A stretch of DNA of 64,000 bases from Caballeronia insecticola. Its GTDB lineage: Bacteria > Pseudomonadota > Gammaproteobacteria > Burkholderiales > Burkholderiaceae. Below, piece after piece: positions 1 to 64,000 of the stretch. The translations under genes were made by a program, and so were the position numbers. Location: contig NC_021288.1 in the NCBI RefSeq assembly GCF_000402035.1, positions 434,001-498,000 of the forward strand. Direction: 5' to 3'. The notes below the pieces were generated by a model. It was given only the letters and a program-made list of their open reading frames with translations. It was not told where the DNA came from and ran no database searches. The stretch's first letter is position 1; every line of letters begins with the position of its first letter.

Positions 1-2
1 CG

Positions 3-311
3 ACTCAAATGGCAATGAACGACTGTGCTGACGCGAAACGGAAAGCGGCAGATGACAAGCTCAATGCGACATATCGTGCCCTTCTTTCGAAAATTAGCAA
101 GGACGGCGCTGAGAAACTGCGCACTGCCCAGCGCGCCTGGATCACGTGGCGCAACGCACAGTGCGAGTTCGACACGATGGGTACCCGCGATGGCAGCATC
201 AATACTACGGTCTACTTGATGTGCGTTGAAGATCTCATCCGGGCGCAGACAAAGCATCTGGACGCCCAGTTGCACTGCAAGGAGGGCGACCTGTCGTGCG
301 GTAATCAGTAA
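3..311 (+). CDS. LprI/DUF1311-type small protein, 5' partial
   Basis: The C-terminal ~102 codons of a gene whose start lies before the window; the frame is open to the left edge. The visible protein has the DUF1311 (LprI-like) pattern: an N-terminal NDCA, a helical stretch with LNATYRALL, then LRTAQRAWITWRNAQCEF and a late C-V-E-DL motif. Four cysteines could pair in the periplasm. Family members are small secreted or lipid-anchored proteins, some described as lysozyme inhibitors. The signal peptide should lie upstream, outside the window. The family call is fairly secure; the function is not. Confidence 0.7.
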   Translation, partial: TQMAMNDCADAKRKAADDKLNATYRALLSKISKDGAEKLRTAQRAWITWRNAQCEFDTMGTRDGSINTTVYLMCVEDLIRAQTKHLDAQLHCKEGDLSCGNQ

Positions 312-502
312 CGCATTCATGACGTGCGCGGGAGCGACAACCACCATCGCTCCGCTCGGCGCTTGCAGAATATCCGGCCGTCCGTTCTTATCGTTGCCGA
401 TCGCTGTCCATACAGCGGCTTTCAGCTCCACAGCCCGCCTGTCAGTCGCCGCCCGCAGTACATCTGAATCGCGACACATCATTCAGGCACCGCCCGTCGC
501 CC

Positions 503-1159
503 TCACTCTCGTTGAGCCGGTATCCGCCATTGCACGTTCAACAGATGGTCGCGCATGCGCGCGGCGGCGGTCGCGCCGTCGCGCTTGATCATCGCTTTCA
601 CGACAGCCTGATGCTGCTCCGCGAAATGCCGCCGCGTGTCCTGATCGGCGGTTTTCTCGCGCGCGGTCGGCTTCATGCGCATGCCGTTCACCACCTCCAT
701 CAGCGCGATGATCGCCGGATTGCGCGTGGCCTGCGCAATGAGCAAATGGAAGCGATGATCCCACTGCTGCCACTCGTCGTCGTCGCGGGCCATGGCGTTG
801 CGCCGCGCGCATTTTTCCAGTTCCGCGAGATCGTCCGGACTGGCCTTGCTCGTCGCCAGTTCGACGAACGCCGGTTCGAGTACCAGCCGCATTTCCGCGA
901 TATCCGCCGGGCTCGACCCCGCGCGCAGACTGCTGAGCGACGCCGAAAACTTCAGCGGACGCGTGCCCAGATACGTACCGCGCCCGACCCCGCGCCAGAC
1001 TCGCCCCGCCGCTTCCAGCGACGCGAGCGCCCCACGCAGATCGCGCCGGCTCACGCCCAGCGCCTCGGCGAGGCTGCGTTCCGATGGCAACGCGTCGCCG
1101 TCCTTTAGATTGCGCTCCGCGACATAGCCGAGCAGCCTGTCGAGCGTAAGATTTTCCAT
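503..1159 (-). CDS. GntR-family regulator, FadR subfamily (FCD domain)
   Basis: A 218-residue DNA-binding regulator. Residues 1-70 form the winged helix-turn-helix (DALPSERSLAEALGVSRRDL, then a GRVWRGVGRGTYLG wing). Residues ~80-205 match the all-helical FCD effector domain, with metal-ligand-type His and Asp residues such as WDHRFHLLIA. The ATG at 1159 is well placed. It is divergent from the gamma-glutamyltransferase-like gene at 1341. A 22-bp inverted repeat lies 12 bp upstream of its start and a near copy just before the target gene, so I infer autoregulation plus control of the ggt-MFS-GAF-MFS genes. The effector is unknown; FCD regulators usually bind small carboxylic acids. Confidence 0.9.
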   Translation of the reverse strand: MENLTLDRLLGYVAERNLKDGDALPSERSLAEALGVSRRDLRGALASLEAAGRVWRGVGRGTYLGTRPLKFSASLSSLRAGSSPADIAEMRLVLEPAFVELATSKASPDDLAELEKCARRNAMARDDDEWQQWDHRFHLLIAQATRNPAIIALMEVVNGMRMKPTAREKTADQDTRRHFAEQHQAVVKAMIKRDGATAAARMRDHLLNVQWRIPAQRE

Positions 1160-1171
1160 GACCTTGCTCAG

Positions 1172-1193
1172 TGAACCATTGTTTATTGGTTCA
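1172..1193. promoter_or_regulatory. Probable GntR operator, site 1 (inverted repeat)
   Basis: Perfect 7-bp arms TGAACCA and TGGTTCA separated by 8 bp (TTGTTTAT). It lies directly upstream of the GntR regulator start. The same pattern recurs at 1302-1323. Two matching palindromes at either end of one divergent intergenic region fit autoregulation by the adjacent GntR protein; binding itself is inferred. Confidence 0.7.
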
Positions 1194-1301
1194 ATCTAGC
1201 AGATTGCCGACCGAACGGCGACGATTGCTTTACTTTTTCTGTTGGCATACCCTGAATCAATAGCTACGATTTCACGCGAAGTCGTACGCATCGATGTCAT
1301 T

Positions 1302-1323
1302 CGAACCAATGTTCAATGGTTCG
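1302..1323. promoter_or_regulatory. Probable GntR operator, site 2 (inverted repeat)
   Basis: Perfect arms CGAACCA and TGGTTCG around ATGTTCAA. With site 1 the consensus is yGAACCA-wTGTTyAw-TGGTTCr over 22 bp. It ends 17 bp before the ATG at 1341, where bound repressor would block transcription or ribosome access. Confidence 0.7.
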
Positions 1324-1340
1324 CCAAACGGACAACAGCA

Positions 1341-3125
1341 ATGAGTTTTACGACACGACCCGAACTGATCGGCACTTTCGGCATGGTGGCATCGACGCAC
1401 TGGCTGGCCAGCGCGTCCGCGATGGCGGTTCTGGAAAAAGGCGGCAACGCGTTCGACGCCGCCGCGGCCGCCGGTTTCGTGCTGCAGATTGTCGAGCCGC
1501 ATCTGAACGGCCCCGGCGGCGAGTTGCCCGCCGTGTTCTACAGCGCGAAGGACGACCGCGTGCGCGTGCTGTGCGGCCAGGGCGTGACGCCCGCTGCCAT
1601 GACCATCGATCGGATGAAGGCGCTGGGCCTCACGGTCATGCCCGGCACCGGTCTGTTGCCCGCCGTCGTGCCGGGCGCATTCGGCGGCTGGATGACCTTA
1701 CTGCGCGACTACGGGCAGTTGCCGCTGGAAGACGTGCTGAGCTATGCCATCGGCTATGCGGAGCACGGCTATCCGGTGCTGCCGCGCATGACATCGTCGA
1801 TTCTCGCAATCCAGGATTTCTTTAAACGCGAATGGCGCACGTCCGCCGAGCAATGGCTGCGCGACGGTGAAGCGCCGCGTCCCAACCATCTGTTCGCGAA
1901 TCCCGCCATCGCTGAAACCTATAAGCGCATTCTGCGCGAGGCGAAGACGCACGGCGACCGCGCGGAGCAATGCGAACGCGCGCGCCTCGCGTTCTATCGC
2001 GGTTTCGTCGCGGATAGGATCGATCAGTACTTCCGCTCGACGGACGTGCTGGATACATCGGGCCAGCGCAATCGCGGTCTCCTGGATGCATCGGATCTCG
2101 CGGGCTGGGAAGCCACGTACGAAGACGCCGTCTCCTACGAATACGAAGGCTTCATGGTCCACAAGACAGGGCCGTGGGGTCAGGGTCCGATGTTCCTGCA
2201 ACAACTTGCCTTGCTGAAGGGCTTCGATCTCGCGGGCATGGACCCGCTTGGTCCCGACTTCGTGCACACGGTCATCGAATGCGCAAAGCTCGCGTTCGCC
2301 GACCGGGACGTCTTCTACGGCGACCCGAACTTCTCCGACGTGCCGATGGACACGCTTCTGAGCGACGCCTACAACGACGCACGCCGCCGGCAGATCGACC
2401 CGCGTCGCGCATCGTTCGAATTCCGTCCGGGCAATCTGCTCGACAGCGAGGCGCGCGCCGCGAAGATCCTGGCCAATGCGGGCCGTCAGCAACCGGGCGG
2501 CTTCGGTCAGGGCGAACCCACGTTCGCGCCGTTGCCCGAGTTGCGCGGCGACACGGTGCATCTCGATGTCGTCGACCGTTGGGGCAACATGGTGTCGGCG
2601 ACGCCTTCGGGCGGCTGGTTGCAGGCATCGCCCGCGGTGCCCGGGCTGGGCTTCAACGTGACCACGCGCGGCCAGATGTTCTGGATGGAAGAAGGACTGC
2701 CCTCGTCGCTCGGGCCGGGACGCCGTCCGCGCACCACGCTCTCGCCGACGCTCGTCACCCGCGACGGCAAGCCGTATGCTGCGCTCGGCACGCCCGGCGG
2801 CGATCAGCAGGATCAATGGTCGCTGCAACTGCTGCTACGGCACGTTCACTTCGGCCTGAATCTGCAAGCCGCCGTGGATTCGCCTTCCTTCCAGACTGCG
2901 CACTTCCCCGGCTCGTTTTATCCGCGTGACATTCAACTCGGCAAGATGTCGGCGGAAGGCACCTTTCCGCAAGCCACGCTCGATGCACTACGCGCGCGCG
3001 GCCACGACCTCACGGTCGCCGAACCCTGGTCGCTCGGGCGCGTATGCGCCGTGGGCATCCGCCACGGCCTCATGCGCGGAGCCGCCACGCCGCGCCAGAT
3101 GCAGGCATACGCCATCGGGCGCTGA
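1341..3125 (+). CDS. Gamma-glutamyltransferase-like Ntn-hydrolase
   Basis: A 594-residue protein of the gamma-glutamyltranspeptidase family, which cleaves gamma-glutamyl or related amide bonds after autocatalytic processing. The N-terminal large-subunit pattern is clear (GGNAFDAAAAAGFVLQIVEP, then NGPGGE). The small subunit should begin at Thr405 in GDTVHLDVVDRWGNMVSATP, the usual processing site and nucleophile. LSPTLVTRDGKPYAALGTPG follows further on. I chose 1341 over an upstream in-frame start at 1242 because the extension has no family similarity and would run through operator site 2. No signal peptide is visible, unlike classical periplasmic GGT, so the enzyme is probably cytoplasmic and fed by the MFS transporters downstream. 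The exact substrate cannot be read from sequence. Confidence 0.88.
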   Translation: MSFTTRPELIGTFGMVASTHWLASASAMAVLEKGGNAFDAAAAAGFVLQIVEPHLNGPGGELPAVFYSAKDDRVRVLCGQGVTPAAMTIDRMKALGLTVMPGTGLLPAVVPGAFGGWMTLLRDYGQLPLEDVLSYAIGYAEHGYPVLPRMTSSILAIQDFFKREWRTSAEQWLRDGEAPRPNHLFANPAIAETYKRILREAKTHGDRAEQCERARLAFYRGFVADRIDQYFRSTDVLDTSGQRNRGLLDASDLAGWEATYEDAVSYEYEGFMVHKTGPWGQGPMFLQQLALLKGFDLAGMDPLGPDFVHTVIECAKLAFADRDVFYGDPNFSDVPMDTLLSDAYNDARRRQIDPRRASFEFRPGNLLDSEARAAKILANAGRQQPGGFGQGEPTFAPLPELRGDTVHLDVVDRWGNMVSATPSGGWLQASPAVPGLGFNVTTRGQMFWMEEGLPSSLGPGRRPRTTLSPTLVTRDGKPYAALGTPGGDQQDQWSLQLLLRHVHFGLNLQAAVDSPSFQTAHFPGSFYPRDIQLGKMSAEGTFPQATLDALRARGHDLTVAEPWSLGRVCAVGIRHGLMRGAATPRQMQAYAIGR

Positions 3126-3152
3126 CGCAGCATCCATCGGAGAACATCGATC

Positions 3153-4562
3153 ATGTCCGCTGTCGCCGCCCGCCTCGAACGGCTGCCGCTATCCGGCTTT
3201 CATCGCAAGCTGCTGATCATCGGCGGGCTCGGTTATATGTTCGACGGACTCGATTCGTCGTCGCTCGCGTTCCTGCTTCCGGTCGTCAGCAAGCTCTGGA
3301 ACCTGACGAGCGCGCAGACCGGACTCGTCGCGAGCAGCACGTATATCGGCTATTTCTTCGGCGCGTTCCTCTCGGGCGTGCTCGCGGACATCATCGGCCG
3401 CCGCCGCATCATGATGAGCGCGCTCGCGATCTATTGCGTCGCGTCGCTCGCGAGCGCCACCGCCAACGACTGGCATACGTTCTTCGCGTTGCGCATCGTC
3501 GCGGGCTTCGGTTCGGGCGCCGAAACCGTCGTGATCGCGCCGTTTCTCGCCGAATTCGTGCCGCGCCGCTATCGCGGCATGTTCTGCGGCGCACTGGTGG
3601 GCTTCATGTCGTTCGGCTATCTGAGCTCGTCGATTCTCGGCTATACCGTCGTGCGGAATTTTCCGGACGGCTGGCGCTATCTCGCGGTCATCACCGCCCT
3701 GCCCGTCGTCATGCTGCTGTGGTGGCGGCGCACCCTGCCCGAATCGCCGCGATGGATGGAAAGCCAGGGCCGCGTCGCCGAGGCGGGCAGCATCGTCGAC
3801 GACATCGAAGCGTGGTATGCGCAGCACGGCATCGCGCTCGCCCCGCTGTCTTCCACAGGCGCGATTCCGTCCGCAGCGAAGAGCAGCGGCAGCGCGTGGC
3901 AGAACGTAAAGACACTGTGGTCGAAGCGCCTTGCGGGCACCACGGCCGTGAGCTGGCTGATGTGGTTCGCCGTAGCCTTCGCGTACTACTCGTTCTTCTC
4001 ATGGATTCCGAGCCTGCTCGTCAAGGAAGGACTCACGATCACCAAGAGCTTCGGTTTTTCCATCGCCATTTACGGCGCGCAAATCCCGGGCTATTTCTCG
4101 GCGGCGTGGCTCAACGAGAAGATCGGGCGCAAGGGCGTGGTGGCGTCATACATGACGCTCGGCGGCATCGCGGCGATCATGTTGTCGCTGTCGCATACGG
4201 GCATGCAGATCATCGCGGCGGGCATTTGCCTGTCGTTCTTCATGAACGGCGCGTTCGCGGGCGTCTATGCGTACACGCCGGAAATTTTCCCGACTGCGGT
4301 GCGCACGACAGGCACGGGATCGTCGTCCTCGTTCGGGCGCATCGGCTCGGTGAGCGCGCCGATTCTCGTCGGCATCGTGTATCCGTCGTTCGGCTTCTTC
4401 GGCGTGTTCGCAATGACGACCGCCGTGCTGCTCGCGGGCGCGTGCGTCGTGTTCTTTCTGGGCATCGAGACGCGTAATCGCTCGCTCGAAGACATCGAAA
4501 TCAACGGCGCGACCGATAGCGACGCACGCGAGCGCCTCGCCTCCACCAACCTGGGCCGCTGA
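3153..4562 (+). CDS. MFS transporter, 12 TM segments
   Basis: A 469-residue major facilitator permease of the sugar-acid/aromatic-acid symporter type. The signature loop between TM2 and TM3 is ADIIGRRRIMM, and a related loop in the second half is LNEKIGRKG. About twelve hydrophobic segments are seen, with a longer central cytoplasmic loop near residues 220-260. The start at 3153 lies 27 bp after the GGT-like gene, so they are probably co-transcribed. It likely imports the compound handled by that enzyme. The substrate is unassigned. Confidence 0.85.
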   Translation: MSAVAARLERLPLSGFHRKLLIIGGLGYMFDGLDSSSLAFLLPVVSKLWNLTSAQTGLVASSTYIGYFFGAFLSGVLADIIGRRRIMMSALAIYCVASLASATANDWHTFFALRIVAGFGSGAETVVIAPFLAEFVPRRYRGMFCGALVGFMSFGYLSSSILGYTVVRNFPDGWRYLAVITALPVVMLLWWRRTLPESPRWMESQGRVAEAGSIVDDIEAWYAQHGIALAPLSSTGAIPSAAKSSGSAWQNVKTLWSKRLAGTTAVSWLMWFAVAFAYYSFFSWIPSLLVKEGLTITKSFGFSIAIYGAQIPGYFSAAWLNEKIGRKGVVASYMTLGGIAAIMLSLSHTGMQIIAAGICLSFFMNGAFAGVYAYTPEIFPTAVRTTGTGSSSSFGRIGSVSAPILVGIVYPSFGFFGVFAMTTAVLLAGACVVFFLGIETRNRSLEDIEINGATDSDARERLASTNLGR

Positions 4563-4582
4563 GCCTTCACGGATACGACATC

Positions 4583-5125
4583 ATGCGGGACACGGAAGCA
4601 AGCACCACGCGCTCACTGCAACTGAACGATCTTCAACGGCTCGCCCGCGCGATGCGCGAGCCCGCTCAGCCCGCGACGCTCTTCGACGCGGTCGCGGCAG
4701 TCGCCGCCGAGACGATCGGCTTCCGGCTTTTCACCATCATGGCCTACGATGCGCGCAATCACGAAGTGGAGCGCGTCTTCACGAACATGCCCGACATCTA
4801 TCCGACCGGAGGCCGCAAGACGAAGCGCGGCACCGCGTGGGCAACGCAAATCCTGCATGATTTGCGGCCGTTTCGCGGCGAGACCGCGCAGGACATTCGC
4901 CGCGCATTCGACGATCACATGACGATGTCGAACATGGGCCTGGGCTCGATCCTGAACATCCCGATCGCCTATGACGGCGAGTGCATCGGCACGATGAATC
5001 TCACGCACGTCGAGCATTGGTATAAGCGCGAGCACGAAGACATGGGCGTGCTGCTCGGCTCGTTTCTCGCGCCCGCGCTGGTCTCTTGCATGCCGCTGTA
5101 CGCCGACGAGGAACCGCGCTCATGA
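4583..5125 (+). CDS. GAF-domain protein
   Basis: A 180-residue soluble protein that is almost entirely one GAF domain (residues ~25-165). Typical elements are FRLFTIMAYD, the RGTAWATQIL segment, the SNMGLGSILNIPI strand and the YDGECIGTMNLTH strand. It carries no output domain. It lies between two MFS genes and its stop overlaps the next start by 4 bp (ATGA), so it is translationally coupled to a transporter. It may sense or bind the transported ligand. Stand-alone GAF proteins in catabolic operons are known but poorly understood. Confidence 0.8.
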   Translation: MRDTEASTTRSLQLNDLQRLARAMREPAQPATLFDAVAAVAAETIGFRLFTIMAYDARNHEVERVFTNMPDIYPTGGRKTKRGTAWATQILHDLRPFRGETAQDIRRAFDDHMTMSNMGLGSILNIPIAYDGECIGTMNLTHVEHWYKREHEDMGVLLGSFLAPALVSCMPLYADEEPRS

Positions 5126-6435
5126 ATCGCGCTTCTCCCGAAACCGGGCGCTGGCTAATGGTGTTTGCGCTCGGCTATCTCGCGCTGCTCGTCGACGGCG
5201 CCGACGTCATGATGTACGGCCTCACGCTCACACGCATCAAGAACGAATTCGACCTCACCAATGTCGAGGCCGGCGCGCTGGGCAGCTTGACGCTCGTCGG
5301 GATGGCTGTGGGCGGCATCATCGGCGGCTGGGCGAGCGATTCGCTCGGGCGCGTGCGGGTTGTCGTGTGGGCGCTCGCGCTCTTCTCGCTCGGCGCGGGC
5401 CTGCTCGGACTCACGCATACCTTCGCGCAGTTCGCGCTCGTGCGCTTCATCAGTTCGCTCGGGATCGGTTGCATGGTTCTCGTGAGCACGCTCGTCGCCG
5501 AATATGTACCGACCGCGCGGCGCTCCCTGATTCTCGGCATTTTGCAGACGGGCGTGTCGGCGGGCTATATCGTCGTGATCTCGCTGGCCAACTGGATTCT
5601 GCCGCTCTACGGCTGGCGCATGCTGTTTTATGTCGCGACGATTCCCGTCGTGCTGGCGCTGGCGATTCACTGGTTCGTGCCCGAACCGCCCGGCTGGCGC
5701 GCCAGCGTGGCGACGCGGCAAGGCGCGCCGCGCGTGCGTCGCGCATGGCGGGAGAATCGCTATTACCTGATCTTTTCGGATCGGGAAGCGCGCAAGATGT
5801 TCATCCTGTGGGCGCTTGCATCCGTGTTCGCGCTTTCGGGCTTCTACGGGCTGAACAACTGGCTGCCGACCTATCTGGAGAAAGAACTGCACGTGCGCTT
5901 CGGCTCGATGGCGGGCTATATGATCGGTACGTACGTCGTCGCATTCGTGGGCAAGATCGTCGCGGGCTGGGTCGGCGATCTGTGGAGCCGGCGCGGGGTT
6001 TATGTGCTCGGCTGTATCGGTGCGGCCTTGTTTCTGCCGGTCATCGTGTTTCTTCACACGCGCGAGAATATCGTCTGGCTGATGCTGCTCTTCGGGTTTC
6101 TCTACGGCGTGCCGCTCGGAACGATGGGTGCGTTCATGTCCGAGAGCTTCGCCACACGCATTCGCGGCACGGCTGTCGGCGGTTCGTATAACGTGGGGCG
6201 CTTTTGCTCGGGTGCGGCGCCGGTCGTGATCGGCTATGTCGCCACGCAATTTACGTTCGGCGTGAGCTTTCTGATGGTCGGCGCGGTGTTCTTCCTGAGC
6301 GGCGTCTGCGCGTTCTTCATTCCCGACCGCCTTTATGACACGAGCGCACCGGAACCGGGAGGTTCAGGTCCCGCGACTCTCGCGCGCAATGCGAATGTCG
6401 ATCAGGGCGCAGCGGAAGTCGTGACCTCGCGGTGA
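5122..6435 (+). CDS. MFS transporter, aromatic acid:H+ symporter-like
   Basis: A 437-residue permease with 12 predicted TM segments. Diagnostic features are an acidic TM1 (LLVDGADVMMYGLTL), as in the AAHS family, and the TM2-3 loop ASDSLGRVRV. A second half repeat contains VGDLWSRRGVYV. The ATG at 5122 overlaps the GAF stop and is preferred to an in-frame start at 5086. It is the last gene of the GntR-controlled set. Having two different MFS permeases in one operon suggests uptake of two related compounds, or import plus export. Confidence 0.85.
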   Translation: MNRASPETGRWLMVFALGYLALLVDGADVMMYGLTLTRIKNEFDLTNVEAGALGSLTLVGMAVGGIIGGWASDSLGRVRVVVWALALFSLGAGLLGLTHTFAQFALVRFISSLGIGCMVLVSTLVAEYVPTARRSLILGILQTGVSAGYIVVISLANWILPLYGWRMLFYVATIPVVLALAIHWFVPEPPGWRASVATRQGAPRVRRAWRENRYYLIFSDREARKMFILWALASVFALSGFYGLNNWLPTYLEKELHVRFGSMAGYMIGTYVVAFVGKIVAGWVGDLWSRRGVYVLGCIGAALFLPVIVFLHTRENIVWLMLLFGFLYGVPLGTMGAFMSESFATRIRGTAVGGSYNVGRFCSGAAPVVIGYVATQFTFGVSFLMVGAVFFLSGVCAFFIPDRLYDTSAPEPGGSGPATLARNANVDQGAAEVVTSR

Positions 6436-6723
6436 TGTTTGCGTTTTGGCCAAGGGATGACTCAGGCGGGTATGGCAGGACGCAGGATTGAGAGGAAACA
6501 GGGCAGGCAGGAAAGCTGGCTCTCGTTGCCGCGGCCCATCCCCTGTTCAAATCGAGACGATTGCGTACAAAGGCTCGCTGCCCTACGCCCCAGCCGGTAC
6601 GGTCGTACACCCCCTCAAGCAAGGCGACCGACAAAACGGCCTTACCAGCAGACGGGCCCAAGAAAGCCCGTCTGCCGCGATACCGCCAGGTTCACGCCAC
6701 CGCGCTTAACCGGCAGCGTCGTC
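6436..6723. other. Intergenic region with one strong hairpin
   Basis: About 290 bp between the convergent MFS and His-rich genes. No convincing gene is seen; short open frames here have no family pattern. The only structure noted is the inverted repeat at 6648-6675. Confidence 0.5.
6648..6675 (-). terminator. Hairpin downstream of the His-rich gene, possible terminator
   Basis: Perfect 10-bp arms GCAGACGGGC and GCCCGTCTGC around an 8-nt loop, 49 bp past the stop of the gene at 6724-6978. It has no clean T-tract directly after the stem on the - strand, so terminator function is tentative. Confidence 0.4.
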
Positions 6724-6978
6724 TTACTTCGACTGAGCGTGGTGCTTGCCGTGATGATGACGGTGGTGATGAGCACCCTTGTGCGGCGCGCTTTCATGGG
6801 CTACCGGCGCTTCATGCTCGACAACTTGAGGTTGCGCTTGAACGTCACGCGCATGTTGCTCGATCTGGGCAGCGACGCTGGCGTCATGGGTCGTGACAAT
6901 GCCGTTGTTGGGCGTTTGTGCCATTGCGGCACCGGCCACGAAGAACGAAGCGAGCAGAGCGAAAGAGACTTTTTTCAT
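6724..6978 (-). CDS. Small secreted His-rich protein
   Basis: An 84-residue protein. The start at 6978 gives a classical signal peptide (MKKVSFALLASFFVAGAAMA, cleavage after AMA) behind an A-rich ribosome site. An upstream in-frame extension to 7134 lacks this logic and is rejected. The mature part is short and low-complexity. It ends in a His cluster (HHHRHHHGKHH), which suggests binding of Ni, Zn or Cu in the periplasm. No family is recognised. It stands alone, with a hairpin downstream. Confidence 0.75.
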   Translation of the reverse strand: MKKVSFALLASFFVAGAAMAQTPNNGIVTTHDASVAAQIEQHARDVQAQPQVVEHEAPVAHESAPHKGAHHHRHHHGKHHAQSK

Positions 6979-7208
6979 GATCGAAGTGTTGATGTTAACT
7001 AGATACGCGTGCTGCTCCCGAACATTCGGGTTACAACGCGCGCACGGATTATCCACCAACGATTGCGACCAGATGTCGCTTTTCAGGCCGTCTGACATTA
7101 CTTGACAGTTCACTCTAGTGAGAAGGGCCGACATTCGAGTGGGTCATAGCTCGGCCGCAATGGCGGCGCGGAGTTTGCCTGGCGCGGCGAGCCCGTCACC
7201 ATCACACA

Positions 7209-9152
7209 TCAAAGCACAACCTGAACCCCAAGCTCGACAACATCCTCACTTCGCAGTCCATAGTACTCCGCACTCGATGCCGCATGAACCGACATCGCGC
7301 CGAACAAACGCTCGCGCCAGCGCGACATATGTCCGTGCGAGCAGCCGGGCGTCGCTTCGTCGCGCGGCAGGAAGAACGTCGTGTGCTTCGGATCGAAGCG
7401 CCATTGCCCGAGTTGTCCATCGAGCGATGCCAGCAGTCGCGGCAAATTTGGCCGCTCGACGAAGCCATGTCGCGAGATCACCTCATAACAGCCCGCGCCG
7501 AGATCGCGCACTTCGACGCGTGTGTGCTCGTCGATGCGCGGCGCCGACTCCGATCGATTCGCGAAGATCACCGTCGTTTGGTGCAATACGCGGTTATGGC
7601 GCACGTTGCTCGTAAGCGCGGACGGCGTCGCGCCCGGCGTGCTGCCCGGATAAACGGCGGTGCCGCGAACGCGCGCGGGAGGCTCGGCGCTCTTCAGCAC
7701 ATCGCGCAGAAAGTCGGCGAGCGGCGGCGCATGCGATGCGTGCAACCGCGCGAGTTCGAGGCCGCGCCGCCATGTCGCCATCAACACGAAAAGCACGCCG
7801 CCGATCGCGACGGGAAACCAGCCGCCCTGCGGAATCTTGCGCATGTTGGCCGCGACAAGCAACACGTCGATCGCGATGAGCGGCACGCTGAGCGCCGCGA
7901 CCGCCGCCCAAGGCCAGCGCCAGATATTGCGCGTCACGCTAACCATCTGCACGGTCGTGATGAGCATCGTGAGGCCGACCGCAATGCCATACGCGGACGT
8001 CAGCCGGTCGGAGCTGCGGAACACGAGCACAAGAAACATCACGGCCGCGAACAGAACCGCGTTGACGGCGGGCACGTACACCTGTCCGCGTTGCGATGCC
8101 GACGTTTCGATCACGCGCAGACGCGGCAGAAAGCCGAGTTCGATCGCCTGGCTCGTCATCGAGAAAGCGCCTGAAATCACGGCCTGCGACGCGATCACGG
8201 TGGCGAGCAACGCGATCAGCACGGTCGGTATCAGCGCCCATGACGGCGCCGCGAAAAAGAACGGCTGCCTGGCCGCCCCCGGCTGATGCAGGATCGTCGC
8301 GGCCTGCCCGAAGTATCCGACGATGATCGCCGGAAACACGACTACAAGCCACGCGAGCCGGATCGCGGGCCGGCCGAAGTGACCGATGTCGGCATAAAGC
8401 GCTTCGGCGCCCGTCAACGCGAGTATCACGGCGCCAAGTATGGTGAACGCGAGCGCGGTATGCGCGAGCACGAGCGACCACGCATACACGGGCGAAAACG
8501 CGCGCAGCACATCCGGATGCTCCACGATCCGATAGATGCCGACAGCCGCGAGATACACGAACCACAGCAGCATCACCGGTCCGAACGACTTGCCGACGAC
8601 CGCCGTGCCGCGCGATTGAAACAGAAAGAGCGCGACGAGAATGGCCATCGCGATCGGCACGATGAACGGCTCGAACTTCGCGCTCACCTGCCCCAGACCC
8701 TCGACAGCGGACAACACGGACACGGCGGGCGTGATCATCGAATCGCCGTAGAACATCGCCGCGCCGAAGAGGCCCGCCATCAACAGCAGATGCGGCACGC
8801 GCCGCCCTTGTTGCTCGTAGCCCGAACGCGCGAGCGCCGTCAACGCGACAATGCCGCCCTCGCCTTCGTTGTCCGCGCGCAGCACGTAGCACACGTACTT
8901 GCCCATCACGACGATCACGACAGCCCAGACGATCATCGAGAGCATGCCCATCACGATCGATGCATCGACGGTGCCCGTGTCGCTCACGGCCTGTCTGAGC
9001 GCATAGATCGGGCTCGTGCCGATATCGCCGAACACGACGCCGAGCGCGCCTAGCATGAGGCCCGTCCGCGCTTTCTTCGGCATGGCCGGCGCGGGGTCTG
9101 AGGCGTGATGCTCGCGGGCATCGTTCGATGTCGGTGTCGATGTTGGTGTCAT
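7209..9152 (-). CDS. kup: Kup-family potassium uptake transporter
   Basis: A 647-residue K+/H+ symporter of the inner membrane. After a ~28-residue polar N-terminus comes the family signature LGVVFGDIGTSPIYALR. Twelve hydrophobic segments follow to about residue 455. The rest is the cytoplasmic C-terminal domain, which includes HNRVLHQTTVIFA and RFDPKHTTFFL, both typical of Kup. Length is close to the family norm (~620-630) with a slightly long N-terminal tail. It is monocistronic between a His-rich peptide and a LysR regulator. Regulation is not evident. Confidence 0.95.
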   Translation of the reverse strand: MTPTSTPTSNDAREHHASDPAPAMPKKARTGLMLGALGVVFGDIGTSPIYALRQAVSDTGTVDASIVMGMLSMIVWAVVIVVMGKYVCYVLRADNEGEGGIVALTALARSGYEQQGRRVPHLLLMAGLFGAAMFYGDSMITPAVSVLSAVEGLGQVSAKFEPFIVPIAMAILVALFLFQSRGTAVVGKSFGPVMLLWFVYLAAVGIYRIVEHPDVLRAFSPVYAWSLVLAHTALAFTILGAVILALTGAEALYADIGHFGRPAIRLAWLVVVFPAIIVGYFGQAATILHQPGAARQPFFFAAPSWALIPTVLIALLATVIASQAVISGAFSMTSQAIELGFLPRLRVIETSASQRGQVYVPAVNAVLFAAVMFLVLVFRSSDRLTSAYGIAVGLTMLITTVQMVSVTRNIWRWPWAAVAALSVPLIAIDVLLVAANMRKIPQGGWFPVAIGGVLFVLMATWRRGLELARLHASHAPPLADFLRDVLKSAEPPARVRGTAVYPGSTPGATPSALTSNVRHNRVLHQTTVIFANRSESAPRIDEHTRVEVRDLGAGCYEVISRHGFVERPNLPRLLASLDGQLGQWRFDPKHTTFFLPRDEATPGCSHGHMSRWRERLFGAMSVHAASSAEYYGLRSEDVVELGVQVVL

Positions 9153-9256
9153 ACGACCTGTGCATCTCCGGTATGCCGTTCCGGATGCCTAGCAAGGCGC
9201 ATTCCGCGTGCGTGCGCGCTCGCTTTTCATAGAAACATCAAGAACTATCCGTGACC

Positions 9257-10150
9257 TCAGGACCGATCCAGTTCCCCGAACAACCAGTCGTGAAAACTCC
9301 GCACCTTCGGTAAGTCGGCGCAGGACTTGAGCAAATTCAGCGTATAGCCGTTGACCTTGAGCCCCTCCAGACCGAACGGCGCAACGAGCCGCCCCGTCTC
9401 CAGTTCGCGCTGCACGAGCAGCAAACTTTCGAGGCACACGCCACCGCCATCCGCCGCCGCGCTGATCGCCATGAACGAGCGATCGAAACGCGGTCCGCGC
9501 GAAATATCGATCGGCGTTTTGCGATGCAGACGCATGAAGTCGCGCCAGCCGACGAGACACCCCTCACTGTGGATGAGCGTGTGATGCCGCAGATCCGCGA
9601 TCGCGCGTATCGGGTGATCGCCTTCGAGCAGCGTCGCTGAGCATAGCGGCACGATCGTCTCGGTGGGCAGATCGAGCACCATCGTTCCCGCCGGCTGTAG
9701 ACGTCGTGCGCCATAACGTAAATCGATGTCCACCGCCTCGCGCGTCAAATCCACCGCATCGTTCGATGCATTCAGCCGCAAGTCGATATCCGGATGCAGC
9801 GCCGAAAAGCGCGCGAGCCGCGGCATCAGCCATTGCGTGGCGAAGCTCGGCGTCGAATGCAGCGTGAGGATGTCGCTTTTGGCGACGCGCCCGATATCGC
9901 GCGTGGCCTTCTCGATGCGCGCGAACGCCGCGCCGATCTCCTCCGCATAGTTCCGGCCGCTGTCGGTCAGGATCACCGTCCGATGCATGCGATGAAAAAG
10001 CCGCACGCTCAATTGCTCTTCCAGCATTTTGATCTGATGACTGATTGCCGATGGCGTCACGAAAAGCTCTTCCGCAGCAAGCGAGAAGGACGAAAGCCTC
10101 GCCGCCGCCTCGAAAGCCTGTATGGACTTGAGCGTGACTCGATGGTGCAT
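9257..10150 (-). CDS. LysR-family regulator, GcvA-like
   Basis: A ~297-residue LTTR. The N-terminal helix-turn-helix reads LKSIQAFEAAARLSSFSLAA, then VTPSAISHQIKMLEEQL, with FHRMHRTVILTDSGR as the wing. The rest is the LysR substrate-binding fold. The pattern LHSTPSFATQWLMPRL is typical of the GcvA/AmpR-like subgroup. ATG at 10150 is chosen; an in-frame TTG at 10177 would add nine residues. It is divergent from the transketolase operon starting at 10327, so it is the likely activator of those eight genes. The inducer is unknown. Confidence 0.9.
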   Translation of the reverse strand: MHHRVTLKSIQAFEAAARLSSFSLAAEELFVTPSAISHQIKMLEEQLSVRLFHRMHRTVILTDSGRNYAEEIGAAFARIEKATRDIGRVAKSDILTLHSTPSFATQWLMPRLARFSALHPDIDLRLNASNDAVDLTREAVDIDLRYGARRLQPAGTMVLDLPTETIVPLCSATLLEGDHPIRAIADLRHHTLIHSEGCLVGWRDFMRLHRKTPIDISRGPRFDRSFMAISAAADGGGVCLESLLLVQRELETGRLVAPFGLEGLKVNGYTLNLLKSCADLPKVRSFHDWLFGELDRS

Positions 10151-10326
10151 CGCAGTGATCGCATGAATTAGGTTCAACGATCACCCACTTTAATTCGTTT
10201 GAGCGCGGGTCATCAAGCGAATACGCTTCATATACGGGCCTGACGCACCAAACAAGGGAATACCCGGAGCGCAGGCGCAGCCGATAAAAGCCAGCCAGGC
10301 AAACAAACATACAAGGAGACACCGTC

Positions 10327-11160
10327 GTGAACACGAGCAACACGCAGCTTGCGGAACATGCGCATCGCATCCGCCGCAACGCGCTTCTGATGGGCGAAGT
10401 GCAGGGTCAGGGTTATATCGGCCAGGCGCTCGATATCGCCGATGTGCTGGCCGTCTCGTACTTCGGTGCGATGAACTACCGCGCCGACGATCCCGACTGG
10501 GAAGACCGCGACCGCTTCCTGCTCTCGAACGGCCACTATGCAATCGCGCTGTACGCCGCGCTTTTCGAAGCGGGCATCTTGCCGCAGGAAGAACTCGAAA
10601 CCTACGGCAGCGACGACAGCCGCCTGCCGATGTCCGGCATGGCGAGCTACACGCCCGGTATGGAGATGTCCGGCGGATCGCTCGGACAAGGACTCACGAT
10701 TGCAGTGGGCCGTTGTCTCGGCCTCAAGCGCCGAGGCTCGAAGGCCTTCGTCTACACGCTCTTCTCCGATGGCGAACTCGATGAAGGCGCGATCTGGGAA
10801 GGCCTCATGTCCGCCGCGCACTGGAAGCTCGACAACCTCATCGCGATGATCGACGTGAACAATCAGCAAGCCGATGGCCCTTCGTCGCAGATCATGGCGT
10901 TCGAGCCGCTCGTGCCGAAGCTCGAAGCGTTCGGCTGGTACGTGCAACGCATCGACGGCAACGATATCGACGCCGTGAAGCAGGCCTTCGACGACGCGCG
11001 CAATTTGAAAGAAGCGAAGCCGCGCATCATCGTGTGCGATACGAAGATGGGCTGCGGCGTGCCGTTCCTCGAAGAGCGTGAGAAGAATCACTTCATCCGC
11101 GTCGATCCGCACGAGTGGCAACTGGCGCTCAAAGCACTCGAAGCAGGGAGACAAGCATGA
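10327..11160 (+). CDS. Transketolase-like protein, N-terminal (ThDP-binding) subunit
   Basis: A 277-residue subunit with a GTG start behind AAGGAGAC. It carries the pyrophosphate-binding half of transketolase: SNGH near the N-terminus, a GGSLGQGL loop, and the ThDP motif running from SDGELDEGAIWEG to DVNNQQ (GDG...NN type, with SDG). The loop that in transketolases reads GHxGG has Tyr in place of the active-site His here (GYIGQAL). It overlaps the next gene by 4 bp, so the two subunits are made together. Together they should catalyse a ketol transfer; the substrates probably differ from the pentose-phosphate pathway. Known split relatives include apulose-4-phosphate and sulfofructose transketolases. 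Confidence 0.9.
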   Translation: MNTSNTQLAEHAHRIRRNALLMGEVQGQGYIGQALDIADVLAVSYFGAMNYRADDPDWEDRDRFLLSNGHYAIALYAALFEAGILPQEELETYGSDDSRLPMSGMASYTPGMEMSGGSLGQGLTIAVGRCLGLKRRGSKAFVYTLFSDGELDEGAIWEGLMSAAHWKLDNLIAMIDVNNQQADGPSSQIMAFEPLVPKLEAFGWYVQRIDGNDIDAVKQAFDDARNLKEAKPRIIVCDTKMGCGVPFLEEREKNHFIRVDPHEWQLALKALEAGRQA

Positions 11161-12140
11161 ACACGCGCCTGAAGACGTCCGCGATGATCGCGTCCATTGC
11201 AAACGAAGGACAGATCACACGTTCCGCGCCCTTTGGCCATGCACTCGTCGAGCTGGCGCGCTCGAAGACGAACATCGTCGGCATGACGGCCGATCTCGGC
11301 AAGTACACCGACCTGCACATCTTCGCGAAAGAGTTTCCCGAGCGCTATTACCAGATGGGCATGGCCGAGCAATTGCTGGTGGGCGCGGCGGCGGGCATGG
11401 CGCATGAAGGCGCGCAGCCTTTCGTCACGACCTATGCCGTGTTCGCGACGCGCCGTGCGTATGACTTCATCCATCAGGCCATCGCGGAAGATAACCTCGA
11501 CGTGAAGATCATCGCCGCGTTGCCGGGCCTCACAACGGGCTACGGTCCGAGCCATCAGGCCGCCGAAGATCTCGCGCTGATGCGCGCGATGCCGAACATG
11601 ACCGTGATCGATCCGTGCGATGCGCTCGATATCGAGCAGATGGTGCCCGCCATCGCCGCACACAAAGGCCCGGTGTACGCGCGCCTTCTGCGCGGCAACG
11701 TGCCCGTCGTGCTGGACGAATACGGCTATCGCTTCGAACTCGGCAAAGCCAAATTGTTGCGCGGCGGCGCGGACGTGTTGCTCGTGTCCTCCGGGATCAT
11801 GACGATGCGCTCGCTCGAAGCCGCGCAGGCGCTCGAACGGGACAACGTCGATGTGGCCGTGCTGCACGTGCCGACCATCAAGCCGCTCGACACCGCGACC
11901 ATTTTGCGCGAGGCGAAGCGCACCGGACGCATGGTCGTCGTCGCGGAAAACCATACGGTGATCGGTGGCCTCGGCGAAGCGGTCGCGCGCACGCTGCTGG
12001 GCGCGGGCGTCACGCCCGCATTCCGCCAGATCGCCCTGCCCGACGCCTTCCTCGATGCAGGCGCCTTACCCACGCTGCACGAACGCTACGGCATTTCCAC
12101 CGAAGCGATGTGCAACACCATCAAAGGCTGGCTCGGCTGA
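11157..12140 (+). CDS. Transketolase-like protein, C-terminal subunit
   Basis: A 327-residue partner of the preceding subunit. It contains the pyrimidine-binding (PP/Pyr) domain with VGMTADLGKYT and the catalytic Glu in YYQMGMAEQLLVGAAAGMA. The C-terminal transketolase domain follows (LLVSSGIMTMRSLEAAQ). The ATG at 11157 overlaps the previous stop (ATGA) and has GGGAG upstream. An in-frame start at 11115 is rejected because it lies inside the previous gene. The E in the MAEQ motif corresponds to the conserved ThDP N1'-interacting residue. Activity requires pairing with the N subunit. Confidence 0.9.
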   Translation: MNTRLKTSAMIASIANEGQITRSAPFGHALVELARSKTNIVGMTADLGKYTDLHIFAKEFPERYYQMGMAEQLLVGAAAGMAHEGAQPFVTTYAVFATRRAYDFIHQAIAEDNLDVKIIAALPGLTTGYGPSHQAAEDLALMRAMPNMTVIDPCDALDIEQMVPAIAAHKGPVYARLLRGNVPVVLDEYGYRFELGKAKLLRGGADVLLVSSGIMTMRSLEAAQALERDNVDVAVLHVPTIKPLDTATILREAKRTGRMVVVAENHTVIGGLGEAVARTLLGAGVTPAFRQIALPDAFLDAGALPTLHERYGISTEAMCNTIKGWLG

Positions 12141-12192
12141 GCCTTCCCTACTTGTCACGAACACACTCATCATCACTCAGGAGCACACCATC

Positions 12193-12957
12193 ATGTCAGA
12201 GTCGCGTCTTCTCGAAGGCAAGGTCGCCGTCATTTCCGGAGCGGCATCGCCGCGCGGAATCGGCATGGCGACGGCCCGCATGTTCGCGAAGCACGGCGCG
12301 AAAGTCGCCATTTTCGATCTCGATGAAGCCGCCGCGCGTGAAGCCGCCAGTACGATCGGACCGGAGCATCGCGGTTACGCGTGCAACGTGACCGACCGCG
12401 CCGCTTGCGACAAAGCGGTGGAACAAGTCATCGCGGATTTCGGCGTCATCGACGTGCTCATCAACAACGCGGGCATCACGCAGGCCGTAAAGCTGCTCGA
12501 CATCGACGCGCAAAGCTGGGACCGCGTCCTCGACGTGAATCTGCGCGGCGTGCTGTATCTGTCGCAGGCAGTCGTGCCGCAAATGAAGCGTCAGGGCAGC
12601 GGATCGATCGGCTGCATGTCGTCGGTGTCGGCGCAACGCGGCGGCGGCATTCTCGGCGGTCCGCATTATTCGGCGGCCAAGGCGGGCGTGCTCGGTCTCG
12701 CCAAGGCAATGGCGCGCGAACTCGGCAACGACGGCATCCGCGTGAACTGCGTGACGCCCGGCCTGATCCAGACTGACATCAACGCGGGCAAGATCAGCGA
12801 CGAGAAGCGCGTCGAGATTCTCGCCGGCATTCCGCTCAACCGTCTCGGCGGCCCCGACGATGTCGCGGGCGCGTTCCTTTTTCTCGCCTCGCCGATTTCC
12901 TCCTACATCACCGGCGCCGTGATCGATGTGAACGGAGGCATGCTGATCCACGGCTGA
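12193..12957 (+). CDS. SDR-family NAD(P)-dependent oxidoreductase
   Basis: A 254-residue classical short-chain dehydrogenase. The cofactor motif is the variant GAASPRGIG at residues ~16-24. NNAG is present near residue 92. Ser lies in SIGCMSSVSAQ, and the catalytic Tyr/Lys lies in YSAAKAG. The C-terminus closes with the usual VIDVNGGML. The start at 12193 follows AGGAGCACACCATC; the upstream open frame belongs to the previous gene's region. Acidic Asp after strand 2 (IFDLDE) favours NAD over NADP. It probably oxidises an alcohol group of the operon's substrate before ketol transfer. Confidence 0.9.
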   Translation: MSESRLLEGKVAVISGAASPRGIGMATARMFAKHGAKVAIFDLDEAAAREAASTIGPEHRGYACNVTDRAACDKAVEQVIADFGVIDVLINNAGITQAVKLLDIDAQSWDRVLDVNLRGVLYLSQAVVPQMKRQGSGSIGCMSSVSAQRGGGILGGPHYSAAKAGVLGLAKAMARELGNDGIRVNCVTPGLIQTDINAGKISDEKRVEILAGIPLNRLGGPDDVAGAFLFLASPISSYITGAVIDVNGGMLIHG

Positions 12958-13050
12958 CCAACTAGTGCAGCAGTAAAGACACGCGCCGCCAAGAGTGCGT
13001 GCATGACGCAATACATCCGATCGCCATAACCAGGTTTGGAGGAGCACATC

Positions 13051-14091
13051 ATGACCACCCGCTCGATCAAAAGCGGCATCGACAGGCGCACGTTCCTGAA
13101 AACGGGCGCGACCATCGCCGCAGCCGCACCGCTCTGGAGTCTCACGACGCGCCGCGCCTCGGCGGCGGACTTCTCGTACAAGCTCGCGACGGGCCAGGAC
13201 CCGACGCATCCGGTGAACATCCGCGCGCAGCAGGCCTGCGACAAGATCCGCGAAGCAACCGGCGGCAAGCTCGATATCAAGCTGTTCCCGGCGAACCAGC
13301 TCGGCTCGGACACGGACCTGCTCTCGCAAGTGCGCAGCGGCGGCGTCGAGTTCTTCAATCTCGCCTCGTCGATTCTCGCGACGCTCACGCCCGCCGCGGG
13401 CATCGTCAATACGGGATTCGCCTTTCCCGATTACGACCACGTCTGGAAAGCGATGGACGGCGATCTCGGCGGCTATGTGCGCGCGCAGGTCGAGAAATCC
13501 GGCATTCTCGCGGTCTCGAAGCCTTGGGACAACGGCTTTCGACAGATCAGCTCATCGACGCGCGTTGTGAAGACGCCCGCCGATCTGAAGGGCTTCAAGA
13601 TTCGCGTGCCGCAAGCGCCCATGCTCACCTCGCTCTTCAAGTCGCTCGATGCGGGTCCGGCGCCCATCAACTTCAACGAGTTGTATTCCGCGCTGCAAAC
13701 CGGCGTGGTGGAAGGCCAGGAAAATCCGCTGCCGATCATCGCGACGGCGAAGCTCTACGAAGTGCAGAAGTCCATCAGCCTGACTTCGCACGTCTGGGAC
13801 GCGTACTGGATTCTGGGCAATCGCCGTGCGTGGCAGGCGTTGCCCGCCGACATGCGCGCTATTGTGACGCGCGAGTTCGACGCCGCCGGCATGCTGCAAC
13901 GCGCGGACATCGCCCAGTTGAACGGCTCCCTGCGCGATCAATTGAAGGGCAAGGGCATCAACATCGTCGATGTCGATCGCGAAGGCTTTCGCGGCGCGCT
14001 CAAGAAGACCAGCTTCTACAGCGACTGGAAAGCGAAGTACGGCGAGCAAGGCTGGGGCACGCTCGAAAAGTACACCGGAAAACTGGTATGA
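13051..14091 (+). CDS. TRAP transporter substrate-binding protein (DctP)
   Basis: A 346-residue periplasmic binding protein. The N-terminus has a Tat-type signal (DRRTFLKTGATIAAAAPLW) ending near ASA-ADF. The mature part shows the DctP pattern: DPTHPVN, KLFPANQLGSDTDLLSQVRSG, and the substrate-carboxylate Arg in LKGFKIRVPQAPM. NELYSALQTGVVEGQENP follows. A strong TTGGAGGAG ribosome site sets the start at 13051, not the TTG at 13036. It overlaps the membrane component by 4 bp. DctP proteins mostly bind organic acids, so the operon's substrate is probably an acid. Confidence 0.93.
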   Translation: MTTRSIKSGIDRRTFLKTGATIAAAAPLWSLTTRRASAADFSYKLATGQDPTHPVNIRAQQACDKIREATGGKLDIKLFPANQLGSDTDLLSQVRSGGVEFFNLASSILATLTPAAGIVNTGFAFPDYDHVWKAMDGDLGGYVRAQVEKSGILAVSKPWDNGFRQISSSTRVVKTPADLKGFKIRVPQAPMLTSLFKSLDAGPAPINFNELYSALQTGVVEGQENPLPIIATAKLYEVQKSISLTSHVWDAYWILGNRRAWQALPADMRAIVTREFDAAGMLQRADIAQLNGSLRDQLKGKGINIVDVDREGFRGALKKTSFYSDWKAKYGEQGWGTLEKYTGKLV

Positions 14092-15956
14092 AAGCCATGC
14101 ACACGATCCCGCTTCCGCATCCGGCGCCACGCCGCGTGGCCGCCTTTCTCGACACATGGCTCGGCCACTTCGTGGAGATTCCCGCCGCGTTGCTGGTTCT
14201 GGCCGAGATCGTGGTGCTGTTCGCCGGCGTGACGAGCCGCTACGCGCTGCATACGCCGCTCGTCTGGTCCGACGAACTCGCGTCGATGCTGTTCCTGTGG
14301 CTCGCCATGCTCGGCGCGGTCGTCGCGCTGCGGCGCGGCGAGCATATGCGCATGACGGCGCTGGTCGGCATGGCGTCGCCCGGCGTGCGCGCGTTTCTCG
14401 ATGTGATCGCCATCGCCGCGCCGCTCGCGTTCCTGCTGATGGTGATCGGGCCGGCGCTGGACTTCGCGCAAGACGAAGCGTTCATCACCACGCCCGCGCT
14501 CGATATCCCCAACTCGTGGCGCGCGGCCGCGTTGCCGATCGGCGCCGGGCTGATGCTGCTCGTCGCGTGTCTGCGGCTCTGGTGCGTGGGGAACTGGAAG
14601 CTCACGATAGGCGCGCTCGCGCTCGTGGCCGCGATCGCCGTCGCCTTCTATGCGGCAAGCCCGCTGCTCAAAGGCCTCGGCAACCTCAATCTGCTGATCT
14701 TCTTCGTCGGCCTCGTTGCCATGTGTGTGCTCTCGGGCGTGCCTATCGCGTTCTCGTTCGGTCTCGCGACCTTCGGCTATCTCGCGCTCACCACGAGTAC
14801 GCCGCTCGTCGTGGTGGTCGGGCGCATGGACGAAGGCATGTCGCATCTGATCCTGCTTTCCGTGCCGCTTTTCGTCTTCCTCGGCCAGTTGATCGAGATG
14901 ACAGGCATGGCCAACGCGATGATCGCGTTCCTCGCCAGCATGCTCGGCCACGTGCGCGGCGGCCTGTCGTATGTGCTCGTCGGTGCGATGTATCTTGTTT
15001 CAGGCATCTCCGGCTCGAAAGCGGCGGATATGGCGGCGGTCGCGCCCGTGCTCTTCCCCGAGATGAAGGCGCGCGGCGCGAAGCCGGGCGATCTCGTCGC
15101 GCTGCTCGCGGCCACCGGCGCGCAGACGGAAACCATCCCGCCGAGTCTCGTGCTCATTACGCTCGGCTCGGTGACGGGCGTGTCGATCTCGGCGCTCTTC
15201 ACGGGCGGCATGCTGCCCGGCATCGTGCTTGCGGCGACGCTGTGCACGGTCGTCTGGTGGCGCTATCGAAGCGACGATCTCTCCAACGTGAAGCGTGCGA
15301 ACCGCAAGGAGATCGTGCGCAAGCTCGCGATCGCCCTGCCCGCGCTCGCGCTGCCCTTCGTGATTCGCGCGGCAGTGGTCGAAGGCATCGCCACGGCGAC
15401 GGAAGTATCGACCATCGGTATCGGCTATGCGGTAATCGCGGGCTTGCTGATCTATCGCCGCTTCGAATGGGCGCGCTTAAAGCCGATGTTGATCGATACC
15501 GCCGCGCTCTCCGGTGCGATCCTGCTCATCATCGGCGCGGCGACGAGCATGGCCTGGGCGCTCACGCAGTCGGGCTTCTCGGGCCAGCTCGCGCGCACGA
15601 TGGGCGCGCTGCCCGGCGGCACGGTGATGTTCATGGCGGCGTCGATACTCGTGTTTATCGTGCTCGGCAGCGTGCTGGAAGGCATTCCCGCGATCGTGCT
15701 GTTCGGGCCGCTGATGTTCCCGATCGCGCGCCAGATGGGCATCCACGACGTGCATTACGCGATGGTCGTGATCCTCTCGATGGGCGTGGGCCTGTTCGCG
15801 CCGCCGTTCGGCGTCGGCTACTACTCGGCCTGCGCGGTGAGCCGCATCCATCCGGACGAAGGCATGAAGCCGATCGTCGGCTACATCCTGGCCTTGATCG
15901 CCGGGCTGATTCTCGTCGCCGCCATTCCGTGGATTTCCACGGGCTTTCTGAAGTAA
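14088..15956 (+). CDS. TRAP transporter fused small-large membrane subunit (DctQM)
   Basis: A 622-residue fusion. Residues ~15-165 are the DctQ part with four TM segments and the conserved WSDELASMLFLWLAMLGA. Residues ~185-620 are the DctM channel with FSFGLATFGYL, GMANAMIAFLASMLGH and the hairpin region SGSKAADMAAVAPVLFPEM. The C-terminus has VLGSVLEGIPAIVLFGPL. The start ATG overlaps the dctP stop. Na+-driven import of the DctP ligand is the expected role. A later ATG at 14097 is also possible. Confidence 0.92.
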   Translation: MKAMHTIPLPHPAPRRVAAFLDTWLGHFVEIPAALLVLAEIVVLFAGVTSRYALHTPLVWSDELASMLFLWLAMLGAVVALRRGEHMRMTALVGMASPGVRAFLDVIAIAAPLAFLLMVIGPALDFAQDEAFITTPALDIPNSWRAAALPIGAGLMLLVACLRLWCVGNWKLTIGALALVAAIAVAFYAASPLLKGLGNLNLLIFFVGLVAMCVLSGVPIAFSFGLATFGYLALTTSTPLVVVVGRMDEGMSHLILLSVPLFVFLGQLIEMTGMANAMIAFLASMLGHVRGGLSYVLVGAMYLVSGISGSKAADMAAVAPVLFPEMKARGAKPGDLVALLAATGAQTETIPPSLVLITLGSVTGVSISALFTGGMLPGIVLAATLCTVVWWRYRSDDLSNVKRANRKEIVRKLAIALPALALPFVIRAAVVEGIATATEVSTIGIGYAVIAGLLIYRRFEWARLKPMLIDTAALSGAILLIIGAATSMAWALTQSGFSGQLARTMGALPGGTVMFMAASILVFIVLGSVLEGIPAIVLFGPLMFPIARQMGIHDVHYAMVVILSMGVGLFAPPFGVGYYSACAVSRIHPDEGMKPIVGYILALIAGLILVAAIPWISTGFLK

Positions 15957-16015
15957 ATCGATTCCGTTCAACGTTCAGTGACGCCGCTCCTTCGATGGAG
16001 CGGCCAGGAGAAGTC

Positions 16016-17995
16016 ATGTCTTCCATCGACACGCAACCGCTGTCGAACGCCATCCGCTTTCTCGCCATCGACGCGATCGTGCGCGCGGGCGAAGGTCATC
16101 AGGGCGTGCCGCTCGGCATGGCGGAAATCGCCACGGCGCTGTTCACGCGGCACATGAAGTTCAATCCCGCCGATCCGCAATGGCCCGACCGCGACCGCTT
16201 CGTGCTCTCGAACGGCCACGGCTCGATGCTGCTCTACGCGCTCTTGCATCTCACGGGCTATGCGAACTTCGGCATCGAGCAGATCCGCACGTTTCGCGAT
16301 ATGGGCTCGCATTGCGAGGGCCATCCGGAATTCGACACGGCCTCGGGTATCGAAGTGACGACCGGCCCGCTCGGGCAAGGCATCGCGAATGCGTTCGGCA
16401 TGGCGGTGGCCGAGGCGTATCTCAATGCGAAGTTCGGCGCCGGTATCGTCGATCACTACACGTATGCGTTCGTCGGCGACGGCTGTCTGCAGGAAGGCGT
16501 GGGACAGGAGATGATCTCGCTCGCCGGGCATCTGAAGCTCGGCAAACTGATTCTGTGCTGGGACGACAACCAGATCACCGACGACGGCAGCACGACGCTC
16601 TCCATCAGCGAAAACGTGAGCGAACGCTTTCGCGTGGCGGGCTGGCATGTGATCGAAGTCGATGGCCACGATCTCGAAGCCGTGTCGAATGCGCTTGCGC
16701 AGGCCAAAGCCGATCCGCGTCCGTCGATGCTCGCATGCCGCACGACGATTGCACGCGGCATCGCGCGTCTGCAGGGTCAGCGCGGCGGACATAGCGGACG
16801 TCTCTTCGACAAAGATTCCGACGCCGCACGCACGTCGATGAACTGGCCGCATGCGCCGTTCGAGATTCCCGACGATGTGCTGCACGCATGGCGCGAAGCT
16901 GGGCGGCGCAGCGAAGAGGAATATCGCGCATGGCGCGAGCGCGTCGCTTCGTTGCCCGCGGAAGCGCGTGCGGAGTTAGAGCGCATTCAGGCCGGCGAAT
17001 TGCCCGAAGGATGGCGGCGAACGCTGGACGCCTACAAACGCGATGCTCCGGCGCGCGATGACACGCCGGGCGGCATCATGATCTCCGCCGAGATCAACGA
17101 TCTGCTCGCAAACGCGCTGCCCGAACGCATGGTCGCCTGCGCCGATCTCGAAGCGCCGACGAGCCACAAACGCAGCCTGCGCGCGTTCACCGCCGAAGAC
17201 CGCGGCGGCGCCTATGTGCATTGCGGCGTGCGCGAACACGTGATGGGCGCGATGGCGAACGGCATGGCCGCGCACGGCGGCGTGATTCCGCTCACCGTCA
17301 CCTATCTCGCGTTTTCCGATTACGAACGCCCCGCGATGCGCATGGCCGCGCTCATGGGCCTGCCGGTGAAGTTCGTCTTCAGCCACGATTCGATCGGCGT
17401 CGGCAAGAACGGACCGACGCATCAGCCCGTCGAGATTCTCGCGTCGCTGCGCGCGATGCCGAACATGTACGTGTTCCGTCCCGCCGATGCCGTCGAGGCC
17501 GCCGAATGCTGGATGCTCGCCTACGACCGCAAGCACGGCCCGAGCACGATGGTGTTCGCGCGCCAGGCGCTGCCGCTCGTGCGCACGCAACACGAGGACG
17601 AGAACCGCTCGGCGCGCGGCGGCTATGTGCTCGCGGAAGCCGAAGGCGGCGCACGGCGCGTGACGCTCATCGCCACCGGCTCGGAAGTCGCATGCGCACT
17701 CGCGGCGCGCGAGCAGTTGCAGGCGGCGGGCATTGCGACGGCAGTCGTGTCGATGCCGTGTTGCGAACGCTTCGACGAGCAAGACGCCGCGTATCGATCG
17801 AGCGTGCTCGGCGCGGACACCGTGCGTGTCGTGGTGGAAGCGGCCGTGCGTTTCGGCTGGGACCGCGTGATCGGCGAACGCGGCGGTTTCGTCGGCATGA
17901 AAGGCTTCGGCGCTTCCGGGCCGGCCGAGGCGCTCTATGAACACTTTGGCATCACGCCGCGACATATCGTCGAGGAAGTGAAGCGGCATCTTTGA
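16016..17995 (+). CDS. tkt: Full-length transketolase
   Basis: A 659-residue single-chain transketolase. GHQGVPLGMA keeps the active-site His of the family GHPGAPMGMA. SNGHGSMLLYALLHLTGY follows, and the ThDP motif runs from GDGCLQEGV to the WDDN segment. In the second half it has the catalytic REHVMGAMANGMA, HDSIGVGKNGPTHQPVE and a C-terminal domain ending in FGITPRHIVEE. Many open bases precede it in frame, but CAGGAGAAG places the start at 16016. It is closer to canonical TktA than the split pair 4 kb upstream. It probably recycles pentose- or tetrose-phosphates from the pathway. The symbol denotes the family, not proof of housekeeping function. Confidence 0.9.
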   Translation: MSSIDTQPLSNAIRFLAIDAIVRAGEGHQGVPLGMAEIATALFTRHMKFNPADPQWPDRDRFVLSNGHGSMLLYALLHLTGYANFGIEQIRTFRDMGSHCEGHPEFDTASGIEVTTGPLGQGIANAFGMAVAEAYLNAKFGAGIVDHYTYAFVGDGCLQEGVGQEMISLAGHLKLGKLILCWDDNQITDDGSTTLSISENVSERFRVAGWHVIEVDGHDLEAVSNALAQAKADPRPSMLACRTTIARGIARLQGQRGGHSGRLFDKDSDAARTSMNWPHAPFEIPDDVLHAWREAGRRSEEEYRAWRERVASLPAEARAELERIQAGELPEGWRRTLDAYKRDAPARDDTPGGIMISAEINDLLANALPERMVACADLEAPTSHKRSLRAFTAEDRGGAYVHCGVREHVMGAMANGMAAHGGVIPLTVTYLAFSDYERPAMRMAALMGLPVKFVFSHDSIGVGKNGPTHQPVEILASLRAMPNMYVFRPADAVEAAECWMLAYDRKHGPSTMVFARQALPLVRTQHEDENRSARGGYVLAEAEGGARRVTLIATGSEVACALAAREQLQAAGIATAVVSMPCCERFDEQDAAYRSSVLGADTVRVVVEAAVRFGWDRVIGERGGFVGMKGFGASGPAEALYEHFGITPRHIVEEVKRHL

Positions 17996-18030
17996 TTCAC
18001 GCACAAAATCACGCACAGCAAGGAAAGACC

Positions 18031-18987
18031 ATGCAGAAGATCGTTTTTCTGGACCGCGAGACGCTCGCGCCGCAGATCCGCCTGAAGCGGCCCGCGTTCG
18101 AGCACGAGTTGATCGAGTTCGACCGCACCACGCCCGATGAAGTCGTGACGCGTCTTGCGGGCGCGAGCATCGCGATCACCAACAAGGTCGCGATCACGGC
18201 GGAGGCGCTGGACCGGTTGCCGGAACTTAAGCTCATCGCGGTGGCCGCGACGGGCACCGATTGCATCGACAAGAGCGCGTGCGAGCAGCGCGGCATTGTC
18301 GTGTCGAACATTCGCGGCTATGCGGTGAACACCGTGCCCGAACATACGTTCGCGCTGATGCTCGCGCTGCGGCGCAATCTGGTCGCGTATCGCGACGACG
18401 TGCTCGAAGGCGAATGGCAAAAGGCCGGGCAGTTCTGCTTCTTCAATCATCCGATTCGCGATCTCGGCGGCGCGACGCTCGGCATCATCGGCGAAGGCGT
18501 GCTCGGGCAGCGCGTCGCGGAGATCGCGCGCGTGTTCGGCATGCGGCCGCTCTTTGCCGCGCACAAAGGGCGCGAAGGACTCGGGCCGCTCTACACGCCA
18601 TGGGACGACGTGCTCGCGACGAGCGACGTCATCACCATTCACAGCCCGCTCACGCCGAACACGCGCGGCATGCTGTCGACAGCCGAGTTTCGCGCGATGA
18701 AGAAGAAGCCGCTCATCATCAACACGGCGCGCGGCGGGCTCGTGGACGAAGCGGCGCTCGTCGAGGCGCTCGATGAAGGCTGGATCAGCGGCGCGGGCTT
18801 CGATGTGCTGTCGACCGAACCGCCCGCGCCCGGCAATCCGTTGATGCGCGTGGCGGGCCGGCCGAACGTGATCGTGACGCCGCACGTGGCGTGGGCGTCG
18901 GATGAAGCGCAGCAGACGCTCGCGGATCAATTGATCGACAACATCGCGGCTTTCGTCGCGGGTGCGCCGGTCAATGTCGTGCGCTAA
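18031..18987 (+). CDS. D-2-hydroxyacid dehydrogenase, hydroxypyruvate/glycerate type
   Basis: A 318-residue NAD-dependent enzyme of the HprA/SerA superfamily. The Rossmann motif is LGIIGEGVLGQRVAEIA. The Arg of the catalytic triad is in INTARGGLVDE, Glu in FDVLSTEPP, and His in TPHVAWAS. The N-terminal segment ATGTDCIDKSACEQRGIVVSNIRGYAV (quoted in part) and the following TVPEHTFALML resemble hydroxypyruvate reductases. The start at 18031 follows AAGGAAAG. With the next gene it suggests that three-carbon glycerate/hydroxypyruvate-like acids are intermediates. Confidence 0.85.
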   Translation: MQKIVFLDRETLAPQIRLKRPAFEHELIEFDRTTPDEVVTRLAGASIAITNKVAITAEALDRLPELKLIAVAATGTDCIDKSACEQRGIVVSNIRGYAVNTVPEHTFALMLALRRNLVAYRDDVLEGEWQKAGQFCFFNHPIRDLGGATLGIIGEGVLGQRVAEIARVFGMRPLFAAHKGREGLGPLYTPWDDVLATSDVITIHSPLTPNTRGMLSTAEFRAMKKKPLIINTARGGLVDEAALVEALDEGWISGAGFDVLSTEPPAPGNPLMRVAGRPNVIVTPHVAWASDEAQQTLADQLIDNIAAFVAGAPVNVVR

Positions 18988-19017
18988 ACGTTAGCGGTGA
19001 ATGGTTAAAGGCGACTC

Positions 19018-19863
19018 ATGAACGTGACATTCATCGGCATCGGCGCGATCGGCTTGCCGATGGCGCAGCGGATCAGCGCCTCGGGCCACGCCGTGACGGG
19101 CGTCGATCTGTCGAGCCGCGCGCGCGGGCTTGCGCACGAAAGCGGCCTCGCCGCCGTCGATAGCTTCGCGTCCGCGCCGCCCGCCGACGTGGTCATCGCG
19201 ATGGTGGCGACGCCGCAGCAACTGGCCTCGCTCGTCGATGGCGTCGGCGCGAAACTTTCCGGCCAGACGTGGGCGATCATGTCGACGGTCGGCCCGGACG
19301 CCGTGCGTCGGCAAGGCGAACGGCTGGCGGCAGCAGGCGCGCGCGTGATCGACGCGCCGGTGACGGGCGGCACCGCGCGCGCGAAACGCGGCGAGCTCGT
19401 GATCTTCACGGCGGGCGCGCCACGCGATATCGACGACGCGCGCCCCGTGCTCGATGCAATGGGCAGCGTGCGCGTCACGGGCACGAAGCTCGGCGACGGG
19501 CAGGCGATCAAACTCGTGAACCAGCACTTGTGCTCGGTGCACATCGTGGCCGCGGCGGAGGCGCTGAATCTGGCGCGTGCGCTGGGTCTCGATCCGTCCG
19601 CCGTGCTCGATCTGGTCGAACAAGGCGCGGCCGGTTCGTGGATGCTGTCCGATCGCGGCCCGCGCATGCTGCAAGACGCCGACGTGACCGTGACCAGCGC
19701 CATCGACATCTTCGTGAAGGACAGCGATCTCGTGGACGCGGCCGCGCAAGCATGCGGCGCCGATGTTCCGCTGCTGCGGCTTGCGAATGCGCGCTTTCAC
19801 GCGGCGGCGGACGCGGGTTTAGGCGCGAGTGACGATAGCCGCGTCATCGAGACCTGGCGATGA
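19018..19863 (+). CDS. Beta-hydroxyacid dehydrogenase (3-HIBADH / tartronate semialdehyde reductase / threonate dehydrogenase family)
   Basis: A 281-residue NAD(P)-binding enzyme. The N-terminal Rossmann motif is FIGIGAIGLPMA. The substrate loop is IDAPVTGGTARAKRGELVI and the catalytic Lys lies in GDGQAIKLVNQHLCSVH. GSWMLSDRGPRML in the C-terminal helical domain resembles L-threonate/erythronate dehydrogenases (LtnD type). It closes the operon, 30 bp after the hydroxyacid dehydrogenase and convergent with the next gene. It likely acts on a 2,3-dihydroxy acid or a semialdehyde. The precise substrate is unresolved. Confidence 0.85.
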   Translation: MNVTFIGIGAIGLPMAQRISASGHAVTGVDLSSRARGLAHESGLAAVDSFASAPPADVVIAMVATPQQLASLVDGVGAKLSGQTWAIMSTVGPDAVRRQGERLAAAGARVIDAPVTGGTARAKRGELVIFTAGAPRDIDDARPVLDAMGSVRVTGTKLGDGQAIKLVNQHLCSVHIVAAAEALNLARALGLDPSAVLDLVEQGAAGSWMLSDRGPRMLQDADVTVTSAIDIFVKDSDLVDAAAQACGADVPLLRLANARFHAAADAGLGASDDSRVIETWR

Positions 19864-19898
19864 ACGGTGCGTGCGCGTGGCGGCGCATCGCAGGATGC

Positions 19899-20972
19899 TC
19901 AACTGCCGATCGCGCTTGTTTGCCTGGTTTGCTCCGTTGCGACGCGCCACTTCGGAAACGTCCCGGTTCTGTCGACTTTCCACGGATCGCCCATCTCGTC
20001 GACATACATCGCGCTCGCGCTTCGTCCCGCCGCCGACGCACGCCGCAGCGCGCCGGGCGCCGCGCGTTCGAACGAGCGGCTGCCCTCTTCGTTGAATACG
20101 GTCGCAAGCGGCCGCCGCGCCTGGCCCGACTGACCGAGCGGCGCGGCAAGCGGTCCCGCGGGCGCGCGCAGCACGGCGGCGGCGGGCGCACGGCCAGAAA
20201 GAACAGCGCCGAGCAGCGCGGACGAACCGGCTTCGTTTGCGGTGTCGTCGGCGCGCTTCGCGGTCGGCGCGCTCGGTGAATCGAGTGCGAGCGGTTCGCT
20301 CGCGCCATCGATCTGCACGACGAGGATGACGTGCCAGTCGTCCGGCGTGTTGTTGTAGCGCGGCGCGAGCGACACGAGACGCAACCGCGCGATGTCGAAA
20401 CCCGCGTCGCGCAGCAGCAGATATTTGGCGACGGCGAAATCCTTGCACACGCCGCCTTCCGCAAAGAAGCGGGCGGGCGCGTAGTAGCTGCCGTCGGTTC
20501 CGTCGCGGTAGCGCACTTCGTTGACGAGCGAGTCGGCGAGCAGCACGGCTGACGTGTCGCCGGCCTTCGCGCGCTCCGCCCTCACCTGCGCAACGAGACG
20601 CGACCAGCCCGCCGGTACGCGCTTCATGTGGCTGCGCAGCGCATCGCGCAGGCGCTGCACGCGGCCGATGGCATCCGACGAAGGTTCGAGCTTCTTGTCG
20701 GCAAGCGGCAGGAGGAACATGAGGTCGCCGACTTGCGCGAGTTCCGGGCGGATCTTGCGATTAGCTTCCCACCACGTCCCGGCGCGCAGACGCTCGATGC
20801 CGGGATTCAACGCGTGCGGCGTGGTCGAATAGCCGGGCAGCGCGCTGCGCGCCTCAGACGTGTAACTCGGCGATGCAGCCGGCAGACTCACGGCGCCCGC
20901 GACGGCGCATAAAAACATCGTGGCTGCGAACGAGCATCGGACAAAACAGAGGAGCGGTCGAGCAAGCGGCAT
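19899..20972 (-). CDS. Secreted transglutaminase-like cysteine proteinase (BTLCP/C93 family)
   Basis: A 357-residue protein with a signal peptide (MPLARPLLCF...FLCAVAGAVS). I set the start at 20972; an in-frame extension to 21056 has no signal logic. The central domain has the Cys-His-Asp triad pattern: Cys in EGGVCKDFAVAKYLLLRDAG, His in DDWHVILVV, Asp in PLALDSP. This matches bacterial transglutaminase-like cysteine proteinases, relatives of LapG. The last ~120 residues are low-complexity and contain AMYVDEMGDPWKVDRTG. No LapD-like partner is adjacent, so a LapG-type role in biofilm adhesin cleavage is only a possibility. Confidence 0.82.
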   Translation of the reverse strand: MPLARPLLCFVRCSFAATMFLCAVAGAVSLPAASPSYTSEARSALPGYSTTPHALNPGIERLRAGTWWEANRKIRPELAQVGDLMFLLPLADKKLEPSSDAIGRVQRLRDALRSHMKRVPAGWSRLVAQVRAERAKAGDTSAVLLADSLVNEVRYRDGTDGSYYAPARFFAEGGVCKDFAVAKYLLLRDAGFDIARLRLVSLAPRYNNTPDDWHVILVVQIDGASEPLALDSPSAPTAKRADDTANEAGSSALLGAVLSGRAPAAAVLRAPAGPLAAPLGQSGQARRPLATVFNEEGSRSFERAAPGALRRASAAGRSASAMYVDEMGDPWKVDRTGTFPKWRVATEQTRQTSAIGS

Positions 20973-21369
20973 ATGCAGACTCCGGTACCCACGCCGGCCG
21001 CCAATGCGCCCGGTGTTTCGAAGCCTTGCAATGCAATGCTGGCTCGAATCCAACATTGCATGCGGCGTGCCAATGTGCCGGATGGCGCTAGATCGTTGAT
21101 TGATCGAATGATTTCACGTGTGCGCATAAGCGTGACGAGCGCCTTGTGACGCTCCCCGCCCAACAGATCCGCGATGACTGTCTGCGCGAGCCGCACGCCG
21201 ACACGCGCAAATACGCCGCGCCGCCTCAAGCCGCCGCCTTCCCCTGCCGATAACCCGGAGAGTTCCCGACTCGCACGTCGACGCTGCCTGAAAGCGTGGA
21301 CCCCGCGCACGCGGGAAGGCCATCGCAAACCCTCTGCTTTCCATGACGAATTCGACGAAGGACCCGAAG
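20973..21369. other. Divergent intergenic region
   Basis: About 400 bp between the cysteine proteinase (-) and the GH64 glucanase (+). An imperfect 11-bp inverted repeat (TGCAATGCTGG / CCAACATTGCA, one mismatch, 7-nt loop) lies at 21032-21060 and could be an operator or hairpin. No gene or clear promoter was seen. Confidence 0.45.
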
Positions 21370-22863
21370 ATGACGACAACAAGCATCAGCCGCCGCACTT
21401 TTCTTCTGGGCATGGGGGCATCGGGCCTCCTCGCTGCATGCGGAGGCGGTTCGGGTTCGAATGCGGCGCCGGCGTCGTCCTCGGCTTCTTCCGGCTCCGC
21501 GTCTTCCAATCCGGCGTCTTCGAATCCGCCCGCTTCATCCCCGCCGCAAACGGGCGGCACGACATCAAGCGCGAAGACGCCGCTGACCCTCGATCTCACG
21601 CAGACCGACCTGCCCGCCGGGACGGCCGTCTATGCCTACGTGATCGGCGAAGTGAGCCTTGCATCCGGCAACACGCAGTACTGGATCGACTCGACCGGCA
21701 CGCCTCACGTGATGAGCGCCGCAGACAACACGATTCCCGCGAAGACCTTTCCGGGCTCGTCCGCGCTGCCAGGCAGCGAAGCCGCGGCGCTCGCCGAAAC
21801 CTATCCGAACGCATGGGCCGACTACAGCATTCCGCTCACGGTCGGATCGAGCTTCGCGCTGGATCTGTCGAAGCTCAACGCGACGACCATCCCCGGTCTG
21901 GGCACGGGCACGGCGGCATTCAGCGGGCGCATCTACGTGTCGGTCGGTGTGCCGAAGCTGCCGTTCACCGCGCTCGGCAGCAGCCAATACACGGCGCCGG
22001 TGACTGTCGGCGGTCCGGGATCGCTCACGCTGTTCGACTGGATCGAATTTTCGTTCGACAGCAACGGCAATTTCAACGGCAACACCACGCAGGTCGATCA
22101 ATTCGGCTTCCCGCTGCTCCTGAACGGCACGCCGGGCGGCACGCTGCAAGGGCAGTACAACGTGTCGCGTCCGGCCATCATCGACGCGGTGTCGAATCTG
22201 CCCGCCGCGTTCTACATGCCGCAGACCGTGGCCGCGCCGTCCGCGTTTCCGGCGGGGCTCGCGGTCAACGGCAACGTCACCTTGCGCGCGCTGTCGCCCA
22301 AGAGCATCTCGGCGCAGGCCCAGTACAGCGGCTCGCTGCTCACGTATTTCGATCAGACCATCGAGAACTGGTATCGCACCTGGACCACGACGCCGCTGAG
22401 CGTCACCGATCTCTCGACGGGCACCTACACCGGCCTCGTGCAGCCGGGCGTCGGGCTGACGTTCTACAGCGGTTCGTCGGCGAGCGGCACGGCGGCGTTC
22501 ACGGTCGGCGGCCCGGGCACGCCCGGCATCTCAAGCTATGACGTGTGGCAATGCGCGAACGCGCTCGCAACAGGCAGCGATGCCGCCAAGAACGTGCAGA
22601 AGATGCTGGCCGCGGCGTTCAATCGCGGCGTGATGGCGAACACGCTCGCCGATGCAACCTGCAGCAACGACGCCGCCAGCTTCTATCAGATCGCAGGCTC
22701 GAACACGCTGGTCGCCAATCCGTGGGCGCAATTGTTCCATCGGCTGAGCACCAACTCGCTCGCCTACGCGTTCCCGTACGACGACGTCTGCAACCAGAAT
22801 CCGTCCATCGGGCTCACGGCGACGCAGTCGGTCACGATCGCGCTCGGCAAGTTCTTCAGCTGA
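21370..22863 (+). CDS. GH64-type beta-1,3-glucanase, Tat lipoprotein
   Basis: A ~497-residue secreted protein. The start at 21370 has GAAGGA upstream. The N-terminus combines a twin-arginine motif (SRRTFLLGMGASG) with a lipobox (LLAAC), then a Ser/Pro/Ala-rich linker to about residue 65. The catalytic region resembles GH64 laminaripentaose-forming glucanases: IYVSVGVPKLPF, then DWIEFSFDSNGNF and NTTQVDQFGFPLLL. The Glu in WIEF and Asp in QVDQ are the candidate acids. A cysteine-bearing C-terminal part follows. It may attack fungal or oomycete beta-1,3-glucan. Confidence 0.8.
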   Translation: MTTTSISRRTFLLGMGASGLLAACGGGSGSNAAPASSSASSGSASSNPASSNPPASSPPQTGGTTSSAKTPLTLDLTQTDLPAGTAVYAYVIGEVSLASGNTQYWIDSTGTPHVMSAADNTIPAKTFPGSSALPGSEAAALAETYPNAWADYSIPLTVGSSFALDLSKLNATTIPGLGTGTAAFSGRIYVSVGVPKLPFTALGSSQYTAPVTVGGPGSLTLFDWIEFSFDSNGNFNGNTTQVDQFGFPLLLNGTPGGTLQGQYNVSRPAIIDAVSNLPAAFYMPQTVAAPSAFPAGLAVNGNVTLRALSPKSISAQAQYSGSLLTYFDQTIENWYRTWTTTPLSVTDLSTGTYTGLVQPGVGLTFYSGSSASGTAAFTVGGPGTPGISSYDVWQCANALATGSDAAKNVQKMLAAAFNRGVMANTLADATCSNDAASFYQIAGSNTLVANPWAQLFHRLSTNSLAYAFPYDDVCNQNPSIGLTATQSVTIALGKFFS

Positions 22864-22895
22864 GCTTCGGCTCGGCGGATGCTTCGTCATCGCGA

Positions 22896-25001
22896 ATGGT
22901 TCTGCGCGCGCTCATCGCCATGTCTCACTCCTTTCGGCACGTTTTCGCGGACGACGCCCCGCGCGAAGCAAGCACGATAAACCGCGCCCGCGCGCTGGCC
23001 GAGCCGGTCCTGCTTGGCCTGCTCTGTTATCTGCTGGCGCGGCCCGTCGCGCATCTGGGCGGCGCGGGCACGCTCGCCGCCATCGCGTGGCCGGCGCCCG
23101 CCGTCGCCATCGCGATGATCTGGCCGCTGCCGCCGCGCCGCTGGCCGCTTCATCTGCTCGCGGTGTTCGTCGCGATTGCCGCGACGGGCGATTTCAGCGC
23201 GACGTCATGGCGCAGCGATCTGGGCTTCTGTGTTCTCGATGTGCTCGAAGTGGCGCTGTGCGCGTGGCTCGGCCGCCGTTTCGTCGATGCGCGCGGGAAC
23301 ATCGTCACGACTTCCGCGCTGATGCGCTTCCTGTTGCTGCTGCCGCTCGCGGCCATCGGCATTACGTCGATGCTCGGCGCCACGCTCGCCAGCGATCTGA
23401 GCCATGACGGATGGTGGCGCGAATGGCGCACGTTGATTGTCGGCAACGGCGTCGCGGTGCTGGTGCTGACGCCCGCCGTGCTCGCATGGCGCGCGCGTTC
23501 CGCCGACAGCGCCGCGCCCGCCCGTTACCCCGAATCGTGCATCGCGCTGGCGTGCAGTGCCGCCGTGATCGCGTTGCTCGTCGCGGCGGCGGCGCTGCAT
23601 GTGTCGGAGCAAGTGCAGCGCGTGGTCGTCTCGCTGCTGTTGGCCGCGACCGCGATTTACGGCGGACTCGCCGCCGCCGCGACGACGGTCGGCACCGCGT
23701 CGGTGGTCGGCGTCGCGCTCACGCTGATGACCTTCGGCCCGTATCACGTCGAAAACGCCGAGAGCGCGCGCAATCTGCAAATCGACATGGCGGGGCTCGC
23801 CATTCTCACGCTGTTCGTCGGCGTGGCCGCGCGCGAGCGACGGCAACTCGCGCTGCGCCTCGAACGCGGGCGGCGCATGGAAGCGCTCGGGCTGCTGGCC
23901 GGCGGCGTCGCGCACGACTTCAAGAATATTCTCGCCGCCGTCGATGGTTATGCCGAAATCGCCCGCGACAGGCTCGCCGCCGATTCCGCCGCGCGCATGC
24001 CGCTGCGCGAAGTGCAAGTTGCGTCGGCGCGCGGCTATGCGCTCACCGAGGAAATCCTGCTGGCCGCGCGGCGCGGCGATCGCGTGCGCGAAACGCTCGA
24101 TCTGATGTCGGTCGTGAAAGAGAGCGTCGCCCTCGCGCGGCCGTTGTGCCGTGGCGGCGTGGTTATCGAACTGGAACCGGCGGATGCGCGCCTGATGGTC
24201 GCCGCGCACGGCGGCCAGCTCGTGCGCGCGGTCCTGAATCTGGCGAGCAATGCGAGTCTCGCCGCGCGTTCGCGCGTGGTGTTGCGCGTGGGCAGCGCCC
24301 GGTCGGCGGACGAGCCGTTCGCCGTGGGTGACGCACCGCCCGGCGCAATCGCGTGGGTCGATGTCGAAGATGACGGCGCGGGCATTCTCGCCGAGCATCT
24401 GCCGCATCTGTTCGAGCCGTTTTTTTCGACGCGCGCGCGGTCGGGCCAACGCGGCGGCGGCACGGGGCTGGGACTGGCGATCGTGGCGGGCGTCGCGTGC
24501 GAGCATCGCGGCGGCGTGGCCATTTCGACCAGCGCGGCGGGCACGCGTTTTCGTCTCGTGTTGCCGCTCGTGTCGAGCGCGCCGGCATCATCGGACACGG
24601 CGGACGACGCTGCCGACGAAGCGCAGCCGTTCGCGCAGGGCGAACGCATTATCGTGATCGATACCGATCGGGACGCCCGCGAGTGCTGCGAAGACTGGCT
24701 CGCGGAAACGGGCTTCGAGCCGCTCGGTTACGCCGATGCAGACGAAGCCCTCGACGAAGCCGCGAGCATGGACGACGACCGTCCGTTGCTGTTCGCCGAC
24801 CTCGACCGCCTGCCGACAGACCCGCACGCGTTTATCGCGCGCGCCGCCGCCTGCGCGCCGAGGCTGCATCTCATCCTCTCCTCCGCCGATCCGGCCTTGC
24901 TGCGCGCCGTGCACGCCGCGCGCCGCGCCGTGCTGTCCAAACCGTTCGATCGCGAGGCGCTCGCGCGCGCCGCCGCATCCGCCCTGAAGGATCCGTCATG
25001 A
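22896..25001 (+). CDS. MASE1-type hybrid sensor histidine kinase
   Basis: A ~701-residue membrane sensor. Residues ~25-320 are a multi-pass hydrophobic MASE1-like domain (WPAPAVAIAMIWPLPPRRWP). The H-box is GLLAGGVAHDFKNILAAVDG with His340. Next come the N-box (NLASNASLAAR), a G1 box (VEDDGAGIL), LFEPFFSTR and GTGLGLAIVAG. The last ~120 residues form a receiver-like domain with an Asp pair in DTDRD, a candidate phosphoacceptor in LLFADLD, and a conserved Lys in LSKPFD. The start is uncertain (22896 or 22920). Its stop overlaps the response regulator by 4 bp, so they form one system. The stimulus is unknown. Confidence 0.85.
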   Translation: MVLRALIAMSHSFRHVFADDAPREASTINRARALAEPVLLGLLCYLLARPVAHLGGAGTLAAIAWPAPAVAIAMIWPLPPRRWPLHLLAVFVAIAATGDFSATSWRSDLGFCVLDVLEVALCAWLGRRFVDARGNIVTTSALMRFLLLLPLAAIGITSMLGATLASDLSHDGWWREWRTLIVGNGVAVLVLTPAVLAWRARSADSAAPARYPESCIALACSAAVIALLVAAAALHVSEQVQRVVVSLLLAATAIYGGLAAAATTVGTASVVGVALTLMTFGPYHVENAESARNLQIDMAGLAILTLFVGVAARERRQLALRLERGRRMEALGLLAGGVAHDFKNILAAVDGYAEIARDRLAADSAARMPLREVQVASARGYALTEEILLAARRGDRVRETLDLMSVVKESVALARPLCRGGVVIELEPADARLMVAAHGGQLVRAVLNLASNASLAARSRVVLRVGSARSADEPFAVGDAPPGAIAWVDVEDDGAGILAEHLPHLFEPFFSTRARSGQRGGGTGLGLAIVAGVACEHRGGVAISTSAAGTRFRLVLPLVSSAPASSDTADDAADEAQPFAQGERIIVIDTDRDARECCEDWLAETGFEPLGYADADEALDEAASMDDDRPLLFADLDRLPTDPHAFIARAAACAPRLHLILSSADPALLRAVHAARRAVLSKPFDREALARAAASALKDPS

Positions 25002-25732
25002 CTTTGCCGCCGCATCAAAGCATCCTCGTGGTCGACGACGACCATTCGATGCGCACCCTGCTCGTCGAATATCTCTGCGGACACGGCTACAAGGTCGATG
25101 GCGCCGCGAGTGCGCACGAGGCGATCGGCGTGTTCGCCGCCAAGCGTTACGATCTCGTGCTGCTCGATCTCGGCCTGCCCGATGGCGACGGCACCGATCT
25201 CGCGCGCCGCTGGCGAGAGGAGGCGCAGGTGCCGATCATGTACATCACGGGCCGCAAGGACGAAGCCGATCTGGTGATGGGACTCGAACTGGGCGCGGAC
25301 GATTACATCGTCAAGCCGTTCTCGCTGCGCGAAGTGCTCGCGCGCATGCGTGCCGTAATGCGGCGTGCGGGCGGCGTGTCGAGCGCGCCGCTGTCGCGCG
25401 GCAAGCTGCCGAACGCCTACCGTTTCGCGGGCTGGACGCTCAATCTGAACACGCGACGGCTGAGCGCGGCGGATGCATCGACGGTGCCGCTCACCAATTC
25501 GGAGTTCAATCTGCTGGTCACGTTTCTCAGCTCGCCGGGCCGCATCATCACACGCGAAAAGCTGCTCGAAAGTACGCGTGCCTTCGATGACATCTATGAT
25601 CGCGCGATCGACGTGCAAATTCTGCGGCTGCGGCGCAAGATCGAGCCCGACCCGAAAAAGCCCACGCTCTTGCGCACCGAGCGCGGCGCGGGCTATATCT
25701 TCGATACCGACATCGAACACTTGTGGACGTGA
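24998..25732 (+). CDS. OmpR/PhoB-family response regulator
   Basis: A 244-residue regulator. The receiver has ILVVDDD, phosphoacceptor Asp57 in LVLLDLGLPDGDG, and Lys in DDYIVKPFS. The C-terminal winged helix has VPLTNSEFNLLVTFLS and DVQILRLRRKIEPDP, ending in LRTERGAGYIF. It is translationally coupled to the hybrid kinase (ATGA). Only 56 bp separate it from tssA on the same strand, so it may share a transcript with tssA or control the secretion locus. Confidence 0.93.
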   Translation: MTLPPHQSILVVDDDHSMRTLLVEYLCGHGYKVDGAASAHEAIGVFAAKRYDLVLLDLGLPDGDGTDLARRWREEAQVPIMYITGRKDEADLVMGLELGADDYIVKPFSLREVLARMRAVMRRAGGVSSAPLSRGKLPNAYRFAGWTLNLNTRRLSAADASTVPLTNSEFNLLVTFLSSPGRIITREKLLESTRAFDDIYDRAIDVQILRLRRKIEPDPKKPTLLRTERGAGYIFDTDIEHLWT

Positions 25733-25760
25733 GCGCGTCCCTTCCTTTTCAGCGCTGGTA

Positions 25761-25787
25761 AAAGACCTAAAAGACCTAAAAGACCTT
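25761..25787. repeat. 9-bp tandem repeat (x3) in the tssA leader
   Basis: Three consecutive copies of AAAGACCTA (last copy ends in T), finishing 1 bp before the tssA start codon. It takes the place where a ribosome-binding site would be expected. Confidence 0.85.
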
Positions 25788-25788
25788 C

Positions 25789-27384
25789 GTGAACGACATC
25801 AAAAGCCTGGGTACGCAACCCATCAGCGACGCGCAACCGTGCGGCATCGACGTGCGCGACGATCCCGATTTCGAGTTGCTGCAAAACGAAATCGCCAAGC
25901 TGACCAATCCGGCCGCGAGCGGCACGCCCGACTGGGAACAGGTCGTGAGACTCTCGTCCGCGCTGCTCGCGGGCAAGGGCAAGGACATTCTCGTCGCGAG
26001 CTATCTGACCGGCGCGTTGTTGATCACGCGCGGTCTCGCCGGTCTGAACGACGGCGCGCAGATGCTCGAAGGACTCGTCGCGACGCATTGGGACCAGCTT
26101 TATCCGCCGCTTGCGCGGCTGCGGGCGCGGCGCAACGCCGTGCAGTGGCTGATCGATCGCGTGCGCGCGCATGCCGAGGAGCATGACTGGTCGAGCTGGC
26201 CGCCGCAGGACGCCGCGCTCGTCGATGGACTGCGCGACGCGCTCGCGGGCATCGATCGCGTGCTCGCGGAAAAGGACGACGACGCGCCGTCGATGCAGCC
26301 GCTGCGCGCGCTGCTCGGCACGGTGCAGGTGGCGGAACCGGCGCCGGTGGTAGTGGCGGCGCCGGAACCTGTTGCGCCTGCTGCATCGATCGCGCCCGTG
26401 GCACCGGTCGCGGCGGCGGCATCGGTAACACCGGCGCCCTCGCCCTCGCCCGCTCCCGCCGCCTTCGCGGACGCGGCACTTGCGCCGCTCGCCGTCGATT
26501 CATCCGATAACGCCAGCCGCGCCACCGACGAGGCGCTGGAGCGGCTCGCGGCCATCGGCGCCTGGTACGCGCAGAACGAGCCGTCGAGCGCGCTCGGTTT
26601 CCGGCTGCGTCGCATGGGCGCGTGGGCGGGCATCGAGCGCGCGCCGGCCGCCAACGGCACCGATACGCCGCTGCCCGGTCCGATCCCGCAATTGCAGGAC
26701 GCCCTGCGCAATCTGCAATCGCGCGCGGCGCACGCCGATGTGATCGCCTTCGCCGAAACGCAGGTTGCGCAGTATCCGTTCTGGCTCGATGTCCACTACG
26801 CCGCCGCGACGTCGCTCGCGCTGCTGGGCGAAACGTGGAGCGCCGCGCGCCGCGAAGTCTGCAACGAGACCGCGAAGTTCGTCGCGCGCATGGACGGCAT
26901 CGAACGATTGAAGTTCGCCAACGGCGTGCCGTTCGCCAATGCCGACACCGTTCAGTGGCTGGGCACGCTGGCTTCGCCCGGCGCGGATGCAGGCGCTTCG
27001 GCCGCACCCGATCCGCTCGCCGCGGTGATGTCGCGCGCACGCGCGCTCGCCGCCGACAACGATCTGCCCGCCGCCGCGCAATGCCTGCAGGACGCCATCG
27101 ACAAGAGCGCGGCTGTCGTCGGGCGGCTGCGGCTGCGCACGGCGCTGTGCGATCTGCTGCTCGAACATCGGCCGGGCGCGCGGCTCGATGCGTTCGCGCG
27201 CGCGCTGGTGGAGGAAATCGACCGTTACGGCGTGACGTCGTGGGACGCGGATCTTTCCGCCGATGCGCTGCGCGCCGCCTACGCCATCCTCAGCCGCAAC
27301 GATCAGAACGAGGCGGAAACGGCGGCGCTGCTGGCGCGCATCGCACCGCTGAATGTTGCCATCGCGGTGCGGCTGATCACCTGA
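25789..27384 (+). CDS. tssA: T6SS protein TssA (ImpA domain)
   Basis: A 531-residue cytoplasmic T6SS component that caps or organises sheath assembly at the baseplate. The N-terminal ImpA domain (~15-135) has the family pattern QPCGIDVRDDPDFELLQNEI (approximate) and LLITRGLAGLNDGAQMLEGLV. A Pro/Ala linker (~180-230) and a C-terminal helical domain (WLDVHYAAATSLALLG) follow. GTG at 25789 is the first possible start after an in-frame stop, and no Shine-Dalgarno sequence is visible. It is convergent with tssM, 22 bp away. Confidence 0.93.
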   Translation: MNDIKSLGTQPISDAQPCGIDVRDDPDFELLQNEIAKLTNPAASGTPDWEQVVRLSSALLAGKGKDILVASYLTGALLITRGLAGLNDGAQMLEGLVATHWDQLYPPLARLRARRNAVQWLIDRVRAHAEEHDWSSWPPQDAALVDGLRDALAGIDRVLAEKDDDAPSMQPLRALLGTVQVAEPAPVVVAAPEPVAPAASIAPVAPVAAAASVTPAPSPSPAPAAFADAALAPLAVDSSDNASRATDEALERLAAIGAWYAQNEPSSALGFRLRRMGAWAGIERAPAANGTDTPLPGPIPQLQDALRNLQSRAAHADVIAFAETQVAQYPFWLDVHYAAATSLALLGETWSAARREVCNETAKFVARMDGIERLKFANGVPFANADTVQWLGTLASPGADAGASAAPDPLAAVMSRARALAADNDLPAAAQCLQDAIDKSAAVVGRLRLRTALCDLLLEHRPGARLDAFARALVEEIDRYGVTSWDADLSADALRAAYAILSRNDQNEAETAALLARIAPLNVAIAVRLIT

Positions 27385-27406
27385 TCGCGCGCGTCGAAGT
27401 CGTCGG

Positions 27407-30400
27407 TCAAAGGCCGGTCATCAGCATCGGCGAAGTCTGCCCGCGCCAGCACATGCCGATGGTCGCCGGCAATCCCAGCTCGGTCAAGCTCAACGGATTC
27501 GGATTGCTCGCGACAGCCGGCATGATCGACGGCACGCCGGCCAGGGCCGGAATCGTCGGCAGCGGCGGCACGCCCGGCAGCGGCGGATTCACGGCCGCGA
27601 GCTGATCGGCGATGCTCATCTGCTGGCGCTGCGCCTGCGCGTCCTGAATCTGCTGCTTCTGCTGCGCGGTGGTCTTTTGCAGCGCATCGTACTGATCGAT
27701 CTTGCGCGCCGCATCGATCACCTGCTCGCCGCCCGTCACCGTGAAGCTCACCGTCAGCGACTGCACGTTGAGCGTTCTGAGCGCCGTTTCGCTCGCCGGA
27801 AAATCGGCGGGACCGAACTGGCGCTGGCCGTCCGCGAAGTCCTTCAAAAAGCCCGCGACGCCGAGCGGCCCCGCATAACTGCGCGTCAAGGTCAGATTGC
27901 CGATCTTGATCTGCAGACGCACATCGCCGCATTGTCCCGCCGTCCACGCGAAGCTGGTGCTCACCGGGAAGTTGTAGTTGTTGAGCGTCTGCACGCCCGC
28001 CGCGCACTGCACCGTGAGAATGGTCGCGTAGGGTTTCGCCTGCGCGTCGGCGTTGACGTTGGTGGGCTGGGCCGTCAGCGTGAGCGGCACCGACAGCGCG
28101 CGGGCGGCATCGGCCTGCGTCTTGGCCGCCGCGAGCGCGCGGTCGAGCTGATCGAGCTGCTGCTGCGCATCGAGCTGGGCGCGCTGCGCCTGCAACTGCT
28201 GCGCCTGCTTGTCGGCGGCGCTGCGTGCGACCGATTGCGCCTGCGCCAGTTGACGTCCATACGCGCCGTTGAGCATCGGCACGAACGACGACGTGAACGG
28301 CACGCTGAAGCCTTGTGTATCGACAATTGCATAACGGCTCGCGTTGCGCACGAGGAAAGGCTTGGCCGCGCCGTCCGCGAAGGCCCACACCGCGCCCTTC
28401 GCGCCGAACAACTGATCGATGGCCGCGCTCTTGTCGGTCGCGCCCTGCAACGGAAACACCACGCCCGATTCCCAGCCGCGCTGCAATTCGCACGATGCCT
28501 GCTGTTCGACATAGGCCGCGATGAAATCGAACGGTCCGCGAATCAGACGCCACGTCAGCGCGTCCGAGCCGTCGCCGGTGCCGATCAGCGCGCGCAACTG
28601 CGTGAGCGGCTGCAACGCGTTCATCATCTCGGACGGCTGCGACTGCGCGCTTGCCGCGAACTGCTGATAGTCCGCCGCGAGCTGATAAGCCTTGCCGCTG
28701 CCCGTGCCGCTGTCGATCGCGAGTTGGTTGAGGGCGGCGAGATACTGCGTGGTCGCATCGACGGCACCGAGGTTGTTCGCCACGGTCTGGGTGCCGCGCT
28801 GCGGCGCGCCCGCAAGCACATCCTTGATCGCCGATGCCCCGACCGCGTTGATCGCGCCCGCCATCTTCACGGCCTGATTGGCCGCGCCCATGCGCGTGGC
28901 CTGCTCGCGCACTTGCTGGAACTGGCGCGCCAGCACGAGCCAGCCGGGCAGCGGCGCATCGGCGCGTTCGCCTTCGAACTCCTCGCCGAGCCGCGCGATC
29001 AGACGGAAATACGGACTCGCCGGACCGCTGACGATGCCCAGCGCCGAACGCCAGCCCGCTTCGCCCGAATACGGCACCGGGCTGCTCGTGAATCCTTCGA
29101 CGAAGTTCTGCCACGCCGCCACGCGCTGCGTGCGATACCAGCCGTCGAACGCGACGCGTTGTTTGTCGAACTGAGCGGGATCGCTGACGGAATCGCGAAT
29201 CTGTTTGGCCAGACCGTCGAGCGCCTGACGGCCCGCGACGGTATAGGCGGCGGCCACGGTCGCGCCCGATGCGCCGGCGCCCGTGACGCTGCCTTTCGCC
29301 GTGCGCGCGTTGATGTCGGTCTGCACGCTGCCGCCCCAGAAATCCGCGACGCGTACCGGCGCGAGCGAGCCGTCGTCCGGAACGAGTCCGACGAGCCAGG
29401 TCAATTGCGGATCGGCGGCGACGGCCTGATCGAGCAGCGCGCGCTGATCCTTCAGGCGGTCGCGCAGATAAGCCGCATCCGCCGGAGACCAGACGAGATA
29501 GGAAATCGTGAGCGGGTTGAGTTGCGCGCTCAGTTGCGCGGGATAGAGCGGCGTGGCGACGGGCTGCGGCATCGCGTCGAGCGTCGCGCGGCCGGCGCCG
29601 TCGAGGCGCGCCTGCAAGAGCGAGATCGAACGCGCGAGATTCAACAGTTGCCGCGCCTGTTCGACAGATTGGCCCGTCTGCGCCGCCGAGATCAGCGCCA
29701 TCTGCTGAGTCTGGTCGGCGGCCGGTTGAATCGCTTGCCGGAATTGCTGCACGAACACTTCATGCAGACGGGCTTCGAGCGCGGCGAGTCCCGCGCCGTT
29801 GCCGAGCAAGCCCGACATCCAGCGCCGGTCGTTCTGCGCGACCTGCATCAGCACGTCGTTGGAATACGTGAGCGCGGCGGCATCGTGGAACAGGTTGCCG
29901 TTGAGCGCCACCTGATCGGGCCGCGCGCTGCGCACCATGTCGAGCGTCTGCTTGTTGCCCGCGAAGGACACCGACAACAGAATGCCGAGCATCGCCAGCA
30001 ACAACACCCACGCGACGATGCCCACGCTCTGCGTGACGCGCCGCCAGTGATGCACGAGCACCGTCGACTTCGCGGCATGACGGTCTTGCGGCAGGATGCG
30101 GCCGAAGAAGTCGTGCAAGAACACGCCCGCCGTGTTGCTCGCATGCGGCGGCGAGGCGGGCAGCAGCGAGCCCATCAGCGCGGACATCGCGCCGCCTTCC
30201 TGCTGGCCGCTGGAAAAGAAGATGCCGCGCAACAGCGGCCGTTCGAGATACGGGCTGTCGGCGAGACAACTGCCGAGGAACATCGTCAGGCCGCCGCGCA
30301 ACTGCGCCAGTTCGTTCGGGAACATCAGCAGTTCGGCCGACGGCTGCGCCTCGCGCGACACCAGCGCCAGCCGCAGCGCCTGCAAACGCGCGCCGATCGA

Positions 30401-31282
30401 ATCGAACGCGCGCGCGACGAACGCGCTTTCGCCCGACTGACTCGTCTCGCTCTCTTCCGCGAGATAGCCCATGGCCTGGCCGAGCGCATCGGCGGGCAGC
30501 GTCTTCGCCCATTCCTCGAAGCCGTACAGGCGGTCGCACTTGGTGACCAGCACATACACCGGAAAGCGCTTGCCGAACATGCGGATCAACTGTTCGATGC
30601 GCGCCCGCACGATGCGTCCTTCATCGGCGAAGGTATCCGCGTCCGGCGCCATCAGCCGGTCCGCGCTGACCGCGAGCACGAGGCCGTCGAGACCTTCGCG
30701 CGGCCGGTAACGCCCGAGGAGATCGAGCCCGAGTTCCCACTCGCGCCGGTCCTGCTCGATATCTTCCGATTGCACATAACGCCCGGCGCAATCGATTACC
30801 ACGGCGCGGTCGAAATACCACCAGTCGCAGTTGGCCGTCTGGCCGATGCCGGCCTGCTGGCTGATCTTCTGAATCGGCGACGAAAGCCGTGCGCGCGTGA
30901 GCGCCGTGGTCTTGCCGGTGCCCGACTGCCCGACCACCATGAACCACGGCAACGCATAGAGCGGATCGCCCTGGCTGCGCAGATTCGACTGGCGCAGCGT
31001 GGCGATCGCCGTCTTCCACTTGCGCCGCAACAGCGTTTCCGGCGACTCGGCCGGCACGTCGATGCGCAGCGCGCGGGTCTGCCGCGCGAGGCGGCTGCGC
31101 GAGCGCATCATCACGAACATGCGGCGCGCGAACAGGCCAAAGAAGAACAGCGCGAACACGCCGGCAAGCAGCGCCAGCGCGACCCACAGGGGCCAGCCGA
31201 AATACAGCACGACGCCCCAGCTGATCAGTGCCGTCACGACCAGCGTCAACAGCCACAGCAATGCGATGCCCAGCGTTTTCAT
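27407..31282 (-). CDS. tssM: T6SS inner-membrane protein TssM (IcmF)
   Basis: A 1291-residue core of the T6SS membrane complex. Two TM segments lie in residues 5-50 and a third near 420-445 (VGIVAWVLLLAMLGILLSV). An intact Walker A is GQSGTGKT at residues 118-125. The IcmF-related periplasmic region fills the remainder, with a C-terminal domain that contacts TssJ. It overlaps tssL by 4 bp (ATGA) and ends the - strand tssJKLM unit. Length is in the usual range (1100-1300). Confidence 0.95.
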   Translation of the reverse strand: MKTLGIALLWLLTLVVTALISWGVVLYFGWPLWVALALLAGVFALFFFGLFARRMFVMMRSRSRLARQTRALRIDVPAESPETLLRRKWKTAIATLRQSNLRSQGDPLYALPWFMVVGQSGTGKTTALTRARLSSPIQKISQQAGIGQTANCDWWYFDRAVVIDCAGRYVQSEDIEQDRREWELGLDLLGRYRPREGLDGLVLAVSADRLMAPDADTFADEGRIVRARIEQLIRMFGKRFPVYVLVTKCDRLYGFEEWAKTLPADALGQAMGYLAEESETSQSGESAFVARAFDSIGARLQALRLALVSREAQPSAELLMFPNELAQLRGGLTMFLGSCLADSPYLERPLLRGIFFSSGQQEGGAMSALMGSLLPASPPHASNTAGVFLHDFFGRILPQDRHAAKSTVLVHHWRRVTQSVGIVAWVLLLAMLGILLSVSFAGNKQTLDMVRSARPDQVALNGNLFHDAAALTYSNDVLMQVAQNDRRWMSGLLGNGAGLAALEARLHEVFVQQFRQAIQPAADQTQQMALISAAQTGQSVEQARQLLNLARSISLLQARLDGAGRATLDAMPQPVATPLYPAQLSAQLNPLTISYLVWSPADAAYLRDRLKDQRALLDQAVAADPQLTWLVGLVPDDGSLAPVRVADFWGGSVQTDINARTAKGSVTGAGASGATVAAAYTVAGRQALDGLAKQIRDSVSDPAQFDKQRVAFDGWYRTQRVAAWQNFVEGFTSSPVPYSGEAGWRSALGIVSGPASPYFRLIARLGEEFEGERADAPLPGWLVLARQFQQVREQATRMGAANQAVKMAGAINAVGASAIKDVLAGAPQRGTQTVANNLGAVDATTQYLAALNQLAIDSGTGSGKAYQLAADYQQFAASAQSQPSEMMNALQPLTQLRALIGTGDGSDALTWRLIRGPFDFIAAYVEQQASCELQRGWESGVVFPLQGATDKSAAIDQLFGAKGAVWAFADGAAKPFLVRNASRYAIVDTQGFSVPFTSSFVPMLNGAYGRQLAQAQSVARSAADKQAQQLQAQRAQLDAQQQLDQLDRALAAAKTQADAARALSVPLTLTAQPTNVNADAQAKPYATILTVQCAAGVQTLNNYNFPVSTSFAWTAGQCGDVRLQIKIGNLTLTRSYAGPLGVAGFLKDFADGQRQFGPADFPASETALRTLNVQSLTVSFTVTGGEQVIDAARKIDQYDALQKTTAQQKQQIQDAQAQRQQMSIADQLAAVNPPLPGVPPLPTIPALAGVPSIMPAVASNPNPLSLTELGLPATIGMCWRGQTSPMLMTGL

Positions 31283-31968
31283 AGATGGATCTGCGCCACA
31301 AGCAAGTCGACTGACTGCGCGACGACGGTGTGATACACGCCGTACAGCAGCGCCAGCAGAAACAGCGGTAACAGGATGGCCGCGATCTTGCCGCGCGAAA
31401 AGCGCGTGGCGAGACGGGTGCGCACGGTGCGTCGTTGCGCCGGAGCTTCATCGCCGGCGACGTTATAGCCGTCGGGAAACAGGAACGCGCGCGCCGACGC
31501 GCCGAGTTGCTCGGCGTCGGGCAGCAGCATCGCGAGATTGGAGCGGCGGATGTCGGTGAGCGTCTTCTGATTGCGGTCGTACGCATAGCGTCCGCCGAAG
31601 CCGAGCGCGAGACACAGGAAGAACACTTCGCGCACCGGCAACTGCGCAGGCGTCAGTTGCGCGAGGCGCTCGTAGAACAGCACGCCCGCATTGCTCACGT
31701 TCGAATAACGGCGTTGCAGCAGATGACGCTGCCATTGCGCCGCGCCGTCCCAGCGCGTGGTGAGCAGCAGTTCGTCGGCCCAGGCGCTGAAGGCGAACAG
31801 CGCCTCGTCGATATCGGCCTGCGACGCGCCCGCGTCGTGCGCGCGCAGCCGGGCCGCGGCGATGGCGGCATCGAGCGTAACGGTGAGGCTCGCGGCATCG
31901 CCCGAGGGCGACTGCGAGAACGCGCGGACTTGCGCGAAAAGCGGAATCAGATGATCGGCGAGGGTCAT
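31279..31968 (-). CDS. tssL: T6SS inner-membrane protein TssL (DotU), short form
   Basis: A 229-residue DotU-family protein: a cytoplasmic helical domain (DIDEALFAFSAWADELLL, FYERLAQL, FLCLALGFGGRYAY) and one C-terminal TM segment (AAILLPLFLLALLYGVYHTVV). The optional OmpA-like peptidoglycan-binding extension is absent, as in many T6SS. It starts 1 bp from the tssK stop and overlaps tssM by 4 bp. It joins TssM and TssJ in the trans-envelope complex. Confidence 0.95.
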   Translation of the reverse strand: MTLADHLIPLFAQVRAFSQSPSGDAASLTVTLDAAIAAARLRAHDAGASQADIDEALFAFSAWADELLLTTRWDGAAQWQRHLLQRRYSNVSNAGVLFYERLAQLTPAQLPVREVFFLCLALGFGGRYAYDRNQKTLTDIRRSNLAMLLPDAEQLGASARAFLFPDGYNVAGDEAPAQRRTVRTRLATRFSRGKIAAILLPLFLLALLYGVYHTVVAQSVDLLVAQIHL

Positions 31969-31969
31969 G

Positions 31970-33361
31970 CTATCTCCGCAGCACGACGATTTCCGCGCGC
32001 AGATCCTGCGGCGCGTCCGGCCATTGCAACGCGATATTCTCGTCGCGCTCGACCGCGTCCCACAACTCGCTCACTTGCTCGATGCGGAAATAGTTCGACG
32101 ACGCGCGTCGCGGCATGCCCTGCGGCGCGTTCGGCAAATGAATCAGCTCCAGTCCGGGAAGCGCATGCGCGACCAGCCGCGTGACATCGGCGGCATTGGC
32201 GAGACGCGCGTCGTGCAGCGCGCCGTCGACCACGTGCGCGGGCGGCTGCTGATCCGTGCGCAGCACGAGATAAAAGCGGTTGCGCCGGTCGAAGAAGGCG
32301 CGCGGCAAGTCGCCCGCATACATGCCGTCGCGATACTCCAGCACCGCGAGATGCTCCGGCCCGATGGCGATTTCGCCCAGCAAAAAGCCGATCAGCGCCT
32401 GCGCGCGCGAGAAGCAGTTCCAGAGATCGGTGTGATCGTACGGAGGCAGGCCGGGCGTGCCGTCCTGCGCGTCGCCCAGCATGTCGAAACGCTCCGAGAA
32501 CGCGCTCAGTTCGCCGACCAGACTGCGCAGTTCGCCGTAGACGTGCCACGGATGCACGTTCGGCGTCTGCGTCAGATGCACGAGCCGGGGCGCGGCGCGC
32601 GACAGCGTGCGCATGGCGAGCAGCAGCGTCATGTAGCCGGGATCGAACTCCGCTTTTTGCAGCTCGCGCGGATTCTTGAACTCCTGCAGATGATGCGCGC
32701 GGCCGACTACATCGTCGCGAATCTCGCGCACGATACGCAGCAACGTGTCCGATCCCGACAGCGCGTAGCCCGGCGCGATGAAGCGCTCCGACAGCGTCAC
32801 GGTGTCGCCGATGCGCGCGAGTTGCGCAATCGGAATCAGGTCGTACTGGCCGAGGTTGGCGGTCTCGCCTTCGAAGAAGATCTTGAGCACATGCAGGAGC
32901 GTGTGCACGGGCGCGGCCGGACCGTTCGAGTGCAGATCGGGCACGTCGGCGGCCTGTTCGAGACTCGCGAAGCGCGTCTGCACGCCGGCGGCGGCATCGG
33001 CGGAATCGCACAGGGTCACGTTGTTGCCCTCGGCCGCGAACTTGCGCACGCCGAGATAGACGGTCAGCGCGCGGCCTTCGCCGATCGAGGCGGCATCGAA
33101 CGAACGCGGCGCGAGCACGGCATTGCCCGGATATTCAACGTAGGTGCGATCCGGAAAGATCAGCCGCGCCGAACGCACTTCGATGGTCTGACTGGCGATC
33201 GCGCCCGTCGCGATATCGAGTGCGCCCGCGCCCCAGAAATGCGGCAAACCCGTCTCGAAGACAGGCTTGTTGCGGAACTGTTCGTGCAGCGACGCCAGCT
33301 GAAAATGCTGGGGCTGCATGAACATGCCCTGATACCAGTAGATGCCCTTGTTATGGTCCAT
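31970..33361 (-). CDS. tssK: T6SS baseplate protein TssK
   Basis: A 463-residue protein that links the baseplate to the membrane complex. The N-terminal signature is IYWYQGMFMQPQHFQ, with FFDRRNRFYLVL in the C-terminal half. Length (~450) and position between tssJ and tssL are standard. The ATG is at 33361, 18 bp after the tssJ stop. Confidence 0.96.
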   Translation of the reverse strand: MDHNKGIYWYQGMFMQPQHFQLASLHEQFRNKPVFETGLPHFWGAGALDIATGAIASQTIEVRSARLIFPDRTYVEYPGNAVLAPRSFDAASIGEGRALTVYLGVRKFAAEGNNVTLCDSADAAAGVQTRFASLEQAADVPDLHSNGPAAPVHTLLHVLKIFFEGETANLGQYDLIPIAQLARIGDTVTLSERFIAPGYALSGSDTLLRIVREIRDDVVGRAHHLQEFKNPRELQKAEFDPGYMTLLLAMRTLSRAAPRLVHLTQTPNVHPWHVYGELRSLVGELSAFSERFDMLGDAQDGTPGLPPYDHTDLWNCFSRAQALIGFLLGEIAIGPEHLAVLEYRDGMYAGDLPRAFFDRRNRFYLVLRTDQQPPAHVVDGALHDARLANAADVTRLVAHALPGLELIHLPNAPQGMPRRASSNYFRIEQVSELWDAVERDENIALQWPDAPQDLRAEIVVLRR

Positions 33362-33379
33362 ACGATGGAGTTCGATGTG

Positions 33380-34186
33380 CTAGTTGCTGAGCTTGCGTAA
33401 GGGCGTGTCCTGCGTGCTGGCGGTCCCGACGACGCCGTTCGCGCCCGCAGGCGCGCCGGTATCGCCATTGCCGCTCAGGCGAATTTCCTTGCCGCCGCCT
33501 TCGAGTTGCTGCGCGCGCGCGATGGTCGCGGCATCCAGTGCGCCGGGCTGCACGGCGGCGTTCAGAATGCCCTGCGCGCCCAGATTCAGCCGCACGACGA
33601 GCGGGCCGGGCAACTTGGTGTGCGTGCGAAAGATGAAGCCCGAGGTTTGCGTGATCACCGGCACGTCGAACTGGCGCGCCGCGTTGACCACGCCGAACTG
33701 CGCGTAGCCCGCGACCAGACCGATCGACCGGGTGTTCTGCGCGCGATCGAGGATCAGATACGAATGTTGACCGGGCGTCACGACATAGCGGGAAAACTGC
33801 GCGAAGGTCTGCGGCACCTTGCCGGTCGCCATGGTCTCGGCGAGTGCGTTCGGGTCGGCGGCGAGATTGCGGAAGGCTTGCGCATCCGCGGTTTCGTAGA
33901 CGCCGAGCAGCAGCGTGTGCGACTGGCCGTCGTACTGGTTGAGACCCGGATCGGCGACGATTTCAAACACCACGGCGTCGGTGGCGTAGCTCCAGTTGAC
34001 GTCGGCGAGCGGGTCTTTCGGCGGCGCGCTGCTGCATGCGCCGAGCCCGAGCCCCAGCCCGAGCGCGACGCACGTCAGTCCGATCAGTTGCCGAATCAGG
34101 CGTGTGCGCGCGCCTGCCCGCGCGGCACTGCTCTCTGCTGTCGCCCCTACCATTGCCGGTGCCCCTTCAATTTGCCGTGATGCCAT
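33380..34186 (-). CDS. tssJ: T6SS outer-membrane lipoprotein TssJ
   Basis: A 268-residue lipoprotein. The hydrophobic signal ends in a lipobox LGAC with Cys51, so the N-region is long; an internal ATG at 34153 would shorten it by 11 residues. The mature domain has the TssJ beta-sandwich pattern (PLVVRLNL near the end, YSLYLVL-like TLLLGVYETADAQAF). A ~45-residue C-terminal tail rich in Gly/Ala exceeds the usual ~170-residue family length. It anchors TssM at the outer membrane. Confidence 0.92.
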   Translation of the reverse strand: MASRQIEGAPAMVGATAESSAARAGARTRLIRQLIGLTCVALGLGLGLGACSSAPPKDPLADVNWSYATDAVVFEIVADPGLNQYDGQSHTLLLGVYETADAQAFRNLAADPNALAETMATGKVPQTFAQFSRYVVTPGQHSYLILDRAQNTRSIGLVAGYAQFGVVNAARQFDVPVITQTSGFIFRTHTKLPGPLVVRLNLGAQGILNAAVQPGALDAATIARAQQLEGGGKEIRLSGNGDTGAPAGANGVVGTASTQDTPLRKLSN

Positions 34187-34267
34187 TCTGTAGAAAAACG
34201 GACCGCGTGCATGCCGCGAACAAGGGCCGATTTCCTGCGTTATTCGGCGTCTGCATCGGCGGGCGTT

Positions 34268-35086
34268 TCAGCGCAGGTGAAGGATGGTCGCGCTCGCTTC
34301 GCTGTCGTCGGTGTAGGGCATGAAGAGCACGGATTCGGGCGCGCCTCTCACGCGGGCGTAGTACATGTCGTCGGGGCCGAGACGGTTGCGCACCGCCCAG
34401 GCGCCGAACTCGCGCTCGCCGACCTGGAGCGTCAGGCCTTCCTGCGCGTATTCGAGCACGGTCTTTTCCGGCAGCTTGCCGCGCGGGCCGATCGCCTGAA
34501 AATCGATCTTCGCTTCACTTCCCTTGTCACTGCCCTTGTCACCGCCCTTGACACCGCCGTGCACGCCGAACACCACGCCGTCCCAGTGGCCCTCGCGCGG
34601 CCCGATGGCGAACCATTGCCCGAGCTGCTCCTCGCCGACCACCTCGAAGCGGTAATCCTGCGGCTCGCCCGCCTTTGCGAGATTCGCCCGCGCGACGATC
34701 TTCGCCGGCCACGACGGATGGTTCTCGACCAGCACCGTCGCGCCGCCCAGCAGCGCCGGCATGCTCTCGACGCCCGCCGCGCCCGACAGCACCATCGGAA
34801 AGCCCGCGCCGCGCGCCTCGCGCAGACTCGCCGCGAACAGCGACAGGCCGTAGCGGATCGACGGCTTCGCGAGCGCGTCCGGGTTCGCGAGAATCAGCCA
34901 GAGATCGGCGCGCGCCGCGTTCAGCGCATCGAGCCCGGCGCGCCATGCGAGCTTGTCGGGTTCATCGACCCAGAAGCTTCCCTGAGTCGACAACCCGTAG
35001 CGTTTCAGAAGCCCCGATAGCAGGCCGACGCGGGCGCCGTCCTGCTCCTTGTCGAACGCCGTGATCCAGACGGTTTTGGTGCTCAT
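34268..35086 (-). CDS. Uncharacterised protein within the T6SS operon
   Basis: A 272-residue soluble protein that I do not recognise. The first ~110 residues look like an alpha/beta fold (VWITAFDKEQ, ADLWLILANPDAL, RYGLSLFAASLREARG). The second half holds a low-complexity loop (GGVKGGDKGSDKGSE) and a beta-rich end (MYYARVRGAPESVLFMPY). There is no signal peptide or TM segment. It lies between the DUF2169/pentapeptide gene (18 bp) and tssJ (81 bp), so it is probably a T6SS accessory protein or a cargo adaptor. Confidence 0.75.
   Translation of the reverse strand: MSTKTVWITAFDKEQDGARVGLLSGLLKRYGLSTQGSFWVDEPDKLAWRAGLDALNAARADLWLILANPDALAKPSIRYGLSLFAASLREARGAGFPMVLSGAAGVESMPALLGGATVLVENHPSWPAKIVARANLAKAGEPQDYRFEVVGEEQLGQWFAIGPREGHWDGVVFGVHGGVKGGDKGSDKGSEAKIDFQAIGPRGKLPEKTVLEYAQEGLTLQVGEREFGAWAVRNRLGPDDMYYARVRGAPESVLFMPYTDDSEASATILHLR
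34521..34556. repeat. 12-bp tandem repeat (x3), in frame
   Basis: Three near-identical copies of CCCTTGTCACYG (third with A for T) inside the 34268-35086 gene. They encode the GDKGSDKG loop on the - strand. Unit length keeps the frame if copies are lost or gained. Confidence 0.75.
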
Positions 35087-35104
35087 CCCAACATCCTTTC
35101 CCTG

Positions 35105-37801
35105 TTAGACGACCGGTGGCCGGAATTTGAGTATCGTGCGCTCGATGTTCGAGCCTTCGACGGCGGCCAGGGTCGGCTGTGTTTCGTCGAAATTGACGCC
35201 ATACAGATTGGCGTGCGTGAGCAGCGTGCCGTCGATCTTTGCCTTGCGCAGCGAGCCCTTGAACAGATTGACCGCGCTCAGATCCGCGCCGCTCAGGTCG
35301 GCCTTCGCGAACTTCGCGCCCTGTGCGGAAGCGCGCCGGAACGTTGCCGTCACCGCCTGCGCACCGCTGAAATCGGCGTGGTCGAGCAACGCGCCCGCGA
35401 AGTTCGCGCCGCGCAGTTGCGTGCCCTGCCAGTTCGCGCGGCCGAGGTTGGCGCCGGCAAACTGCGCACCGTCGAAACACGCCGACTGCGCCCGCGACGC
35501 GGCGAGGTTCGCGCCGGTAAATACCGCCTTCTGCGCCTGCGCGCCGTGAAAAACCACGTGCTCGCACGCGGCGTTTTCGAAATTGACGCCGCCGAGCGCG
35601 CTCTCGCGGAAAGTCGCGCGATCCAGCGATGCACCGCGGAAATTCGCGCCCGTCAGGTCGGCGGCATCGAACTGGGTCTCGTGCGCATGACATGCCGATG
35701 CATCGACGCCGGCCATCTTCGCCTGGCTGAACAGCGCGCGGTCGAGCCGTGCTTCGCCGAGCCGCGCGGCGCCGAAATCGGCCTTCGAGAAATCGCCGCC
35801 CGTCAGTTTCGCGGCGCGCAAGTCGGCGTCGGCGAACTTCCCGCTGCCGCCGCTCGTATCGACGAGTTCGGCACGCTGCAAATCCGCGCCGCTGAAATCG
35901 GTCTCCTTGAGCAACGCCTGCGTGAACTTCGCGGCCTGCAGCGTGCTCTTGGCAAACGAAGTCTTTTCGAGCAGCGCCGACGAAAAGTCCGCACCGGACA
36001 AATCGAGTGCGGACAGATCGACGCCGGACAAGTCGTAGCCGGCGAGGCTCTCGCGTGCCGCGTGCCGCGCGACCACCTGCTCGCGCGTCAGTTGCGCCGT
36101 GGGCGACGCCGGTGCCGGCAACGGCGGCGCGGCCAACTCCGGCGCGGGCGGCAGGCCGGGCGTTTTCGGCAGCGTCGCCAGCGCAGCGAGCGCGGCCGGA
36201 TCGACGGCGGGAAGCGGCGTGCCGGGCTGCGGCAACGCCGCGAGGCTGGCGGTGGCCGGATTGGCCGCCAGCCAGCCGGACACTTCGGCTTCGGTCATGC
36301 CCGCCTTTTGCAGCATCTCGCGCGTGGCGTCCTGCATCTTCGCCGCCATCGCGGGAAGGTCGGCGAGACTCGCCTCCGGTCCCGGATCGGCGGCCTTCAG
36401 GAACGGCGCCAGATCGGCGTCGCTCAAGCCGTGCGTCTGCATGAACGCCTGCGTGCGCGCGTTCTGCGCCGCGGTCATGCGTTCGACTTCGGCGAGGCTC
36501 ACGGGAGCGGGCGGCTCCTCGAACTTCAGGAACGGTTCGAGGTCTTTGGCGGTCAGGCCGTGCTGGCTCATGAACGCGTCGGTCTGACGGTTCAGGTCGG
36601 CGGTCATCGACTGGACCTGAGCCAGTTCCTGGGCCGCTTCCGCCGGAATGGGCGCGGCGGGCATCTCGGGCACGAGCGCGGCCGCGGCCGGCGCGACAGG
36701 CGGCGGCGCCGACTCGGCGGGCGTTGCGTCGGCTGCCTTGCGCAGGCTGTCGAGCAACTGGTCGCGGTAATGCTCGAACGGCAACGGCGCCGACGTCAGC
36801 GTTTCCCATGCGGCCAGCATGTGCGTGACGTCGCTCGCGTCCGAATCGGTGACGGCGGCCATCGCTCGATACAGCACGATCCCGCAGCCGAGTTCGGGGA
36901 ACAGCCACACGGTATCCGCCCGCGCTTCGACCTCGCGCACGACCGAACCGGACGATCCCGACGATGCGGACGATGCGGACGATGCGGGCATCGGACCGTA
37001 CACGAAGCAACGCGCCCGCAAGCCCGGCAGACGGCCCTGAAGCAGCGGACGCCGCGCGTCCATGTTCTGAATGTCGAAGGTTTCGTCGCCGGTGAAATAG
37101 CCGGATGCGAGCCACTGGTCGGACGGCGCGCTCATGAAAAACTGCTGGCGCGTATCGGCGGGAAGATGCGGCCAGTCGGTCGCGGCCCAGCGTTCGTCGC
37201 ACGTGCCGAGGTACTGACGGCGCTGCGGCGACATGGAATCGAGCGCCCAGAAGCCCGCCGGGTCCGGACGATCGTTGCGGCCCAGCATGCGCTTCGCTTC
37301 GTATTCGACATTGGGCAGCGCCTGCTGCACGCCGCCGTCCTGCGCGGGCGCGACGCAACCCTTGCCGGACGGATTCGCCGCCCACTCCGCGCCGCCGAAC
37401 GCGGTAGCCGGCGTGATCGGCATGCGCGTATACGGCACCGGCCGCGACGGCATGCCGCTCATGCCGAAGTGGCGCTCGCCGCTCACCACCAGCGACTTCG
37501 CGAGCCCGGCCACGCGCACGCTCACGCGCATCTGCTCGACTTCGCTGCCGTGCGGCGCGCAGGCCGCGCCGTAGACGAGATATTCGCCCGCGGGCTTCGG
37601 ATAGCCCTGGTCGAGAATCCCGTCCTGGCCGAGCGCCTGCTCGACCCGTGCCCAGGTCTCGTTCTCGGGCACGAGACTATCGGTCCCGCCGGGCGCGTCG
37701 AAACGGAAGCACGCCATCAGGCTCAACGCGAGCGAGTCGCGCCGGGCGAAGCGGAAGGCGCGGTAGAGCAGCGCCATATCGAGCGGTTTCAGGACTTTCA
37801 T
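35105..37801 (-). CDS. DUF2169 protein with C-terminal pentapeptide repeats
   Basis: An 898-residue protein. Residues ~1-290 are a DUF2169 domain (AFGGAEWAANPSGKG, QWLASGYFTGDETFDI, VWLFPELGCGIVLYRA), known in T6SS loci as a putative cargo-loading factor. Residues ~300-535 form a Pro/Ala-rich helical linker with three copies of a ~28-residue motif (HGLTAKDLEPFLK, HGLSDADLAPFLK, AGMTEAEVSGWLA). Residues ~545-890 are pentapeptide repeats (ADLSG/ANFxx) expected to form a right-handed beta-helix. The start at 37801 lies 2 bp after the VgrG stop. It probably acts in delivering cargo on the VgrG spike. Confidence 0.85.
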   Translation of the reverse strand: MKVLKPLDMALLYRAFRFARRDSLALSLMACFRFDAPGGTDSLVPENETWARVEQALGQDGILDQGYPKPAGEYLVYGAACAPHGSEVEQMRVSVRVAGLAKSLVVSGERHFGMSGMPSRPVPYTRMPITPATAFGGAEWAANPSGKGCVAPAQDGGVQQALPNVEYEAKRMLGRNDRPDPAGFWALDSMSPQRRQYLGTCDERWAATDWPHLPADTRQQFFMSAPSDQWLASGYFTGDETFDIQNMDARRPLLQGRLPGLRARCFVYGPMPASSASSASSGSSGSVVREVEARADTVWLFPELGCGIVLYRAMAAVTDSDASDVTHMLAAWETLTSAPLPFEHYRDQLLDSLRKAADATPAESAPPPVAPAAAALVPEMPAAPIPAEAAQELAQVQSMTADLNRQTDAFMSQHGLTAKDLEPFLKFEEPPAPVSLAEVERMTAAQNARTQAFMQTHGLSDADLAPFLKAADPGPEASLADLPAMAAKMQDATREMLQKAGMTEAEVSGWLAANPATASLAALPQPGTPLPAVDPAALAALATLPKTPGLPPAPELAAPPLPAPASPTAQLTREQVVARHAARESLAGYDLSGVDLSALDLSGADFSSALLEKTSFAKSTLQAAKFTQALLKETDFSGADLQRAELVDTSGGSGKFADADLRAAKLTGGDFSKADFGAARLGEARLDRALFSQAKMAGVDASACHAHETQFDAADLTGANFRGASLDRATFRESALGGVNFENAACEHVVFHGAQAQKAVFTGANLAASRAQSACFDGAQFAGANLGRANWQGTQLRGANFAGALLDHADFSGAQAVTATFRRASAQGAKFAKADLSGADLSAVNLFKGSLRKAKIDGTLLTHANLYGVNFDETQPTLAAVEGSNIERTILKFRPPVV
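36960..36986. repeat. 9-bp tandem repeat (x3), in frame
   Basis: Three exact copies of GACGATGCG, preceded by a degenerate fourth. On the - strand they encode the Ala-Ser-Ser run (ASSASSASSGSSGS) in a loop of the DUF2169 domain. Confidence 0.8.
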
Positions 37802-37803
37802 GG

Positions 37804-40653
37804 TCAGCCCAGCTGGATCAGTTTGCCGGTGCAGGCGACCCACGAGTCGGCGTACAACAGTAACGTGGAGCCACTCACGGTGGCGGGTCCCAGGCCCCGC
37901 AAAACCGCCTCGCCCGCTGCGTTGATCGCGACATCGCCCGTACCGCGCACCGAAACGGTGGCGCCGCTCAGGCTGGCTGTCGCGACACCCTTGAGCGCCA
38001 GATCGCCTGCCGCTTCCACCGTCACCGCCGGGGCCTTGACCGTGGTCGAAACGAGCCCCGTGACCGATACCTCGCTGCCCGTCGCGCCGATTTTCTCGAG
38101 CGTGGTCATCGTGATGCCCGTGGCGGCCATCGAGAGTGTCGCGAGCGAGCCCCCCGGACCCACGGTCATGTCGACGCGGCCGGTCGCGCCGAGATCGGCT
38201 GTCGTCATGGCGAGCTTCGCGCCCACGCCCACCGGACCGATGCCGATATTGATGCCGGTTTCGTTGAGCGTGGCGTTGCTCACGTAGGCGGCCTCCGTGT
38301 TCAGGGTCGTGGCGAGCGAGCGCGCCGCATACTGCATGAAGCCGTACACGCCGAGCGCCTCGACGCCGCCGAGCGCGTATTGCGCCGTCAGCAGCCCGGT
38401 CGTGTCGGGCGTCCAGGCGCCGGCCTTCGCGCCGTCGCTCTGATAGGCCTTGTAAGTCGAGGCGATCGCGAGCGCCGCCTGCGCGGCCAACGCGGTGCTG
38501 GCCGCGATCTTGACGCCCGTCTTGACCGTGTTCACCGTCGCCGTGATCATCGGCAACTGACCGCCGGAGAGCGTGACCTTGTCCACCGCGCGCTGGTTCT
38601 GCTTCTGGTTCAGCGAGATGCTCGTCGAGTCGTCGATGGTCAGGGACTGCACCGAAGGCGACAGCCAGCTGCCCGCGCCGGATGCGCCCGCCACGCCCCC
38701 GGCGAGGCCACCGGCGGCGGCGCCGGCCGTGCCGGCGATGACACCGTCCGCGACAGGAGAGCCGCCGTTGTTCGAGGTCGCGCCGAGCGTCCCGAGCGTC
38801 GCGCCGCCCGCCGCCGCCCCCGCGATCGCGCCCACCGCCGCGGCGTTGGGAAGACCGGCAAACACGCCGTTCCACGTCACGCTCATGCCCGCCGACATCG
38901 CCAGCGTCGCGCCGAGCGTCGCGTTGTTGTTGATGGCCGCCGACAGCGTGGTCGCGGTGCCGACCGTCAGCGTGTTCTTGCCGCCCACGCTGGTCGCGTT
39001 GGTGGTGCCGAGCGTCACGGTCTCGCTGTTGCCCGCCGTGCTGCTCCAGATGCTGCCGCCGCCCTTCGGATCGATCGAGCCTATGCCGATCGTGCTGTTA
39101 TGGAACGGCGAATGCAGCCACATGACCTCCTTGCCCTCGCTGTCGCCCATGTGCAGCATGTTGCCGCCCGCCGTGCTGATGCGGTTCTCGTGCGCGCTCG
39201 CCTGTTCGACGACGCTCGGATTCTCCGAATTCGGCACCGCGCCGACGATCACGGGCCGGTCCGGATCGCCGTCGGTGAACGACAGCAGCACCTCGGCCCC
39301 CTTGTGCAGCGGAAAATGCATGCCGTGGTCGCTGCCCGCATAGGGCGTCGCCATGCGCACGCGCGCGGAACCCTTGTTCGGATTCTTGTCGGTCAGATCG
39401 AACGGCAATTGCACCTTGTACTGGCCGAATTCGTCGAGCTCCGCGTACTGGCCCGAGCCTTCGCTGTCGATGAACGCGGTCATGGTGCCGGCCACGCGCG
39501 GCTTGGACGTCGTGCGCTGCGGCCGGAACTGCACGCTCGCGGGAATCGCGCGGAAGCTGTTGCGATACGACGTCTCGCCGTTCGCGCCGCCGTCGCTGTA
39601 CGGGCTCTTGACGCCGGCGAGCAGCGCGCCCGCTTGCGTGCCGCGATGATGAATCTCGGTGACCAGATACGTGTCGTTGAAATCGTGACGGTAATGCCCC
39701 GCGAGCCGCGCGAAGTAGCCGCTGCGCAGACCGACCGCCGTGGCCTCGCCCGAAAACACGCGGCCCTGGCAGACGAGCGCCTGAGCGCGCAGCTTCGCGT
39801 ACCGCCGGCCTTCCTGCTCGCCGCGGAAATTTTCGCCGTACAGCATGACCTGGCCCAGACCATCGTCCGATACGGTTTCGACAATCTTGAGCGGCACCGC
39901 CGCCTTGCGATGATTGAACTCCTGCAGGATCACTTCTTTGGGCAACGGCTTCTGGCGGCTCACGAAATCGCGCACGGAGCGGCCGGAGACGCCGGTGTCC
40001 ATCTCGTCGTCGGGACGGTAGTCGACCTCCACCGCGTTCGCGTCGTGCATGATGCGGTCGTCGACCACGATCAACTGGCCGCCCGCGTCGTGATCGAAGT
40101 AGTAATACATGCCCTCGTTTTCGAGCCAGCGCGACACGAAATCGAGGTGCGTTTCCTCGTACTGGCAGACGAAGCTGCGCGGCCGGTAAGCGCCGTTGCG
40201 CTCGAAATCGCCGCTCAGTCTGAAGGAGTAGTCGCTGTCCGTGAGCTGGCTGCCCTTCAGCACGCGTTCGAGCGTGGCGGGAATCGGCAGCTCGTCGAGA
40301 TAGACCTCGGAGATGCGGTACAGCGACAGCCGCCACAGACGCGGCACCAGCACCGCGCGATAAAACACGTAGCCGTCCGCGCGATGCAACTGGTCGAACT
40401 CGGCCAGCACGCCGTGATACGGCACGCTGTCCCGGCCGTCGGGCGGATAGATCAGGAATGTGGCCGGATGCCTGAGCATGGCGTCGAAATCGATCGACGG
40501 ATCCTCGGACACGAGGGTCAGCGTGAACCGGAACGGCTGCGAGATCGCCTCGAAGCCTTCCATCTCGACGACGGCGAATTTGCCGGCATCATGCGCGGCG
40601 GATCGGAAATCGAAGCGCCGGTTCGCGAGTACGTTGTCAGACAGTGCATTCAC
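37804..40653 (-). CDS. vgrG: T6SS spike protein TssI/VgrG, extended
   Basis: A 949-residue VgrG. The GTG at 40653 has GAGGAAA upstream; the longer open frame to 41070 overlaps the DUF4150 gene and is rejected. The gp27-like part has FDFRSAAHDAGKFAVVEMEG and ESEGMYYYF-type (LENEGMYYYFDHD). The gp5 OB-fold region has NPNKGSARVRMATPYAGSDHG and ADEVLLSF-type GAEVLLSFTDGDPDRPVIVG. After ~560 residues comes a beta-helix-like part, interrupted at ~600-665 by a Gly/Ala-rich hydrophobic stretch (GAIAGAAAGG, AGGLAGGVAGASG). A second Ala-rich segment lies near 705-735. The extension makes it ~300 residues longer than a minimal VgrG. Confidence 0.93.
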   Translation of the reverse strand: MNALSDNVLANRRFDFRSAAHDAGKFAVVEMEGFEAISQPFRFTLTLVSEDPSIDFDAMLRHPATFLIYPPDGRDSVPYHGVLAEFDQLHRADGYVFYRAVLVPRLWRLSLYRISEVYLDELPIPATLERVLKGSQLTDSDYSFRLSGDFERNGAYRPRSFVCQYEETHLDFVSRWLENEGMYYYFDHDAGGQLIVVDDRIMHDANAVEVDYRPDDEMDTGVSGRSVRDFVSRQKPLPKEVILQEFNHRKAAVPLKIVETVSDDGLGQVMLYGENFRGEQEGRRYAKLRAQALVCQGRVFSGEATAVGLRSGYFARLAGHYRHDFNDTYLVTEIHHRGTQAGALLAGVKSPYSDGGANGETSYRNSFRAIPASVQFRPQRTTSKPRVAGTMTAFIDSEGSGQYAELDEFGQYKVQLPFDLTDKNPNKGSARVRMATPYAGSDHGMHFPLHKGAEVLLSFTDGDPDRPVIVGAVPNSENPSVVEQASAHENRISTAGGNMLHMGDSEGKEVMWLHSPFHNSTIGIGSIDPKGGGSIWSSTAGNSETVTLGTTNATSVGGKNTLTVGTATTLSAAINNNATLGATLAMSAGMSVTWNGVFAGLPNAAAVGAIAGAAAGGATLGTLGATSNNGGSPVADGVIAGTAGAAAGGLAGGVAGASGAGSWLSPSVQSLTIDDSTSISLNQKQNQRAVDKVTLSGGQLPMITATVNTVKTGVKIAASTALAAQAALAIASTYKAYQSDGAKAGAWTPDTTGLLTAQYALGGVEALGVYGFMQYAARSLATTLNTEAAYVSNATLNETGINIGIGPVGVGAKLAMTTADLGATGRVDMTVGPGGSLATLSMAATGITMTTLEKIGATGSEVSVTGLVSTTVKAPAVTVEAAGDLALKGVATASLSGATVSVRGTGDVAINAAGEAVLRGLGPATVSGSTLLLYADSWVACTGKLIQLG

Positions 40654-40703
40654 AATGCTTTCCTCAAAACGGGGTCCAGTGCGGTGATTCGTGCGAGCAG
40701 GCC

Positions 40704-41099
40704 CTAGCTCATGACCATGACGACCGCCTGACTGGGCGCGACCACCGCGCCGACGATATTTCCTTCGTTGTGCTGCGTCATGTCGCCGAGCCGCACCGCC
40801 GGCGCGCCTTCGAGCATCACGCACACGCTGCCGAGCGGAAACGCGACCGGCCCCATCACCTGGTTCGATACGATGCCGCCCGCCACGCCGGCCTGATCGC
40901 CGTCGCTCATGGAGATTTGCGAAGCGGTCGTCAACGCCGGCATGCCGCTGATCATCACCTTCGTGGTGGCGGGATTGCCGAGCATCGGCATGCCGATATT
41001 CGGGTACGGGATCGGCACGGGCGGTGCGGGTGGAGCCGGCGTTTTGCAGACATCGGGCGCGCCCATGCACTGCCCGGCTTGTTTCGTGACTGCGAACAT
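40704..41099 (-). CDS. PAAR-like DUF4150 protein
   Basis: A 131-residue protein of the DUF4150/PAAR-like group that tips the VgrG spike. It has a Pro-rich stretch (KTPAPPAPPVPIPYPNIGMP) and then VMISGMPALTTASQISMSDGDQAG. It ends near AVRLGDMTQHNEGN. Cysteines at CMGAPDVCKTP may bind metal or pair. The start at 41099 follows AGGAGAAAAA. It lies 10 bp after the DUF3540 gene and 50 bp before vgrG. Confidence 0.88.
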   Translation of the reverse strand: MFAVTKQAGQCMGAPDVCKTPAPPAPPVPIPYPNIGMPMLGNPATTKVMISGMPALTTASQISMSDGDQAGVAGGIVSNQVMGPVAFPLGSVCVMLEGAPAVRLGDMTQHNEGNIVGAVVAPSQAVVMVMS

Positions 41100-41109
41100 G
41101 TTTTTTCTC

Positions 41110-41778
41110 CTAGCCCAGATCGATCTTTTCGCCGTCGATACGCACATGGCCTTTGGCCAGCAGGCTCGCGTGCTGCGCGGTGATATGCACCTGCTCTTCG
41201 ACCTGCATCCGCACCCTGCCCGCACGGGTTTCGTCGATGTCTTCGGTCCAGCGGAAGCTCGTGCGCGCCTTCTGCACGAGCCGCTCCACGGTCGATGTGA
41301 CCTGCTGCGCGACCGTACGCACGATGCCCAGGCGCGCCTGCGTCTCGCGAATCGATACGTTCATCCGGTCGAAGGCCATATCGCCGATCACGCCTTCGAC
41401 CGCCACACGCGGCGCACCGATGGCCACTTCGCCGGTGGCGTTCATGCGGATGCGCGCGGCGTCGATCCGCAACCCGCCCTGCTCCGCGTGCAGCGCCACG
41501 CCGCCCGGCAGCAGCAACTCGGCGCTGTCCGGCACCGCGCGCGCCAGCACGGCCAGCACATAGGCCGCCACGTTGGCGCCCGCGCGGCAGACCAGCACGG
41601 TGTCGCCGCAATCCGGCCCGACGAGGCAACTGTCGGCACGCAGCGCGCGCTCCACCGAGCCATCCGCCGCGCTCAGGAAGTACCACTGGCCCGCGCGTCC
41701 GGTCACGGTCGCATACACGAGACCGGCCGCTTGCTCGTTGCCGGGCCGCATCATCGGAACCAGGTTGTTGTGCTTCAT
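41110..41778 (-). CDS. DUF3540 protein (T6SS-associated)
   Basis: A 222-residue DUF3540-type protein. Its N-terminal half has an OB-like pattern (QAAGLVYATVTGRAGQWYFL, CLVGPDCGDTVLV). The C-terminal half is helical to beta (VEGVIGDMAFDRMNVSIRET) and ends in HASLLAKGHVRIDGEKIDLG, which resembles VgrG beta-helix ends. The start at 41778 has a GGAG site; a GTG at 41790 is less likely. DUF2169, DUF3540 and DUF4150 genes commonly travel together beside vgrG; the function is not established. Confidence 0.85.
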   Translation of the reverse strand: MKHNNLVPMMRPGNEQAAGLVYATVTGRAGQWYFLSAADGSVERALRADSCLVGPDCGDTVLVCRAGANVAAYVLAVLARAVPDSAELLLPGGVALHAEQGGLRIDAARIRMNATGEVAIGAPRVAVEGVIGDMAFDRMNVSIRETQARLGIVRTVAQQVTSTVERLVQKARTSFRWTEDIDETRAGRVRMQVEEQVHITAQHASLLAKGHVRIDGEKIDLG

Positions 41779-41830
41779 GATCCGCTCCACCTATCGAGTG
41801 CTGTGTAGTTCGTCGTCCAAGCCGGGCATG

Positions 41831-42823
41831 TCATGCCGCGCGCCACTGTTCGGCCTGCAGCAGCAGGTCGTCCGTGGGACGCATGCCGCTCAGGTTCGCG
41901 CCGTCCCAGCGCGTGTTCTCCTGCTTCAGCGCATGCCCGTTCGAACCGCTCAGGTCCGCGCGGGAGCCGTCCGCGCCGGACAGGTCCGCATGCGACAGAT
42001 CGCAGTAGACGAAGCGCGCCGCCTTGAGCGATGCACGCTGCCAGCGCGTCTTCGTCAAGACCGAACGATCCCAGTGCACGCCATCGGCGCGCACTGCCGA
42101 AAAATCCGCGTCGCTCGCATCCGACATGTCGAAGCGCGCGTCCTGCAAGTCGGCCTGCTCGAGCTGCGCGCCGAGCAGCGCCGTGTACTGACCTTTCACG
42201 CCGGCCAGATTGGCGCCATCGAGCCGCGCTTCGACAAAGCTCGTGCGATCCAGCGCGAGCCCGCCGAGGTTCACGCCCTGAAGCTGCGCGGCATCGAGTA
42301 TCGTCATGGTCAGGTCGCAACTGCGCAGGTCCTGTCCCTGCAGATTCGCGCCCTTCAGATAAGCATTGCGCAACGACGCGCCGGCCAGCTTCGCGCTGGC
42401 GAGATCGGCGTTCATCGCGGTCCAGCGAAACAGCATGGCCTGCGAGAAGTCGGCCCCGGCGAACACGCATCCGTACGCATCGGCGCGGCCGAATTGCGCG
42501 ACGGCGAACGTGCCGCCGGTGCAGTCGCAAGCGTTGAAATGCGCGCCCGAGAAGTCCGCTTCCTGAGCACGCGCGCCGCGCAGATCGACCCGCGTGAACG
42601 TCGCGCCCGCAGCTTGCGCGCGAGCCAGGTTCGCGCCCGACAGATCGACCTTCTGAAAATCCGCTCCGGCAAGCCTCGCGCCCGACAAGTTCGCGCCGGA
42701 CAGCGACACGTTCGTGAAGCGTCTGCCGGACAAATCGTGGCCTGAGAGATCGATGCCGCTCAGGTCCGCATCGGCGATATGCGGGTGATGAGCCAGCGCG
42801 TCCTTGAGTTGCTCCGGCGTCAT
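41831..42823 (-). CDS. Pentapeptide-repeat protein
   Basis: A 330-residue protein built almost wholly of pentapeptide repeats (ADLSGIDLSGHDLSG near the start, GANLSGARLAGADF and so on). After a ~20-residue N-cap (MTPEQLKDALAHHPHI) these should form one long right-handed beta-helix. GGAGGG before the ATG at 42823 sets the start and rules out a 78-codon upstream extension. It heads the effector/adaptor part of the operon, 52 bp before DUF3540. It may be a spike-cargo adaptor or effector; no catalytic domain is visible. Confidence 0.85.
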   Translation of the reverse strand: MTPEQLKDALAHHPHIADADLSGIDLSGHDLSGRRFTNVSLSGANLSGARLAGADFQKVDLSGANLARAQAAGATFTRVDLRGARAQEADFSGAHFNACDCTGGTFAVAQFGRADAYGCVFAGADFSQAMLFRWTAMNADLASAKLAGASLRNAYLKGANLQGQDLRSCDLTMTILDAAQLQGVNLGGLALDRTSFVEARLDGANLAGVKGQYTALLGAQLEQADLQDARFDMSDASDADFSAVRADGVHWDRSVLTKTRWQRASLKAARFVYCDLSHADLSGADGSRADLSGSNGHALKQENTRWDGANLSGMRPTDDLLLQAEQWRAA

Positions 42824-42994
42824 GCATCCCTCCGCGTGCGGCGGGCGACTGCACGGCCCGTCCCGCCGATCATCCAAGCTTGCGCGCGCTTCGCGTTCAT
42901 TCCTCGCCTCGTCCTGTTCCGCATCGTTCGTTCTCGCCTGTACATCAGTCTCTCTGTCCGCCGCTACCGCCGTGTTGCAATTCGCGGCGGCAGC

Positions 42995-43008
42995 GTTACG
43001 GATGTAAC
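42995..43008. promoter_or_regulatory. Palindrome upstream of the pentapeptide-DUF3540-PAAR-vgrG unit
   Basis: GTTAC-GGAT-GTAAC, perfect 5-bp arms around 4 bp, 171 bp upstream of the start at 42823. Read on the - strand it is GTTACATCCGTAAC. It resembles motifs before both hcp genes (GTTTCATCTGTAAC and GTTTCATTCGTAAC). Regulator binding is inferred. Confidence 0.45.
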
Positions 43009-43013
43009 CGTCG

Positions 43014-45653
43014 TCAGTCGACGATGCGCACGACGAATTCCCCGCTTTCATCGACATCGAGTTCGACGCCCGAAAGCGGCGTCTCGCCGCCCATGCGCGT
43101 GAGAATTTCCTGCGACATCATCGGCAAGATCGTGCCGCGCAGAATGAAGTCGATGTTGCGCGCGCCCGTCTCGACCTCGGTGCAGCGCGCGGCGATCTGC
43201 GCGACGACTGCGTCGCTGTAGGTGAAGCGCATCTTGTTGTTGTGCGCGATGCGGCGCACGATCTTGTCGAGCTTGAGGCGCACGATGCCGGCCAGCGCAT
43301 CGGTCGCGAGCGCGAAATACGGAATCACCGTCATGCGCGCGAGCAACGCGGGCTTGAAGTGGTTCGAGAGAATCGGGCGCACTGCGGAGAGCAGGGTTGC
43401 GGCATCCGGCTTGTCTTCGCCCGCCGTCATTTCGGTGATGACATCGGTCGCGAGATTCGACGTGAGGAAGATCACCGTGTTCGAGAAGTCGATCTCCTTG
43501 CCCTCGCCGTCCGAGAGCATGCCCTTGTCGAACACCTGATAGAACAGGTTCATCACGTCGAGGTGCGCCTTCTCGACTTCGTCGAGCAGCACGACGGAGT
43601 ACGGACGCTGCCGCACCGCCTCGGTCAGCACGCCGCCTTCGCCATAGCCGACATAGCCCGGCGGCGAGCCGATCAGCCGGCTGACGTTGTGCTTCTCCTG
43701 GAACTCGCTCATGTTGATGACGGTGGTCGATTTCTCGTCGCCGAACAGGATGTCCGCGACCGACAGCGCCGTCTCCGTCTTGCCGACGCCCGACGGTCCC
43801 GCGAGCAGGAACACGCCCATCGGCTGCTCAGGGTCTTTCAGGCCCGACTTGGCGGTCTTCAGCACTTCGGCGATCTGCTCCATCGCGTGGTCCTGGCCGC
43901 GAATGCGCTCCTTCAGCGTGTCGGCCATGCGCATCACGCTCTGCGCCTGATCGCGCAGCATCTTGCCGACCGGAATGCCGGTCCAGTCCGAGATCACGCG
44001 CGCGACCACATCCGGATCGACGTCGATATGCACGAGCGGCTGCGTGCCCTGCGCGGCCTTGAAGGCTTCGCTCGCCGAGGTGATGTTGTGCGCGAGCGTC
44101 TGCAAGGTATCGTCCGAGGCGCCCGACGCCTTGGCTTCATGGCGGGCGGCGCGTGCATCGAGCAAGGCGCGCGCGGCTTCGCGCTGCTGCTCCCACACCG
44201 CGCGCAGCGAGTCGGCCTGCGTGGTGAGCGTCGCGAGTTCGCCATCGATCGCGCCGAGACGTTCGAGGTCCACGGGCTGCTGATTATCGGCATCGCGTTG
44301 CAGGCCGTTCTTCTCGCGCTGCAAAGCCTGCATGCGGCGTTCGGTATTTTCCAGCACGTCCGGCTTCGCGCTTTGCAGCACCTTCACGCGCGCGCAGGCG
44401 GTGTCGAGCAGATCGACCGCCTTGTCCGGCAGCTGACGGCCCATGATGTAGCGGCTCGACAATTCGGCCGCCGCGACGATAGCGTCATCGCGCAGCACGA
44501 CCTTGTGCACGTCCTCGTACTTCTCTTTCAGGCCGCGCAGGATCAGCGTTGCGGTCGCGACATCCGGCTCGTCGAGCTTGACGAGCTGGAAGCGGCGCGC
44601 AAGAGCCGCGTCTTTTTCGAAGTACTTCTTGTATTCGGCCCACGTCGTCGCGGCGATGGTGCGCAACTCGCCGCGCGCGAGTGCGGGCTTGAGCAGATTG
44701 GCCGCGTCCGACGTGCCCGCCTGACCGCCTGCGCCGATCAGCGTATGCGCTTCGTCGATGAACAGAATGATCGGTTTCGCCGATGCCTTCACTTCCGTGA
44801 TCACGCCCTTGAGGCGATTCTCGAACTCGCCCTTCACGCTCGCGCCCGCCTGCAACAGGCCCATATCGAGACCGATGATGGTCACGTCCCTGAGCGAATC
44901 GGGCACGTCGCCCTCCACCACGCGCAGCGCCAGTCCTTCGACCACCGCCGTCTTGCCGACACCGGGATCGCCGACGCAGATCGGGTTGTTCTTGCGGCGG
45001 CGCGCGAGGATATCGACCATCTGGCGAATCTCGGCATCGCGGCCGAACACCGGATCGAGCTTGCCGGCGCGCGCCTTCTCCGTGAAGTTTTCGCAGAAGC
45101 GTGCAATTGCGCTGCCGTCGCCGTTCGCGGGCGCGGACGCATCGCCCGTGCTCTCGCCGAGCGTGTCGCGCGTGCCTGCCTCGACGGAGGCGCCGCAGAC
45201 GGCATCGAACGAACGCATCAGCGTTTCACGATTCAACGCGCGCAGCGGCGCGGCATAGTCGCCGGTGGCGTAGTAGGTCGGACGCGCGAGGAACGCGAGC
45301 AGCACCGCGCCCGAACGGATACGCGGCTCCTGCAGATCCACCGATGCAATCAGCCACGCGTCCTGCAACATTTCGAGCAGCAGCGGCGAGAACGCGGGAC
45401 GTCCCGCGTTGCCGGTCTTCATCTGTTCCAGCGAGAGATTGATTGCGCGCCGCACGAGCGCCGCGTCGACATCGTGCTGACGCAACAGCAGCGCGATATC
45501 GGCCTGCTGCTCGTCGAACAGTTTGACGAGCACATGCTCGACCGTGATTTCGTAATGTCCGCGCGACACGCACAACCCGACGCCGTCTTCCAGCGCCTGT
45601 TTGCAGAAGCCGTTGAGGCGGCCCACGAGGGGCTTCAGTTCGACCAGCAGCAT
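43014..45653 (-). CDS. clpV: T6SS ATPase TssH (ClpV)
   Basis: An 879-residue AAA+ unfoldase that recycles the contracted sheath. The N-domain (~1-150) is followed by AAA1 with Walker A GDPGVGKT near residue 230 and FIDEAHTLIGAGG. A middle coiled coil comes next. AAA2 has Walker A GPSGVGKTETAL near 620 and VVLLDEVEKAH. The start at 45653 (MLLVELKPLVG) has family-typical sequence; the longer open frame to 46307 runs into tssG and is rejected. It is the last gene of the hcp-tssEFG-clpV unit. Confidence 0.96.
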   Translation of the reverse strand: MLLVELKPLVGRLNGFCKQALEDGVGLCVSRGHYEITVEHVLVKLFDEQQADIALLLRQHDVDAALVRRAINLSLEQMKTGNAGRPAFSPLLLEMLQDAWLIASVDLQEPRIRSGAVLLAFLARPTYYATGDYAAPLRALNRETLMRSFDAVCGASVEAGTRDTLGESTGDASAPANGDGSAIARFCENFTEKARAGKLDPVFGRDAEIRQMVDILARRRKNNPICVGDPGVGKTAVVEGLALRVVEGDVPDSLRDVTIIGLDMGLLQAGASVKGEFENRLKGVITEVKASAKPIILFIDEAHTLIGAGGQAGTSDAANLLKPALARGELRTIAATTWAEYKKYFEKDAALARRFQLVKLDEPDVATATLILRGLKEKYEDVHKVVLRDDAIVAAAELSSRYIMGRQLPDKAVDLLDTACARVKVLQSAKPDVLENTERRMQALQREKNGLQRDADNQQPVDLERLGAIDGELATLTTQADSLRAVWEQQREAARALLDARAARHEAKASGASDDTLQTLAHNITSASEAFKAAQGTQPLVHIDVDPDVVARVISDWTGIPVGKMLRDQAQSVMRMADTLKERIRGQDHAMEQIAEVLKTAKSGLKDPEQPMGVFLLAGPSGVGKTETALSVADILFGDEKSTTVINMSEFQEKHNVSRLIGSPPGYVGYGEGGVLTEAVRQRPYSVVLLDEVEKAHLDVMNLFYQVFDKGMLSDGEGKEIDFSNTVIFLTSNLATDVITEMTAGEDKPDAATLLSAVRPILSNHFKPALLARMTVIPYFALATDALAGIVRLKLDKIVRRIAHNNKMRFTYSDAVVAQIAARCTEVETGARNIDFILRGTILPMMSQEILTRMGGETPLSGVELDVDESGEFVVRIVD

Positions 45654-45697
45654 GTTTGTTTTCCTCTTAGTCTTTCCAGCAACGGCCAGCAAAATGG

Positions 45698-46681
45698 TTA
45701 GAGAGCGTATTGAACCCGCGTCGGCAATGCCGCTTCGCCGGGATTGAGCCAGGTGTCGAAGCCAAGACGCGACCACGCGCCGCGACCCGTGCGCGCCGCG
45801 CCGGCTTCGTCGTGACGCAGTTGCAGTGCCACTTCGACATCCAGCGGATCGGTCAGATAGAAACGCGTGAAGAAACGCAGACGCGCATGGGCGCTTCCGC
45901 CCGGCAGCATCTGATGAAACAGGGCTTGCGGCACATCGGCGAATTCGAGCCGGATGGTGCTCTGGTAATCGTCGATCTCGCTGCCGAGCCATGCGTCTTC
46001 GCCGAGCCGGCTCTGCCCGAGGCCGAGTTGCCAACGTTGATCGCCGGGAATCGGCACCGCGCGCATCACGCCGCACACGACCTCGACCTGCGCGGGCGCG
46101 AAGGCGTCGGCGAGCAAGGTCTTGAGGCCGAGCGCCGAATGCGGACGCTGATTGAAAAGCCCCGCATAACGCAGCAGTTCGGCGCTGCCCGGCAGAAGGT
46201 CGGCGCGCAGGTCGGCATCGTGCAGGCCGACGAACGCATACAGCTGATTGAGCGATGCCTCGTGCCGGTCCTCGACGATGCGCTGTTCGACCCGATACTT
46301 CGCCCATGCGTCGAACAGCAGCGGATACAGCGCGTGATGAACGATGTCGAGGAAATCGCGCGTGACGTGATGGCCGTCGCGCTCCTCTTCGAACAGGTCT
46401 TCGGTGTAATACGTCGGCAGCGGCGAGGCCACGCCGTACAGGCCGAAAAAGTTCGCCGTGATGCGATAGCCGCCCGCGGGCATCGCCTCGATGCGGTCGA
46501 TATCGTTCTCGGGAAAGCCCAACCCGAGCCGCGGACGAACGCGCAGATTCTCCTGATTCAGGCCCGTGTGCCGGTCGTAAAGACGCAGCAAGCGGATGGC
46601 CTGAAAGTACGAATACTTCTCACCGTTGGTGAGCAGCAGCGCCTTTACAGCATCGCTTGTTGCCCGAGTCTCGGAGGCCAT
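45698..46681 (-). CDS. tssG: T6SS baseplate protein TssG
   Basis: A 327-residue baseplate wedge protein. The family N-terminus YSYFQAIRLLRLY is clear, with RVRPRLGLGFPENDI next, then NFFGLYGVASPLPTYYTEDL. Its start overlaps the tssF end by 37 bp, so the two are coupled. It pairs with TssF and TssK in the baseplate. Confidence 0.96.
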   Translation of the reverse strand: MASETRATSDAVKALLLTNGEKYSYFQAIRLLRLYDRHTGLNQENLRVRPRLGLGFPENDIDRIEAMPAGGYRITANFFGLYGVASPLPTYYTEDLFEEERDGHHVTRDFLDIVHHALYPLLFDAWAKYRVEQRIVEDRHEASLNQLYAFVGLHDADLRADLLPGSAELLRYAGLFNQRPHSALGLKTLLADAFAPAQVEVVCGVMRAVPIPGDQRWQLGLGQSRLGEDAWLGSEIDDYQSTIRLEFADVPQALFHQMLPGGSAHARLRFFTRFYLTDPLDVEVALQLRHDEAGAARTGRGAWSRLGFDTWLNPGEAALPTRVQYAL

Positions 46682-48369
46682 TTGAATACGGTGCCTGAAA
46701 GCGTGTCTTCGAGCTCGACGCGCGTATAGGAATTGATGCCGGCGTAATCGCCGAGAAATCGCTCGAGCATGCAGCCGAAGAGATACAGATCGCCGATCCC
46801 GGCGTAATGGTCCTCACGACAACGAATACGGATCAACTGGCCGCGCTGCATGCCGCCGCGTCCCACGAGGCGCGTTTCGCGCGTGGCCGTCATATCGACG
46901 ATGCCTTCGATACGGCGCCGGTTCGACATGTCCGGCCCCTGCCTGCCCGCGAACACATACAGGCCGAGCAGCTTGCGCAGATTCTCGGCGCTCGCCAGCG
47001 ACAGCAGATTCAGCGACACATGCGAGAGCAGGCACCACAGCAGTTCCTCGCCTGCGGGCGGGTCCTGCGCGGGCGTGATCGCGCGGATATTGGTGAAGCT
47101 CATCTGATCGGGCGACGTGCTGGTCGGCACGTTGATATCGCCCGGCTTGAGTCCTTCCGGTAACGAACGATTCGTACAGGTGACGCGAATCGACAACGTC
47201 TCCGCAAGCGGCGTCTCCGAAGGCGGATAGTTCAGCGACAGATACACGTCGCTGCCGCGCTCGACATTCGCATTCTTGAGCGTGGTGCGATAGCTCAGTT
47301 GCGCGCCGCGTCCGTCGTGACGAAACATGCTGAACGGCTGATACACGCGTTCGCGCGCCTGACCTTGCTGATAGCCCAGCACCTGATCGACGGAATAGAT
47401 CTGGAAATGCCGGCGGTCGCGGCCTTCGGGATTCACACGATATTCCGTTGCGCGATGCTCGTGCGTGATCGGATCGGCGACATGCGCGAACACGTTGATC
47501 GCCGGCACGACGTTGAGCAGGAAGCTCTGCGCGTCGATTGCGGGCATCCACTCGGGCAGCGCGTCGAGCGTCATCACGATGCTGAAACTCGTGCCCTTCG
47601 CGTTCGCCGTCCAGCGCTTCAGGCCAACGATATCGACGAAGAGAAACTTCTCCGGCATCGCGAAAAATTCCTGAATGGTGCGATAGCCGGGCAGCGCATG
47701 GTTCGGATAAGCGAGCAGATCGGCATCGAAACCGCTGGTGCGGATATGCTTCGCGCCGAGCGAAAGCCGCTCGCCGCCGCCGCTCGAAATGCGCACGTCC
47801 GTGACATGGTTCATCAACAGCAGCAGCAGTTTCGCGGCATCGACATAGCCGCCGTTCAGAAACAGGCGAATGGAATCGCCGTTCCATTGCGCGATGTTCA
47901 GGCCGCCGTCCATCTCGAACTCGATCATCAGCACGGGGGCGGCGCCCGCATGGCTCAGCAGATTGACTTCGGCGATCCGCAGCGGTTCGACATCGAGATC
48001 GCAGGTGGTGCGAAAGCGGCATGTCGTGCCGTCCACCGGCACGGACGCGAGTTCGGTGCCCGCTGCAACACGCGCCAGTTGCGCGCGCGGGCCTTTCGTT
48101 GCGAAGCTGATCAGCGTCGATGCGGGCACCGGACGCAGATAGTGCGGAAACAGCAGATGCGTGAGTTCCTGAATGAACTCGGGGAATTCGTCGTCGAGCT
48201 TCTGACGCGTCAGGCCCGTGAGAAACGCGACGCCTTCGAGCAGACGCTCGACATCCGGATCGGCGGACGTGCCCGAGAGCATCGGGGCAATGGCCGGGTT
48301 CGCGCGTGCGAACTCGCCGGCCAGGCCTTTCAGCTTGTTCAGCTCATCCTGATAGTATCGATTGAACAT
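46645..48369 (-). CDS. tssF: T6SS baseplate protein TssF
   Basis: A 574-residue baseplate wedge protein. The N-terminus (FNRYYQDELNKLKGLAGEFA, then VERLLEGVAFLTGLTRQKLDDEFPEF) is characteristic. Length (~580-620) is normal. It sits 50 bp after tssE and overlaps tssG. Confidence 0.96.
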   Translation of the reverse strand: MFNRYYQDELNKLKGLAGEFARANPAIAPMLSGTSADPDVERLLEGVAFLTGLTRQKLDDEFPEFIQELTHLLFPHYLRPVPASTLISFATKGPRAQLARVAAGTELASVPVDGTTCRFRTTCDLDVEPLRIAEVNLLSHAGAAPVLMIEFEMDGGLNIAQWNGDSIRLFLNGGYVDAAKLLLLLMNHVTDVRISSGGGERLSLGAKHIRTSGFDADLLAYPNHALPGYRTIQEFFAMPEKFLFVDIVGLKRWTANAKGTSFSIVMTLDALPEWMPAIDAQSFLLNVVPAINVFAHVADPITHEHRATEYRVNPEGRDRRHFQIYSVDQVLGYQQGQARERVYQPFSMFRHDGRGAQLSYRTTLKNANVERGSDVYLSLNYPPSETPLAETLSIRVTCTNRSLPEGLKPGDINVPTSTSPDQMSFTNIRAITPAQDPPAGEELLWCLLSHVSLNLLSLASAENLRKLLGLYVFAGRQGPDMSNRRRIEGIVDMTATRETRLVGRGGMQRGQLIRIRCREDHYAGIGDLYLFGCMLERFLGDYAGINSYTRVELEDTLSGTVFKWPPRLGQQAML

Positions 48370-48419
48370 GCGTGCGAGGCTCGACGGATTCCGGAAGAAG
48401 CAATTCGGTTTGGGTACGA

Positions 48420-48833
48420 TCAGTCGACGCTGACGCGGCCGTTGGCGCCTACGGTCGTCGAAATACGCAGGGGAATTTCGCGGTCATCCACTTCGAGCGC
48501 GCCTTCGAGCGCGAAGCGGATCGCCAGCACGTCCGTCTTCTCGCGATTGAGCGTGACGCGCGGCGACTTGATGCGGGGTTCGTAACGCAGGACCATGCGG
48601 CGAATCTCTTCTTCGATCTCTCGCGTGGAACCCATCGCGGTGGTGCCGGCCAGGTTGGTGAAATCGGGCACGCCGAAAAGCGGATCGATCTGCACGCTGC
48701 CCTGCCGTGTATTGAGCAACCGGCTCAGGTGACTCATCACCGAGTGAACGAGCACATCCACCTGCGTCTCGTTGGTGCGGCGTTCTTGCGCACCCCAACT
48801 CGCGATTCGTTCCAGCAACCGGCGCTCTCTCAC
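48420..48833 (-). CDS. tssE: T6SS baseplate protein TssE (gp25-like)
   Basis: A 137-residue gp25-like lysozyme-fold protein. It has LFGVPDFTNL and the conserved EPRI run (RYEPRIKSPRVTL), which in gp25 proteins supports baseplate-sheath contact. It lies 23 bp after hcp and before tssF. Confidence 0.94.
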   Translation of the reverse strand: MRERRLLERIASWGAQERRTNETQVDVLVHSVMSHLSRLLNTRQGSVQIDPLFGVPDFTNLAGTTAMGSTREIEEEIRRMVLRYEPRIKSPRVTLNREKTDVLAIRFALEGALEVDDREIPLRISTTVGANGRVSVD

Positions 48834-48856
48834 CTTCGCTCCCGTTCAGATGTCGG

Positions 48857-49345
48857 TCAGGACTTCGGGGCGAGCCACGAATCTTCTGCTTCGATGCCGT
48901 CCGGATCGAACGTCCAGGTGATCTTCTCGTACGTGAACGAGATATCTTCCATGTGACCCATCTGCTTGTTTTCCGGCGACAGGCAGTTCGGCGTCCACGA
49001 CTGCATGTTGGTCAGGATCGCGTTCGACAGCTTCACGGTGTAGTACTTCTCTTCCGTGCCCTTCGGCGAAATGCGATAGAACTCGAGCGTCACGTCCTTC
49101 ATCTGCTCGCCCGACGTCAGCGCCTGAAACAGCTTCGGCGACGACTTGTCGATTTCCTTGGTCAGCGTCATCGGCAGATGCACGCGCTTGCCGGTGGGCA
49201 GGCCCGTTTGCGGGCTCTTCGGAATTTCGATGGTGTGATCGACGGCCTGGACGAGAATCTTCCCTTCATGACCCTGAACCTTGGTCGAGCCTTCGATCTT
49301 GCCTTGATTCTGGCCTTCGAGCGTGAGGTAGCACGGCATCGGCAT
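48857..49345 (-). CDS. hcp: T6SS inner-tube protein Hcp (TssD), copy 1
   Basis: A 162-residue Hcp with the family start (MPMPCYLTLEGQNQGKIEG) and internal HTIEIPKSPQTGLPTGKR. It forms the hexameric tube ejected by the T6SS. It is first in the hcp-tssE-tssF-tssG-clpV unit, with ~200 bp of upstream DNA separating it from tssC. It differs from copy 2 (52470-52958) at 14 positions, mostly in residues 57-86 and 105-147. Confidence 0.97.
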   Translation of the reverse strand: MPMPCYLTLEGQNQGKIEGSTKVQGHEGKILVQAVDHTIEIPKSPQTGLPTGKRVHLPMTLTKEIDKSSPKLFQALTSGEQMKDVTLEFYRISPKGTEEKYYTVKLSNAILTNMQSWTPNCLSPENKQMGHMEDISFTYEKITWTFDPDGIEAEDSWLAPKS

Positions 49346-49504
49346 GATATTTCCCCTTCTGGGTAGCGAACTATGTTGGAGTCAGGTTTGTCAGGCCGCG
49401 GTCATCGTCGACCGCGGCATGTTGCTCAGCTCTTCTGTGTGCTGCGCATGTTTCACATAGTGCGGGAGCACTGTTACCGGCTCGCTTCAGTTTTCCCGCG
49501 CTGC

Positions 49505-49522
49505 GTTACAGATGAAACATGG
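49505..49522 (-). promoter_or_regulatory. 18-bp element upstream of hcp copy 1
   Basis: On the - strand CCATGTTTCATCTGTAAC, 159 bp before the hcp start. It matches 16 of 18 bases of the element before hcp copy 2, in the same orientation. The inner GTTTC-N4-GTAAC is an imperfect palindrome. Confidence 0.5.
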
Positions 49523-49545
49523 CGTGCTTCACTGCGGCGAGACGC

Positions 49546-51033
49546 TTATTTCTTGTCCAGCTTGCCGACCAGCGACAGCGTGAACGACGCGCCCATGTAC
49601 TTGAAGTGCGGACGTACTTTCAGGTCCACGCGATACCAGCCCGGATCGCCTTCGACATCGGCCACGACGATCTCCGCCTGACGCAGCGGACGGCGGCTGC
49701 GCACGCCTTCTGCCGGGTTGTCCATGTCGGCGACATACTGGCGAATCCACGTATTGAGTTCGCTTTCGAGATCGACGCGCTCTTTCCACGTGCCGATGTT
49801 CTCGCGCTGAATCACCTTGATGTAGTGCGCGAGACGGCTCACCACGAACATGTACGGTAGCTGCGTGCTGAGCTTGTAGTTCAGCTCGGCTTCCTTGCCT
49901 TCCTTGGTGTTGCCGAAGAACTTCGGCTTCTGCGCCGAATTGGCCGAGAAGAACGCGGCGTTGTCGCTGTTCTTGCGCATGGTGAGCGCAATGAAGCCCT
50001 GCTCGGCAAGCTCGAACTCGCGGCGCTCGGAGATGAGCACTTCGGTCGGGATCTTGTTTTGCAGCTCGCCCATCGACTCATACGTGTACACCGGCAGATC
50101 GCCGACCGTGCCGCCGCCTTGCGGCCCGATCACGTTGGCGCACCAGCGGTAATCGGCGAAGCTCGACGTCAGGCGCGAAGCGAATGCGAAAGCCGCGTTG
50201 CCCCACAGGAACTGCTTGTTGCCGCCCGAGACGTCTTCCTTGTAGTTGAACTTCTTGGCCGGGACCGTATCCGCGCCATAGGGCACGCGCAGCAGGAAGT
50301 GCGGCAGCGTGAGGCCGACATAGCGCGCGTCTTCCGATTCACGGAAGGCGTTCCACTTGACGAACTGCGGACCTTCGAAAATCGACGAGAGGTCTTTGAG
50401 GTTCGGAAGCTGATCGTAGGTATCGACGCCGAAGAAGTGCGGGCCCGCTGCCGCGATGAACGGCGCATGGCTCATCGCCGACACGCTCGCCACGCTTTGC
50501 AGCAGCTTCACGTCCTGCGTACCCGGACCGAACTCATAGTTCGCCACGATGGCGCCGAACGGCTGGCCGCCGAACTGGCCGTATTCGGCCGTGTACAGAT
50601 TCTTGTACAGACCGGATTTGGTGATGTCGGCCGAGTCCTCGAAGTCTTCGAGAAGCTTGCCCTTGCTCACGCTCAGCAATTGAATCTTGACGTTCTCGCG
50701 GAAATTCGTGCGGTCCACGAGGAACTTGAGCGAACGCCATGCCGATTCCATTTTCTGCAGGTCGGCGTGATGCAGGATCGCATCGACCTGTGCGCAGAGC
50801 TTCTGATCGAGGTCGGCAATCATGCTGTCGACCGTCGCCTGCGTGATGCGCTCCACGGCGTTCTGCGGTTCGAGCAACTGGCCGATGAACGCCTGAATGC
50901 CCTGACGCGTGATCGAATAGGCTTCGTCGCCCGGCTTGATGCGTGCCGATTCGATCAGCTGGTCCAGTAGCGAAATGCTTGCATCGGCTTCGGGTGCGGC
51001 CGCGGTGTCCTGCTGTTTTTCCATGTCGCTCAT
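49546..51033 (-). CDS. tssC: T6SS sheath protein TssC
   Basis: A 495-residue large sheath subunit (VipB/IglB family). Signatures are AWRSLKFLVDRTNFRENVKI, PFGAIVANYEFGPG, FIAAAGPHFFGV and DMDNPAEGVRSRRPLR near the end. It starts 1 bp after tssB. It forms the contractile sheath with TssB and is recycled by ClpV. Confidence 0.97.
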   Translation of the reverse strand: MSDMEKQQDTAAAPEADASISLLDQLIESARIKPGDEAYSITRQGIQAFIGQLLEPQNAVERITQATVDSMIADLDQKLCAQVDAILHHADLQKMESAWRSLKFLVDRTNFRENVKIQLLSVSKGKLLEDFEDSADITKSGLYKNLYTAEYGQFGGQPFGAIVANYEFGPGTQDVKLLQSVASVSAMSHAPFIAAAGPHFFGVDTYDQLPNLKDLSSIFEGPQFVKWNAFRESEDARYVGLTLPHFLLRVPYGADTVPAKKFNYKEDVSGGNKQFLWGNAAFAFASRLTSSFADYRWCANVIGPQGGGTVGDLPVYTYESMGELQNKIPTEVLISERREFELAEQGFIALTMRKNSDNAAFFSANSAQKPKFFGNTKEGKEAELNYKLSTQLPYMFVVSRLAHYIKVIQRENIGTWKERVDLESELNTWIRQYVADMDNPAEGVRSRRPLRQAEIVVADVEGDPGWYRVDLKVRPHFKYMGASFTLSLVGKLDKK

Positions 51034-51034
51034 T

Positions 51035-51529
51035 TCACTTTTCCTCGATGCCGAGTTCGCTCATCAGACGCGCGCGCACGCCTTCGTCTTCAATCAGTTC
51101 CTGAACGCGCTTGCGGAAATCCGGAATGTTGCCGAGCGGTCCCTTGAGCGCCTTGAGCGCGTCGCGCAGGGCGATCATCTGGCGCAGCTCGGGCACTTTC
51201 TCGACGATCGCATCGGGCGAGAAATCGTCGATGGAGTCGAACTTGAGGTTGATCGCGAGTTGCGCGTCCGGGTCGGCGTTCGCGTCGAGACGGTTCGGCA
51301 CCGCGAGATCGAGCGAAAGCTTCTGGCCCTTGAGCACTTCGTTGAAGTTGTCCTTGTCGACGTTGACAGGCTTCATGTCTTCGATCGGCGTCTCGTCGTC
51401 GCGCAAGGTGAAGTCGCCGAGCACGAGCAATTTGAGCGGCAGTTCAACCTCCGCCTTGGCATCTCCGGTGGCCGGACGATACACAATATTGACCCGCTCC
51501 TTCGGAGCAACTGAACCGTCAGATGCCAT
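51035..51529 (-). CDS. tssB: T6SS sheath protein TssB
   Basis: A 164-residue small sheath subunit (VipA/IglA family). Features are RVNIVYRPATGDAKAEVELPLKLLVLGDF (quoted in part: PLKLLVLGDFTLRDD) and INLKFDSIDDFSPDAIVE. GGGGGTAGGC before the ATG is the ribosome site. It is the first gene of the tssBC unit; ~475 bp of non-coding DNA lies upstream. Confidence 0.97.
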   Translation of the reverse strand: MASDGSVAPKERVNIVYRPATGDAKAEVELPLKLLVLGDFTLRDDETPIEDMKPVNVDKDNFNEVLKGQKLSLDLAVPNRLDANADPDAQLAINLKFDSIDDFSPDAIVEKVPELRQMIALRDALKALKGPLGNIPDFRKRVQELIEDEGVRARLMSELGIEEK

Positions 51530-51810
51530 GCCTACCCCCTAACCCAAACCAAAATGTGTTGTAGAAAAAATCGTTTTGCAGCGCGATGCCGTCGATATCA
51601 GACATGCTGTTTAAGCACGAACGTGCGTATGACCTGTCGCCCATGAAGCGTCGTCTGCGGCAAGCGACACGGAACGATCGCATGCCGCGTCGCCGGTCAT
51701 TCCCGCAAAGAGAACCGGGTTCCGGGTTCTGTTCGCCCCTTAGCCGAGGTTTCGCTTTGGTACGCTGCTTCTTGCCGCCAAGGCTTTAACGGCCAACTTT
51801 CGGATTTCTT

Positions 51811-51833
51811 GAAGCCGGTCTGAATCCGGCTTC
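51811..51833. repeat. Perfect 8-bp stem-loop
   Basis: Arms GAAGCCGG and CCGGCTTC around a 7-nt loop. There is no T-tract, so it is not a clear terminator. Confidence 0.6.
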
Positions 51834-51918
51834 GGGACAGGCGACGAAATGGCTTTTGGCCCGCTGAATCGCGCATCGATCCATCAGGAATTTTTTATTT
51901 CTGCCGTTAATGCTTCGA

Positions 51919-51943
51919 GGCACGCCGATCGGATCGGCGTGCC
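51919..51943. repeat. Perfect 12-bp palindrome, 1-bp centre
   Basis: Arms GGCACGCCGATC and GATCGGCGTGCC with a single central G, 63 bp upstream of the STAS gene. It could be an operator or a cruciform/hairpin; no T-tract follows on either strand. Confidence 0.7.
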
Positions 51944-52006
51944 GGATTTCCACTCGACAAGATCTGAAGCCCGGCGCGCAGCATCGCCATTGCACGAGAG
52001 ACCATT

Positions 52007-52351
52007 GTGGCAAACCAGTACGAAGTCCAGGGCGACGTGCTCATCGTGAGCCTCGAAGGCGCGCTGAACAGCATGAACTCGGCGCAAGTCGAAGCCGAGA
52101 TCCAACGCCTTCTCGATCAAGGCTCCAACGACCTGTTATTCGACCTCGGCGGGCTCAGCTATATCTCCAGCGCGGGATTGCGCGTCGTGTTGATCGCGGC
52201 GAAGCGTCTCAAGCAGTCCGCGGGACGGCTCGTTCTCTGCGGCATGCACGATCAGATCCGCGAGGCGTTCGAGATCAGCGGATTTCTCAACATTCTCAAC
52301 GTCACCGACACGCGCGCAGCCGCGCTCGAACGCTTCAACCAGGTGGCGTGA
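52007..52351 (+). CDS. STAS-domain anti-sigma factor antagonist
   Basis: A 114-residue SpoIIAA/RsbV-like protein with a GTG start. The STAS core has LLFDLGGLSYISSAGLRVVL, with Ser54 as the probable phosphorylation site. It is on the opposite strand to the main T6SS genes and 118 bp upstream of hcp copy 2. A second STAS protein, an RsbW-like kinase and a SpoIIE phosphatase are encoded 1-3 kb away, so it may be part of that switch. Confidence 0.9.
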   Translation: MANQYEVQGDVLIVSLEGALNSMNSAQVEAEIQRLLDQGSNDLLFDLGGLSYISSAGLRVVLIAAKRLKQSAGRLVLCGMHDQIREAFEISGFLNILNVTDTRAAALERFNQVA

Positions 52352-52354
52352 GTT

Positions 52355-52372
52355 CCATGTTTCATTCGTAAC
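52355..52372 (+). promoter_or_regulatory. 18-bp element upstream of hcp copy 2
   Basis: CCATGTTTCATTCGTAAC, 97 bp before hcp copy 2. It matches 16 of 18 bases of the element before hcp copy 1 in the same orientation; the two differing bases are the central CT versus TC. Confidence 0.5.
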
Positions 52373-52469
52373 CTGAGTTCGCCGTTCTGAAACGCGGCCG
52401 TAACGGCGCGCCCACAGAATTCATCCCATGCGCTAAACGAACTGCGCACAAACAACCGGAGAAAAAATC

Positions 52470-52958
52470 ATGCCGATGCCGTGCTACCTCTCGCTCGAAG
52501 GCCAAAACCAAGGCAAGATCGAAGGCTCGACCAAGGTTCAGGGTCATGAAGGAAAGATCCTCGTTCAGGCTGTCGATCACACGATCGAAATCCCGAAGAG
52601 CCCGCAAACGGGCCTGCCCACCGGCAAGCGCGTGCATCAGGCGATGACGCTCAGCAAGGAAATCGACAAGTCGTCGCCGAAGCTGTATCAGGCGCTGACC
52701 TCCGGCGAACAGATGAAGACCGTGTCGCTCGAGTTCTACCGCATTTCGCCCAAGGGCACGGAAGAGAAGTACTACACCGTGAATCTGTCGAACGCGATTC
52801 TGACCAACATGAAGTCGTGGACGCCGAATTGCCTCTCGCCCGACAACCGTCAGATGGGCCACATGGAAGACGTGTCCTTCACGTACGAGAAGATCACGTG
52901 GACGTACGAGCCGGACGGCATCGAAGCCGAAGACTCGTGGCTCGCGCCGAAGTCCTGA
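52470..52958 (+). CDS. hcp: T6SS inner-tube protein Hcp (TssD), copy 2
   Basis: A 162-residue Hcp, 148/162 identical to copy 1, with AACCGGAGAAAAAATC before the ATG. Changes cluster at residues 57-62 (LPMTLT to QAMTLS), 73, 84-86 and in the C-terminal third. It is on the + strand, outside the structural operon, with its own upstream element and terminator, so it can be expressed separately. It may add tube protein or carry different small effectors. Confidence 0.96.
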   Translation: MPMPCYLSLEGQNQGKIEGSTKVQGHEGKILVQAVDHTIEIPKSPQTGLPTGKRVHQAMTLSKEIDKSSPKLYQALTSGEQMKTVSLEFYRISPKGTEEKYYTVNLSNAILTNMKSWTPNCLSPDNRQMGHMEDVSFTYEKITWTYEPDGIEAEDSWLAPKS

Positions 52959-52990
52959 AGCCTGAAGCTTGAAGCCGTTTAAAGCGAAGA

Positions 52991-53021
52991 AAGCCGCCTC
53001 GTCGCCGGGGCGGCTTTTTTT
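52991..53021. terminator. Rho-independent terminator, probably bidirectional
   Basis: Perfect 8-bp arms AAGCCGCC and GGCGGCTT around a 10-nt loop, followed by seven T on the + strand. A T-rich stretch also follows on the - strand. It lies between hcp copy 2 and the convergent STAS gene ending at 53025. Confidence 0.88.
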
Positions 53022-53024
53022 GTT

Positions 53025-53360
53025 TCAGCCGCCAAGCGCCGCCAGTCCGGCCGCGCGATCGGGAAGAATTCGGAACAAGGAATCGAAACCGATTACCTGA
53101 AAGACTTCGTGAACCTGCGGCACGAGCCCGGCCAGCACGAGGTCATGGCCCGTGCTGCGCACGATCTTCGCGGCCTTCAGCATCACGCGCAGCCCGGCGG
53201 AACTCACGTATTGCACATCGCTCAGATCGAGCAGCACGCGCGGCGCGGCCTGCACGCGCTCCGGCAAAACGTCTTCGAGCAGCTTGCAGGTCGTACTGTC
53301 GATGCGTCCATCCACGGCGATGATCAGCACTTCGCCTTCACGGGTTTCGTTGATATTCAT
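53025..53360 (-). CDS. STAS-domain anti-sigma factor antagonist
   Basis: A 111-residue RsbV/SpoIIAA-like protein. The STAS core is LLDLSDVQYVSSAGLRVML with Ser53 as the likely phosphosite. It is the last gene of the partner-switch operon, 36 bp after the RsbW-like kinase. In such systems the kinase phosphorylates the STAS protein and the SpoIIE-type phosphatase reverses it. Confidence 0.92.
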   Translation of the reverse strand: MNINETREGEVLIIAVDGRIDSTTCKLLEDVLPERVQAAPRVLLDLSDVQYVSSAGLRVMLKAAKIVRSTGHDLVLAGLVPQVHEVFQVIGFDSLFRILPDRAAGLAALGG

Positions 53361-53396
53361 TCGTTTCCTCGGTATTTCATCAGGCGCATGGGCATG

Positions 53397-53810
53397 TCAC
53401 GCAATGCGCTTCCAGAAGCTCAGCCGGTTGAAGCGGTCGCGGCGTTCGTACTCCACGCCGTCCATCATCTTTCTGACCAGATAGACGCCCAGACCGCCGA
53501 TCGCGCGTTCGTCGAGGCTGCTCGTCACGTCGGGCTCGGGTAACTGGAGCGGATCGAAGGCCACGCCGTCATCGACGACCTCGGCGCGCACTTCGCTTTC
53601 GCCGATCGCCACGTGAACGCGGATCGGATCGTGCGGGCAGCCGTAAGCGGCGATGTTCGAGATGACTTCGTCGAACGCCATTGCAAAGCTCTGGAACAGC
53701 ATCGGCGGCAGGCTGCGTGCATCGAACAGGGCCTGCAAACGATTCACCAGTTCGCCGATATCGGGCGTGTTCGCATCCAGTTGCGTGTCGAGCGTGTCGG
53801 TGGCGTTCAT
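53397..53810 (-). CDS. RsbW/SpoIIAB-like serine kinase (HATPase_c)
   Basis: A 137-residue GHKL ATP-binding protein of the anti-sigma factor kinase type. The N-box is FDEVISNIAAYGC, the G1 motif is VVDDGVAFDP, and the G2/lid motif is AIGGLGVYLVRKMMD. Its start overlaps the phosphatase stop by 4 bp (ATGA). No sigma factor gene is nearby, so the output target may be a non-sigma partner. Confidence 0.92.
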   Translation of the reverse strand: MNATDTLDTQLDANTPDIGELVNRLQALFDARSLPPMLFQSFAMAFDEVISNIAAYGCPHDPIRVHVAIGESEVRAEVVDDGVAFDPLQLPEPDVTSSLDERAIGGLGVYLVRKMMDGVEYERRDRFNRLSFWKRIA

Positions 53811-55810
53811 ACGTTCGTCGACCCGGAAGGACCGTAGTGAATCGCGAGGCAGGTGATGTCGTCCGATTGCGGCGCACCGTCGGCGAACTGATGCACGCTG
53901 TCGAACAGGCGCTTGAGCAGCACTTCGACGTCCAAGCCCTTCGCGCCGGCGAGATGCTGCGCGAGACGAAGTTCGCCGTATTCCTCGTCGGCGGGATTGA
54001 ACGCTTCGGTCACGCCATCGGTATAAAGCAGCAGCGTGGTGCCCGCGGCCAGATGCGTGCGTCCCTCGGCGAAAGGCGTGCCTTCGATTACGCCGAGCGC
54101 CATGCCGCCCGTGCCCGGCAATTGCGATATTGAGCCGTCCGGCGCGATCAGGTAAGGCGGATTATGGCCGCCGTTCGCGTAGTCGAGCTCGCCGGTCGCG
54201 GTGTCCAGAATGCCATAGAAGAGCGTGACGAACATGGTCGCTTCATTGTCCTGCGCGAGCAGATCGTTGGCGAGCGCGAGACAGGCGCCGGGACTGGCCG
54301 CGCTCGGCGCGATCGCGCGCAGCAGCGTGCGCGCCACCGCCATGAACAGCGCGGCCGGCACGCCTTTACCCGACACATCGGCGATCACCACGCCGATTTT
54401 CTGATCGGACAGCCAGAAGTAATCGTAGAAGTCGCCGCCGACTTCGCGCGCCGGAATCATGCGCGCGAACATCTGCAAGTCGGGGCGCGACGGAAAGCGC
54501 GTCGGCACGATCGACTGCTGCATGCGCCGCGCGACATCGAGTTCCTGCTGGATCGACACGAGCTTGGTGTGCGCGTTGAAGACGTTCTGGATCGTGAGGA
54601 ACCACGGACGCCACGCCTGCGGAATATCGGGAATCGATTTGACCGAGCCGCGGTCTTCGTCCTGAATGTAGCGCACGAGCTTCTGCGCGGGCACGATGGC
54701 GTCGTTGTACGTGAGGCGGCTCGCGACCACGAGCATCATCGTCAACGCGACGACCAGCAGCAGCACGCTCGGCACGCCCGTGCCCAGCGCCACGCGCACC
54801 AGATTCCAGCGCGGCACCAGCAGCACGACGCGAAACGGCGCATGCGCAATGCCGATGGCTTCGATGTAATAGCTGCCGTGCAGCGTCAGGCGTCCGTCGG
54901 CGTCTTTGAGGATCTCGTGCAGATTGGGGCGCAGTGCTTCGGGAAACGCTTCGGTCGCGGGCAGAACGTGTTGCACGCCGTCGAGAACGAGCGTGGGATG
55001 CGCGAGCAACTGGTCCCGGTCGTTGACGATGAAAACCGTCCCCAGACCTTCCGGCCAGGTCCGTACAAACTGGTTGAGCCAGCCCAGCGTTAGATCGAGC
55101 GAAACCGAGCCCAGGAAGTCCGCGCCGTCGTACACCCCCGCCGATGCGGTGACCATCAGCCCCTTGCCCGCTTCATCCATGTAAGCGGGCGTCCAGATGA
55201 TCTGCCGCTGCGAATCGTTGGCGGGCAACACGCCCGTGAAGAAATCCTTCTGCCTGAGCGAATCCGCATAAAAGAAATCGTTCGATCTGACCCACGGATA
55301 GATATTGATGAAGCGGTGCGTCGACGTGTAATAGACCCACGTCGCGCCCGGCAGATTGGCCATGATGGTCTTGAACGTGCCGTTCAGGCTCAGCGCCATT
55401 TCCAGCTCGCGATCGAGCGCGGGCGTACGCGCGCCGACGAGGCCGGTCAGATTGCCCGCATCCGCTTCGGTCCATGGCGGCGGCAAGGTATCGAGCCGGA
55501 TGCTGCCCGGCTCCTTGCCCGAACGCAGCGCGTCCAGCAACGGCGACGGCGCCGTGCCCCGCGGATGCAGACGCAACCACGTTTGCCCCTGAATGCGCAT
55601 CGAGTTGACGGCGTCGGTGCTGCTGCGCACCAGCGCATCGAGTGCGATCGACTGTTCCTGCATGCGCTGGCTGAGGCCGTCGATCTGTGAATCGAGCGTC
55701 AGTCTGTAGCGCAGGAAAACGAGCGCGCACGCGACGATCAACACGCCGACGAACGCGATCCGCATGACGCGGTTATAGCGGGCAAATAGAGCCGCTGTCA
55801 GATCGGACAT
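53807..55810 (-). CDS. Membrane sensor with SpoIIE-type PP2C phosphatase
   Basis: A 667-residue RsbU-like phosphatase. TM1 is near residues 15-32 and TM2 near 345-365 (VPSVLLLVVALTMMLVV). Between them is a ~300-residue periplasmic Cache-like sensor domain (SVSLDLTLGWLNQFV is Cache-typical). The cytoplasmic end has a short coiled coil (~410-440) and the PP2C domain. Metal-binding motifs are GGDFYDYF and VIADVSGKGVPAALFMA, then NGGHNPP and LYTDGVTEA. It senses an external ligand and should dephosphorylate the STAS partner. Confidence 0.92.
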   Translation of the reverse strand: MSDLTAALFARYNRVMRIAFVGVLIVACALVFLRYRLTLDSQIDGLSQRMQEQSIALDALVRSSTDAVNSMRIQGQTWLRLHPRGTAPSPLLDALRSGKEPGSIRLDTLPPPWTEADAGNLTGLVGARTPALDRELEMALSLNGTFKTIMANLPGATWVYYTSTHRFINIYPWVRSNDFFYADSLRQKDFFTGVLPANDSQRQIIWTPAYMDEAGKGLMVTASAGVYDGADFLGSVSLDLTLGWLNQFVRTWPEGLGTVFIVNDRDQLLAHPTLVLDGVQHVLPATEAFPEALRPNLHEILKDADGRLTLHGSYYIEAIGIAHAPFRVVLLVPRWNLVRVALGTGVPSVLLLVVALTMMLVVASRLTYNDAIVPAQKLVRYIQDEDRGSVKSIPDIPQAWRPWFLTIQNVFNAHTKLVSIQQELDVARRMQQSIVPTRFPSRPDLQMFARMIPAREVGGDFYDYFWLSDQKIGVVIADVSGKGVPAALFMAVARTLLRAIAPSAASPGACLALANDLLAQDNEATMFVTLFYGILDTATGELDYANGGHNPPYLIAPDGSISQLPGTGGMALGVIEGTPFAEGRTHLAAGTTLLLYTDGVTEAFNPADEEYGELRLAQHLAGAKGLDVEVLLKRLFDSVHQFADGAPQSDDITCLAIHYGPSGSTNV

Positions 55811-55835
55811 ACGTGACGTGCCAAAGTAAGTGCGT

Positions 55836-56783
55836 TCATGCGGCGACGCTCGGCAAGCTGTTCAGGCGTTCTCCGGCTTCCCGTTGCGCGCCCGCACCGC
55901 CGAGATGCCCGAGGCGTGTTTGCAGCACGCCCGCGCTCGTCAGTTGAAGGATTTCGGAAAAGGCCATGCGCGTCATGGATTTCGGATCGGCCGCACGCGC
56001 GCCCTGCTCGGCCTCCAGCGTGACGATGACCTCGCGATAATCCTCGATGCCCGCGACCATGATGTCGAACCAGCTCAGCCACGCGGCCTCGATGGTCTCG
56101 TTCTGCGTGAGCGCGCGGCACAACCGTCCGATGCGCGTCGCCTGATCGAGCAGGATCACGTCGATCTCGTCCTCGTCCGCGCTCAGACGTTCACGCAGAC
56201 CGGCGTCCCAGCGAATGCTGATTTCCGGAAGAAAGATATAGCGCAGACCCTGCACGACGCCGATCCGGCTATCGGCCGAGGGAATCATGGTGAAGCCGTC
56301 GATCGCCCAGCCTTCGCCGGGGAAACCGACGATCTGCCGCACCAGTTCGACCGTATCGGCGATGCGCGTGGGCGCCTTGAACATGACGGTGAGGCCGGGC
56401 CGCGCGTTGTCGGTCCATTCGCCGGGCGGCAGCACGCGGCCCACGAACGCATCGGTCTGGGCTGCGGAGTACGCCAGCGAAAACACGCCGGCGGCGAGCG
56501 CGGCGGCATCGAAACCGCCGGCCGCTTTCACTTCGAGACCGACGGAGAGTTCCTGACTCGATCCATAACGCCCGAGCACGGGGCGCAGAATGATTTCGCG
56601 CACGTGCGCGTCGTCATTCAGGAGCGTGACGAGCGGCTGCACGAAGTCTTTGAAACGCGCGCCGACCGGATACACACGCGATGCCGGAATCGTGAGCGCG
56701 CCATGACCGCGCAGTCGCGCGAGTCCGCCGGCCGAGGCCTGCTGCGTCAAACCCACGAAGTAATGATCCACCGCTTCGGCCAT
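55836..56783 (-). CDS. Uncharacterised protein heading the partner-switch operon
   Basis: A 315-residue soluble protein that I do not recognise. It begins MAEAVDHYFVGLTQQASAGGLARLRGHG and has alternating strands and helices with no TM segment or signal. An acidic run DEDEID and a hydrophobic ILLDQATRIGRLCRAL segment stand out. It lies 25 bp before the phosphatase gene, so it is co-transcribed with it. Its place suggests an input or output partner of the switch; this is inference. Confidence 0.7.
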   Translation of the reverse strand: MAEAVDHYFVGLTQQASAGGLARLRGHGALTIPASRVYPVGARFKDFVQPLVTLLNDDAHVREIILRPVLGRYGSSQELSVGLEVKAAGGFDAAALAAGVFSLAYSAAQTDAFVGRVLPPGEWTDNARPGLTVMFKAPTRIADTVELVRQIVGFPGEGWAIDGFTMIPSADSRIGVVQGLRYIFLPEISIRWDAGLRERLSADEDEIDVILLDQATRIGRLCRALTQNETIEAAWLSWFDIMVAGIEDYREVIVTLEAEQGARAADPKSMTRMAFSEILQLTSAGVLQTRLGHLGGAGAQREAGERLNSLPSVAA

Positions 56784-56947
56784 CGCCGTTCCTTGTCTGC
56801 CTTCGGTCGCAAATCTTGTTGTGTCGATATCTGCTGCGAAATACGACGGAGTGTAGCGACGACCGGCGCGGTCAAAGGCTCGAAGAGAGCACCAAAAAGG
56901 CGATTGTTCGATGCTTTGCCGCGCCGCCGTGTCGACTGCCCGATGGC

Positions 56948-59041
56948 CTATTGCGCGATTCCCACGCGTTCGCAGGCCGCCAGCGCGCCGTTGCTGCCCT
57001 GCGTGTAGTGCAGACGGTAGCCGCCGTTCGCGAGACCGTGCTTCGAGGCGAGCACGATCTGGCCGAGCGTGCCCTTCGCGGCCTGACGGCTCATCGACGG
57101 CTGCTGCTCGATGATCAGATCCGCGAGTTCGGGATTCGCGCGCACCGCATCCGCACCGACGATGCGGCGCACGTTCGACACGCTGCCGCGATACCAGCCA
57201 TAGAACGGCCGATAAGCGGGTCCTGCGTAATGGCTGTCGATGATCATGTACGGATCGAGCTTCGTCAGCGCGCCGAGCACGTCGTCATCGCCGAGGATAT
57301 AGGCGAGATCGCCGCCGAGACGCGAACCCGGCTCGCCGATATGCGCCGGATCGTAACGCCAGCCTTCCGGACCGTTGCGCAGCTCCGACCACTTCTTGCC
57401 CGTCCACGTGACGACATGCGACAAGCCGATGGTCGAAGTCGCCGTCTCCGGAATCGCAACGCCATTTTTCTTGGGCGGCGACAGCGTGATATAGAGCAGA
57501 TCGCCCGGCAACAGCAACTTCGACGTGGTGTCGAAATTGCCGTGATTGATATCGAGCAGCACGCCGATCTGCGCCGGGCTCGCCCATTGCGGCGTGCTCG
57601 CGGCGCCTGCGGGCGTCATGCAGGCTTGCGTGCTGATGCCGGTTTCGACTTCGGTGTGATCCTTCGTCAGCCCCGCGAAGTTGTAGACCCACGCGGTGAA
57701 GTCGGAGCAGTCCACGCCATGCCACTGCACCTGCGCGACCGGCAGCGCCGTGGCGCTCGACTGGCCCTTGCGCTGCACGATCTGCGAACCGTCGATGCCG
57801 CTGCGTTGCGCCGTGCAGGTCATGCCGTACTTCTGCGTCGAACTGCCTTTCGCGCCCGAGGTGCTGCCCGCCGATGCATTGCGATACTTCGGATCGGCGA
57901 GCGCGGAATCGTCGGGCGGCAGCCAGCCGGGAATATGGTGATGACAGTAGTTGATGTTCTGATCGACCCAGAAGTTTTCGACCGCCATTACCAGTTCGCG
58001 CTGGAACGTGTCGATGTCCGAGCAGCCGGCGGGCGGCTGGATCGCGCCGTACTGGCCGGCGAGCGGTCCCCAACTGCTGACGGTCGTGAAGCTCGCCCAG
58101 TTGGTTTTGGTGAGGCCGCCCGTGAGCGTGGCCTGCACGTCGTCGCGGCGGCCTTCGAACAGCGCGCGGTTGTCGTTCAACAGCGCGACGCGATCCCCGC
58201 AAGTGCTCGCGCTGCCCTTCGCCGTCTGCACCGCGCCCGGCATGACCGGCGCGATCTGCGCGACCGACGTAATACCCGAGCGATTGCGCGCGTTCTTCAT
58301 ATGCACGGCCGCGCCCGTGGTGAGCGCGCAGTTGCCGCTTGGCGGGGCGTCGAGCGTGCCGTCGTCGGCCATGTTGCCCGCGCCCGCGTGGCACGTACTC
58401 AGCGTGTCGCCATTGGCCGCCTGCGCGACGATGTTCTGCGTGCTCGCGTCGATGGTGCCGCCGCTGGCCGTGCGGCTCTCGGATTCCGCGCCGAGCGCGA
58501 GACTCATCTTCGCGCCATCGGTGACCGTCGCTGCCGTGCCTGCCGTGCCTGCCGCGACGAAGGCGGGCGTGGTCTGCTGCACGTCGATATCGCCGGCGAA
58601 GGCGTTCACGCGCGAGATCGCCGCGGCGATATTGGATGCGCTGAGGCCGCCCGCCGCGCGCGCATCGGCGACGATCGCATTCGAATACGCCGACACCACC
58701 ATCTGCGACGGCGCGTTCAGATACACCGCATCGAGTTCGCCGGACAGGCTCGCCGTGCTGCCGTCGGCTTCTTCGGTGAAGCTGCCGCCCGTCACGCGCA
58801 CCAGCAGCGGATAGTGCAGCGTGCCGCGCAATGTGAAGCTGCCGTCGCTGCCTGTGGTGGCGGTGGCGGACGCCTTGTCGGGCACGGTGCCGTCGGCGGC
58901 GATCTCATGCGCGGACACCGACGCATTCGCGACCGCTCCCATATAGACCCCGCCCGATGTGGACGGCGACGACCCGCCGCACGCGGACAGGAACAGGCAA
59001 AACGCCGCGCTCGCTGCGGCAGTGAGATGAACTGGTTTCAC
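56948..59041 (-). CDS. Large lipoprotein with NlpC/P60-like C-terminal domain
   Basis: A ~697-residue lipoprotein. The GTG at 59041 has AAGG upstream and gives a compact signal peptide (KPVHLTAAASAAFCLFLSAC) with a lipobox Cys; an ATG at 59083 would add 14 residues. Residues ~25-130 resemble an Ig/carboxypeptidase-regulatory-like fold (TGSDGSFTLRG). The C-terminal half has VDCSDFTAWVYNFAG (candidate Cys), LLPGDLLYITL and GLSHVVTWTG (candidate His), the order of NlpC/P60 amidases. It probably acts on peptidoglycan or a cell-surface amide. About 165 bp lie between its stop and the neighbouring gene. Confidence 0.75.
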   Translation of the reverse strand: MKPVHLTAAASAAFCLFLSACGGSSPSTSGGVYMGAVANASVSAHEIAADGTVPDKASATATTGSDGSFTLRGTLHYPLLVRVTGGSFTEEADGSTASLSGELDAVYLNAPSQMVVSAYSNAIVADARAAGGLSASNIAAAISRVNAFAGDIDVQQTTPAFVAAGTAGTAATVTDGAKMSLALGAESESRTASGGTIDASTQNIVAQAANGDTLSTCHAGAGNMADDGTLDAPPSGNCALTTGAAVHMKNARNRSGITSVAQIAPVMPGAVQTAKGSASTCGDRVALLNDNRALFEGRRDDVQATLTGGLTKTNWASFTTVSSWGPLAGQYGAIQPPAGCSDIDTFQRELVMAVENFWVDQNINYCHHHIPGWLPPDDSALADPKYRNASAGSTSGAKGSSTQKYGMTCTAQRSGIDGSQIVQRKGQSSATALPVAQVQWHGVDCSDFTAWVYNFAGLTKDHTEVETGISTQACMTPAGAASTPQWASPAQIGVLLDINHGNFDTTSKLLLPGDLLYITLSPPKKNGVAIPETATSTIGLSHVVTWTGKKWSELRNGPEGWRYDPAHIGEPGSRLGGDLAYILGDDDVLGALTKLDPYMIIDSHYAGPAYRPFYGWYRGSVSNVRRIVGADAVRANPELADLIIEQQPSMSRQAAKGTLGQIVLASKHGLANGGYRLHYTQGSNGALAACERVGIAQ

Positions 59042-59596
59042 GATGACCTTGCAGAAAAAGATACCGGGCGCCGGCAATCGCATGGCGCGCAACGCATCGG
59101 CCGCGGCCCGGACAAGCCATGCACCGATGCCACAAGCGTAAGAGACGCGCGCGCGCCGTGATCTGCCGATAAGGCTTACAAAATGCCGCTTTTTCGAAGG
59201 AACGCGATTTGTGACGTGATTTGTGCCGCGATCGGTGCCAGCTTCCGAGCAACGCGGGCGCTCATCGCGAGCCTGCCCGCGATGCCATCGGTTATCTCGG
59301 CAAGATGGGCAGGCCGGCTGTGAAAACGCCGCGCGTGCGCTCGCCGTGAAGGCCTGGCAGGATGGCGACGTATAATGCCTGCCGCATTTTGAAGCTGCCC
59401 CTTTCCGGACGATGAACGGAGCAGCAACCAGCAGATGCGAAGCCCGTCATCAAAAGCGATGATGCTCTGCGTCGCACACATCCCGCGCGAGTCGATCCCC
59501 TGCCAGATGCGGCAAAGCGGCCATACGCCAGTCATTACTGTAAGTCCATCAATCCGCGAGCGAATGCTCTCCTCGCGGACGTCAAAAATAATCCCG
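59042..59596. other. Divergent intergenic region
   Basis: About 555 bp between the lipoprotein gene (-) and the glycosyltransferase gene (+). No gene is supported: open frames here lack family features, including an N-terminal extension of the glycosyltransferase frame to 59435. A TATAAT box is at 59371. Confidence 0.5.
59371..59376 (+). promoter_or_regulatory. Candidate -10 box (TATAAT)
   Basis: A perfect TATAAT hexamer in an otherwise GC-rich stretch, 220 bp upstream of the glycosyltransferase start. No good -35 is found at 16-18 bp, so an activator or a weak promoter would be needed. Confidence 0.35.
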
Positions 59597-61675
59597 ATGC
59601 ACGCCCTCGAACAGCTCAACAACCTTTTCCGCTCTGCAACCCTCGAGTATTCGGAGGGAAAGTTCGGCAAGGTGCTGGACACTTTGGCGCCGCTACTCCA
59701 TTCGTCCGAAGCGCACCCGGAGGTATTGAATCTCGCGGCAGTCTGCCTGCGACGGCTCAACCGCTACGATGAAGCAGAGCGTTACCTGAGAAGCGTGATT
59801 GCAGCGCACCCGGCGCACGTGGATGCCCGTTGCAATCTCGGCAATCTGCTGCGCGACAGGCACCGCATCGCGGAGGCTGAAATCGAGTATGGGCAGGCGT
59901 TGGCCATTCGGCCCGATCATTGCAAGACGCTTGAGAACCTTGCCTTACTGCTCGAACACGATAACCGCCTCGCCGGGGCCGAGACGATCCTGCAGCAATG
60001 TCTGGCCATCGATTCGACGAATGCCAGAATATGGAACAGGCTCGGAGACGCTCAGAACACACTCGGGAAGTGTGCGGAAGCCGAGCATGCTTATCGGCAG
60101 GCGGATGCCATCGATCCGGATAATGCGAAGGTCTTGTGCGACCGCGGAATTCTGTTTAACCAGCTTCATCGCACAACGGAAGCCAAAGCGGCATTCGAGC
60201 GCGCATTGCGCCTTTCTCCGGATGACTTGCGCGGTCAGATCGGACTGGCTGTCGCGCTTCACATGAGCAGACAGTTGATACCCGCCGAGGCTGCATACCG
60301 GAAGATTCTGGAGCGCGATCCCGAGGAATCCACGGCGCTCAATAACCTGAGCGCCATCCTGCTGGATGCAGGCTTGCTGGACGAGGGAATGTCATTGAGC
60401 GAACGTGCCGTGGCGAGCGCGCCGGACGCGGCACTGACGCACGCGAGTCTCGCCTATACGCTGAATTTCCTGAGCGAAGATCCGCAAACGGTGCTGCATG
60501 AGTGCCGTCGATGGGCGCAGCAACACGAGAACCCATTGCTTGGCCAACATCGTCCGCATGGCAACAACCGCGACCCCGGCCGGCGTTTGCGCATTGGTTA
60601 TGTTTCTCCCGATTTCTCCGGTCATTGTCAGTCGTTGTTCATGGTGCCGGTGCTGTCGAATCATGATCATGATCGATTCGAGATCTGGTGTTACTCCAGT
60701 GTGGCCACGCCTGACGCAATGACGCAGCGCCTCGCCGACTATGTCGATGTATGGCGCCCTGTGCGCCAGCTTAGCGACGAACGACTGGCCGAACAGATTC
60801 GCGAAGACCAGATCGATATTCTGGTCGACCTGACCATGCACATGCGCGACGGGCGCTCGACGATGTTTGCGCGCAAGCCTGCTCCTGTGCAGGTGGCGTG
60901 GCTCGCCTATCCGGGCACGACCGGGATGCGTTCCATCGACTATCGAATCACCGATCCGTATATCGATCCGCCCGGTACCGACGATCGATACGCGGAGCGC
61001 TCCGTGCGTCTGCCCGATACCTTCTGGTGCTACAACCCGCAAAGCCGCGAAAAGGTCCAGCCGTTGCCGGCGCTGTCTGCTGGGCACGTCACGTTGGGCT
61101 CGCTAAACAATCCGTGCAAATTATCGGATCGCACGTTGCGGATGTGGGCGGGCGTGATGGAGCGTGTCGAAAACGCGAGGCTGTTGCTGCTGTCTCGCAC
61201 GCTTCCCCCACACGATGGGCTCATCGGGCGTTTGCGATCGAATGGCATCGATCTGCGGCGGGTGGACTTCGTTCCGCATCAGGGCCGTGAAAGCTATCTA
61301 CAGACCTATAACCGCATCGATATCGCGTTGGACACCTTTCCCTACAACGGTCATACCACCAGTCTCGATGCACTGTGGATGGGCGTGCCGGTGGTCACGC
61401 GTGCGGGTCCAACCGTGGTCGGCCGCGCCGGGTTGAGTCTGCTGAGCAATCTCGATCTCACCGGGTTCGTGGCGCACAGCGACGAGGCGTTCGTGGACAT
61501 TGCCGTCGATCTGGCCAACGATCTGCCGCGCCTCGCACAACTACGAACAACGCTACGCGCCCGTATGGAAATGTCGCCGCTGATGGACGGCGTGCGTTTT
61601 ACGCGCAATCTCGAAGCTGCGTATCGCGCGATGTGGCGTGAATGGTGTTCCATCGGGGATAACGACCGGGTATAG
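59597..61675 (+). CDS. TPR-containing glycosyltransferase, OGT/SPINDLY-like (GT41)
   Basis: A ~692-residue soluble protein. Residues ~1-315 are about eight TPR units (e.g. HPEVLNLAAVCLRRLNRYDEA, in part; AEAEIEYGQALAIRPDH). The rest is a GT41-type catalytic region: RIGYVSPDFSGHCQSLFMVP, VQVAWLAYPGTTGMRSIDYR, LGSLNNPCKLSDRTLRMW and DIALDTFPYNGHTTSLDALWMGVPVV. Bacterial members transfer GlcNAc or other sugars to proteins or glycans. ATG at 59597 is chosen at the start of the first helix; 59564 is also possible. It stands alone and ends 65 bp before a terminator. Confidence 0.88.
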   Translation: MHALEQLNNLFRSATLEYSEGKFGKVLDTLAPLLHSSEAHPEVLNLAAVCLRRLNRYDEAERYLRSVIAAHPAHVDARCNLGNLLRDRHRIAEAEIEYGQALAIRPDHCKTLENLALLLEHDNRLAGAETILQQCLAIDSTNARIWNRLGDAQNTLGKCAEAEHAYRQADAIDPDNAKVLCDRGILFNQLHRTTEAKAAFERALRLSPDDLRGQIGLAVALHMSRQLIPAEAAYRKILERDPEESTALNNLSAILLDAGLLDEGMSLSERAVASAPDAALTHASLAYTLNFLSEDPQTVLHECRRWAQQHENPLLGQHRPHGNNRDPGRRLRIGYVSPDFSGHCQSLFMVPVLSNHDHDRFEIWCYSSVATPDAMTQRLADYVDVWRPVRQLSDERLAEQIREDQIDILVDLTMHMRDGRSTMFARKPAPVQVAWLAYPGTTGMRSIDYRITDPYIDPPGTDDRYAERSVRLPDTFWCYNPQSREKVQPLPALSAGHVTLGSLNNPCKLSDRTLRMWAGVMERVENARLLLLSRTLPPHDGLIGRLRSNGIDLRRVDFVPHQGRESYLQTYNRIDIALDTFPYNGHTTSLDALWMGVPVVTRAGPTVVGRAGLSLLSNLDLTGFVAHSDEAFVDIAVDLANDLPRLAQLRTTLRARMEMSPLMDGVRFTRNLEAAYRAMWREWCSIGDNDRV

Positions 61676-61740
61676 CAACGTCCGGCTTGTGCTTCACGGC
61701 GTGCCGGAACGCGCACTCCGCGAACATCGCCGCAGACGAC

Positions 61741-61770
61741 AAAACGCCAACCTTTAACGGTTGGCGTTTT
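61741..61770. terminator. Perfect bidirectional terminator
   Basis: Arms AAAACGCCAACC and GGTTGGCGTTTT (12 bp each, no mismatch) around a 6-nt loop. The A/T ends supply a T-run on both strands. It lies between the convergent glycosyltransferase and isocitrate lyase genes. Confidence 0.92.
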
Positions 61771-61793
61771 CGTTCGACCTACTGCTGCCGATA

Positions 61794-63374
61794 TCAGAAC
61801 TGATTCATCGTGTTGTCCTTACCCGCTGCCTTCAGCGCCGCTTCGCCGCTGAAATACTCCTTGTGGTCGTCGCCGATGTCCGAGCCGGACATGTTCTGAT
61901 GCTTGACGCACGCGATGCCCTGACGAATTTCCTTACGCTGCACGCCGGCCACATAACCCAGCATGCCTTGATCGCCGAAGTATTCGCGGGCGAGGTTGTC
62001 GGTCGACAGTGCGGCAGTGTGATAAGTCGGCAGCGTGATCAGATGATGGAAGATGCCCGCTTCGCGCGACGAATCGGCCTGGAACGTGCGGATCTTTTCG
62101 TCGGCGAGCTTCGCCAGTTCGGTCTGGTCGTATTCCACGCTCATCAGTTGAGCACGGTCGTATGACGACACATCCTTGCCCTCGGCCTTCAGCGCGTCAT
62201 ACACTTGCTGGCGGAAATTCAGCGTCCAGTTGAACGACGGGCTGTTGTTGTACACCAGCTTCGCGTTCGGGATGACCTTGCGAATCTCGCTCACCATGCC
62301 GTTGATCTGCGCGATATGCGGCTTCTCGGTTTCGATCCACAGCAGGTCGGCGCCGTTTTGCAGCGCGGTGACGCAATCCAGCACGCAGCGCGCTTCGCCC
62401 GTGCCGGCGCGGAACTGGAACAGATTGCTCGGCAGGCGCTTCGGGCGCAGCAACTTGCCGTCACGCTTGATGATGACGTCGCCATTGCCCAGCGCGTCTG
62501 CCGACAACTCTTCGCAATCGAGGAACGAGTTGTATTGATCGCCCAGATCGCCCGGCGTGCTCGTTACGGCGATCTGCTTGGTGAGGCCCGCGCCCAGCGA
62601 ATCGGTCCGCGCCACGATGATGCCGTCGTCCACGCCCAGTTCCAGGAACGCGTAGCGAATGGCGCGGATCTTCGCAAGGAAGTCCTCGTGCGGCACGGTG
62701 ACCTTGCCGTCCTGATGGCCGCACTGCTTCTCGTCGGACACCTGGTTTTCGATCTGGATGCAGCACGCGCCCGCTTCGATGAACTGCTTGGCCAGCAGAT
62801 ACGTTGCTTCCGCGTTGCCGAAGCCGGCATCGATGTCGGCGATGATCGGCACCACGTGGGTCACATGGTTGTCGATCTTTTCCTGAATGGCGGCTTTGGC
62901 TGCGCCATCGGCCGCGTCGAGCTGACGGAACAGGCCGCCCAGTTCACGCGCGTCGGCCTGACGCAGGAACGTGTACAGCTCGCGAATCAGCGCGCTGACG
63001 GAGGTTTTTTCGTGCATCGACTGGTCCGGCAGCGGGCCGAACTCGGAGCGCAGCGCAGCCACCATCCAGCCGGACAAGTACAGATAACGGCGCTCGGTGC
63101 TGTTGAAGTGCTTCTTGATGGAGATCATCTTCTGCTGCCCGATGAAGCCGTGCCAGCAGCCGAGCGACTGCGTGTACTTGGACGGGTCGGCGTCGTAGGC
63201 AGCCATGTCGGCGCGCATGATCTTCGCCGTGTACTTGGCGATATCGAGGCCCGTCTTGAACTTGTTCTGGGCGCGCATGCGAGCGGCATATTCCGGGTTG
63301 ATGGCATTCCACGCGCTGCCGTTGTTCTCTTTCAAACCAGCAACTGCCTTGATGTCGTCTTGATATTGGGTCAT
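61794..63374 (-). CDS. aceA: Isocitrate lyase
   Basis: A 526-residue glyoxylate-shunt enzyme splitting isocitrate to glyoxylate and succinate. The catalytic loop reads KQCGHQDGK with Cys218 as the general-base nucleophile; KKCGH occurs in the shorter E. coli type. Other conserved parts are IIADIDAGFGNAEATYLLAKQF (in part), IVARTDSLGAGL and YNNSPSFNWT. The length matches the long form known from Pseudomonas and Acinetobacter. The ATG at 63374 has AGGAG 7 bp upstream. It is divergent from the aminotransferase gene. Confidence 0.97.
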   Translation of the reverse strand: MTQYQDDIKAVAGLKENNGSAWNAINPEYAARMRAQNKFKTGLDIAKYTAKIMRADMAAYDADPSKYTQSLGCWHGFIGQQKMISIKKHFNSTERRYLYLSGWMVAALRSEFGPLPDQSMHEKTSVSALIRELYTFLRQADARELGGLFRQLDAADGAAKAAIQEKIDNHVTHVVPIIADIDAGFGNAEATYLLAKQFIEAGACCIQIENQVSDEKQCGHQDGKVTVPHEDFLAKIRAIRYAFLELGVDDGIIVARTDSLGAGLTKQIAVTSTPGDLGDQYNSFLDCEELSADALGNGDVIIKRDGKLLRPKRLPSNLFQFRAGTGEARCVLDCVTALQNGADLLWIETEKPHIAQINGMVSEIRKVIPNAKLVYNNSPSFNWTLNFRQQVYDALKAEGKDVSSYDRAQLMSVEYDQTELAKLADEKIRTFQADSSREAGIFHHLITLPTYHTAALSTDNLAREYFGDQGMLGYVAGVQRKEIRQGIACVKHQNMSGSDIGDDHKEYFSGEAALKAAGKDNTMNQF

Positions 63375-63776
63375 GTGACTCTCCTGAGAGCAAAGCGCGT
63401 TTAACTAAATGGTTCAGCGTGTCGCAACGTGTGTCGAAGCGAAACTGCATGACTTAATAGTAGCCCTGTCCGACGGCTTTGCGTGAACTCTTATATAAGA
63501 CATAAGACATTATTTTCGTATATTTTTCAATGTGTTACATGACGTTTTTTGCGATGCAAAACACGGTTTCAAGCGACGAAAATCCAGCGCCGCGTAAATT
63601 CGAAGAGAATTCCGCGATGTGAAACGCCCTTTCGGTTGCTGAAGGCGGCTGCAGGCGGATCGAGCACGAACGACCCACGCAGCGATGAAGCGGGCCGATC
63701 TTGTAGGATGTCTGTTGCGACGGACCGAGAAAGCGACGTCCAACCCAACTTCATTCGTCCATCACCGGAGGCGAAC
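63375..63776. other. Divergent promoter region of aceA and the aminotransferase gene
   Basis: About 400 bp with no supported gene. It has an AT-rich centre (63488-63545) that is unusual for this window and contains the palindrome at 63489-63500. Confidence 0.6.
63489..63500. promoter_or_regulatory. Candidate operator TCTTATATAAGA with downstream half-sites
   Basis: A perfect 12-bp palindrome, followed by a second ATAAGAC copy (TATATAAGACATAAGACAT). It lies 115 bp upstream of aceA. A regulator of central carbon metabolism is a plausible ligand; this is inference from position. Confidence 0.45.
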
Positions 63777-64000
63777 GTGCCAGGATTACTTCCCGATGTC
63801 GACCGCGAGGGGCTCCTCGAATATTCGGTCGTGTACACGGACCGATCGATCAACCATATGTCGCGGCTCTTTCAGGGCGTCTTGCGCGATATCTCTGCAT
63901 CGCTCAAAAAGGTCTACAACGCGAAGTCGGCGATTGTCGTTCCCGGCAGCGGCACGTTCGGCATGGAAGCCGTCGCCCGGCAGTTCGCGACCAACAAGAA
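63777..64000 (+). CDS. Class V aminotransferase, 3' partial (alanine/serine-glyoxylate type)
   Basis: The first ~74 codons of a gene running past the window end. A GTG start at 63777 has GGAGG 6 bp upstream. The peptide begins VPGLLPDVDREGLLEYSVVY, contains RLFQGVLRDISASLKKVYN and reaches AIVVPGSGTFGMEAVARQF. The GSGTFGMEA segment is the PLP-phosphate loop of class V aminotransferases such as alanine- or serine-glyoxylate enzymes. Divergence from aceA, which makes glyoxylate, fits this role, though cysteine desulfurase-like relatives are possible. Confidence 0.8.
   Translation, partial: MPGLLPDVDREGLLEYSVVYTDRSINHMSRLFQGVLRDISASLKKVYNAKSAIVVPGSGTFGMEAVARQFATNK

Follow-up and report, generated by a model that had tools for sequence, protein, structure and literature searches.

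The stretch of Caballeronia insecticola DNA analysed here (64,000 nucleotides, referred to as the window, whose coordinates are used throughout) carries eight co-directional genes with a divergent LysR gene. The first-pass annotation had described this arrangement, and Pfam and NCBIfam agreed with its gene labels at the family level.

The eight genes lie on the plus strand. The first two encode a split transketolase, consisting of an N-terminal, ThDP-binding subunit (TkN, 10327..11160, GTG start, PF00456), whose best PDB match (E 2.2e-59) was 6yak, the N-terminal part of a split-chain transketolase, and a C-terminal subunit with the pyrimidine-binding and C domains (TkC, 11157..12140, PF02779 and PF02780), best matched by 6yaj. 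These are followed by an SDR dehydrogenase (12193..12957, PF13561/PF00106, closest PDB entry 7krk with 330 bits), which is proposed to oxidise an acid to an alpha-hydroxyketone. A TRAP importer comes next, with the solute-binding protein DctP (13051..14091, PF03480) and a fused DctQ-DctM permease (DctQM, 14088..15956, PF04290 and PF06808); the DctP, DctQ and DctM domains all scored over the Pfam cut-offs, identifying the importer as DctP-family TRAP. The run continues with a full-length transketolase of a separate clade (16016..17995, TIGR00232, 715.8 bits, cut-off 682) and ends with two dehydrogenases that scored below all curated NCBIfam cut-offs listed for them: an HprA-like D-2-hydroxyacid dehydrogenase, proposed to be a hydroxypyruvate/glyoxylate reductase (18031..18987, NF005069, 353.6 bits, cut-off 448), and an accessory HIBADH-family dehydrogenase (19018..19863), whose best curated model, L-threonate dehydrogenase (NF043037), gave 205.4 bits against a cut-off of 350. 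Several genes had been said to overlap by 4 bp, which held for TkN/TkC and DctP/DctQM only (two of the seven junctions); the other five are separated by 52, 93, 59, 35 and 30 bp. Promoter and terminator prediction gave no sigma-70 promoter and six terminators, neither above shuffled sequence.

The regulator is GcvA-like (9257..10177, minus strand, NF008352, 294.8 bits, cut-off 288), and its true start is probably the ATG at 10150 rather than the listed TTG at 10177. The intergenic segment 10164..10203 is probably a regulator-binding region: it comprises TGAATT-N3-TTCA (10164-10176) and TAATTCGTTTGAG (10191-10203), and a 13-base stretch within it was unchanged in all 15 aligned Burkholderiaceae intergenic regions (the window and 14 hand-picked loci).

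Conservation of the gene set

Eighty related loci were fetched, 67 of which were full, with at least 7 kb before and at least 6.5 kb after DctP. The core set recurred throughout, as TkN, TkC, SDR, DctP, DctQM and LysR were grouped within 9 kb of DctP in 67/67 full loci, a grouping that is far beyond chance. When contig-cut loci were counted as well, TkN, TkC, SDR and DctQM were complete in 74 of 80, and the SDR was found in all 80. The orientation of the regulator varied: among the 76 loci with an upstream LysR called, the closest one was divergent in 63 and codirectional in 13, so that constant divergence was rejected.

The remaining genes recurred less regularly, and the eight genes do not form the single unit that had been assumed. 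The full-length transketolase was present in 54/67 full loci and the HprA-like gene in 47/67, every time together with the full-length transketolase; both were absent from 13. The HIBADH-like gene was found in only 19/67 and was rejected as a core enzyme. Counting the two reductases over the full loci, 36 had HprA only, 8 had HIBADH only, 11 had both and 12 had neither; the two genes partly substitute for each other. An 80% HIBADH homologue lay 3' of TkC of an adjoining second split-transketolase cluster in L055, L058 (from the same genome as L036), L061 and L062, and in L054 and L056 it followed HprA, as in the window.

Kinases and isomerases had been described as absent from the cluster, and the wider comparison agreed: no unlabelled family recurred inside the cluster in more than two of the 80 loci. 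The distal flanking neighbors were annotated in part, with ten flank proteins scanned against Pfam. Within this scope, neither a recurring sugar kinase, as would accompany an AptA/AptB-like enzyme, nor recurring sugar isomerases of the SqwGH type were found inside the cluster; dihydroxyacetone-kinase (Dak)-type kinases occurred in two divergent loci, L183 and L190. The idea that no additional family joins the cluster was rejected, as an SMP-30/gluconolactonase-family gene was found in 10 loci, at most 300 bp from the cluster in 9 of them, and in L115 it adjoins ABC permeases (Pfam).

Exchangeable partners across the phylum

A sample of 398 genomes of the phylum contained 24 TkN places, of which two belonged to the genome of the window itself, two (in G878 and G857) lay outside the fetched set, and 20 loci were fetched. 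The SDR and the split transketolase occurred together in 18 of the 20 (L184 and L189 had no SDR), and three had no importer alongside. The importers beside the pair were of the TRAP, MFS or ABC type. The functional core is the SDR plus the split transketolase, and the importer is exchangeable. The second copy in the same genome has an MFS protein whose nearest model is TIGR00893, for D-galactonate transporters (312.7 bits, cut-off 395), and L134 has a different one, nearest to TIGR00883 (351.8 bits, cut-off 443). Relatives in Rhizobiaceae and Bradyrhizobium also had sugar ABC importers, and two lactonase-like families had joined them independently of each other. Three rhizobial plasmids keep LysR-SDR-TkN-TkC-TRAP-ABC-amidohydrolase, and the one amidohydrolase scanned was Amidohydro_2 (best PDB match 4dlf, E 3.8e-15); L180 likewise combines an amidohydrolase with a sugar ABC importer. 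On the SMP-30/gluconolactonase side, a lactonase is annotated in B. guangzhouense, as are carbohydrate ABC genes. Overall, the operon type occurs in Burkholderiaceae, Bradyrhizobium, Methylobacterium, Azospirillum, Rhizobium and Pantoea.

In L183 and L190 the Dak-type kinase is accompanied by an AP_endonuc_2 protein, a combination fitting a free ketose product. As there is very little similarity between the two AP_endonuc_2 proteins (28% over 116 residues, E 0.003), and the kinases share 39%, the two loci may differ in function. A DXR-like (DRL) oxidoreductase adjoins the split transketolase in L185 and L188, and in L051 a 71% DRL homologue adjoins a 56% DctP paralogue; this linkage suggests branched carbon skeletons. 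A DRL search of the window's own genome gave no match, and neither did the control.

Motifs of the two transketolases

The phosphate-orienting motif of transketolases, RSFHR, occupies positions 358, 385, 434, 461 and 520 (E. coli TktA numbering) and is intact in E. coli TktA and in two transketolases elsewhere in the same genome. Neither cluster transketolase carries this housekeeping motif intact. The split enzymes had Y, Y, L and R at 385/434/461/520 in 75/75 sequences, and in 21/21 including the window, with S385, F434 and H461 replaced in every case. Position 358 is uninformative for split enzymes in the 75-sequence alignment, because it falls in a gap for every one of them, kinase-linked enzymes included; a separate alignment read it as S, P or A. 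The full-length enzymes had I, P, Y, H and R in 58/59 sequences, as in the window, and W, A, Y, H and R in the other, so R358 and S385 were replaced in all 59. The ThDP/metal residues D155, N185 and E411 were retained in all 75 split and all 59 full-length enzymes.

The split and full-length enzymes each formed a clade with 100% bootstrap in a tree of 60 hand-picked rows from the larger sets, in which several outgroup branches were long and their joins unsure. The three kinase-linked relatives examined, FGGY-linked split transketolases among them, were at most 53% identical and fell outside the clade. Kinase-linked split transketolases were altered too, with S, A, S, R in Agrobacterium and T, A, N, G in Sodalis at 385/434/461/520. 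The Y26/S100/Y385/Y469 signature was also shared by a Paracoccaceae homologue (53%) that lies beside two kinases. Losing the motif therefore does not prove that the substrates are unphosphorylated, and that reading was rejected. Moreover, R520 is kept, and the full-length enzymes also keep H461, so phosphate may still be bound.

Database names for both subfamilies are mostly plain 'transketolase' and in some cases 'apulose-4-phosphate transketolase'; public records P0096 and P0097 call members of the split family 'apulose-4-phosphate transketolase subunit A'. A 91% Paraburkholderia protein is named 'y4mO transketolase family protein', a member of the same subfamily with uncharacterised database status; the name presumably originates, together with its neighbors, from Rhizobium NGR234. 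No publication on y4mO or its neighbors was found in the literature searched.

Proposed pathway and candidate substrates

On balance, we lean towards a sugar-acid catabolic operon with an 'oxidise, then ketol-cleave' mechanism. The TRAP importer, judging from transporter families, would bring in a polyhydroxy carboxylate, or possibly the lactone of a sugar acid. The SDR would oxidise the secondary alcohol beside the terminal CH2OH to give HOCH2-CO-C(OH)(R)-COOH or a longer homologue, from which the split transketolase could load the HOCH2-CO unit on ThDP and hand it to an aldehyde acceptor. The oxo acid left behind would be hydroxypyruvate (R = CH2OH), pyruvate (R = CH3) or glyoxylate (R = H) and might be reduced by the HprA-like and/or HIBADH-like enzyme, while the specialised full-length transketolase may pass the C2 unit onward. 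The first-pass annotation had already suggested import of a polyhydroxy acid, SDR oxidation and ketol cleavage; the recurrent core and the acid-type importers (TRAP and MFS) support this part of it, and its extension to eight genes as one unit fell away. The completeness of the core in all full loci, the SDR in 18/20 sampled loci, the changed phosphate motifs of both transketolases and the lactonase-like partners in rhizobia also argue for the mechanism. Against it stand the 12 full loci with neither reductase, the 13 without both the full-length transketolase and HprA, the altered motifs of kinase-linked split enzymes and the sampled loci without SDR (two) or importer (three).

Tentatively, the likeliest substrate is a C5 acid branched at C2, of the isoapionate or 2-C-methyl-tetronate type, which we favor over the C4 tetronates. 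The closest solved relative of DctP is the TRAP binding protein RPB_2686 (PDB 4oan, 55% over 305 residues), whose structure was reportedly modelled with the branched C5 acid 2-acetolactate. We rejected 4oan as a guide to the substrate, since the proteins that match it at 74-77% occur in six Methylobacterium loci as a second DctP close to the cluster and are distinct from the DctP of the cluster itself. An AlphaFold model of the window's DctP was only fair (mean pLDDT 73.7) and used for neighbors only. A TRAP review lists 2-acetolactate, with the protein unnamed in that passage, and pantoate/D-erythronate among TRAP ligands (PMC5812351).

The latter ligands would also suit linear C4 acids, an unlikely alternative in which threonate or erythronate is converted to 3-oxo-tetronate, the split transketolase yields glyoxylate and a C2 unit, and HprA reduces the glyoxylate. 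The cluster HIBADH-like proteins scanned best matched the L-threonate dehydrogenase model (L188 334, L099 313, L183 285 and the window 205 bits), but all were below its cut-off. The kinases of L183 and L190 would fit dihydroxyacetone from decarboxylated 3-oxo-tetronate; on the other side, the DRL linkage suggests a branched skeleton, and three four-carbon-acid-kinase-family genes lie elsewhere in the genome, so the classical tetronate route may already exist. Linear C5-C6 aldonates are a shade less probable still. Here the SDR would form either a 4-keto-pentonate or a 5-keto-hexonate, and ketol removal by the transketolase would leave tartronate semialdehyde or a tetruronate for the HIBADH-like or HprA-like enzyme to reduce. 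The D-galactonate-type MFS importer, the two lactonase-like families that accompany sugar ABC importers and the HIBADH-family genes adjoining TkC in several lineages speak for aldonates, but the 12 full loci with neither reductase and the presumed branched ligand of 4oan speak against them.

AptA/AptB, reportedly described by Carter et al. in 2018 as an apulose-4-phosphate transketolase, is likewise a split transketolase and acts in branched plant sugar catabolism, but its phosphorylated donor is made by a kinase, and no kinase lies inside the cluster. The threonate/erythronate pathway LtnD/DenD-OtnI-OtnK-OtnC, with its isomerase, 4-kinase and decarboxylase, shares polyhydroxy-acid import, NAD-linked oxidation and an HIBADH-family enzyme, whereas the cluster is proposed to use ketol transfer without a kinase of its own. 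The sulfo-transketolase SqwGH resembles the present enzyme as a split transketolase with an altered head-group motif, and it takes the ketol from an unphosphorylated donor, as is proposed for the cluster; but according to PMC11659671 it needs sugar isomerases, acts on sulfofructose and has the motif RAFDR, whereas the cluster has an SDR and an acid importer but no isomerase inside it, and its split enzymes read x-Y-Y-L-R. A disguised phosphorylated or sulfonated pathway of these types, with its kinase or isomerase encoded elsewhere, is very improbable: the names of P0096 and P0097 and the kinase-adjacent enzymes among the nearest, if long and unsure, outgroups would allow it, but no unlabelled family recurs inside the cluster in more than two of the 80 loci, the three kinase-linked relatives lie outside the clade, and the motif is neither RSFHR nor RAFDR, so that both the sulfosugar route, whose neighbors also do not fit, and apiose catabolism via apulose-4-phosphate were rejected.

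In the searches made, whose literature part covered few subscription journals, no cluster homologous to this one came up with a pathway already assigned to it, and no paper dealing with the cluster was found. The two transketolase subfamilies probably do something other than their database names say. It is conceivable, though speculative, that plant- and soil-associated Pseudomonadota and rhizobial plasmids share a kinase-free route for plant sugar acids branched at C2, of the isoapionate or 2-C-methyl-erythronate type, and for their lactones. Two transketolases no longer specific for phosphosugars would then transfer ketol units from one unphosphorylated compound to another, with direct release of hydroxypyruvate or pyruvate. 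The candidate substrates make a short list, and the question is hence directly testable. If unphosphorylated sugar acids are cleaved, this would provide new carboligation biocatalysts, a function for an uncharacterised, widespread operon type and a new way for acids of plant origin to enter central metabolism.

Gene content of the cluster in the window and related loci

The cluster of eight co-directional genes described in the first-pass annotation stands, the genes having been read directly from the sequence and labelled with NCBIfam and Pfam. It lies on contig C2 of the 7.0 Mb genome, whose nearest named relatives are Caballeronia, its probable genus; the eight genes overlap by 4 bp at two junctions and are separated by 30–93 bp at five, and the LysR gene is divergent. 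Between LysR and the split transketolase half TkN, a 13-base stretch (10191–10203) was invariant in 15/15 aligned Burkholderiaceae regions (the window and 14 chosen loci), with a TGAATT-N3-TTCA element upstream of it. These two elements probably form an operator.

Related loci were found by a DctP scan, and gene content at the best 80 of 275 relatives (the named loci) was scored from tblastn of nine window proteins. LysR, TkN, TkC, SDR and DctQM were all present around DctP at the 67/67 loci with enough flank (at least 7 kb before and 6.5 kb after DctP); the full-length transketolase was found at 54/67, HprA at 47/67 (none without the full-length transketolase) and HIBADH at 19/67, and both full-length transketolase and HprA were absent from 13/67, counts which show linkage to DctP, not frequency, because DctP was the bait. 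Among the same best 80 of 275 relatives, gene calls placed no unlabelled family inside the cluster at more than 2/80 loci, and the nearest upstream LysR was divergent at 63/76 and co-directional at 13/76.

As an independent sample, 398 genomes of the phylum were searched for TkN, which matched at 1e-80 in 22 of them. There were 22 places outside the own genome, of which 20 were fetched. An SDR of 60–75% identity lay within the cluster at 18/20 loci, being absent from L184 and L189. TRAP genes were present at 8/20 (L173, L177, L178, L180, L181, L183, L187 and L190), an MFS matching that of other copies at 5/20 (75–83% in four, 22% in L186), and Pfam-confirmed ABC importer genes at L182, L184 and L188; at L172, L174 and L175, no importer was found alongside the cluster. 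In a class-wide sample, TkN matched at 1e-60 in 2/369 genomes, the own genome and G273, whose cluster carries a DctP of 31% identity. Therefore, the core is the SDR plus the split transketolase, and the importers vary.

Motifs of the two transketolases

The phosphate-orienting motif of transketolases, that of the split Carboxydothermus enzyme among them, is RSFHR, and the SF transketolase has RAFDR (PMC11659671). E. coli TktA and two transketolases elsewhere in the own genome keep R,S,F,H,R. Among the best 80 of 275 relatives, 75/75 split enzymes had Y,Y,L,R at positions 385/434/461/520 (E. coli TktA numbering); in all of them H26 was replaced by Y and H100 by S, with a Y close to D469. Position 358 fell in a gap for every split enzyme of this alignment and was S, P or A in a smaller one. 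Of the full-length enzymes of these relatives, 58/59 had I,P,Y,H,R and one had W,A,Y,H,R; N469 was present in 59/59. The split and full-length groups formed clades with support of 100/99 and 100/100, respectively. The simple reading of the motif change is weakened, because the kinase-linked split enzymes that were opened had changed too, one having most of the cluster signature.

Second copy and other genomic contexts

A second copy in the own genome lies on contig C3 in the order LysR-SDR-MFS-TkN-TkC. SDR-MFS-TkN-TkC also occurs on Pantoea and Caballeronia plasmids, and the TRAP form is kept on Azoarcus, Bradyrhizobium, Azospirillum and Skermanella plasmids. The two TkN-TkC copies of the own genome (window 10327–12140; L136:9737–11577) are mosaic, with identities of 96% for TkN DNA, 83.5% for TkC and 71% for SDR, and of 75% to 99% across full 150-base blocks, a pattern suggestive of gene conversion from one cluster to the other or back.

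Besides the split transketolase, the clusters at L183:12336–14904 and L190:2–10487 encode an AP_endonuc_2 protein and a kinase of the dihydroxyacetone-kinase family; L190 also has a transaldolase, and a transketolase gene of which the contig end leaves only the beginning. On a Mariluticola plasmid (L167:5637–11057), mtnK-mtnA precedes a split pair resembling DXS/transketolase and a RuBisCO-like protein; this arrangement, close to the methionine-salvage or 5-deoxysugar route, is an unexplained variant. On an Apilactobacillus plasmid (L164:5980–7708), the genes named aptA/aptB have ligase, methyltransferase and aminotransferase genes around them, which makes a misassigned apulose name probable. 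In L051, L052 and L053, all from relatives within the window's genus, a DXR-like (DRL_cat) oxidoreductase is accompanied by a TRAP importer and by an enzyme resembling tartronate-semialdehyde reductase, a candidate second sugar-acid operon.

Candidate substrates

The first-pass outline, in which an imported acid is oxidised by the SDR and cleaved by ketol transfer, was supported in its main step. The split transketolase would leave an oxo acid, HOOC-CO-R.

A C2-branched C5 acid is the leading, still tentative, candidate substrate. In that case, R = CH2OH would yield hydroxypyruvate, on which an HprA naturally acts. RPB_2686, reportedly modelled with 2-acetolactate, belongs to the DctP family of the cluster; in six Methylobacterium loci, its homologues (74–77%) lie no more than 3 kb from the transketolase or permease of the cluster, and one adjoins an acyl-CoA synthetase in the one locus scanned. 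DXR-like DRL oxidoreductases (nearest solved structure 3upl), which presumably would rearrange branched skeletons, adjoin the split transketolase at L185/L188; at L051, from the window's genus, one 71% identical to these adjoins a 56% DctP paralogue. The DRL operon occurs in three genomes of this genus, all of which also have the split transketolase.

A C4 tetronate, to which the HIBADH-like proteins of the cluster point by resembling L-threonate dehydrogenase most, appears less likely. Longer aldonates, to which the MFS type of importer and lactonases point, are more doubtful still.

Sinorhizobium, Rhizobium and Agrobacterium plasmids carry an added sugar ABC importer and an amidohydrolase; in the one Agrobacterium plasmid scanned, this was Amidohydro_2, nearest to structure 4dlf (E 3.8e-15), presumably a cog3618 lactonase. 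Independently, an SMP-30/gluconolactonase-family gene (c10; Pfam for L115) was found at 10 clustered loci among the best 80 of 275 relatives, within 300 bp of the cluster in 9/10; the c10 loci opened were Bradyrhizobium, with ABC importer genes beyond c10. Two unrelated lactonase-type families on one core are consistent with import of both a sugar acid and its lactone. Overall, the cluster is a widely distributed catabolic module in which both transketolases are unusual.
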